Assembly (NCBI GenBank): GCA_028277685.1
Contig: JANQFT010000133.1
Coordinates: forward strand, 1-32,681
Direction of reading: 5' to 3'
DNA: 32,681 nucleotides
Source of the DNA: Phycisphaeraceae bacterium
GTDB lineage: Bacteria; Planctomycetota; Phycisphaerae; Phycisphaerales; Zrk34
The translations under genes and the position numbers were made by a program. Below the pieces are notes generated by a model. That model was not told the origin of the DNA. It searched no databases and was given only the letters and a program-made list of their open reading frames with translations. This document shows positions 1 to 32,681 of this stretch, in pieces (the first letter of the stretch is position 1; the number at the start of each line of letters is the position of its first letter).

Positions 1-976
1 AATGACCGGTGATCACGTCCTCCAGGTTAAGCGCGCGTTGCTTCAACGTGTCGGCCATCAGGTTCATCACGGTGCCACAATCGGTCAGCCCACCAATCAC
101 ATGCACACCGCCGATCTCAGCATCGGTGTACTGGTGCGCCGCGTAGGTAAAAGCTGCACCAATGCAATCGGCCAATACTTCAGCATGCTGCTTCTGTGTG
201 GTTTGTAATGCTTCGGAAAATCGTAACTGCTCCGGGTCAAGCTGGTCACTGTCTGCGCTATCCACACTGAGCATGGTGTGCACCACATCATCCGAAACAC
301 CCAAGGCGGATGCGATAGCATCGTAAAACTGCATGGTCGATGCATCCGTCAATTCGCGCTGGTAGATCACGGTGTTCAGGTAGACCATCACAATGCGTGC
401 GGCAGACCAGCCCAGGTCGACCAGCGCGTGAATCTTGTTGGCGGACAGGTTGTGTTGCAGCGCATGGATGAGTGCTTGCGTGGAAGGAAATGCGTGCACC
501 ACTTCCAGACCCGCCGCAGTGAGTACCTCAACAGTGGGATCAATCTGCACGTGCTGACACACTGCGGCAATCATGTGTGTGCTGTCGCGACCACGATCGG
601 GTTGAGGTAGCTCCCAGGCGACCATTTCCATGTCGGCCGCATCGAGTTTGTGAATCCGCGCCATTTCCATGCGTGCCAACTGCATCAGGGGCACGCCATC
701 GACTGCTGGCGGCAGCTCGATCATGCTGGTGCGCACGGCATCAGGCGGCGCACAAAGTACGACGCGCCGGCCAGATAGCCCCGCACGATGAAGCATGTGC
801 ACGATCGCGCGCGCTTCATCCTGATCAAGCCGTTGATTCGGTCGAACACGTGGCACCACCAGTTCGGCCAAGGTGTTCCACCGATCACCTTCGCGCACCG
901 ATTGCGTGGCCTTGACACGCCGATGGCCGATATCCAAGCCGATGGGACTGCGTTTTCTGTCGAACCATCTGAGCAA
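1..976 (-). CDS. pilM: Type IV pilus assembly protein PilM-like, 3' end off window
   Basis: Translating the minus strand from a TTG at 976 gives an unbroken frame of 325 codons to the left edge. The start MLRWFDRKRSPIGLDIG, with its SPIGLDIG phosphate-binding loop, is typical of PilM, the actin-like ATPase that sits under the inner membrane and links the pilus motor to the PilN/PilO ring. The TTG start is preceded by GGGAGG at a spacing of 8 and lies 4 nt after the stop of the PilC gene, so the two are probably co-translated. The frame is hidden from ATG-based ORF calls because of its TTG start. The C-terminus lies outside the window, and pilN/pilO would be expected further left. The family call is from motif and context. 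A GspL-like actin fold of a type II secretion system is the alternative. Confidence 0.85.
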   Translation of the reverse strand, partial: MLRWFDRKRSPIGLDIGHRRVKATQSVREGDRWNTLAELVVPRVRPNQRLDQDEARAIVHMLHRAGLSGRRVVLCAPPDAVRTSMIELPPAVDGVPLMQLARMEMARIHKLDAADMEMVAWELPQPDRGRDSTHMIAAVCQHVQIDPTVEVLTAAGLEVVHAFPSTQALIHALQHNLSANKIHALVDLGWSAARIVMVYLNTVIYQRELTDASTMQFYDAIASALGVSDDVVHTMLSVDSADSDQLDPEQLRFSEALQTTQKQHAEVLADCIGAAFTYAAHQYTDAEIGGVHVIGGLTDCGTVMNLMADTLKQRALNLEDVITGH

Positions 977-980
977 TGCA

Positions 981-2195
981 CTAGCCTCCCATGGTCGCCA
1001 GATCAAACAACGGCAGGAACATACTGATGGCGATCGAGCCGACCAGCACACCCAATACAACCAGAATGACCGGCTCCAGGATGCTTGTGAGCGAACGCAC
1101 GGTCACGTTGTTCTCTTCTTCCATGAACTCAGCCACCGTCATCATCGACACGGCAACCTGCCCACTTTGCTCGCCGGCTCGCATTGCTTCACAAACGGTA
1201 GGCTCGATCAAGGTGGCATCTTCGAACGCAGCGCTGACCGGGTCGCCACGGGTGACCGCGCTTTCCGCCTGCGCAATCAGTTCCGCATACCGATGATTGC
1301 GTGTGGCCTGGCGAATCAGGCCAAGCGTCTCCAGCAAAGGCAACGAACTATCCAGCAACATGCCCAGCAATCGCGCGATTCTTGCCGTGGCAAAACTGCG
1401 GTAGATGTTGCCCAGGATCGGCGCGTGAATCAACATCACATCAATCGCGTGACGACCTGAAGTTGTACGCAACCATGCACGCAAACCCACAGCACTCGCC
1501 ACCAGCACCGCCAAGAGGGCCCACCACCAGGTCAGGATGAAGTGGCTCATCACCATCAACAGTTGGGTGGTCGGCGGCAGCGGTAAATCGAGTGATTTGA
1601 ACATCCCCTCGAACCGCGGCAGTACCACCATCATCATGGTCAGCAACACGCAACCGCCGATGGTGATCAACACACCGGGATAAACCATCGCCCCAAGAAT
1701 CGCACTGCGAACCTGCGCCTGCTTGCGGGTGAGCAGCGCCAAACGGGCGAGGATGGGCGGCAGCTTGCCTGCGGTTTCGCCGGCTGCGATCAGACTGCAA
1801 TAGATTGGATCAAAATGGCGCGGATGTTGTCGCAATGCCTCAGACAGCGGCGCACCACCTTCGACGGTTGCCCGTACCCAGCGCAACACGCGACCCCATG
1901 CATCACTGCTGGCCTGGCGCTCCACTGATTCGAGTGCCTGGACAATTGGCGTGCCGGTTGAAATCAGTAACTGAAGCTGCCGGGTGAACGTCATGATCCG
2001 CTTGGCATGCGAACCGCCCATACGGCTGCCTGACTTCTTGGCCGCGGAAACACCTGATGCCCCGACCGCGCCGATTTGCACCACGAACAAACCTTCGCGA
2101 CGCAAGCGTTCGACAGCCTCGGCCGACGATTCGGCTTCAATCGTGGCGCTGACCGAAGCGCCGGATTTATCGCAGGCTTCATACGCCAGTTTCAC
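981..2195 (-). CDS. pilC: Type IV pilus / type II secretion inner-membrane platform protein PilC/GspF
   Basis: The 404-residue product has the usual length and layout of the PilC/GspF platform protein. Two copies of the cytoplasmic GspF helical domain (about residues 65-190 and 270-390) alternate with hydrophobic membrane segments near 165-200, 215-240 and 370-395. Recognisable stretches are FTRQLQLLISTGTPIVQAL in the first copy and ARIARLLGMLLDSSLPLLETL in the second. It transmits ATPase movement to pilin insertion or extraction. The GTG start at 2195 overlaps the stop of the ATPase gene as GTGA and has AGGAGG seven bases upstream, so translation is coupled. The N-terminal part (about residues 1-60) includes the short domain that contacts the ATPase. 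PilC and GspF cannot be separated by sequence alone; the adjacent PilM favours PilC. Confidence 0.93.
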   Translation of the reverse strand: MKLAYEACDKSGASVSATIEAESSAEAVERLRREGLFVVQIGAVGASGVSAAKKSGSRMGGSHAKRIMTFTRQLQLLISTGTPIVQALESVERQASSDAWGRVLRWVRATVEGGAPLSEALRQHPRHFDPIYCSLIAAGETAGKLPPILARLALLTRKQAQVRSAILGAMVYPGVLITIGGCVLLTMMMVVLPRFEGMFKSLDLPLPPTTQLLMVMSHFILTWWWALLAVLVASAVGLRAWLRTTSGRHAIDVMLIHAPILGNIYRSFATARIARLLGMLLDSSLPLLETLGLIRQATRNHRYAELIAQAESAVTRGDPVSAAFEDATLIEPTVCEAMRAGEQSGQVAVSMMTVAEFMEEENNVTVRSLTSILEPVILVVLGVLVGSIAISMFLPLFDLATMGG

Positions 2196-3946
2196 GCGGC
2201 TTCCTCCTGCGTGCGCGGCATTTCATGCGGCTCAACCGTTTCATCATCTTGCGTCACACGAATGATTTCTTCGAGACTGGTGTGGCCTTCGGTGGCCATC
2301 AGCACACCCTCTTCACGCAAAGTCAGTCCACCATCGCGGGTGACCTGCTCACGCAACTCATGTGGCGGGGCAGCACGGTGAATCAAACGACGTAAAGCCG
2401 GTGAGACTTCCATGACCTGGTACACCCCGCGACGCCCGATGTAACCACTGTTGTGGCAACGTGTGCATCCGCCGCCCTTGCGAAAGGCACGCCCCGCACG
2501 TTCGGGGATGCCGGCGTCTTCCAGCACGCGCTCATCCGGATAGTACTTGGTCACGCACGAAGGACATGCAATGCGCGCTAAGCGCTGGGCGATCACTCCG
2601 TTAATCGCTCCGGACAGCAGATACGGTTCAATGTTCATATCAAGCAACCGGCCGATCGCACCCGGCGCATCGTTGGTATGCAAGGTGGCCAGCACCAGGT
2701 GACCGGTAAGCGCAGCCTGCACGGCCACGCGCGCGGTATCTTCATCGCGAATCTCACCCACCATGATGACATCCGGGTCTTGCCGCAGGATGCTGCGCAA
2801 TGCGCGGGCGAATGTCATGCCGATGCTGTCCTGCACCTGAATCTGATTCACCATGTCGAGTTGATATTCGACGGGGTCTTCCACCGTCACCATGTTCAAC
2901 TCGGGGCTGCGCAACAGGTCGAGCGCGGAGTACAACGTGGTGGTCTTGCCGCTGCCGGTTGGTCCGGTGACCAGCACCAACCCATGCGGCTGACGCAGCA
3001 TGCGATTGACCGTTTCCAGAATCGTCTCGCGAAAACCCAGATCTTCCAGACGCACGTGCAGGTTGCTCTTATCGAGAATACGCAACACCAGTTTTTCACC
3101 TAGCAGTGTCGGCATGCTCGAAGCACGGATGTCGATTTCACGACCTTCTGCCACGATGCGAATACGACCTTCCTGCGGCAGACGCTTTTCCGCGATGTCC
3201 ATGCGGCCAATCACCTTCAATCGTGACGTGATCGAGGCGTGCATACCAGTGGGCGGCTTCATCAGGTCGCGCAGTACACCATCGATGCGATAGCGCACGC
3301 GCGTGCCGTTGCGATCCGGCTCGACGTGAATGTCACTGGCTCCATCGCGCACGGCGGTCAGCAGCATCACATTCACCAGGTTGACGATCGGACTGCCCTC
3401 GACCATCCGGTCAAGGTCGGCAATCACATCATCAGCGACGGCCTCCTTCTCAACCACCTGAACATCAGATTCAGATAACGAACTGAGAAAGGCATCGACA
3501 TCGCGATCACCTTCCGCAAACTTCTTGATGAACTCGCGGATGTTGGCTTCCAGGGCGAGCACCGGGCGAATCTTCAAACCCACCATCGACTGCAGGTGAT
3601 CGATGGTCGGCAGCGATTGCGGTTCGGCCATGGCCACCGTCAACGTATCGTGCACGCGGAACAGCGGAATGACCGTCAAGCGTTCGGCTTCATCAGCGCC
3701 CACGAGATCGAACACCATGGGATCGATCACGCCGTGACGTATCTGGCATGCTGCGATACCCAACCGCGTGCCCAGCGTGCGCACCAGCACCGCTGAACTG
3801 ACCACGCCCTGTTCGACGAGCAATTCACCAAGCCGTTGACTGGTCGCTTTCTGCACCAGCAATGCCTGGTGAAGCTGTTCTTCAGTGATGTGGCCGTCTT
3901 CGATCAGTGCATCACCGATGCGAAGCGATTTGGCCTGCTCGTTCAC
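2192..3946 (-). CDS. pilB: Pilus assembly / type II secretion ATPase PilB/GspE with MshEN domains
   Basis: This 584-residue protein is the hexameric assembly ATPase of the operon. The N-terminus carries two MshEN-type motifs, one starting LRIGDALIEDGHIT (residues 8-31) and one starting RLGELLVEQGVV (38-60), the pattern that binds c-di-GMP in MshE and many PilB proteins. The ATPase core follows, with Walker A GPTGSGKT (328-335), an Asp box around VTVEDPVEYQ, Walker B around DPDVIMVGEIRDED, and the His box LATLHTNDA. A zinc tetracysteine is formed by CPSC (461-464) and CTRC (494-497). The GTG start is preceded by GAGGAG at spacing 6 and overlaps the STAS stop codon. Its presence near a GGDEF protein and an HD-GYP protein makes c-di-GMP control plausible, though binding is inferred only from the motif. 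Confidence 0.94.
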   Translation of the reverse strand: MNEQAKSLRIGDALIEDGHITEEQLHQALLVQKATSQRLGELLVEQGVVSSAVLVRTLGTRLGIAACQIRHGVIDPMVFDLVGADEAERLTVIPLFRVHDTLTVAMAEPQSLPTIDHLQSMVGLKIRPVLALEANIREFIKKFAEGDRDVDAFLSSLSESDVQVVEKEAVADDVIADLDRMVEGSPIVNLVNVMLLTAVRDGASDIHVEPDRNGTRVRYRIDGVLRDLMKPPTGMHASITSRLKVIGRMDIAEKRLPQEGRIRIVAEGREIDIRASSMPTLLGEKLVLRILDKSNLHVRLEDLGFRETILETVNRMLRQPHGLVLVTGPTGSGKTTTLYSALDLLRSPELNMVTVEDPVEYQLDMVNQIQVQDSIGMTFARALRSILRQDPDVIMVGEIRDEDTARVAVQAALTGHLVLATLHTNDAPGAIGRLLDMNIEPYLLSGAINGVIAQRLARIACPSCVTKYYPDERVLEDAGIPERAGRAFRKGGGCTRCHNSGYIGRRGVYQVMEVSPALRRLIHRAAPPHELREQVTRDGGLTLREEGVLMATEGHTSLEEIIRVTQDDETVEPHEMPRTQEEAA

Positions 3947-4278
3947 AGGAAACTCCTCGCTGCATCGGTGGCATCTTCAAACAGTTCAAAACGATCATCC
4001 AGGCCGGTCAGGTTAAATACTTCGCGCAAGGTGGAAGTGGAAGCGCAGAGTTTGAGCACGCGTCCGGCGTTTTCCATTTCTCGCGCGAGTTCGACCAACG
4101 ATTCCAATCCGCGGCTGTCGACGAAAGCCATCGCCGAAGTGTCGAGCACGACCCGGCCGTATCCACGTTCAGATGCGTTGCGTACCGCGGCCATGAAGTC
4201 ATCCGCGTTCTGCTGCGTAAGCGGTTCGGCCAACTTCAGCACGGTCACCGCGCCCTTCATGTCGCTTTGCATCTGCAT
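3943..4278 (-). CDS. STAS-domain protein (anti-anti-sigma factor-like)
   Basis: The 111-residue product is a single STAS domain. The signature DTSAMAFVDSRGLESLV (about residues 65-81) contains the Ser that anti-sigma kinases phosphorylate in SpoIIAA-type proteins. Such proteins bind HATPase_c partners in partner-switching systems, or serve as small phospho-sensitive scaffolds. It lies 3 nt after a histidine kinase gene and overlaps the PilB-like gene by 4 nt, so it is part of the pilus operon. No dedicated RsbW-like kinase or PP2C phosphatase is visible in the window, so the partner is unknown. A link to the upstream kinase's ATPase domain is possible but is inference. Confidence 0.85.
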   Translation of the reverse strand: MQMQSDMKGAVTVLKLAEPLTQQNADDFMAAVRNASERGYGRVVLDTSAMAFVDSRGLESLVELAREMENAGRVLKLCASTSTLREVFNLTGLDDRFELFEDATDAARSFL

Positions 4279-4281
4279 CGT

Positions 4282-5823
4282 TTATTCCCCCGCGGCGTAA
4301 TTCGTGGGAAGCGTGAAAGTGAATCGGCTGCCCTTGTTCAATTCCGAATCGCAGGTCACATCTCCACCGTGCAGGCGGGCAACATCGCGAGACAAGGCAA
4401 GCCCCAACCCCGAACCGGGAATATCGTTGATGCGTTTATCATCAGCGCGATAGAAACGCTCGAAGATGCGCAGTTGATGATCAGGCGAGATGCCCAGGCC
4501 GGTGTCAGCCACTTCAATCGATACGTGATCACTCGCTGGTTCAACCGTCACGCAGATGCGTCCGCCAGCCGGTGTGTACTTGATCGCGTTGCCCAACAGA
4601 TTATGCAGCACCATTTCGATCTTTCCCCGGTCACCACGCAACACCGGCCACTTAGGTGGCAGATCGAACGACAGTTCAACGTTGTGTTCATCGGCCTGCG
4701 GCTGATAGTCGGTGCGCAGTTGTGTGATGATGGACGCCAGTGGCACATCATCCAAATTCGCATCGCGCGCGCCGGCTTCCAGTTCGGCAACGCACAACAT
4801 ATCACTGATGATGCGCTCCAAACGGCCCGTCTCGCGATTGATGAAGTTGATTGAACCGGCGTGATTTGTGTGGTCTTCGCTCTCGTCCAGCAGTTCCTCG
4901 GCATACAGCTTGATGTTGGTCAAAGGCGTGTGAAGTTCATGGACGGCCTGAGCAATGAACGCGTTGCGCGATTCATCCGCCACGCGCTGCTGGGTCACAT
5001 CTTCAATCATCACCAATGCCTGTGCACTGTCCGTCACCCGCACCGGACGCACCGTCACCCGAAGCACATTGGGTTCTTCCGTGGTTCCACGCACCAACTC
5101 ATAAACCACACGGCGGCGCATCTGTCCACACGCCACCTTGGAAACCATCTGAAGCAGTTGCTCATCATCAATCAATTCACCCAACGGCGTACCGGGAAGA
5201 CTCTGATGAGCCGTACCGAGATAGCCCGCAGCCGCACCATTGGCGTAGTACGTGTTCAGTTGAGGGTCGACCAGCAGCACGCCATAGGTCATCGCAGCGC
5301 AAGCTTCATCAAGACCAGGCGAACGATGAGCACGCTGGTCGAGTGAATCGCGCGTCTGACTCAGCGCGGCCTGCTTTCGGTGTTCATCGATTTCATCCAG
5401 CAATCGATTCCACGCGATCGCCTCCGGTCCAAATGAACTGGCAACACGTAAAGAGGCGATGGCGGAGATACCCTGCTCGTAGTCTGACAAAGCTGAAGCC
5501 ACCGCCGCCAACCCACGCAGACGATCGCGCACCCATCGATACAACATCATGACCACTATCAGGGATGGCACCGCAACAATGAGTAGAGCCACCGAAATAT
5601 CGCCTGTACGCCGCGCCCACCATGCAGCAACCATCAGACAAACCACCACCGCAGCGGTGGCGATAAGCACCGGGCGGGCAATGGTGATGTGATCACCATT
5701 CAGGGCCGCGAACAAGGTCGCTCGTTGACCTGGTGAGGCTGGCGTCATCTGCTCCGATAACACGCGGTCTGTGCTGGCTGAACCCATGAAAAACTTCATC
5801 GGCTGTTTCGAGGGGGCACTCAA
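4282..5823 (-). CDS. Membrane sensor histidine kinase with PAS domain
   Basis: The 513-residue protein has two N-terminal membrane helices (about 45-70 and 75-97) with almost no periplasmic loop, a linker, a PAS-like domain (about 165-285), and a complete kinase core. The H-box is VHELHTPLTNI with His295, the N-box is LHNLLGNAIKYTPAGG near 407, G1 is ADTGLGIS near 439, the F-box is IFERFYR, and G2 is GSGLGLAL near 470. The usual Arg of SHELRTPL is replaced by His298. The first codon used is TTG at 5823 with AAGG only three bases before it. ATG codons at residues 9 and 13 are alternatives. It leads the pilus operon and is divergent from a single-domain response regulator, the likeliest visible phosphorylation partner. 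A short periplasmic part suggests it senses membrane or cytoplasmic cues. Confidence 0.92.
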   Translation of the reverse strand: MSAPSKQPMKFFMGSASTDRVLSEQMTPASPGQRATLFAALNGDHITIARPVLIATAAVVVCLMVAAWWARRTGDISVALLIVAVPSLIVVMMLYRWVRDRLRGLAAVASALSDYEQGISAIASLRVASSFGPEAIAWNRLLDEIDEHRKQAALSQTRDSLDQRAHRSPGLDEACAAMTYGVLLVDPQLNTYYANGAAAGYLGTAHQSLPGTPLGELIDDEQLLQMVSKVACGQMRRRVVYELVRGTTEEPNVLRVTVRPVRVTDSAQALVMIEDVTQQRVADESRNAFIAQAVHELHTPLTNIKLYAEELLDESEDHTNHAGSINFINRETGRLERIISDMLCVAELEAGARDANLDDVPLASIITQLRTDYQPQADEHNVELSFDLPPKWPVLRGDRGKIEMVLHNLLGNAIKYTPAGGRICVTVEPASDHVSIEVADTGLGISPDHQLRIFERFYRADDKRINDIPGSGLGLALSRDVARLHGGDVTCDSELNKGSRFTFTLPTNYAAGE

Positions 5824-5856
5824 TCACCTTCGTGCGCTCGTAACACACCGTGATTG

Positions 5857-5878
5857 CTTGATGTTGCGCACCATCAAG
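5857..5878. promoter_or_regulatory. 22-bp near-perfect palindrome in divergent promoter region
   Basis: CTTGATG and CATCAAG arms flank a TGCGCA core, with a single mismatched pair (T/C) beside the core. It lies in the 166-bp gap between the divergent histidine kinase and response regulator genes, 34 bp upstream of the kinase start and 112 bp upstream of the regulator start. This is the expected place for a dimeric repressor or activator site acting on both units. Which protein binds it cannot be told from sequence. Confidence 0.45.
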
Positions 5879-5989
5879 GGATTAAGCTGCCTACGGGTTT
5901 ATCCGAAATATCTAATGAACTAACTGTATTGCGCGATGACCGCGTTGTTCATGCGCGAACGTGTTCGTTCAGGCATGGGATGCGAGTTG

Positions 5990-6388
5990 ATGTCTGTGAC
6001 GATTCTGATTGTTGATGATGAAGTGCACGTGATCCATGTGCTCAAGCGGAAGTTTGAGTCCTGCGGATTCACGGTCGTCACCGGTCGAAGTGGTAAGGAA
6101 GGTTTCAACCTGGCGCGCGAGCATCAGCCGGCCCTGATCCTCACCGACTTTCAGATGCCCCAGGGCAGCGGTCTGGATATGGCCATGCGCCTCAAGGAAT
6201 CCAGTGATACCGCGGACATCCCCCTCATCATGCTGACCGCACGTGGTCACAAAATTTCCGCCGCGGAACTGGCGCGCACCAACATCCGGCTGTTGAAAGA
6301 TAAACCCTTCAGCGCACGCGAGCTGGTCAAGCACGTGCAGGAGGAACTCGCAGGATCGGCGGCCACCGAAGGAATGCGTCATGGATAG
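5990..6388 (+). CDS. Single-domain response regulator (CheY-like receiver)
   Basis: The product starting MSVTILIVDDEV is a 132-residue stand-alone receiver domain. The acidic pair DD follows the first strand, the phospho-acceptor Asp is in LILTDFQMP (about residue 53), the Thr switch is in IMLTARG, and the Lys is in LLKDKPF. No output domain follows. The ATG at 5990 is chosen because it begins exactly at the receiver fold; the frame is open further upstream to 5936, but the extra residues are unlike a receiver. The gene overlaps the next one, an HD-GYP protein, by 8 nt. That pairing suggests phosphorylated receiver controls the HD-GYP enzyme in trans. The divergent histidine kinase is the obvious candidate donor. 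Confidence 0.9.
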   Translation: MSVTILIVDDEVHVIHVLKRKFESCGFTVVTGRSGKEGFNLAREHQPALILTDFQMPQGSGLDMAMRLKESSDTADIPLIMLTARGHKISAAELARTNIRLLKDKPFSARELVKHVQEELAGSAATEGMRHG

Positions 6389-8000
6389 CGTTGCGGCGCT
6401 ACACGACCAGAGCATCACGCAGGATACTTTCGCTCAGCGTTGTGCATCACTGCACCTGGCGTTATGGATCTGCGCGCCGGATGGCAGCATCCAGGTCGGC
6501 CCAACCGGCACCGGTGTGGTCGAACGTTGGTGGGGCGCAAAGCAATGGACATCCCTGGTTCAACGGCTCGCGCAGCGCGTGGCAAGGGGTGAACAACCTG
6601 CCATGTCATCACCCTTCCCTGATAGCTGGCTGCTGGCCGTGGGTGCAGGAGGCGGTCGAACAAACTTCCACATCGTCGCAGCGCTTGGTTCACGCGCATT
6701 AGAACAGGAATGGTCACAAGCCATCGCGGCAGACGTGGCCCTGCAATCCGGCCAGTGGCATCAGCCGCTCCAACCGTGGGCGCGACACACGCACGAAGAA
6801 ATGCAATCGCTTCAGCAAGTGCTCAACTGGATGGCCACAGACACCCAGACCATGGCCGATGACGGACAAGCGATCGACCTGTTCGCCGATCGTCTGGCTG
6901 ACGCCTACGAGCAAACCAGCACCCTTTTCAAAGTGGCGCGGTACGTCAACAGCACGGATGACACACTGGACGTGATGGGATCGATCAGCCGTGAATTGCA
7001 GATCGTTCTTCCGTTTGCGTGGGTGGCGTTGCGGTTTATCGATTGCGAGAAGGCGGTGAACACGCTGCGCGATCGGCTGATCGTGGCCGGCGAAATCAAT
7101 TCCTTCCGTGACACGCTTTGCGAACTGATCGATAACGAGATGGACCGAAGCGCCACGCACGCCCAACTGCTTTCGCCCTGCCAATCACCCCTGGCAGACT
7201 ATGTGGAATCCGAAGTGATTCTCGAACCGATCGCGCATGGCGACGTGGTGGTCGGTGCTTTGCTTGCCGGCAACAAGCAGGGCGATGACCCGGATGTCAG
7301 CAGTGAAGAAACGCAGTTCATCAGCGCGACCGCAGATTTCCTGGGCGTGTTTCACGAGAACATCAGCCGCTTCCAGGATCAGCATCGCATGTTCCTTGGT
7401 ACCCTGCGAGCACTCACTTCATCGATTGATGCGAAAGATCCGTACACGTGTGGTCACAGCGAACGCGTGGGCATGTTGGCGCATCAACTGGCGCGGGCGC
7501 TGGGTTTGGATCGTCGCTCGGCCGACCGGGTGCGCATTGCGGGTCTGATGCACGACATCGGAAAAATCGGCATCCCCGAATCGGTACTCTGCAAACCCGG
7601 CAAACTCACGGCCGATGAATTCACCACCATCAGAGAGCACCCCATCATCGGTCATCGCATCCTTAAAGACATCCCCATGATGGACGATGTGCTGCCCGGT
7701 GTGCTCTACCATCATGAGCGCTACGATGGCACCGGCTACCCCGAACGATTGGTCGGCGAAAACATCCCGTTGTTCGGTCGAATCATCGCCCTGGCCGACA
7801 CGTTCGACGCCATGAGTTCTAATCGTTCTTATCGCACCGCACTGTCGCGCGAACAGGTGTTGACAGAAATCGCGCGCTGTGCCGGTTCGCAGTTCGACCC
7901 CAGACTGGCCCGCCTGTTCAGCAAGCTTGACTTCACTGACTTCAACCAGGCCATCGCCCACCATCTGCGGCTGCAGGAAACAAACACTCAACCGACCTGA
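6381..8000 (+). CDS. HD-GYP domain protein with GAF-like sensor, putative c-di-GMP phosphodiesterase
   Basis: The 539-residue protein has an N-terminal region of unknown fold (1-150), a GAF-like domain (about 175-330), and a C-terminal HD-GYP domain (about 345-525). The catalytic signatures are intact: HSERVG (His359), HDIGKIGIP with His391-Asp392, HHERYDGTGYP at 444-454, and the DTFDAM segment. HD-GYP enzymes open c-di-GMP to pGpG and often on to GMP. The start overlaps the receiver gene by 8 nt. Together they resemble a receiver-HD-GYP protein split into two genes. No membrane segment is seen, so it is cytoplasmic. It is the natural opponent of the GGDEF protein at 16.7-17.7 kb and may set the c-di-GMP level read by the MshEN-type pilus ATPase. 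Confidence 0.93.
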   Translation: MDSVAALHDQSITQDTFAQRCASLHLALWICAPDGSIQVGPTGTGVVERWWGAKQWTSLVQRLAQRVARGEQPAMSSPFPDSWLLAVGAGGGRTNFHIVAALGSRALEQEWSQAIAADVALQSGQWHQPLQPWARHTHEEMQSLQQVLNWMATDTQTMADDGQAIDLFADRLADAYEQTSTLFKVARYVNSTDDTLDVMGSISRELQIVLPFAWVALRFIDCEKAVNTLRDRLIVAGEINSFRDTLCELIDNEMDRSATHAQLLSPCQSPLADYVESEVILEPIAHGDVVVGALLAGNKQGDDPDVSSEETQFISATADFLGVFHENISRFQDQHRMFLGTLRALTSSIDAKDPYTCGHSERVGMLAHQLARALGLDRRSADRVRIAGLMHDIGKIGIPESVLCKPGKLTADEFTTIREHPIIGHRILKDIPMMDDVLPGVLYHHERYDGTGYPERLVGENIPLFGRIIALADTFDAMSSNRSYRTALSREQVLTEIARCAGSQFDPRLARLFSKLDFTDFNQAIAHHLRLQETNTQPT

Positions 8001-8126
8001 CCCTCTCCGGCCTGCAACAAGTGAAGCGCATGGGCACGTTGGGCACATCTCTATTCTGTGCCATGACTTGCCAGCAATGCCCCCGCAAAAACTAACATTG
8101 TTATTCGTGGACAAGCCCGCAGACAT

Positions 8127-8170
8127 GTTAGTAAAATGCTAATGTAAAGTTAAGAAATAGTTAGATGCTT
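8127..8170. promoter_or_regulatory. Four 11-bp phased GTTAG-like repeats
   Basis: GTTAG (8127), GCTAA (8138), GTTAA (8149) and GTTAG (8160) start at exact 11-bp steps, each followed by an AT-rich spacer. Eleven-bp direct repeats on one helix face are the usual target of OmpR/PhoB-type regulators and some other tandem binders. The array lies in the 309-bp gap after the HD-GYP gene and about 140 bp before the next start codon. The rest of that gap holds a weak hairpin (GGCACA/TGTGCC, 8042-8062) without a T tract and no convincing gene. Confidence 0.45.
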
Positions 8171-8309
8171 TGCCGATTCAGATGAGAGACCGAGCCGACA
8201 TTCATGCATCGCCAAGGCTCGATCTTCCGTAAACGGAGTGGACAGCAAAGGTGAACGATGCAGCCGTGTTTGCTGCACGATCGGCCCACCACCGATGAAG
8301 GAGAACGCC

Positions 8310-8501
8310 ATGTCGTCCGTTACACCTTCACCCACCACACCACCCCGACACCGCTCCTGGCATAATCTGCGCCTGGCCTACCAAGCGTTTGCCGAACGTC
8401 ATGAAGGCCTCGGCGGGCGTTTGGCTAGCTTCCTTGTCGATGTCGCCCTGGTCGCCATGGTCATCGCTGTCATCTGGCTGTGCATCTGGGCAGCCATCTG
8501 A
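8310..8501 (+). CDS. Small membrane protein of unknown function
   Basis: The 63-residue product has a polar, proline-rich N-terminus (1-20), a basic and amphipathic middle part, and one C-terminal hydrophobic helix from about residue 43 to the end. The ATG at 8310 is chosen over upstream codons because GAAGGAG lies seven bases before it. The last residues are hydrophobic with no soluble tail, like tail-anchored proteins. The gene stands upstream of a pseudopilin-like gene on the same strand (98-bp gap) and downstream of the phased repeat array. I do not recognise a family; partnership with the following secreted protein is only a guess from proximity. Confidence 0.6.
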   Translation: MSSVTPSPTTPPRHRSWHNLRLAYQAFAERHEGLGGRLASFLVDVALVAMVIAVIWLCIWAAI

Positions 8502-8599
8502 TCTGCCCGAACCATCAACCAGGAAGTTGTTCGTGAGCAGATAGGCCAATCGTATTCACCAGCGCTACAGTGGGACGACCTCAACGGGAGTCTCCACTG

Positions 8600-9304
8600 A
8601 TGTATTCACGATCGTTTCGTCCGTCGGCCTTTACTTTGGTCGAATTGTTGGTGGTGGTGGCCATCATCGCGTTGCTGATTGGCGTGCTGACCCCAGCCCT
8701 AAGCCAGGCCCGTGCCGCGGCACAGACCGTGCGATGCCTTTCGCACACGCGCACCATTGCGCTGGTCATGCAGATGTATGCCGACAGCGATCCGAACAAC
8801 CATTACCCCACCGCGCGCATGCCCATGACTGCGCCGCCGGAAACGTCGTGGATCTACCTGACGCGCAAACTGGTCGACCAACTCGACGCTTATCGCTGTC
8901 CTTCCGATCGCAGCACGAACTGGAACGCCATGATGGCCCGCCCCGGTTCATACGGCATCAACGCCTACTTCACGCCGAACCACCCGCCGTACAACGGCAT
9001 CAAGCCATCGCAGATTTTCAATCCCTCGCAAACGATTATCGCGGCCGAACTCATCGAGAATACGGCCATGGACCACTTCATGCCCATGTACTGGGGTTCG
9101 CCGCCCGCCGTGGCCAGCATGATGATGCAGGACCGTCAGTGGGACAGCGCCACCGCCCAACCCAAAACCATCATCCACACCCGGCACAACACCAAGGCCA
9201 ACTACGTGTTCACCGATGGTCACGCAGCCACCCATCCATTTACCAACACCTGGCAACAAACCGGCGGGCAGGCCCCCACCGTCGACTGGTACGACCCGCG
9301 CTGA
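8600..9304 (+). CDS. Prepilin-like secreted protein with H-X9-DG C-terminus
   Basis: The 234-residue protein opens with a basic stretch and the type III signal motif AFTLVELLVVVAIIALLIG, cleaved and methylated by prepilin peptidase in this family; Glu at +5 of the mature protein is present. The C-terminal part ends with RHNTKANYVFTDGHAATH, an exact His-X9-Asp-Gly match to the H-X9-DG motif found in large planctomycete and verrucomicrobial pseudopilin families. These proteins occur in dozens of copies per genome, and their substrate or role is not established. The ATG at 8600 follows ACGGGAG at a good spacing; an earlier in-frame GTG at 8570 lacks one. The secretion route could be the PilB/PilC machinery encoded nearby, but that is inferred. 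Confidence 0.9.
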   Translation: MYSRSFRPSAFTLVELLVVVAIIALLIGVLTPALSQARAAAQTVRCLSHTRTIALVMQMYADSDPNNHYPTARMPMTAPPETSWIYLTRKLVDQLDAYRCPSDRSTNWNAMMARPGSYGINAYFTPNHPPYNGIKPSQIFNPSQTIIAAELIENTAMDHFMPMYWGSPPAVASMMMQDRQWDSATAQPKTIIHTRHNTKANYVFTDGHAATHPFTNTWQQTGGQAPTVDWYDPR

Positions 9305-9341
9305 TATTCGCGCGATCATCCGTCAATCCTCAAGTTTCCCG

Positions 9342-9369
9342 TTGACATCATCCGATCGTGTGTTAAGCT
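9342..9369 (+). promoter_or_regulatory. Sigma-70-like promoter for a short transcription unit
   Basis: A perfect TTGACA (9342-9347) is followed after 16 bp by TAAGCT (9364-9369), which keeps the important TA..T positions. It lies just downstream of the pseudopilin-like gene and about 48 bp upstream of a 38-codon ORF that is closed by a strong terminator. The -35 is convincing; the -10 is moderate. Confidence 0.55.
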
Positions 9370-9416
9370 TCCCGCCTTGCCTGTCGATCGGGCTAAGCAG
9401 AAGGAACGCACGAATC

Positions 9417-9533
9417 ATGCGTCAATCGCAAACCAACATGACCAAGCATCATACCACCGCCAAGCAGGTGCGCTGTGGTTATGTTGAGGTGCGCCCGATA
9501 CTGATTAATCGCGGTACGAGGTGCAAACCGTAG
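9417..9533 (+). CDS. Possible 38-residue basic peptide or RNA gene
   Basis: An ATG at 9417, with AGAAGGA about 12 bases upstream, opens a 38-codon frame. The product is basic, with a His/Thr/Lys-rich start and a C-terminal part containing two Cys 17 residues apart in the segment from CGYVEVRP to TRCKP. It lies alone between a TTGACA promoter and an intrinsic terminator, so the unit makes a transcript of about 230 nt. This could be a genuine small protein, a leader peptide or simply a small RNA with a chance frame. No family is recognised. The unit ends before the downstream acetyltransferase gene, which must therefore use read-through or another promoter. Confidence 0.4.
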   Translation: MRQSQTNMTKHHTTAKQVRCGYVEVRPILINRGTRCKP

Positions 9534-9562
9534 GTTTTCTTTGAACGTGTTGAGTAAACGTC

Positions 9563-9604
9563 AAAGCCCTGCGGTTAGCCAAAACCGCAGGGCTTTTCTT
9601 TATT
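9563..9604 (+). terminator. Strong intrinsic terminator
   Basis: A 14-bp perfect stem (AAAGCCCTGCGGTT with AACCGCAGGGCTTT) with a 6-nt loop is followed by TTTTCTTTATT. The A-rich left flank means it could also work on the minus strand. It closes the small unit that starts at the TTGACA promoter. Confidence 0.92.
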
Positions 9605-9662
9605 GAGTGATGTCGGGCACCGCCCAGCCCGGCGCACAGCACGCATGAAAGCGAGGTGCGAC

Positions 9663-10238
9663 ATGTCCATCGTGTACTACCAGGGCGAACGGATTCATTT
9701 CAGGCCCATCGAACCGAACGACGAACCGAAGTTGCGCCAGTGGATCAACGATCCGCGCATCTGGTCGACGCTTTCTCATCGTCCGCCCACCAACGTTTGT
9801 CGTGAGCGTGAATGGATCGACAACCTGGGCAAAGATGACAAGCACTACAACTTCGGTATCGTCGTCAGCGAAGACGATCGTCTGATCGGTAGCTGTGGAC
9901 TGCACCTGGGCAAGCCGCACGCCCGTCGGGCTGGGTTCGGCATCATGATTGGTGATGTCGACGCGCAAAACCAAGGCTACGGCAGCGAAGCGGTGCAGCT
10001 TGCCGTGCGCTTCGGGTTCGAGGAGATCAACCTCAACCGTATCGAGTTGTCGGTGTTAGGCGGCAACGATCGCGCGATGCGCTGCTACGAGAAAGCCGGC
10101 TTCGTGCGCGAGGGTTGCCGTCGGCAGCAAACCTATCGCCATGGTAAATTCATCGATGTGTACGTGTACGGCATCCTGCGCGATGAATGGGAAGTCGCCC
10201 AGCGCGATCGCGCCCAACTGGAACCGGCATCATGCTGA
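9663..10238 (+). CDS. GNAT family acetyltransferase (RimJ/RimL-like)
   Basis: The 191-residue protein is a single GNAT domain. It begins with the pattern IHFRPIEPNDEPKLRQWINDP typical of RimJ/RimL and spermidine-type acetyltransferases. The acetyl-CoA loop is QNQGYGSEA (about residues 100-108), and the C-terminal part contains RIELSVLGGNDRAMRCYEKAGF. The ATG at 9663 has a GAGGTG element before it; an in-frame ATG at 9645 is the alternative. It overlaps the start of the next gene, a tandem GNAT protein, by 7 nt. The acceptor could be a ribosomal protein N-terminus or a small amine; sequence does not decide. Confidence 0.9.
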   Translation: MSIVYYQGERIHFRPIEPNDEPKLRQWINDPRIWSTLSHRPPTNVCREREWIDNLGKDDKHYNFGIVVSEDDRLIGSCGLHLGKPHARRAGFGIMIGDVDAQNQGYGSEAVQLAVRFGFEEINLNRIELSVLGGNDRAMRCYEKAGFVREGCRRQQTYRHGKFIDVYVYGILRDEWEVAQRDRAQLEPASC

Positions 10239-11599
10239 GCATACGACCCGCTGATGCAGAGCACCCGGCCGACGCCGAGACAATCGGTAAGATCGTCGCC
10301 TCGGCGTTCGGACCGGTCATGCGTGCGTACTATCCGCCGGATGCCGAGAATACCCTTGGTCGATACGACGCCGCCTGGGCCTTACGTGATCAACAGCGCG
10401 GTTTCCGTTGGTTCATCGGCGAGAACTCAGCTGGCCCTGTCGGTTGCATATCGCTGTGGCAACAACACCCCGGTCGTGTCGAACCCAAACGTTTGGCCGT
10501 GCTGCCGGAGCATCAACACGAAGGTGTCGGCCGGGCGCTGTTGGATCATGCGATCAACCAGGCGGAATGCGAAGGTATTGAACACATCGACATCAGTCTC
10601 GTGAAACCCAACACGGCGTTGTGCGAGTGGTATCGCGCGATGGGTTTTCAGTGGGCCGGCACGGTGGACTACCAATCGGTGCCATTCCCGGTAGGTTGGA
10701 TCACGCGCCGCGTGGACGGCCAACCCGCGCCGGCCATCCGCATCCTTGGCCCGGGCGATGAGCCGGCACTCGAACGTTTCCTCCTGCCGCATGAAGACAC
10801 CAGCATGTTCCTGCTGGGCAACATGCGCGCGGTGGGTTTGAAGGATGAAGGCAAACAACTGCACGCCACCTACGCCGCGGCGTTCGATGGCGATGACATC
10901 ATCTCCGTTGCCGCGCACAGTTGGCAGGGCATGGTGCTAACCCAGGCGCCAGTGCATCTGCCGGACGTGGTGCGCGCCGCCATCACCGCATCGGGCCGCA
11001 ATGTACACGGTTTGAACGGCAAGCGTGCTTACACCGACGCGGTGATGGATCTGTTCGATCTACCCCCCGAGGGTGACAACGTCCGCTGCAACGAGGCGGA
11101 GAGTCTGTTCGCGCTCGACCTGGCGACGTTCGACGCGCCCGACCAACTCGCGCAAGGCTGCATCACCGCCCGACGTTGGACCACCGACGATGTCGACCCG
11201 CTCGTGCCGATGGTGACCGCCTATCTGATGGAAGCGATCAACCGGCCGTCCGACACGGATCAGATGCAAAAAGATCTGCAGGACGCGGCAGAAAAGAACC
11301 TCGCTCGTTGGGTGCTATATGTGGATGATGAACTCGTTGCCACCTGCACCTGGAACGCGCGGACCGATCGCTGCGTGCAGATCGGTGGCGTCTATACCAA
11401 GCCCGAGCATCGCGGCAAAGGTTACGCGCGCTGTGTGGTGGCACAATCACTGCTTGACGCGCGGGATCAGGGTGTATCCCGCAGCGTGCTTTTCACCGGT
11501 GATGAAAACCCCGCCGCCATTCGCGCGTATGAATCGCTGGGTTATCAAAAGGTGGATGAGTACCGCCTGTACATGATGAAGAAGCCGGTGAAGGTGTGA
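10232..11599 (+). CDS. Tandem GNAT acetyltransferase (two domains)
   Basis: The 455-residue product contains two GNAT modules. The N-terminal one (about 1-160) has the CoA-loop segment LPEHQHEGVGRALLDHA and the NTALCEWYRAMGF helix. The C-terminal one (about 300-452) has GGVYTKPEHRGKGYARCVVA and ENPAAIRAYESLGY, as in FR47-like enzymes; the segment between (about 170-300) resembles the N-terminal half of such enzymes. The start ATG at 10232 overlaps the previous gene's TGA. Both CoA loops look complete, so both domains could be active. Its 3' end meets the convergent SGNH gene 7 nt away, with no terminator between. The substrate is unknown. Confidence 0.87.
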   Translation: MLSIRPADAEHPADAETIGKIVASAFGPVMRAYYPPDAENTLGRYDAAWALRDQQRGFRWFIGENSAGPVGCISLWQQHPGRVEPKRLAVLPEHQHEGVGRALLDHAINQAECEGIEHIDISLVKPNTALCEWYRAMGFQWAGTVDYQSVPFPVGWITRRVDGQPAPAIRILGPGDEPALERFLLPHEDTSMFLLGNMRAVGLKDEGKQLHATYAAAFDGDDIISVAAHSWQGMVLTQAPVHLPDVVRAAITASGRNVHGLNGKRAYTDAVMDLFDLPPEGDNVRCNEAESLFALDLATFDAPDQLAQGCITARRWTTDDVDPLVPMVTAYLMEAINRPSDTDQMQKDLQDAAEKNLARWVLYVDDELVATCTWNARTDRCVQIGGVYTKPEHRGKGYARCVVAQSLLDARDQGVSRSVLFTGDENPAAIRAYESLGYQKVDEYRLYMMKKPVKV

Positions 11600-11605
11600 G
11601 CGACT

Positions 11606-12466
11606 TCATTCTTTCGCTTGCACTTCTGCGGACCTGCCCTGCTTCATGCGCTGTTTGCCGCGCTCAATCGCCTCGGCGGTGATCTTCTCCATGGCGCGGA
11701 CTTGCGCTTCGGGTAATTCGATGAGTGGCAATGGCTGTTTCTTTTTCTTGCGCTTCCAGCGGTTTTCCAGTTTCAACGGCATGCCGGTCGGCGCATCGTC
11801 GAACAGCTTCGCATAGAACACCATTGCCGCCAGGTACGAACCCACCGGACCGGGGTGCGCACCATCTTTGCCATGCAGTGGCCAATCGGGGAAACGCTGT
11901 CGCGCGATCTCCCACGCATAACCCACCGGTGCGACCTGGCTGTTCGATTGCTTCGCCAGCTCGTAGTACGCATCGGCCAATTTCTTCTGCATGAATTGCG
12001 GATACGTTGCGGCCGGCGCCTCGATGTGCGGATGCTTCGCCGGGTCAATCCGCTTGGGTTTGGTCTTGTACGCCCATGTCATGAACAATAGTGGTTTGGC
12101 TTTTGCTTTGTTGATCTCGCCGGTCAGTTTCAAGCCGAACTCGATCATGTTCGCCGGATCAATCACACCCTGAAAACTCTGGTTCTGCATCACCACCACG
12201 TCCCACTTCTCGGCGTGCAGTTTCTTGACGGCTTTGCCTTCTGTCCAATGCTTCTCGAACGTGCGCCCGCCGGGTGTTTGCATTTTCCAGAGGAGCTTGT
12301 GCCCTTTCGACTCGGCGATCTGGTCGATTAACGCCGGCAGATCGTGGTAGTACGTGTAGCTGTTGCCGATGAACAGCACGCGCACGGTTTTCGGTTGGCC
12401 GGCATGCGCCGCACCAACACACACCAACACGATGGCAAACAGTCCGGCTACAAAACTTTGCTTCAT
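11606..12466 (-). CDS. Secreted SGNH-fold hydrolase
   Basis: The 286-residue product has an N-terminal signal peptide (basic MKQ, hydrophobic to about residue 19, AHAG cleavage region near 22). Block I of the SGNH fold is VLFIGNSYTYYHD with Ser at about 36, and a C-terminal DGAHPGPVGSYLAA supplies the Asp/His pair of block V. Block II Gly and block III Asn correspond to QTPGG and VVMQNQS. Such proteins are esterases or deacetylases acting on carbohydrate esters; the close match of block I to GNSYT is typical of secreted planctomycete and Bacteroidetes members. The ATG at 12466 is preferred because the signal peptide starts there and GGAG lies about 11 bases upstream. The C-terminus is highly basic. 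Confidence 0.85.
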   Translation of the reverse strand: MKQSFVAGLFAIVLVCVGAAHAGQPKTVRVLFIGNSYTYYHDLPALIDQIAESKGHKLLWKMQTPGGRTFEKHWTEGKAVKKLHAEKWDVVVMQNQSFQGVIDPANMIEFGLKLTGEINKAKAKPLLFMTWAYKTKPKRIDPAKHPHIEAPAATYPQFMQKKLADAYYELAKQSNSQVAPVGYAWEIARQRFPDWPLHGKDGAHPGPVGSYLAAMVFYAKLFDDAPTGMPLKLENRWKRKKKKQPLPLIELPEAQVRAMEKITAEAIERGKQRMKQGRSAEVQAKE

Positions 12467-12537
12467 CAAGGTCGTATCTCCATGGGTCATACGAAAGATC
12501 GGTCACTGCGTTTCTGCTCCAACCGATGCATGATCAA

Positions 12538-13233
12538 TCATAAATCACAGTAATTCAACTGCGGATATTGATTGGGCAACAACACCTGCGCGATCGCGCA
12601 GGCTTGCCAGGTGGCTGATGCGCTCGACAATTTCAGAATATCTGACGGTTCCTCACCACCAACCAACAACTTCGCCACCGCGTGGTCACCACGGATGACG
12701 TTCTTACCCACCATGTCCGACAGGATCGACACCTTGCCATCACTCACCTGGATCGTGGCCTGCTGATCTTCGTAACACAGCGCCAGCGTGGCCGACTGAC
12801 CGACCAACAGCGATTGATCTACGCGCGACTGCAGTTCATCCGTCATCGCTTCGAGCATCCCCGAAAGGTTCAGCACCTTCACCATGTAGCGCACTGTGGT
12901 TTGCATCATGCGAAGTGTTTCGCGTTGACGCAGAAACGTCGCCATCGGCGAGCGGTATCCCATACGAATAAACCACACCTGGTCGAGGTTGCGCTCGCGC
13001 GCGATTTTGGCAATCACCCGAATCACCTGTTCAGGCTCACCCGCGTGGTCGTCCACGCTGATGTGCGATTTGGTGTACGTGCCTTGTCGCTTATGCGTGC
13101 GACCCTGTGGGGCGATGCCCGGACGGACGTAGCCGATGGGTTTGCCCGCATCATCCGTCCAATATAACCCCAGGTCGTCCAGTTCAGGATGCTTGGCCTT
13201 GCGGAACGTCGGGCGCACCGCGGTGCCGGTCAC
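12538..13233 (-). CDS. C-terminal half of Eis-like GNAT/SCP2 module, separated from its sigma-factor half by a TAA
   Basis: This 231-codon frame is in exactly the same reading frame as the preceding ECF gene and separated from it only by a TAA and four sense codons. The start of its text (TGTAVRPTF after WNDG) continues the pattern IYN-x-WND-x-TGTxVR found in GNAT proteins, so the two pieces look like one broken domain. Residues about 45-125 complete a second GNAT-like fold, and the last 100 residues resemble the SCP2-like C-terminal domain of Eis-type acetyltransferases (IRGDHAVAKLLVGGEEPSDIL, then a Pro-rich end LLPNQYPQLNYCDL). A GTG at 13233 could start a separate protein, but no good ribosome site precedes it. 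Pseudogene fragment, stop-codon read-through and sequence error are all possible. Confidence 0.7.
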   Translation of the reverse strand: MTGTAVRPTFRKAKHPELDDLGLYWTDDAGKPIGYVRPGIAPQGRTHKRQGTYTKSHISVDDHAGEPEQVIRVIAKIARERNLDQVWFIRMGYRSPMATFLRQRETLRMMQTTVRYMVKVLNLSGMLEAMTDELQSRVDQSLLVGQSATLALCYEDQQATIQVSDGKVSILSDMVGKNVIRGDHAVAKLLVGGEEPSDILKLSSASATWQACAIAQVLLPNQYPQLNYCDL

Positions 13234-13245
13234 CCCATCATTCCA

Positions 13246-14358
13246 TTAGTTGTAGATGTCCGCAATTTCCGGCACATCGCTGAAGTAACGAAACTCATGC
13301 AACTCGATGTCAAACGTGTCGGTGGGCAGGTCTGCCGTGCGTGCGTACCACCAGCATTCGCGCCACACATCATGGTAGCCGATCTGCTGCAAGCGGGGCA
13401 TCTCATCGTAATGCTCGAACGTCAATGCCAGGTGATAGCCCTTCTCCCGTGCCGCGTCGAAGCTGGCGTTGGCCAGCTTCAGGTCCACATCCTGGTCCTG
13501 GTAATCATCATGCGTGCGCGAGCAGTTCATCGCCGCCACCTTCACCTTCGCGCTGCCGATACGCATGGTGATGTCATACGTGTGCCAGATCCCGATGATC
13601 TGGCCATCCTTCATGCCCATGCGACTGGTCTGCCAGTCGTAGTGCGAATCGTGGATGCGCCCCTCGGCATGTTCCCCGGGCGAAACTGGTTTCCATTTTG
13701 GCGTCTCGCGGTCCATGAAGGCGTAGAAATCCTTACCGTGCTTCGATTCATTCGGCGCAATAACCTGCATCACTGTTTCCACGAAGGACCGGTCGCGCGA
13801 AGGTCGCTTCGGTGTGAACGCTTCGTCAGCCAGATCCAGCAATTTCTCTTGAAGCAACTGACGCCCTTTATGCAGGCGACTTTTCACCGTACCCGGCGGC
13901 ACCCCCAGAAACGCGGCGATTTCATCCTGCCTGCGGTCAGCAAAGTAGTACAACAAGGTGGTTTCGCCGATGGCATCGGGCAGGCTGCGTATCGCTTCGA
14001 GTACGTTCCGTCGCATGTCCATCGCCTCCAGCGTGCCGTGCGGCTGATCGCGATCCCCAGCCAACACCTCCACATCGAAGTTGACCAACGGTGGGCGCTT
14101 TCGTCGGGTGATGCGATCGCACTGCTTGAACACAATCCGCCGCAACCATCCGCCGAACGCCTCCGGCTCGCGCAACTGGTCGAGGTGTTCATACGCCTGG
14201 ATAAACGCTTCCTGGCTGGCATCCTGCGCCAGGTGGAAGTCGCCCAGAATCGACACCGCGTAACCCACCGCCATGTCCTGGTACTGGCGCACCCGTTGCG
14301 CGAAACCTTCAGGGGTCGAAATATCGGTCGCCATCACTTTGGTCATACATTGCTTCAC
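13246..14358 (-). CDS. ECF sigma factor fused to GNAT-like domain, ended by in-frame TAA
   Basis: Residues about 20-90 form sigma region 2 (DASQEAFIQAYEHLDQL, then GWLRRIVFKQCDRI), and residues about 115-172 form region 4 (SLPDAIGETTLLYYFADR, then EIAAFLGVPPGTVKSRLHKGR). After a linker, residues 240-340 form a GNAT-like domain of the Eis type. Its acetyl-CoA loop, normally Q/RxxGxG, reads QDQDVD near 287-292, so both glycines are replaced by Asp and CoA binding is doubtful. It may be a ligand-sensing domain for the sigma factor. No anti-sigma gene lies nearby. The product ends abruptly at IADIYN before TAA. The first codon is GTG at 14358; ATG at 14346 or 14334 are alternatives, none with a clear ribosome site. 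Confidence 0.85.
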   Translation of the reverse strand: MKQCMTKVMATDISTPEGFAQRVRQYQDMAVGYAVSILGDFHLAQDASQEAFIQAYEHLDQLREPEAFGGWLRRIVFKQCDRITRRKRPPLVNFDVEVLAGDRDQPHGTLEAMDMRRNVLEAIRSLPDAIGETTLLYYFADRRQDEIAAFLGVPPGTVKSRLHKGRQLLQEKLLDLADEAFTPKRPSRDRSFVETVMQVIAPNESKHGKDFYAFMDRETPKWKPVSPGEHAEGRIHDSHYDWQTSRMGMKDGQIIGIWHTYDITMRIGSAKVKVAAMNCSRTHDDYQDQDVDLKLANASFDAAREKGYHLALTFEHYDEMPRLQQIGYHDVWRECWWYARTADLPTDTFDIELHEFRYFSDVPEIADIYN

Positions 14359-14367
14359 ATAAACGGT

Positions 14368-14428
14368 GTGGTTCTAGACCACCTCAAACCACATCAGGCC
14401 TGTGCCATCGGAGACCCACCTGATGTGG
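14368..14428. promoter_or_regulatory. Inverted repeats upstream of the ECF sigma gene
   Basis: Two dyads lie between the HEAT-repeat gene and the ECF sigma gene. CCACATCAGG (14389-14398) and CCTGATGTGG (14419-14428) form a 10-bp perfect inverted repeat around 20 bp, and GTGGT/ACCAC (14368-14382) brackets TCTAG ten bases before the GTG start. No T tract follows on either strand, so an operator or leader hairpin for the sigma gene is likelier than a terminator. Confidence 0.45.
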
Positions 14429-14544
14429 TGGAAGGTTCATTTCGTTTTTGAAAATCTTTGAATCTGCATGCAGGGAGAAAACCAGAAAATCGGATTTCGG
14501 CTCATTGATGAAATGCATTCATTTTTTGCTTTTCTGTTTTCTTG

Positions 14545-15612
14545 TCACCATCGTATCTTTGCGTAGCCACGATGGGCCGTCAGTTTACGCGCCATCTTGT
14601 TGATTTGTGGGTTCGGATCGGTCAAGGCGAACTCAAACAGGCGACGGTGCTGTTTCGCATCAATGTGCCTTAGATGACGGGCCACCTGAAGGCGCACGTG
14701 GGTGGCGGGATCTTTCAAACCGCGCTCGATCCAATGCAGTCGATGGTCTGCATCGTGTTGGGCCAGCAGTGACAATGCCGCCCCGCGCAGGTGCATATCC
14801 TCACTGCGCGTGAGTGGACGAAGCATCGCGGCATCACCCGCTTCGCAATCGCGCATGATTTTCATGGCCGTCAGCCGCACCTGCTGCTGCGCATCATCCA
14901 GGAACATCGCGCACCAGTCGAACAGATCGGGATCACCGATCTTTTTGAGTTTCTTCAAGCCGCGGATGCGCATGGCGGGTTGTTCACTTTCAAGGAAGTT
15001 CAGCGCTTCATCCTCGTCAGCCGCCACCCACCTCGCACTGGACTCCGCCACCACGCGAATGGTTTTCACCTGGGGCCACGCGGTCAGCCGCTTCGGATCA
15101 ACGCGCACTTCCGCGAAGTAATCCGGCAGCCACTGATAGGCCAGTTCCAGCAACTCGTTCGGTTTGATGGTGTGGTTGTCCTTGCTTTCGATGCGACGCT
15201 CGACCCAGCGCGACAATCGTTGTACGCCGGGATGCGATGCCCCCACCCCTTTCCATGGCTTGATGCGCAGGATACGATTCAGCCACGCGGCCATCTCGCG
15301 CGGAGCAACCGGCACGCCGATGAGCGATTCGCGACTGAGCACACTCGCCCCGACCGGACCATCAATGGCAATGATACCGCCCTGATGAAACACACTTTTA
15401 TCGCCAATGGTGGATTGAAGCCTGGGCAAGTCCAACTCACAGCGCAACACGACCGGCCTGTCGCGCGTGCGCCGGGCCTGCTGCTTGCCCCGCCGATCAG
15501 CGTAGGCTTTGCTTTCCGCGAACCACACCCGCCGCGATGGCTTGCGGGGCAGGAACCCTTCGGTGCAAATCCGCTGGGCCCGTCGCGCGGTTGTTCCGTG
15601 ATAGACGATCAT
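14545..15612 (-). CDS. Putative ADP-ribosyltransferase-like N-terminus plus HEAT repeats
   Basis: The 355-residue product starts MIVYHGTTARRAQRI, followed by GFLPRKPSRRVWFAESKAYADR. A short strand ending in YHGT, then an alpha helix, a GF turn and a FA..SKAYA helix is the arrangement of the ADP-ribosyltransferase/KptA (ART) fold, where His and Tyr bind NAD; this assignment is from pattern only, and the third catalytic residue is not clear. Residues about 100-200 are helical and unassigned. Residues about 205-345 are HEAT-type repeats, with units such as MRIRGLKKLKKIGD, VRLTAMKIMRD, LRGAALSLLAQHD and VRLQVARHLRHID. ATG 15612 has GGAAAG upstream. HEAT repeats usually bind protein or nucleic acid. 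I do not know a described function for this combination. Confidence 0.75.
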   Translation of the reverse strand: MIVYHGTTARRAQRICTEGFLPRKPSRRVWFAESKAYADRRGKQQARRTRDRPVVLRCELDLPRLQSTIGDKSVFHQGGIIAIDGPVGASVLSRESLIGVPVAPREMAAWLNRILRIKPWKGVGASHPGVQRLSRWVERRIESKDNHTIKPNELLELAYQWLPDYFAEVRVDPKRLTAWPQVKTIRVVAESSARWVAADEDEALNFLESEQPAMRIRGLKKLKKIGDPDLFDWCAMFLDDAQQQVRLTAMKIMRDCEAGDAAMLRPLTRSEDMHLRGAALSLLAQHDADHRLHWIERGLKDPATHVRLQVARHLRHIDAKQHRRLFEFALTDPNPQINKMARKLTAHRGYAKIRW

Positions 15613-15636
15613 GGATATATCTTTCCAATGTGTTTT

Positions 15637-15730
15637 CACCACAGAGAACACAGTGATCGCAAAGCAAGGCGTTGTGTTCGGACAAAGTAACTCTGTATCC
15701 GCCTCTGCGCCCTCCGCGCTCTCTGCGGTT
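15637..15730. repeat. Short element with imperfect terminal inverted repeats
   Basis: The left end reads CACCACAGAGAACACAG and the right end CTCTCTGCGGTT; ACCACAGAG and CTCTGCGGT are inverted copies with one wobble. The right half also repeats CTCTGCG and CCGCG-like words. This fills most of the 125-bp gap between the cyclase and the HEAT-repeat gene. The composition and end structure are like small non-coding dispersed repeats seen in many environmental bacterial genomes. Only this one copy is seen clearly here, so repetition in the genome is inferred. Confidence 0.45.
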
Positions 15731-15737
15731 CGTTCAG

Positions 15738-16292
15738 TTAGAAACTGGTCGATGCGCGATAGGTGATCGGCGGCATGTTCTTGTTGAAGCGTTTGCGTGC
15801 TTCCTCACCCAGACAACGGAATGCCTGTGGGGTGAGAATCAAGCCTCGACGCCCTAAACGCGCTGCGATGTTCACCGTCTTACCAATCACATCAAAGTGC
15901 TCACTTCCGGGGGCACCGAAGCTGCCGACCAACACCGGCCCGACATGCACGTTGATGTTCAGGTACGTATCAAACCCACACGTCGCACCAAGTTCGCGCG
16001 ACTGCTGCGCCAGTTCACGCAAGGCATTGATCGCCGCTTCAGCTCCATCCGGTTCAAACACCGCCAGCCCCGCATCACCGATGAACTTCACGATGCGCAC
16101 GCCAGCCGGTTCCAGCGTTTGGGCGCACAGCGCGTAGAACCGTTGGAAGAACAGGGCAACCGCTTCATCCTGGTCGCTGTCGGACCACTCGCACAGCCGT
16201 GACAGATCGAAGAACGTCACACCGAGCTTCTTGGTTTGGCAATCTGAAGGCAGCGCGGCATCCACCGCACCCGGGGGAAAGGGTTGGGACAT
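15738..16292 (-). CDS. Class III adenylate/guanylate cyclase domain protein
   Basis: The 184-residue protein is essentially one class III catalytic domain with a short N-terminus. The metal-binding Asp residues are in VTFFDLSRL and KFIGDAGLAVF, the substrate-selecting Lys precedes FIGD, and the transition-state Asn and Arg are in GKTVNIAARLG. Thr before VN and the Lys favour ATP as substrate, giving cAMP, over GTP. There is no membrane or sensor domain, so activity may be set by a partner. The ATG at 16292 is preceded by AAGGAAAA. A small double-CxxC protein gene ends 24 nt upstream and may be its partner. No cAMP receptor gene is seen in the window. Confidence 0.9.
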   Translation of the reverse strand: MSQPFPPGAVDAALPSDCQTKKLGVTFFDLSRLCEWSDSDQDEAVALFFQRFYALCAQTLEPAGVRIVKFIGDAGLAVFEPDGAEAAINALRELAQQSRELGATCGFDTYLNINVHVGPVLVGSFGAPGSEHFDVIGKTVNIAARLGRRGLILTPQAFRCLGEEARKRFNKNMPPITYRASTSF

Positions 16293-16316
16293 GATCTATT
16301 TTCCTTACACTTCGGC

Positions 16317-16544
16317 CTATAACGTTGATCCGCACAACGAACACCGCCGCACGTCCAACTGCGGCAAAACATACCCCATGCGATCAGGTGTGTCCACAAA
16401 ATCTTGACGCAGCTTGAGGGCTTGGAGTTTGAAGCTTGAGGAATTGCGACGCATCGCAGGATATGACCCCACAAACCGGACTGTCGCGAAGCACAAGTCG
16501 CAGGTCCGGGCCTCCGTCAGGGTGACAAATGTCTCCAGATGCAT
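16317..16544 (-). CDS. Small double-CxxC protein, possible zinc ribbon
   Basis: The 75-codon frame has a CDLC motif at about residues 15-18 and CSLC at 69-72, a spacing possible for a zinc-ribbon fold. AGGGA lies about 7 bases before the ATG at 16544, and the stop is 24 nt before the cyclase start. The middle contains SSSFKLQALKL, which is encoded by an AGCTT/GAGTTT repeat (16411-16441), so this protein seems to have taken a repeat insertion between its two CxxC pairs. It could be a real metal-binding partner of the cyclase or a chance frame; the two CxxC pairs favour a real gene. No family is recognised. Confidence 0.42.
   Translation of the reverse strand: MHLETFVTLTEARTCDLCFATVRFVGSYPAMRRNSSSFKLQALKLRQDFVDTPDRMGYVLPQLDVRRCSLCGSTL
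16411..16441. repeat. AGCTT/GAGTTT repeat, copy 1
   Basis: This 31-bp tract contains AGCTTGAGGG, GGCTTGGAGTTTG and AAGCTTGAGG in tandem. It matches the tract at 26924-26954 over the shared core GCTT-n-GAGTTT-nn-AGCTT. Both copies keep an open frame in a host reading frame, here within the small CxxC protein. Confidence 0.6.
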
Positions 16545-16575
16545 CGCCGCGTCCCTATATGGGGGCGGGTTTTTA

Positions 16576-16591
16576 CCCCTCTTCCGAGGGG
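16576..16591. other. Hairpin CCCCTC-TTCC-GAGGGG
   Basis: A perfect 6-bp GC-rich stem with a TTCC loop lies in the 141-bp gap downstream of the diguanylate cyclase gene and upstream of the CxxC gene. There is no T tract on the minus-strand side, so it is not a typical intrinsic terminator; it could lie in the leader of the CxxC-cyclase unit. Confidence 0.35.
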
Positions 16592-16685
16592 AAGAGATTT
16601 AACCCCTGGCACGCAATGACGCGCGGCGCTTCGATCCGGCTTGGCTAGCTCCGCGCTGTGCGTTCTGAGTCTCAGTGCCCTGCGT

Positions 16686-17654
16686 TTACAGGCCGACGGC
16701 TTGGCCTTTGCCGCCGTGTTTGGCGACGTAGAGCTTGGCATCGGCGGCCTCGATGAGCGCGGGGCCGGTGCGGGCACAGTCTTGTTGGAGTGAAGCCACA
16801 CCCATCGACAGCCCAAGGTTGTTTTCCTCGGTGAGCAACGTTCGGCCGTGGCTGACGAAAAGTTTGCCCAGTTGATCGCACAACGTGGCGGCGCGTTCGA
16901 GTGAAGCACCCGGCAGCAGGACGATGAACTCATCACCGCCGATGCGAACGGCGTAATCGGTCTCACGGATCAGGGCTCGAATGAGTTGCCCCACGAAGAT
17001 GATCAAGTCATCGCCAGCCTTGTGGCCGAGCGTATCGTTGACCTTCTTGAAGTCATCGATGTCGATGGCAATGCAAAGCAGATCGGTGTTTGAGACCTGG
17101 CAGGATTTGACGATATTATCGAGCTGGGTATCGAGGAAACGACGGTTGCCCAGTTGGGTCATCGCATCGCGCATGGCGAGTTGTTGCAGTTCGTGCGTGG
17201 CTTGTTTGGTGGCTTTTTCGACGCGGTCATCCAAGGTGCGGCGCAGCATGCGGACTTCGCGTCCGGTGCGCTCAGCGGATTGCCCCATACGCATCAGGGC
17301 GCGGGCCAGTTCACCGACTTCATCACGGCGATTGACCGGAAGGTTCTTTGGGCGGAGGGGATCATTGGGCCGGGTGATGCGTTTGGCTTCGTCGACCAGT
17401 CGTTCGACCGGACGGCACACCCCCATGCGACCGGTCACCATGGCCAACCAGACCACCACCAGTACGGCAAGGAGGGATGGCCAAATGGGGTAGTCGATCT
17501 GAGCGGCAGCCATGCCTGCCACAGCACCCCACACGGTGGCTGCAGAGACGAGCAGGCCGACCTTCATCCGCAACGGCGCATCGTCCCAGCGGGCGCTGCG
17601 TTTGGGCGCGGAGTCAGAATCGACTGAAGTTGGTTCAGCGGAGATTGCCTTCAC
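16686..17654 (-). CDS. Membrane-bound diguanylate cyclase (GGDEF)
   Basis: The 322-residue protein has two membrane helices (about 29-52 and 55-77), a HAMP-like linker (about 80-135), a coiled region, and a GGDEF domain (about 150-322). DAMTQLGNRRF opens the domain, the active site is RIGGDEF, and an RxxD inhibitory site (RETD) lies five residues before GGDEF, as in product-inhibited cyclases. It should make c-di-GMP from two GTP. The start is a GTG at 17654; no strong ribosome site is visible. It follows the XylR-type gene with a 76-bp gap. It is the only GGDEF protein in the window and is matched by the HD-GYP enzyme at 6.4-8.0 kb. Confidence 0.95.
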   Translation of the reverse strand: MKAISAEPTSVDSDSAPKRSARWDDAPLRMKVGLLVSAATVWGAVAGMAAAQIDYPIWPSLLAVLVVVWLAMVTGRMGVCRPVERLVDEAKRITRPNDPLRPKNLPVNRRDEVGELARALMRMGQSAERTGREVRMLRRTLDDRVEKATKQATHELQQLAMRDAMTQLGNRRFLDTQLDNIVKSCQVSNTDLLCIAIDIDDFKKVNDTLGHKAGDDLIIFVGQLIRALIRETDYAVRIGGDEFIVLLPGASLERAATLCDQLGKLFVSHGRTLLTEENNLGLSMGVASLQQDCARTGPALIEAADAKLYVAKHGGKGQAVGL

Positions 17655-17672
17655 AGCACTGTCATCGGCGAA

Positions 17673-17697
17673 TCATGCAAGTGACTTTGCTGCATGA
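17673..17697. other. 7-bp inverted repeat between the regulator and GGDEF genes
   Basis: TCATGCA and TGCATGA surround an 11-nt loop in the 76-bp gap between the XylR-type gene and the GGDEF gene. No T tract follows. It may be a weak transcription or mRNA boundary, or an operator. Confidence 0.3.
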
Positions 17698-17730
17698 AGA
17701 TGTCCAGTAAGACGTGATGCCCTGGGCCGG

Positions 17731-18903
17731 TTATTCGAAGTTGAGCGGGGCGGGGTGTTCTCGGAAGTCGCTGGGGGTGCGGCCGGTGGCTTTGCGGAAG
17801 GCCACACTGAAGTGCCGGGCATTGCCGAAGCCCGCGGCGTCGGCGACCTGGGCGATGGATAAATCGGTGGTGCTGAGTAGATGCTGGGCCCGGTCGATGT
17901 GGGCACGCATGATGGCAGTGTGCGGCGTGTAACCAACCGCAGCGCGGAAACGGTTTTCCAGGTTGCGACGACTGATGCCGATGCGGGCAACCACATCATC
18001 GACGCCGATGGGTTGGTCGGCATGATCGCGGATGTAAGTCAAGGCGTTGGTGACCAGTGAATCAGGCGTAATGTGGATGCGGCTGGACTCGCGTTCGGTG
18101 ACTGTTTCGGGCGGCACGTAGATGGGTTGGCCGATGGTGCGTGTGCCTTGCATAAGTTCATCAAGCACCTGTGCGGCACGACGGCCGGCCACACGCATGT
18201 TCAAGCCGATGCTGCTCATGGGTGGCGTGGAGATCTGCGTGGCGATCGGATCATCATTCACGGCGATGACAGCCAGTTCCTCCGGCACGCGGATGCCCAG
18301 GTTTCTGGCGATCGACAGCATGAACCAGCCCTGTTCATCGGCCACGGCCATCACGCCAATCGGTTTGGGTAAGCGCTTCAACCAGTTGGCGACTTGCTCT
18401 GCCTCATAGCGTGCACCGACATCGGAAGTAACCCAACGATGGTCGAGTGCGTGACCGGCACGTTCGAGTGCAGAGGTAAAACCGACTTCGCGGATGGCGA
18501 CGAATCGCCTTCCGCCACTGGTGGAGTGGAACGCGAATCGGGTGAGGCCTTTGCTCATCAGGTGTTCCGCGGCAAGGCGCCCCACGGCGATGTTGTCGGT
18601 TACGACCGGTTGGACGAGTGGGGTGTCCTGGCAGGAGGCGGATGTGGTGACCACCGGCGTATTGCGACCGAGTTTGTCTTCAACCCAACCCGCGTCGGTG
18701 ATGAAACCGATCACACCATCCGGTTCGTGTTGCAGGCTGGGCGAAGCAACCTGATCGGGATCGCGATAGGCTGGCAGATCACCCACCATCTGCCAGCGCC
18801 CGCAAGCGGTGGCATACTCTGCGATGCCGGTGAAAAGGTCGCGCTGATAGGAAATCGTCATGTTCAGGGCGATTTGTACGACTTTGCGCCGCCGATCATC
18901 CAA
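17731..18903 (-). CDS. XylR-type regulator (LacI-like sensor plus AraC HTH)
   Basis: The 390-residue protein matches the E. coli XylR layout and length. Residues about 8-280 form a LacI/GalR-type periplasmic-binding fold without its own LacI HTH (VAIREVGFTSAL and AVNDDPIATQISTPPMSSIG are typical stretches). Residues about 285-385 form an AraC-type double HTH (VARIGISRRNLENRFRAAVGYTPH, then IAQVADAAGFGNARHFSVAFRKATGRTPSDFR). Such regulators sense a sugar or sugar acid and activate nearby catabolic genes. Here it is divergent from a PEP-CTERM gene and a GH88-like hydrolase gene, so an uronate or its oligomer may be the ligand; that is inference. The start is TTG at 18903 with AAGGTAG before it. 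Confidence 0.92.
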   Translation of the reverse strand: MDDRRRKVVQIALNMTISYQRDLFTGIAEYATACGRWQMVGDLPAYRDPDQVASPSLQHEPDGVIGFITDAGWVEDKLGRNTPVVTTSASCQDTPLVQPVVTDNIAVGRLAAEHLMSKGLTRFAFHSTSGGRRFVAIREVGFTSALERAGHALDHRWVTSDVGARYEAEQVANWLKRLPKPIGVMAVADEQGWFMLSIARNLGIRVPEELAVIAVNDDPIATQISTPPMSSIGLNMRVAGRRAAQVLDELMQGTRTIGQPIYVPPETVTERESSRIHITPDSLVTNALTYIRDHADQPIGVDDVVARIGISRRNLENRFRAAVGYTPHTAIMRAHIDRAQHLLSTTDLSIAQVADAAGFGNARHFSVAFRKATGRTPSDFREHPAPLNFE

Positions 18904-18970
18904 TCGTATCTACCTTTTGCACTGTGCGCTACAGAAATTGCGTAATATCGAACATTATATGCGCTATTTG

Positions 18971-18997
18971 GTATGGACGCAAGTTGAATCGTATGGA
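18971..18997. promoter_or_regulatory. GTATGGA direct repeats in divergent regulator region
   Basis: GTATGGA occurs at 18971-18977 and 18991-18997, two helical turns apart, in the 175-bp AT-rich gap between the XylR-type gene and the PEP-CTERM gene. AraC-family proteins typically bind such direct repeats with about 20-21 bp spacing. A TTGCGT and a TTATAT-rich stretch at 18938-18960 may be promoter parts, but spacing is poor and I do not call them. Confidence 0.4.
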
Positions 18998-19078
18998 ATG
19001 CTTACCGTTGTGGCACCGCGGGCAGCGGTGGAAAAAACAATTCAAAGGGAAAGCAAAACACTTGGAGGACTTGGACTC

Positions 19079-19834
19079 ATGCGTATTTCACTGACACTTC
19101 TGGCCGTAGGCCTGATCGCTGGCAGTACGTTTGCGGCAAATATCAACGTCGATGCAGTTGGCGTTTACGACGAAAACACTGTGCAGACGAATGCGGTTGA
19201 CACCGAAGCTGGTGGCAACTCATCCACCTTGGCCCAGTTCACCACGGATGTGGCCAACGCTTTCGACGCTGATCTGGGTGGTGTGATTGACTTCAACGGC
19301 CCGTCGGGCACACTCGCACCCAGCGATACGCTGACGGTCAGCTTCGGCACCACGCTGTCCAACACGGTGGTTCTCACCAACATCAACAGCGGCAGCGAGA
19401 AGATTGGTCAATCGTTTTCCAACCGCACCGCCATCTCGGGCGATAATGCAGCTCACCTGACAGCAGGCACCGATGGTTCAACCGGCCGCAACGACTTTGA
19501 GTTTTCACTCAGTGGTACTGAAGTGATCGAACTTGGTGTAACGGTTCTATCGCGCAGCGGTCTTGCCGGTTCGGCGATTTTTACCGTGACCCTTGATGAC
19601 GCGACAACCCTGTCGACTTCTTCAAGCAGCCTCTCCGCCAGTAATGGTGGCGATGACACATTCTTCCATCTGGCTGCCACCAGCGGTCGCTACATCACCG
19701 CGTTCAAAGTAGATTTGTCCGGCAGCAACTACTTCATCGGCATCGATGATATCGGTTTCATCACCGTACCCGAGCCGGCTTCGATGGCGCTGATCGGTCT
19801 GGGTGGCCTGATGATGATTCGCCGCCGCGGCTGA
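19079..19834 (+). CDS. PEP-CTERM secreted protein of unknown role
   Basis: The 251-residue product has a signal peptide (MRISLTLLAVGLIAGSTFAA) and a C-terminal sorting tail VPEPASMALIGLGGLMMIRRRG: the PEP motif, a hydrophobic helix and an Arg cluster. PEP-CTERM tails are cut by an exosortase and processed at the cell surface; no exosortase is in the window. The central 200 residues are Ser/Thr/Asp/Gly-rich beta-type sequence with no recognised enzyme domain, and the pattern VIDFNGPSGTLAP and GIDDIGFI resembles surface carbohydrate-binding proteins. The ATG at 19079 is favoured by GGAGG about ten bases before it; earlier in-frame codons lie in the regulatory region. It precedes the hydrolase gene and shares its divergent regulator. 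Confidence 0.88.
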   Translation: MRISLTLLAVGLIAGSTFAANINVDAVGVYDENTVQTNAVDTEAGGNSSTLAQFTTDVANAFDADLGGVIDFNGPSGTLAPSDTLTVSFGTTLSNTVVLTNINSGSEKIGQSFSNRTAISGDNAAHLTAGTDGSTGRNDFEFSLSGTEVIELGVTVLSRSGLAGSAIFTVTLDDATTLSTSSSSLSASNGGDDTFFHLAATSGRYITAFKVDLSGSNYFIGIDDIGFITVPEPASMALIGLGGLMMIRRRG

Positions 19835-19912
19835 AACCAATCAACTGCCGCAAGATAGCTTGCCTTAAGCCCGTCACGCGTTCGTTGGTGAGACAGCACA
19901 CGTGACGATCCT

Positions 19913-19961
19913 GCGGCGGCCATCGATCCTCCTCCTTTCGATGGCCGCCGCCTTTATCTTT
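19913..19961 (+). terminator. Intrinsic terminator after the PEP-CTERM gene
   Basis: A 14-bp perfect stem (GCGGCGGCCATCGA at 19913-19926 with its complement at 19938-19951) and an 11-nt loop are followed by CTTTATCTTT. It lies about 80 bp after the PEP-CTERM stop codon, so the following hydrolase gene probably has its own promoter in the 100 bp after it. A second, weaker repeat CGTCACG/CGTGACG lies at 19872-19907. Confidence 0.85.
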
Positions 19962-20061
19962 CAGCCGGAAAGTATCGGCAAAGGTTTCGGGGGTTAAATC
20001 TGCCGGGGCTCCAATGTCATGAGAGAAGGCAGTGAACCGAATGCCGTTCCAGGAGACTGCC

Positions 20062-21978
20062 ATGCACATTCGTAGCGTCCTCCGCGCCGTTTCACTGACC
20101 ACACTGATCACTGCATCACTCACCGCGGCTACCCTTGAGGACTTCGAGTCATTTAACGCCGGTTCTCTCAATGGTCAGGGAAACTGGTCGACCACGGCTG
20201 GCGTTGAAGTGATTCTTGATGCCACTTCCAGCAGCAAGATGATGCATCTGGATGGCTCGAACCAGAACGCCTATCTGCCTCTGAATGCACTGAGTATTGC
20301 CGATGGCAGCGTGGGCACGCTCTTCTTCCGTTTCCAGACCGAAAGCACTTCACTGAATCACGCGCTAGGCTTGTCGGATGTGGCGGAACCGAATGATTGG
20401 GGGCACTACGAAACCACCGCACGGTTCTATCCGGACAGCGGCAGCATGAAGGTGCAGGGTCGTAACGGTAACAACTACGCAAACATGACCCTCAATGGCG
20501 GGGCGGGTGGGCTGAGCAATGACACCTGGTATCACCTGTGGGTCGTCAACGACAACACGACGGATACGGCAGACTTCTACCTGCAGGGTGGCAGCATCAC
20601 CACGCAGCGCCAGGTGGCGGACGACTTTGCTTTCCGCAACGGCACGGGTAGTGCGCTCTCGACCTTACTGGCACGCACGGGCAGCGGCACAAGTACCGGT
20701 GTGTTCATTGACGACATCCACGTTTCTGCAGGGGTCGATCTCAGCAGCCCCATTGGTGCCCCCGGCACTGGTGCGGTGGTGATCGATGATGGCACCACGC
20801 CACCTGATCGTACGGCCATCGGGTTGGATCTGCCCGCGCTGTACAATTTCGCCGGCCAACGTCTGTTGGATGCTGATGCGGCCATCGCATCCAACCGCAT
20901 GCCGGAACGCACCGGCGGCAGTACGTGGGGCACCACCACCGCCGGTGGTTGGACCAGCGGGTTCTTCGCCGGTGAGCTTTGGATGATGTATCGCCAAACC
21001 GGTGATGCGCAGTTCCTTAATGCGGCCAAGGCCCGCACCTCGGCACTCAACGGCCAGGAGAACAACGGCGGCAACCACGATGTGGGCTTCCGCGTGTTCA
21101 ACAGTTTCGGGCAGGGCTACGTCTCGCTTGACGATGGCGATGCCGACAAGGCTGACTACTTCGATCGCATTCTTACCGCAGCCGGTACGTTGGCCAACCG
21201 TTACCGTCCGACGTATCAGGCGATCGAGTCCTGGAGCAACGGTGATGTGATCATCGACAACATGATGAACCTTGAGTTGCTGATGTGGGCAGCCGACCAC
21301 ACCACCGATCAGACCAAAGCGCAGCTGTGGCGCAATATCGCAATCACCCATGCGCTGACCACGATGAACGAACACGTTCGGGCCGACGGCAGCACCTACC
21401 ACGTGGTGCGGTTCAATGAAACCACCGGCGAAGTCGAACACAAACGCACCGCGCAGGGCTACAACAACGAGTCCACCTGGACCCGCGGGCATGGCTGGGG
21501 CATCTATGGCTTTACCATGATGTACCGCTTCACCAGCGATCAGCGTTTCCTCGATACCGCCATCGCGATGACGGAGTACTGGTTAGCCAATATGCCTGCC
21601 GACGGCGTGGTGCCTTACGACTTCGACGACCCGGATAGCGATGTGCCCCTCGATTCATCCGCCAGTGCGCTTACTGCTTCTGCATTGCTGGAACTGATGG
21701 AATACGTGAACGCGGCTGACGCGCAACGCTACTTCCATGCCGCGGAAACGATGCTCGAAGGTTTGGCCGACCTGGATGTGTTGACCAACGGGCTTGACTG
21801 GATCAGTATCCTGCGCGAAGGGTCGGTTAAGAAAGGGCAACACGAACGGGGCCTGATCTACGGCGATTACTACTTCATTGAGGCCCTGCAACGCTACGAA
21901 GCGATCATCCCCGAACCCGCCACTGTGTTTTTGGTGTTGGCGGGCACGATAATGACCGTGCGTCGTCGTGTCTGGTAG
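20062..21978 (+). CDS. Secreted GH88-like unsaturated uronyl hydrolase with lectin-like domain and PEP-CTERM
   Basis: The 638-residue product has a signal peptide (about 1-24), a lectin-like jelly-roll domain (about 25-225) ending at FIDDIHVSAG, an (alpha/alpha)6 catalytic domain (about 250-610), and a PEP-CTERM tail (IIPEPATVFLVLAGTIMTVRRRVW in outline). The catalytic part carries the GH88 signatures NHDVGF with Asp340 and IIDNMMNLELL with Asp399, 59 residues apart as expected for the two catalytic Asp residues, then WTRGHGWGIYGF and PLDSSASALTASALLEL. GH88 enzymes release unsaturated uronic acid from lyase-generated oligosaccharides of ulvan, gellan or glycosaminoglycan type. ATG 20062 has AGGAGA six bases before it. 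The tail suggests cell-surface sorting. No polysaccharide lyase is in view. Confidence 0.93.
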   Translation: MHIRSVLRAVSLTTLITASLTAATLEDFESFNAGSLNGQGNWSTTAGVEVILDATSSSKMMHLDGSNQNAYLPLNALSIADGSVGTLFFRFQTESTSLNHALGLSDVAEPNDWGHYETTARFYPDSGSMKVQGRNGNNYANMTLNGGAGGLSNDTWYHLWVVNDNTTDTADFYLQGGSITTQRQVADDFAFRNGTGSALSTLLARTGSGTSTGVFIDDIHVSAGVDLSSPIGAPGTGAVVIDDGTTPPDRTAIGLDLPALYNFAGQRLLDADAAIASNRMPERTGGSTWGTTTAGGWTSGFFAGELWMMYRQTGDAQFLNAAKARTSALNGQENNGGNHDVGFRVFNSFGQGYVSLDDGDADKADYFDRILTAAGTLANRYRPTYQAIESWSNGDVIIDNMMNLELLMWAADHTTDQTKAQLWRNIAITHALTTMNEHVRADGSTYHVVRFNETTGEVEHKRTAQGYNNESTWTRGHGWGIYGFTMMYRFTSDQRFLDTAIAMTEYWLANMPADGVVPYDFDDPDSDVPLDSSASALTASALLELMEYVNAADAQRYFHAAETMLEGLADLDVLTNGLDWISILREGSVKKGQHERGLIYGDYYFIEALQRYEAIIPEPATVFLVLAGTIMTVRRRVW

Positions 21979-22004
21979 GTGTGGTTATGTGTTAACCTTG
22001 CGGG

Positions 22005-22628
22005 ATGGACATTCCCATCATTCACGCGGATGACCGCTACATCGTGGTCGATAAACCGGCCGGCTTGCTGAGTCAGCCTGGTGTTGGGCCAGACAAGCAT
22101 GATTCACTGGTCATTCGTTTGAAGAAAGATTTTCCGGGGGTGCGCATTGTGCATCGGCTTGACCGTGATACGTCGGGCGTGATGGTGCTGGCCCTCGACG
22201 CTGATGCCCACCGTAACCTGAGTATGCAGTTCCAGAATCGCCACGTGAGCAAGCGGTATGAAGCGATCGTACATGGTGTGGTGCATGAAGATGAAGGGGA
22301 AGTTGATCTGCCGATTGCACGCGATCCGGTGAACAAGCCGCGTCAGATGATCGACCACCAGCATGGCCGACCATCGCAAACACGATGGCGCGTTGCGGAG
22401 CGATTGGATGGCTGTACACGCGTGGAACTGTTTCCCATCACCGGCCGTTCACATCAATTGCGCATTCACATGCGCGAGTTGGATCATCCGATCATCGGCG
22501 ATGAACTGTATGCTCCGCACGAAGTACAACAGAAGGCTGACCGATTACTACTGCACGCCGCCATGTTGATGATTATCAACCCCGGTGGCGGAGAGCGTAT
22601 GGTGTTTGAGTCGCCCGTGCCATTCTGA
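22005..22628 (+). CDS. RluA family pseudouridine synthase
   Basis: The 207-residue protein has the RluA-type catalytic motif HRLDRDTSGVMVLA with its Asp, and the later GRSHQLRIHMRELDHPIIGDELY. It has no S4 domain and the size of RluA (about 219 residues), which modifies 23S rRNA and tRNA uridines. The exact target here cannot be told from sequence. The ATG at 22005 follows CTTGCGGG. The gap to the upstream hydrolase stop is only 26 nt, so read-through from that unit is possible. Confidence 0.93.
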   Translation: MDIPIIHADDRYIVVDKPAGLLSQPGVGPDKHDSLVIRLKKDFPGVRIVHRLDRDTSGVMVLALDADAHRNLSMQFQNRHVSKRYEAIVHGVVHEDEGEVDLPIARDPVNKPRQMIDHQHGRPSQTRWRVAERLDGCTRVELFPITGRSHQLRIHMRELDHPIIGDELYAPHEVQQKADRLLLHAAMLMIINPGGGERMVFESPVPF

Positions 22629-22671
22629 TTCTTCCTTTGCTCGAGCAACGTCACAGCGATAACATCCATAC

Positions 22672-23583
22672 ATGCTTGCCGATCTGATCACCCTTCTGAC
22701 CGAACGCAGTTACGTTTGGCCGGCGCTGATTGCGGCGGTGGCGGTGGGCGTGGTGTGTGCGTTGCTCAGCGTGTTGGTGGTGCTGAAGCGGATGGCGTTC
22801 ATCGGGCAGGGCATCAGTCACGCGGGGTTTGGCGGGGTAGGCACGGCGGCGGTGCTCGGCATGAGTGGGGCTGCCTATCACTGGCAGCAGGATGCGGTGG
22901 TGGCGCTGTTCTGTGTTGTCACGGCGGTTGCGATTGGCGCGCTGGCACGACGCAAGCGTGTGGAAGTCGATTCCGCGATCGGCATCCTTCTGGCGGCGAC
23001 GATGGCGTGGGGTGTTCTTATGCAGAACCTTCGTGTGGTGTTGATGCAGTGGGAACCGTATCGTGCATGGATTGGCGGCAGCAGTTACACCGTGCCGTGG
23101 GAACAGATACTGTTCGGTTCGCCCCTCACCGTTGGCACCACTGGGATGTGGACTGCCCTCGTGATGTGCCTGGTGGTATTGGCGACCTGTGCGGCGATCT
23201 ACAAAGAACTGGTGTTCTTCGCGTTCGACGAAACCAGTAGCCGCGTGTACGGCGTGCCCACCGGGGTGCTGTACTACCTGGTACTGATCATGCTCAGCCT
23301 AGTGATTGTAGTCAGTATTCGTTTGATGGGATTCATTCTCGTCAGCGCATTGCTGATTGTTCCCGGGGCGGCAGCACTGATGTTGAGCCGCCGAATGGGC
23401 ACCGTGTTGACGCTGGCGGCCACGTTCGGTGTGGTGGGTACGGCGGGGGGATTATTGGTGAGTCTGGCGGTGGGCAGCCTCAGCCCTGGGGCATGCATCG
23501 TGGGAGTGTTGTTTATCGAGTTCTGTTTCGCGGCCGCGATCGCACAGATCAACCGTGTGCGACATCGCGCAGTCACCATCTGA
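22672..23583 (+). CDS. Metal ABC transporter permease (ZnuB/MntB family), without partners nearby
   Basis: The 303-residue protein has about eight or nine hydrophobic helices and the ABC-3 family features LKRMAFIGQGISHAGFGGVG near residue 38 and the C-terminal SIRLMGFILVSALLIVPGAAA. Such permeases import zinc, manganese or iron with a binding protein and an ATPase. Neither partner lies within the window. A metal exporter of the CDF family follows after 7 nt. An uptake permease next to an exporter suggests common metal control. The ATG at 22672 lacks a good ribosome site. Specificity (Zn, Mn or Fe) is not decided by sequence. Confidence 0.92.
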   Translation: MLADLITLLTERSYVWPALIAAVAVGVVCALLSVLVVLKRMAFIGQGISHAGFGGVGTAAVLGMSGAAYHWQQDAVVALFCVVTAVAIGALARRKRVEVDSAIGILLAATMAWGVLMQNLRVVLMQWEPYRAWIGGSSYTVPWEQILFGSPLTVGTTGMWTALVMCLVVLATCAAIYKELVFFAFDETSSRVYGVPTGVLYYLVLIMLSLVIVVSIRLMGFILVSALLIVPGAAALMLSRRMGTVLTLAATFGVVGTAGGLLVSLAVGSLSPGACIVGVLFIEFCFAAAIAQINRVRHRAVTI

Positions 23584-23590
23584 ATCTGAC

Positions 23591-24484
23591 ATGCCTGAAC
23601 CTGCTGGTCCATCTACCCAAGCCGATGCCCGCGTCGCGAGGCGCACAGCGATCATCGCGCTGATCATCGGCATCGTGTTGATGGGGACGAAACTGTGCAT
23701 CTTCATGTTGACCGGATCGGCCGCGGTACTCAGCGATGCGTTGGAGTCGGTGGTGAACCTGGCGGCAGCGGGGTTGGCCATCTTCAGCACGTGGTATGCA
23801 GCACGCCCCCCGGATGAAGATCATCCCTATGGTCACGGCAACGTTGAGTTCATCGCCATCGCGATCGAGGGACTGTTGGTCGCTACGGCGGGAGTGACGA
23901 TTGCCTATGAATCGATTGGCCGACTGCGCCAGCCAACTCAGTTGAACGACCTGGATACCGGGGCAATCGCGTTGGCCGTTACCGCGGTGTGCATGGCTGG
24001 CCTTGCGGGATGGGTGTGGGGCATGGGCCGACGGATCAACAGCCCAACCCTGATTGCCGACGGCAAGCACCTGATGACAGACGTGCTGACGACCGTGAGC
24101 GTGCTGATCGGGTTGGTGCTGGTACAATTCACGGGGATGGTATGGCTGGATTCGGTGCTGGCGTTGGTGGTCGCCGGTGTCGTTTTCATCACAGGTGGGC
24201 GACTGATGTATGAATCGTGGCTGGGTTTAAGCTGCAGAGCGGACCCAAAAGACGACCAAATTATCCGCAAAATTCTTGACAATGAGTTGGCCGCGGGCCG
24301 CATCGCCGGATATCACAAAGTGCGCTATCGCCATGTTGGCACATTTCACTGGATTGACATGCATATCCAGGTGGATCAAAGACTTACAGTCAGACAGGGC
24401 CACGAGATCGCCAGTGCCATCGAACACAGAATCGAGCAGGCACTCAGCCCAGCCAACGCCACGGCCCATGTGGAGCCGGCATGA
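23591..24484 (+). CDS. Cation diffusion facilitator metal exporter
   Basis: The 297-residue protein has a CDF layout of six membrane helices and a cytoplasmic C-terminal domain. Helix II carries SDALESVVN (Asp with Glu where many have Asp) and helix V carries DGKHLMTDVL with the His-x3-Asp pair of the transport site. HPYGHGNVEF is typical of the loop after helix II. Histidines in the C-terminal part (FHWIDMHIQVD) belong to its metal-binding domain. It exports Zn, Fe, Mn or Co in exchange for protons. ATG 23591 is chosen, 7 nt after the ABC permease stop; an upstream in-frame start at 23555 would overlap that gene. Confidence 0.93.
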   Translation: MPEPAGPSTQADARVARRTAIIALIIGIVLMGTKLCIFMLTGSAAVLSDALESVVNLAAAGLAIFSTWYAARPPDEDHPYGHGNVEFIAIAIEGLLVATAGVTIAYESIGRLRQPTQLNDLDTGAIALAVTAVCMAGLAGWVWGMGRRINSPTLIADGKHLMTDVLTTVSVLIGLVLVQFTGMVWLDSVLALVVAGVVFITGGRLMYESWLGLSCRADPKDDQIIRKILDNELAAGRIAGYHKVRYRHVGTFHWIDMHIQVDQRLTVRQGHEIASAIEHRIEQALSPANATAHVEPA

Positions 24485-24559
24485 AATGCCGCCCGTGAAA
24501 TAGGGGTATACCTGTATTTATAAACTACAAATCCTCTGGTGGTTGAGGACCAGTTTGCC

Positions 24560-24587
24560 TTGCGTGGGCGGGGTGATCGTGTAAAAT
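24560..24587 (+). promoter_or_regulatory. Promoter of a predicted structured RNA
   Basis: TTGCGT (24560-24565) and TAAAAT (24582-24587) are separated by 16 bp. The -10 matches five of six consensus bases. It lies 75 bp after the CDF stop, and a strong terminator follows 170 bp further on, with no protein frame between. Confidence 0.55.
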
Positions 24588-24593
24588 GATTCA

Positions 24594-24798
24594 CGTGATG
24601 GCCAAGGATGTTGGCCGGGGAAACGATGGTAACACCTGATGTGTTCCGTGGGAGACCCGATATCACTCACATTGGCTGCCCCGTCAGTTGCACCAGGTTG
24701 CTGCGGCAATCTAAGGACTGACAGAGATCGGCGGCCCTGAATATGCCCCCGGAAGCCCGTGTCGTTCCTGTTCTGGAGCGGCGCGGGTTTTTTATTTT
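24594..24798 (+). ncRNA. Predicted structured RNA, unassigned
   Basis: The interval between the promoter and terminator, about 205 nt, contains nested complementary segments and no convincing ORF. GGCCAA/TTGGCC (24600-24616) forms a hairpin. CCGGGG (24615-24620) can pair with CCCCGG (24747-24752), enclosing AACAC/GTGTT (24631-24645), GGCTGCC with GGCGGCC (24674-24680, 24730-24736, one G-U pair) and GTCAGT/ACTGAC (24683-24722). The first hairpin and the CCGGGG stem share two bases, so they are partly alternative. I see none of the core motifs of RNase P RNA, tmRNA, SRP RNA or E. coli 6S RNA, but a diverged 6S-like RNA of this length cannot be excluded. The rest of the gap to 24985 holds a 28-bp palindrome. 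Confidence 0.6.
24756..24798 (+). terminator. Intrinsic terminator of the structured RNA
   Basis: CCCGTGTCGTTCC (24756-24768) pairs at all 13 positions (four G-U) with GGAGCGGCGCGGG (24775-24787), and TTTTTTATTTT follows. No plus-strand gene lies downstream, so it terminates a stand-alone RNA. Confidence 0.9.
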
Positions 24799-24904
24799 GC
24801 GTAACCCAATTGCGCATCTTGTGTAGCACGGAAATAGCACATCGCGTATTTTCAGTTGGTTCGCGATGGGGTGAACCAAAACTGGTTGCATCAATAAGTG
24901 GTCT

Positions 24905-24932
24905 GGTGCATCTCGCTTAAGCGAGATGCACC
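24905..24932. repeat. 28-bp perfect palindrome
   Basis: Two 14-bp arms meet without a spacer at CTTAAG; each arm starts with GGTGCATCTCGCTT read inward. It sits between the structured RNA and the convergent MBL-fold gene, 54 bp after that gene's stop. It could be a bidirectional hairpin terminator lacking a T tract, a repeated palindrome, or a protein site. Confidence 0.75.
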
Positions 24933-24985
24933 GACGGCATTGCATTGCTCATGATATGAAGACCAGGCAAATGCGGAATCCCCCA

Positions 24986-25903
24986 TCACGGATTTAATTC
25001 ACCGTCTGCCTGCTGTTGATACCGCGCGCGGTTCGTGCGGCTATCCATTAACAGATGCACCCGATCACGGTGCTTGGCGGGAATCGCAGCATCGAGCTGC
25101 TCACGAGCCTGCTTCATGTGCGTGCGCCGGGAAAGATGCGTCAGCACGATCGATTCAGATTCAATATCGTCCAGCATGTCCACAATGTCCGTGATATGCA
25201 GATGACGTCCCACCTTGGCCCGATCCTGGTGGTCTGGCTCGGTAAACGTACATTCGGTGATTAAAACCTTGGCCTTGCGCACATCATCGCGCATGAAATG
25301 GTCGCCCGGTGCGGTGTCGCCCATGAAGGCCGCGAGGGGAATTTGGCGCAGGTAAGTGATTTCGTGGCCAGCCTCCTTCAACTCGACCAGTTTCTCTTGC
25401 GGCAGGCCAACGTACTCTTCCTTCAGCTTGCTGCGTTTTTCAACCACGCTGAAGCCCAGCGCCGGCACCGTATGGATCGTTTCAAACGCTCGGAGGTGGA
25501 TTGTGTTTTTCAGTTCGAATTCTTCTGAATCCGTACCCGGTTCCATCGCAATCACTTCATAAGGCGTGCGCTGGGCTTCGATATCGATCCACGCTTCCAT
25601 CAGTTTGTGGATTGGCTGTTCCAGCGACTTGTGGCACAACACGGTACCGGTGCCCATGCCTTGAAAGTGCCGTTGCGAGTAGTAGTAGGCCAGCCCAGCC
25701 GCATGATCCATGTGGCCATGGGTCAACGCGATGTAATTACTCGCCAGGGCAATGCGGGGGCAGCGGCCGATGTCGAAACAGACGTCCATCTCGGGGATCT
25801 GAACGACGGTTTCTTCACCGGCAATCGAGTAGCCCTGAACGCGGATGGGAGGTAGGAACAAAAACCCCAAAGGGGGTTGCCGGGGGGGCTCATGCGGAAC
25901 CAT
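24986..25903 (-). CDS. RNase Z-like metallo-beta-lactamase fold protein
   Basis: The 305-residue protein has the core MBL metal ligands: THGHMDHAAG (HxHxDH), a later GDTAPGD, and THLSRRTHMKQ. The pattern and length resemble the RNase Z / ElaC group of MBL proteins, which cut the 3' trailer of tRNA precursors, but its N-terminus (LFLPPIRVQGYSIAGEETVV) is unlike classic RNase Z, and the usual PxKxRN pattern is not clear. It may be a planctomycete-type variant. The start is ATG 25903, which has CGGAGT seven bases before it; TTG 25909 is possible. Convergent with the upstream RNA unit. Confidence 0.82.
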   Translation of the reverse strand: MVPHEPPRQPPLGFLFLPPIRVQGYSIAGEETVVQIPEMDVCFDIGRCPRIALASNYIALTHGHMDHAAGLAYYYSQRHFQGMGTGTVLCHKSLEQPIHKLMEAWIDIEAQRTPYEVIAMEPGTDSEEFELKNTIHLRAFETIHTVPALGFSVVEKRSKLKEEYVGLPQEKLVELKEAGHEITYLRQIPLAAFMGDTAPGDHFMRDDVRKAKVLITECTFTEPDHQDRAKVGRHLHITDIVDMLDDIESESIVLTHLSRRTHMKQAREQLDAAIPAKHRDRVHLLMDSRTNRARYQQQADGELNP

Positions 25904-26000
25904 GTGCAAACTCCGAGTTCTGCTTTCGCAGACAACGCGGGTCCAAGTACGTTAACTCGCAGTGTAGACGACGTGAGCACGCCAAACAAGGTGACTGTTA

Positions 26001-27719
26001 TCAGCCGATCAGGTCGCTGAGCGCCGCGCCCGAGGGATCAAATCGCTGTGCGATCGGCATACGGCGACCGAACCCGAATGCTCTGCCGGTGATTTTCAGC
26101 ACCGGCGCTGCCTGCTTGCGTTTGTATTCGTTGCGGTCGATCAGTTGCACGATGCGTTGAACGTCTTCTGCATCTGCGCCGGTTTCATCGACGATGCGTC
26201 GCCAGCTTTGTTCACGCTCGACGTAACGCTCGACGATCTGATCCAGCAATTCATACGGTGGCAGGGAATCCTGGTCGGTTTGGTCCGGCCGGAGTTCCGC
26301 GCTGGGGGGTTTGGTGATGGAGTCGATGGGGATGGGGGGCTTTGCACCCGACGAATCCCATAGTGGACAACTTCCGGGTGTGTTGATCCAACGGGATAGT
26401 TCATACACCATCATCTTCGGCACGTCGGCAAGGATGGCGAGTCCGCCGTTCATGTCGCCATACAGCGTGCAATAGCCGACCGCCATTTCACTCTTGTTGC
26501 CGGTGGTCACCAGCAGACTACCGAACTTGTTGCTGTAGGCCATCAGCAGCACGCCACGCAAACGTGCCTGAATGTTTTCTTCAGCCAAGCCTGGTTCGTG
26601 TCCTTCGAACAACGGCTGCACCATCTGTTCCATCGCATCATGTGCAGGTTCGATGGGAACGGTATGGCACGCCATGCCCAGGTTTTCCGCCAGCAGGTGC
26701 GCATCACTTTTTGATCCGTCGGAAGAATAGCGACTCGGCATGCTGATGCCGGTCACGTTCTCCGCACCGAGCGCTGCCACGGCAATGCACGCGCACACGG
26801 CGGAATCGATCCCGCCGCTTAAGCCAAGCACAGCTGTCTTGAAACCGCACTTGCGGCAGTAGTCGCGCAGGCCGAGCACCAGTGCCTCATACACCGCCGC
26901 TATACTGTCACGTGGCTCTGATATTCGAGCTTCGAGTTTCGAGCTTCGAGCTTCCAACGCAACATCCACCACCACCAGGTCTTCTTCAAAATCTTTCGCC
27001 TGTACGATCACGTTGCCGCTTGCATCGATCACGCAACTGTTGCCATCGAAGATCAACTCATCGTTGCCGCCCACCTGGTTGACATAGACTAAAGGCAAGT
27101 GGTGTTTGCGGGCAGCGTTCCGGAAAAGCTGCATGCGAAAATCGTGCTTACCCACGACAAATGGCGAAGCGGAACAATTGACGAAGATGTCTGCCCCGTG
27201 CGATGCGAGTTTCTCGATCGGGTTATCGTGATAAAGCTGGCGCGGCACCAGTTCGCGATCATTCCACAAATCTTCGCAGATACTGATACCAAGTTTTTTA
27301 CCGTTCAGTTCAGTCAGCGCCGCCTCATCACCCGGCTCGAAGTAACGCGATTCATCGAAGACATCGTACGTGGGCAACAGGCTTTTTGCGTGCCGGGCAA
27401 AGATGCGCCCCTCGCTGCACACTGCCGCCGCATTCAAGAGTGATCGCCCGGTCGATCCTTCGTTGAGGCAGGGATAACCGATGACAGCGGTCGTGCTGGT
27501 GCAACGTGTCGCCAGGTAATTAATCGCACGCTCACTCTGCCGCAGGACTTCGGGCTTCAGCAGCAGGTCTTTGGGCGGGTAGCCGGTGATGGCCAACTCA
27601 GGAAACACCACGAGTTCGGCCGACTGTTCACTGGCGCGTTCGATGGCAGACCGGATCAGTTGCGTGTTGTACGCAATGTCGCCGACGGTGGGATTGATCT
27701 GGGCAAGGGCTATCCGCAT
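26001..27719 (-). CDS. nadE: Glutamine-dependent NAD+ synthetase
   Basis: The 572-residue product joins an N-terminal nitrilase-type glutaminase domain (about 1-255) and a C-terminal ATP-dependent synthetase domain (about 275-572). The amidase triad is visible as Glu in FPELAITGYP, Lys in AKSLLPTYDVFDE and Cys in SICEDLW. The synthetase carries the pyrophosphate loop LSGGIDSAV and TTGNKSEMAVGYCTLYGDMNGG. It makes NAD from deamido-NAD, ATP and glutamine. Between the domains lies EARSSKLEARI, encoded by the AGCTT/GAGTTT repeat at 26924-26954, an insertion likely tolerated as linker. ATG 27719 is chosen because it begins exactly at MRIALAQINPTVGD; the upstream extension to 27743 is not conserved in type. 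Confidence 0.96.
   Translation of the reverse strand: MRIALAQINPTVGDIAYNTQLIRSAIERASEQSAELVVFPELAITGYPPKDLLLKPEVLRQSERAINYLATRCTSTTAVIGYPCLNEGSTGRSLLNAAAVCSEGRIFARHAKSLLPTYDVFDESRYFEPGDEAALTELNGKKLGISICEDLWNDRELVPRQLYHDNPIEKLASHGADIFVNCSASPFVVGKHDFRMQLFRNAARKHHLPLVYVNQVGGNDELIFDGNSCVIDASGNVIVQAKDFEEDLVVVDVALEARSSKLEARISEPRDSIAAVYEALVLGLRDYCRKCGFKTAVLGLSGGIDSAVCACIAVAALGAENVTGISMPSRYSSDGSKSDAHLLAENLGMACHTVPIEPAHDAMEQMVQPLFEGHEPGLAEENIQARLRGVLLMAYSNKFGSLLVTTGNKSEMAVGYCTLYGDMNGGLAILADVPKMMVYELSRWINTPGSCPLWDSSGAKPPIPIDSITKPPSAELRPDQTDQDSLPPYELLDQIVERYVEREQSWRRIVDETGADAEDVQRIVQLIDRNEYKRKQAAPVLKITGRAFGFGRRMPIAQRFDPSGAALSDLIG
26924..26954. repeat. AGCTT/GAGTTT repeat, copy 2, inside nadE
   Basis: This 31-bp tract is a tandem of TTCGAGC and TTTCGAGC words with core AGCTTCGAGTTTCGAGCTT. 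It is in frame in the NAD synthetase linker and reads EARSSKLEAR on the minus strand. It resembles copy 1 at 16411-16441. Confidence 0.72.
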
Positions 27720-27767
27720 GCACGCATTGTAGCGTTCGGCCAATATCTCGCGATGCGCTGGCCGATG

Positions 27768-28079
27768 TTATTCCATCGGCTTCATCGTGAGTTCAGGCGT
27801 CTGCATCGCAGCAATCAATTGCTCATTCGTGACGGATTCAGCGCAGGTGACCGTGGCTTGTGCACCGTCATAGGCCACCGATACCGACACCACACCCGGC
27901 ACTGCGCCCACGGTGGTCTCAATGCCCGTGGCGCATCCTTGGCAGTGCATGCCTTCCACGGTGAACACGCGAGTGACGGTTTGCTCTGACGGTGTGGCCG
28001 ATGACGATTCGTCCGAACCGCAACCTGTGAGCAACACCACCAGTACCACTGCCGTGATCGCAACCAGAAACTTACCCAT
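27768..28079 (-). CDS. HMA-domain lipoprotein, metal-binding
   Basis: The 103-residue product has a lipoprotein signal peptide (MGKFLVAITAVVLVVLLTGC) with the lipid-modified Cys in the lipobox LLTGC, a Ser/Thr linker, and an HMA domain with GMHCQGC. This motif binds Cu(I), Zn or Hg in metallochaperones and in MerP. Placed in the periplasm on a lipid anchor, it could sequester or pass a soft metal. Start ATG 28079 has AAGGAG six bases before it; the earlier in-frame ATG 28097 does not. A TATACT element at about 28113 on the minus strand could be its -10, without a clear -35. No metal regulator is adjacent; the CDF exporter lies 3.6 kb away. Confidence 0.88.
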   Translation of the reverse strand: MGKFLVAITAVVLVVLLTGCGSDESSSATPSEQTVTRVFTVEGMHCQGCATGIETTVGAVPGVVSVSVAYDGAQATVTCAESVTNEQLIAAMQTPELTMKPME

Positions 28080-28187
28080 GACGTTCTCCTTGTTCATACC
28101 TGGGTAGTATAGACTCATTGTCGGGCAGAATGATTGCCATTCCGCCGCGTCCTGCTAACGTGTACACGGTTTTGCCCCCCTGGAAGC

Positions 28188-29852
28188 ATGTTGCGCGTGA
28201 ACACGTCCGCCCCCGGAACAACTTTGTCTGATCAGCCAACACGTTTTGCGTGGGCCACGTGGCGCGCGACGCTGAGTATCACGTTCGCGTTGTTCCTTAT
28301 ACGGATTGCCTATCTGGCTTTGGTGTGCCCGTATGACCTGGTGGCAGATGAGGCGCAGTACTGGGATTGGTCGCGCAACCTCGAGCTTTCTTACTACACC
28401 AAAGGGCCAGGTGTCGCGTGGATCATCGCAGGTTCGACGTGGTTGTTCGGTTCATTCGAATGGGCCATTCGTTTGCCTGCCACACTCGCCACGACAGTGA
28501 CCATGTTGGCCGTGGCCAAACTCGCGACCGAATCGGCCAATGGTGATGAACGCGCAGGCTTCTTCGCCGCAGTGCTGGTGGCACTGTGCCCGCCGTTTGT
28601 GTTCACCGCTCAGGTAATGACCATCGACGCGCCGTTCTTCGCCTGCTGGGCGTTGGCGGCAACATTGGGCTGGCGCGTCATGCAAACAGCACATGGTCAT
28701 CGCGCCCCCACCGCCGCGCTGATCGGCCTCGGTGCGGTGCTCGGCGTGGGGTTCCTGTTCAAGTACACCATCCTGCTGCTGGTGCCCGGGTTGATCATCT
28801 ATGTGATGCTCAACCGCCGCCGGCTGGCGCTCGGACGATGGTGGCCCGGCGTGTTGATCGGTCTTCTCACATTCTTCGGATGTATCAGTCCGGTCATCTT
28901 ATGGAACCATCAACACGACTGGCCGACGGTGAGTCATCTGCTTGGGCATCTGCACGTGGCGGGCGGCGATGTGGAAGCACGAAGTTGGTCTTACGAACCA
29001 AAATGGACACTTGCCATGGTCGGTACTCAGATTGGCGCGGTGGGGGTACCGCTGATGGTACTGATGGTATTGGCGTTAATTCGTGCGCGGCGTCTGAGGC
29101 ACGACCAATCGCACATTCACAGCGCTGCACAATACGCCTTCTGGTGTGGGTTGCCAGTCTGGGCGTTCTACTTCGGCCTTTCGTTCATGACGGATGTGGA
29201 AGGCAACTGGCCATTGCCAGCCTACTTGACCTGGCTGGTGCCAGTGGCCGTGGGCCTGTTGCCGGAGCTATCGACACATCAACAGCGCGTATCCGCCTGG
29301 CTGGCCGACTCAACACGACCCAAAATGGGATTCTTCCGTGCGAAGCCGGAAACACCATGGCAGATCGCCTGGCATTGGGCAATCGGCTGGGGCATCGTGG
29401 CAACGCTTGCAATCATGGCCGCACCATGGATAGCGCAATTGCCCGTCCTGCGTGATTACAACCTTGCCCGACGTGTGACAGGTCATCATGAACGCGCCGC
29501 TGTGATTCAACAACACTTTGATGAAATAGCGCGCGACGCCACCAAACCACCTATCATCATCACCGATCGTTACAGCAAAACCGCGCTGCTTGCGTTCTAC
29601 CTGCCGAACCAACCCACGGTATATTGCGCCTCGCCATACATGGGTGATCGCCGCACACCATATGACCTGTTTGAAGCCACAAACCTGACGAAACCCGAGC
29701 TTTACGGTCGCGATGCACTTTTGTACGGCGGGTTCGAAGAGCAATGGCGGAAAGCACTGGGTTTTGATGAAGTTGATACACTCGATAAGGATCGATTGAT
29801 CTACTTTGGCCGTGGCATGTCGTTCGGCGACTCCGCGGAGGACGGATCATGA
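28188..29852 (+). CDS. Membrane glycosyltransferase (GT39/GT83, ArnT-like)
   Basis: The 554-residue protein has about 10-12 hydrophobic helices. The first outer loop carries DEAQYWDWSR, the Asp-Glu pair of PMT/ArnT-type glycosyltransferases that use a lipid-phosphate sugar donor. The C-terminal third is a soluble periplasmic domain. It probably transfers a sugar from undecaprenyl-phosphate to a lipid or protein outside the membrane. The start ATG 28188 follows TGGAAGC; a GTG-type extension to 28134 is less likely. The next gene, a PAP2 phosphatase, overlaps its stop by 4 nt, which fits recycling of the polyprenyl carrier or lipid modification. The acceptor is unknown. Confidence 0.9.
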   Translation: MLRVNTSAPGTTLSDQPTRFAWATWRATLSITFALFLIRIAYLALVCPYDLVADEAQYWDWSRNLELSYYTKGPGVAWIIAGSTWLFGSFEWAIRLPATLATTVTMLAVAKLATESANGDERAGFFAAVLVALCPPFVFTAQVMTIDAPFFACWALAATLGWRVMQTAHGHRAPTAALIGLGAVLGVGFLFKYTILLLVPGLIIYVMLNRRRLALGRWWPGVLIGLLTFFGCISPVILWNHQHDWPTVSHLLGHLHVAGGDVEARSWSYEPKWTLAMVGTQIGAVGVPLMVLMVLALIRARRLRHDQSHIHSAAQYAFWCGLPVWAFYFGLSFMTDVEGNWPLPAYLTWLVPVAVGLLPELSTHQQRVSAWLADSTRPKMGFFRAKPETPWQIAWHWAIGWGIVATLAIMAAPWIAQLPVLRDYNLARRVTGHHERAAVIQQHFDEIARDATKPPIIITDRYSKTALLAFYLPNQPTVYCASPYMGDRRTPYDLFEATNLTKPELYGRDALLYGGFEEQWRKALGFDEVDTLDKDRLIYFGRGMSFGDSAEDGS

Positions 29853-30505
29853 AAATCGACTCGCCATTTCGTATAAGCATTGTGCGGCTGATCGTATTTC
29901 TGGTGATCATGATCGCAGGTTACTGGCTGTGCACACTGATCGATCGGCCGGTCTATCATTGGGTTCGATCCATCGAAAACACCGGCAAGTTCGATTGGAA
30001 CCGCATGTTGCGCATCATGGGGTATGCGCCGTTCTGGTTAGTCGTGGCCGCGGTGATCGGCCTGCATGATCGTGTGCACATTCGCACACAGGGTTTTGTC
30101 CAGGCCATGCACCGCGTGATTCTGCTGGTGGTAAGTGTGGGGCTGAATGGCTTGCTTGCAGAAGGCTTAAAGGTCATCGCCCGTCGCGAACGCCCCAGTT
30201 ACACCGATGGGTTGTACGAGTTTCGTGATTTCGCCGATGCATTCAGTTCGCCCAGCTTGGGGATGCCGTCGAGTCATACCATTGTCGCCTTCGCCGCCGC
30301 GTGGATGATGTGCAAGCTGTTTCCCAAAGCGTCGATCATCTGGATAGGCCTTGCGATAGGATGTGGCATCACGCGCGTGCTAAGTGGTCGGCACTTCGTG
30401 AGCGATGCGTTCGTTCCCGCCGTGCTTGCTTATGCAGTTGCGGGTGCGCTTTGGCACTGGCACATCAGCCACCAGGACGCGGCGAGCAAGGCAACGTCCG
30501 AGTAG
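29849..30505 (+). CDS. PAP2 family lipid phosphatase
   Basis: The 218-residue membrane protein has the three PAP2 signatures: KVIARRERP (Kx6RP), MPSSHTI (PSxH) and TRVLSGRHFVSD (SRx5Hx3D, with Thr for Ser). About five or six membrane helices are present. It removes phosphate from a lipid such as undecaprenyl pyrophosphate or phosphatidic acid. The ATG start overlaps the glycosyltransferase stop (ATGA) and has GGAGG seven bases before it, so the pair is translationally coupled. Together they suggest lipid-linked sugar transfer and carrier recycling. Confidence 0.93.
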   Translation: MKIDSPFRISIVRLIVFLVIMIAGYWLCTLIDRPVYHWVRSIENTGKFDWNRMLRIMGYAPFWLVVAAVIGLHDRVHIRTQGFVQAMHRVILLVVSVGLNGLLAEGLKVIARRERPSYTDGLYEFRDFADAFSSPSLGMPSSHTIVAFAAAWMMCKLFPKASIIWIGLAIGCGITRVLSGRHFVSDAFVPAVLAYAVAGALWHWHISHQDAASKATSE

Positions 30506-30533
30506 CCCCTTCACAACTTACTTATCGCGCCGA

Positions 30534-30558
30534 CCAATAAAAACGATTATTGTTTTTT
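30534..30558 (+). terminator. Possible weak AT-rich terminator
   Basis: CAATAA and TTATTG form a 6-bp AT-rich stem with a 7-nt loop, followed by TTTTTT. It lies 28 bp after the PAP2 stop and just before the promoter of the next RNA. The stem is weak, so termination would be inefficient. Confidence 0.45.
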
Positions 30559-30559
30559 C

Positions 30560-30590
30560 TTGACTCAAGGCTGTTCTTGCCGAAAACTAT
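30560..30590 (+). promoter_or_regulatory. Promoter candidate for the anti-16S-tail RNA
   Basis: TTGACT (30560-30565) is followed by AAAACT after 17 bp or AACTAT after 19 bp. The -35 is strong, the -10 moderate. It is placed between the PAP2 terminator and the RNA below. Confidence 0.5.
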
Positions 30591-30806
30591 GTTTGTCGAC
30601 GCAAGGGGATCCGATTGGGTCGGGAAAACCTCGACATCAACCGATCAAACCAAGCGACGGCCGAGCGCCAGTCAGATACCTCCTGACCGGCGGGCGATGT
30701 ATCCGGTAAGACGTTGCCGGATGTGAAGAATTCGGCGGCTGCGGGTTGTGAATCAGCGTTGGACTGATAGCAGCAGCGCGGCGACGGCTGAAGCGGTTCT
30801 TCTAGC

Positions 30807-30822
30807 TAAGGAGGTGATCCAG
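30807..30822 (+). promoter_or_regulatory. Extended anti-anti-Shine-Dalgarno sequence
   Basis: TAAGGAGGTGATCCAG is the reverse complement of the 3' end of bacterial 16S rRNA over at least 14 nt (AAGGAGGTGATCCA) and 16 nt for a CTGGATCACCTCCTTA end. Ordinary ribosome sites pair over 4-7 nt. It ends at a GTG that opens a 10-codon frame, at ideal spacing. Confidence 0.85.
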
Positions 30823-30854
30823 TGTGTAACTGTATAGGAGGGCTGCACGCCTAA
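30822..30854 (+). CDS. Possible 10-codon reading frame after the extended SD
   Basis: GTG TGT AAC TGT ... TAA would make (M)CNCIGGLHA. The spacing from GGAGG to GTG is 7. The frame ends inside the loop of the GGGCTGCAC/GTGCAGCCC hairpin, so translation would open the left arm of that hairpin. The frame is so short that it may be chance. The other reading is that the SD-like sequence acts as a ribosome-binding RNA without translation. Confidence 0.3.
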   Translation: MCNCIGGLHA

Positions 30855-30898
30855 GCAGCTCGACGGAGACTGCAGTGCAGCCCGTCCCCAACGTAATC

Positions 30899-30934
30899 GC
30901 CCGCCTGAGTTGCGACTCGGGCGGGCATTTTTTT
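30899..30934 (+). terminator. Strong intrinsic terminator of the anti-16S-tail RNA
   Basis: GCCCGCCTGAGT and ACTCGGGCGGGC form a 12-bp stem (one G-U pair) around a TGCG loop, followed by ATTTTTTT. The winged-helix gene on the other strand ends 11 bp downstream, so it may also serve that gene on the minus strand if the purine-rich flank allows. Confidence 0.93.
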
Positions 30935-30945
30935 GCGCTCAACCT

Positions 30946-31995
30946 CTACAGCTTTTCGCCGTCGTATCGAAGAATCTGATGCCGCGGCGGAGCGAAACTC
31001 TTCTTCACTGCGGTCAGGATTTGCTTGCGCCGGGCTGTGCGTTCAGCCTCGGGCAACTGAAGTACGATGTCGTCCACATCGTGAGGACCGATACGCCATC
31101 GGCCGCACACTAGGCCATCAAACGCACCATCGATCAACAGGTACGCCAATACATCACGTTTGCCAAAGGTACGTTTCAGTTCTTCTGTATGCGACCGCAC
31201 CAACCCATCTGCTCCACTGAGGACGAACACGCTCTTGCGCGGTTTGCGGGAGCGGAGACCAACATCCTCCCGCCCGATCCAGCCATCCCCCAAACCTTCA
31301 GTACTGATCGGTTGGACCAACTGTTGTTGTTCCATCTGTTGCAGAGCTTGCCGCAATAGTCGCACCGGCAGGCGAGACCATCCTTTAAACTGCTCGAACG
31401 TAGCGAACACGTGCGCGTGCAGAAAGCGCCCCAGCACCATGCACACATCGTCGAGCTGGCGATCTGCATCGAGCGTGATGTCGGGCCATTCCGATTCGAA
31501 GGCGTACCAGCTTCGTTCCCAATCGGTTTCGGTCTGGTCTTCGTAAACCAGAAAGGCTGTCTGCAGGCGATGCAGTGCCGGCATGATGTGTTTGTTCAGC
31601 AGGCCTGTCTCTTCCTTGACTTGCCGCGGCGTCAGCGGGCCAGCTACGCAAACCGCTTCGTACACAGCCTGCTGGGTGGGCGTTGGATCGGTAAGCGGTC
31701 GGCAGAACGCGTTGGCATATTGCTGCAGATCATCAGCCAACACGTAACCCACCGTGCCTCCGACGAATCGCCCTTTCACGATGCGTCGCTCGCGACGCAG
31801 ATCTTCACTGATGGTGCTGCAGTCGAAGCTCGTGCGATGTGGCAGCGCGGGAGGCGAACCGGGATAGGCACTGGTCGTCGTCGACACCGGCTGAAGCGTA
31901 CTGAACAACTCAAGATAACCACGCTCATCCTTGCGTGTTGCAGTCAAACCTTGTCGGTTCAAACGTTCAGTCAACACTGCTTGGCAATCCGGCAT
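30946..31995 (-). CDS. Winged-helix DNA-binding protein, possibly YcaQ/HTH_42-like
   Basis: The 349-residue protein has repeated winged-helix-like segments, for example PTPTQQAVYEAVCVAGPLTPRQV then HIMPALHRLQ (about 105-145) and LPVRLLRQALQQMEQQQLVQPI (about 208-230). The last third (FGKRDVLAYLLIDGAFDGLVCGRWRIGPHDVDDIVL) has the beta-type pattern of the C-terminal domain of YcaQ/AlkX-like DNA glycosylases. The known catalytic motif of that family is not clear here, so the call is tentative and a non-enzymatic DNA-binding protein is possible. The ATG at 31995 has AAGGA ten bases before it. It follows a DEDD exonuclease gene by 25 nt, so both may serve DNA repair or processing. Confidence 0.6.
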   Translation of the reverse strand: MPDCQAVLTERLNRQGLTATRKDERGYLELFSTLQPVSTTTSAYPGSPPALPHRTSFDCSTISEDLRRERRIVKGRFVGGTVGYVLADDLQQYANAFCRPLTDPTPTQQAVYEAVCVAGPLTPRQVKEETGLLNKHIMPALHRLQTAFLVYEDQTETDWERSWYAFESEWPDITLDADRQLDDVCMVLGRFLHAHVFATFEQFKGWSRLPVRLLRQALQQMEQQQLVQPISTEGLGDGWIGREDVGLRSRKPRKSVFVLSGADGLVRSHTEELKRTFGKRDVLAYLLIDGAFDGLVCGRWRIGPHDVDDIVLQLPEAERTARRKQILTAVKKSFAPPRHQILRYDGEKL

Positions 31996-32020
31996 GTGTC
32001 GTTCATCCTTCGTAATAGCA

Positions 32021-32681
32021 TTACCAGCCTCTAAGGCGCTCTACCACATCGCGATGCGCGGTGAAGGGATTATCCGTGAGTGAAGGCACGCGCACCGCCA
32101 ATTCATCTTCAAAAGGCGTGTCGCGCAGTTTTGCGTTGTACGCCATCGCCAGTAGCGGCTCCAGCGCGAGTACATCCTGCACGTTGTAGGCCAGCAGCGT
32201 TTCGAGTGTGTGTTGGTCGCGCGTGCGTTGGTATTCGCGCCACAGAATCACAGCAAAATAGCCATCTATATCTGCCATGTCTGTACGGCCGAGTCCGACC
32301 TGGTGCTCAATCGCTTTCAACCCGCCCTTCATTCCCACGCTACGCAGCACGTGCATCAGGTCGATGTGCGCCGCATCGATATCCACGCGCAAAAACTTCC
32401 GTAGGAATGGCACGTCAAAACTTTTGCCGTTGAAGGTAACGATCAAGTCATACTTCGCTACATCAATTTCAAATTGGTCGATGTTGACCCCATGCACGTA
32501 GTATCGCACATGTTCGCCGTTGTACATCGCGATGGTGGTCACGTGGTCGTCAAAGCCCCCAAGGCCGGTGGTTTCGATATCTAAGTAAGCGATGCTGTGG
32601 GTGAAATCCGGGAACAGTCGCCAGTGTTCGCGCGGAGGCAGGTGCTCGGCGAAGTAGTGGGCATTGCGTTGTTGGTGTTGT
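32021..32681 (-). CDS. DEDD-type 3'-5' exonuclease (RNase H-like, YprB family), 5' end off window
   Basis: The minus-strand frame is open to the right edge. It reads AYLDIETTGLGG (motif I, Asp and Glu), FNGKSFDVPFLR (motif II, Asp) and YNVQDVLALEPL (motif III, Asp), the order seen in YprB-type ribonuclease-H-like exonucleases. The missing N-terminus precedes FAEHLPPREHWRLFPDF. A start at GTG 32542, inside the domain, is rejected because motif I lies upstream of it. The gene is followed after 25 nt by the winged-helix gene. It probably trims single-stranded DNA or RNA; substrate is not decided. Confidence 0.88.
   Translation of the reverse strand, partial: QHQQRNAHYFAEHLPPREHWRLFPDFTHSIAYLDIETTGLGGFDDHVTTIAMYNGEHVRYYVHGVNIDQFEIDVAKYDLIVTFNGKSFDVPFLRKFLRVDIDAAHIDLMHVLRSVGMKGGLKAIEHQVGLGRTDMADIDGYFAVILWREYQRTRDQHTLETLLAYNVQDVLALEPLLAMAYNAKLRDTPFEDELAVRVPSLTDNPFTAHRDVVERLRGW

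Follow-up and report, generated by a model that had tools for sequence, protein, structure and literature searches.

The window analysed here, a stretch of 32,681 nucleotides from a Phycisphaeraceae bacterium (contig JANQFT010000133.1), carries an element that we read, with somewhat more confidence than doubt, as a gene for a stand-alone, structured small mRNA of the rreB/rreR type, i.e. a small mRNA with an extended Shine-Dalgarno (SD) sequence, working as proposed below. Its most likely role is that of a 30S-responsive regulatory RNA. By its sequence it appears to be a planctomycete variant of the extended-SD small mRNAs that belongs to neither of the two named families. The features of the element and of the adjoining genes are as follows.

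30560-30565, + strand: -35 box TTGACT of the element's own putative promoter (read from the sequence; TTGAC..N..GATAAT stands at the matching place in homologues)
30582-30590, + strand: probable -10 region GAAAACTAT, 16 nt past the -35 box, aligned with the GATAAT of homologues
30613-30646, + strand: 5' hairpin with a GAAAACC loop (predicted fold; homologues repeatedly have a loop of the G(A)GAACC type)
30660-30695, + strand: helix A (GCGACG.CCG ... CGGGCGATG; predicted fold, covarying in 22 homologues)
30701-30722, + strand: helix B with the GACG loop motif (6 of 7 pairs changed on both sides among homologues)
30732-30791, + strand: helix C, a two-part stem TCGGCGGC...GCGACGGCTGA (7 of 9 pairs changed on both sides among homologues)
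30808-30822, + strand: hyper-extended SD AAGGAGGTGATCCAG, a 15-nt complement of the 16S rRNA 3' tail
30822-30854, + strand: mini-ORF GTG..TAA encoding MCNCIGGLHA (10 aa), frame and stop kept in 69 of 72 homologues
30840-30883, + strand: terminal hairpin, formed in its 5' arm by the last part of the ORF (GGGCTGCAC), with an inner hairpin closed by a CGACGG loop (covariation)
30899-30934, + strand: intrinsic terminator, a 12-bp stem (30899-30926) followed by T7 (terminator scan)
30946-31995, - strand: gene for an AlkZ-like DNA glycosylase, adjoining the element (Pfam)
32021-32680, beyond the AlkZ-like gene: RNase_H_2 protein (Pfam)

The 16S rRNA complement and the mini-ORF

The string TAAGGAGGTGATCCAG is found at 30807-30822 of the window. 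The 16S rRNA genes of relatives terminate in GCGGCTGGATCACCTCCTTTCTAAGG, the exact complement of AAGGAGGTGATCCAG over 15 nt; T30807 is opposite a U, so that the pairing is confined to 30808-30822. The 16S tail of the host was taken from its relatives because the host assembly (G000: 4.3 Mb, 651 contigs, 88% complete) does not include the 16S 3' end, and the sole GGATCACCTCCTT found there is the window element. A preliminary description of this DNA had claimed a complement of at least 14 nt with a negligible probability of arising by chance, and had raised a different 16S tail in this organism as a possible objection. The match is exact over 15 nt, its chance within 338 nt is ~3e-7 by simple arithmetic, and the tails of the relatives fit it over its full length. 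A 14-mer of the complement occurs once in the host genome (0 for a reversed-pattern control) and the 11-mer AGGAGGTGATC occurs three times. The predicted duplex between the SD and the 16S tail has an energy of -28.3 kcal/mol, as compared to -10 to -13 kcal/mol for two invented ordinary SDs. An assembly remnant of a 16S gene can be excluded, as the match is just 15 nt long and its flanks are unrelated to it yet conserved in homologues. In predicted folds the accessibility of the SD (0.31) is slightly lower than in shuffled sequences (0.40), which does not support a special exposure of the SD.

The same complement had been proposed to assist 16S 3'-end processing by pairing with the precursor tail. 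In one homologue (L003) the complement indeed pairs over 20 nt, extending beyond CCTTTC, but in most homologues the pairing ends at or short of the mature 16S tail, and such a role leaves the ORF unexplained; we regard it as very improbable.

The complement ends on the first G of a GTG start codon, and the order GGAGG-TGATCCA-GTG gives a normal 7-nt spacing between GGAGG and GTG. The ORF that begins here is short, and its stop codon sits within the terminal hairpin. Among 72 homologues from Phycisphaerae, the start codon is GTG in 64 and the ORFs mostly encode 6-19 aa. Read in the frame of the ORF, 69 out of 72 homologues have their first stop at the hairpin arm and none has it earlier, as against 2 out of 70 and 3 out of 68 for the other two frames (which usually stop sooner), so the ORF is evidently kept open; among the three exceptions, L192 reflects a misplaced start codon assignment. 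The 72-sequence sample is slightly biased, since the covariance model holds a weakly conserved stop triplet, but this bias cannot account for in-frame ORFs of 9, 10, 11, 12 and 13 codons. As the frame is kept across these different lengths, the mini-ORF is very probably translated. The peptides themselves vary (e.g. MSNCIGGLLI, MIDSCTQGLRG, MLHDIGGLP, MKGGKH and MSNLSQDLKRIHDRTLRR) while the layout is constant, and the order SD-GTG-ORF was seen at nearly every locus that we read.

These observations contradict the earlier view that the RNA has no coding role, and they bear on the function first suggested for it, a non-coding sponge or decoy of 30S subunits, in which the complement would occupy the anti-SD sequence and translation would be irrelevant. 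The 15-nt complement and the structured, stand-alone nature of the RNA, on which that suggestion was built, both stand. Its non-coding part does not: the frame is conserved from start codon to hairpin stop over different ORF lengths, and a start codon is always present at a spacing of ~7 nt. A pure sponge thus seems to us quite unlikely, although binding of 30S subunits by the RNA remains likely.

Promoter, fold and terminator of the RNA

The preliminary description had presented the RNA as a stand-alone structured transcript with its own promoter and terminator, and this is borne out by the predicted fold, the terminator and the -10 boxes of homologues. In 23 out of 35 homologues (2.9 expected) a box of the form [GT]ATANT precedes the SD by ~180-240 nt; a scan of the window with the sigma-70 consensus gave no match at the promoter of the element. 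The 5' end of the RNA is inferred to lie a few nucleotides downstream of the -10 region. The window RNA (338 nt) folds far better than shuffled sequences (z = -5.4) and closes with a strong terminator; its own fold has hairpins matching the 5' domain of the homologues.

The compensatory stem changes that had been named as a check of the structure were found both in the 5' domain and in the terminal hairpin. For the 5' domain, an alignment of 22 homologues (the row of the window was left out owing to the greater divergence of its 5' sequence) has four helices with 21 pairs; these are 93.8% paired, and 15 of them show changes on both sides. None of 500 shuffles did as well, and controls with slid positions collapse. 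For the terminal hairpin, whose alignment includes the window row, 94.8% of cells are paired and 9 of 13 pairs are changed on both sides, again with 0 of 500 shuffles as good. Six clade groups were tested for pairing of the ORF with the sequence downstream of it, and in each the pairing exceeded that of shuffled sequences.

A mini-ORF followed by a hairpin and a terminator is also the order of parts in attenuators, in which the mini-ORF would control a downstream gene. This arrangement is extremely improbable here: the next gene of the window (AlkZ-like) is on the opposite strand, the downstream genes vary between homologues, and the terminator is separate from the hairpin of the ORF.

Two sequence motifs of the RNA are worth recording. 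One is ACCTCCT in the loop of helix A (30678-30684), a 7-nt mimic of the anti-SD that could pair with the SD (30809-30815); L003 has ATCACCTC at the same loop position, which could likewise mask the SD. We do not claim that the SD is generally hidden in this way, as the mimic is missing from most homologues besides the window and L003. The other is GACG(G), which occurs three times in the Phycisphaerae RNA (window positions 30701-30722, 30781-30787 and 30855-30873), twice as a hairpin loop: once in the loop of helix B, once ahead of the SD and once in the terminal loop. Such a motif may serve for contact with a protein or between loops.

Related RNAs, distribution and neighboring genes

The preliminary description knew of no RNA of this form. 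Two families share its motif, rreB of Bradyrhizobiaceae and rreR of Rhodobacter/Roseobacter, reportedly described by Hahn et al. in 2017 as extended-SD small mRNAs with ORFs of 14 aa (rreB) and 18 aa (rreR) and an RNA of 165 nt. rreB is said to co-sediment with 30S subunits and to be weakly translated, translation being impeded by the long SD and the GTG, and the stability of its transcript is said to depend on the start codon. To our knowledge, extended-SD small mRNAs have been described in some Alphaproteobacteria only. The Bradyrhizobium loci in our collection have ORFs of 14 aa (L052, MSYLKRCHLAGIAR) and the Rhodobacteraceae loci ORFs of 18 aa (MSRVILERGVGT...); going by these lengths, we take them to be rreB and rreR.

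The window RNA has the characters of this type, namely a SD of ~15 nt before the start codon, a short GTG ORF with a conserved frame and, as predicted from its sequence, a promoter and a terminator of its own. In common with rreB and rreR it is stand-alone, with a SD complementary to the whole 16S tail, a GTG and a very short ORF. It differs from them in its length (~340 nt, about twice the reported 165 nt), in its covarying 5' domain and in the phylum of its host. The planctomycete peptide is also different and unconserved: MCNCIGGLHA is unrelated to the 14-aa and 18-aa peptides; the window RNA is neither rreB nor rreR proper.

Rfam holds a related family, the Caulobacter sRNA CC2171 (RF01867), listed there as a plain sRNA. 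A scan of the window found no Rfam family at gathering score, and of the weak matches in the window only CC2171 is meaningful, through the SD. Its model scores the window RNA at 20.4 bits (E 0.029) against a cut-off of 75 bits; thus a known Rfam class, which had been named as a possible objection, was not found. In 21 close genomes the model has no match above the cut-off (several Phycisphaerae reach 30-37 bits), whereas it does score above it in members of Rhizobiales and Caulobacterales. CC2171 and the window RNA have AAGGAGGUGAUCCAGUGU and a terminal G/C hairpin in common, but the alphaproteobacterial 3' part is different, and the homology between planctomycete and alphaproteobacterial RNAs is weak outside the SD and the general layout. 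The window is far below the CC2171 cut-off and the alphaproteobacterial loci fit rreB/rreR, which places the window RNA in neither named family.

Of 298 genomes of the class, 105 have the element according to one covariance model, which was built from 15 sequences; with few exceptions they have a single copy. An exact 17-mer scan of GTDB genomes gave at least 117 stretches; the matches listed are mostly from Alphaproteobacteria and Phycisphaerales and include Krumholzibacteriota, Acidobacteriota, Myxococcota and one Nitrosomonadales bin. The mini-ORF is present at nearly all of the matches listed, and a few (L050, L118 and L220) match by chance or represent longer genes. In the rest of Planctomycetota the 17-mer is rare, and some matches show the same layout. 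The SD motif followed by a clade-specific mini-ORF is therefore found in Alphaproteobacteria, Krumholzibacteriota, Myxococcota and Acidobacteriota as well as in Planctomycetota.

The genes flanking the element are common within families and different between them, on the upstream and on the downstream side, so that the complement is constantly present beside different genes, a pattern that the preliminary description had named as support. Pfam was run on the genes of the window only, and neighbors in homologues were judged by appearance: the upstream neighbor is a PAP2 protein in the window, and that of L003 and L004 resembles it; L006, L155, L161 and others, from another family of the order, have an apparent ABC-type metal transporter permease beside the element. 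Many of the peptides carry cysteine, and a link of the element to metals is possible. Two further variants were observed. The ORFs of L015, L186, L210 and L211, all of one genus, encode 18-19 aa without cysteine (e.g. MSNLSQDL...) and are followed by a different 3' hairpin. In L017, L019, L036 and other Rhodobacteraceae the 3' region ends with CACCTCC(TTA), ~100 nt past the GTG; this sequence mimics the 16S tail and could base-pair with either the SD or the ORF stem.

The peptide, the act of translation and a proposed mechanism

If the peptide were the product, the element would be a microprotein gene for a short, often cysteine-containing peptide, with the long SD merely tuning its synthesis. 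The ORF is strictly kept and 53 of the 72 peptides have cysteine; moreover, L010 and L011 (~1380-1500) have, in the same frame and place, much longer ORFs encoding cysteine-rich peptides of 32-33 aa (MIELCTPRPGGKCCCGDSCDGNCCCGRKRIGLR). Some peptides are without cysteine, however, there are peptides of 6-7 aa (e.g. MKGGKH and MKGDKR), and the C-terminal GL[HR] follows from the sequence of the hairpin arm. Codon differences point the same way. Among Phycisphaerae ORFs of equal length, the synonymous share of single-base codon differences is 0.13-0.20 in four of five groups (0.18-0.21 expected) and 0.33 (0.21 expected) in the fifth, the group with the fewest differences, the pairwise counts being not independent. 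A share close to the neutral expectation implies that in Phycisphaerae the frame is kept and the peptide is not; purifying selection on the peptide appears to be little or none. Two groups in Alphaproteobacteria differ in this respect: the share is 0.40 (0.285 expected) for the rreR group, and for the MSHC group 0.44 (0.28 expected) in the first codons and 0.295 (0.292 expected) further on. This excess means that the peptide, or else a third-position transition bias, may count there. For the window RNA, a microprotein gene is in our judgment unlikely. The peptide is probably incidental in Planctomycetes, which suggests that translation as an event, rather than its product, is the conserved feature.

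For the small mRNA that we favor, the following mechanism can be proposed. The SD would capture 30S subunits very tightly. As the full duplex extends into the start codon, a bound 30S subunit would have to melt it partly prior to initiation, which would make initiation slow and sensitive to the number of free 30S subunits and to the accessibility of their 16S tails. An initiating ribosome would then read a few codons and terminate within the hairpin, thereby opening it. Three states may be distinguished, i.e. an RNA holding a 30S subunit, a translated RNA with the hairpin open and a free RNA with the hairpin closed, and the choice among them would set the stability or the interactions of the RNA as its output. 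A parallel is known in Bacteroidota, where the extended SD of rpsU senses ribosomes with a free 16S tail in the autoregulation of bS21 (PMC9976891). As proposed for the window RNA, extended SD-ASD pairing serves there as a sensor of accessible 16S tails; rpsU, in contrast, is an ordinary protein gene, neither a stand-alone RNA nor a mini-ORF in a hairpin.

What appears to be new here is the spread of such RNAs across phyla, a 5' RNA domain with no counterpart in Rfam and the probable conservation of the act of translation instead of the peptide. That this layout recurs in Planctomycetota, Krumholzibacteriota, Myxococcota and Acidobacteriota suggests that the device is both ancient and widespread. 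We tentatively extend the proposal, with rather more doubt than confidence, to a class of structured RNAs, spread across phyla, that would act as gauges of free 30S subunits by pairing with the complete 16S tail; translating a mini-ORF of no particular sequence, with its stop in a hairpin, would switch the state of the RNA, and the peptide would be a by-product. A frame and stop that stay fixed while the peptide drifts predict that the event of translation matters and its product does not; if this is true, bacteria would possess an RNA devoted to sensing the state of their small ribosomal subunit.
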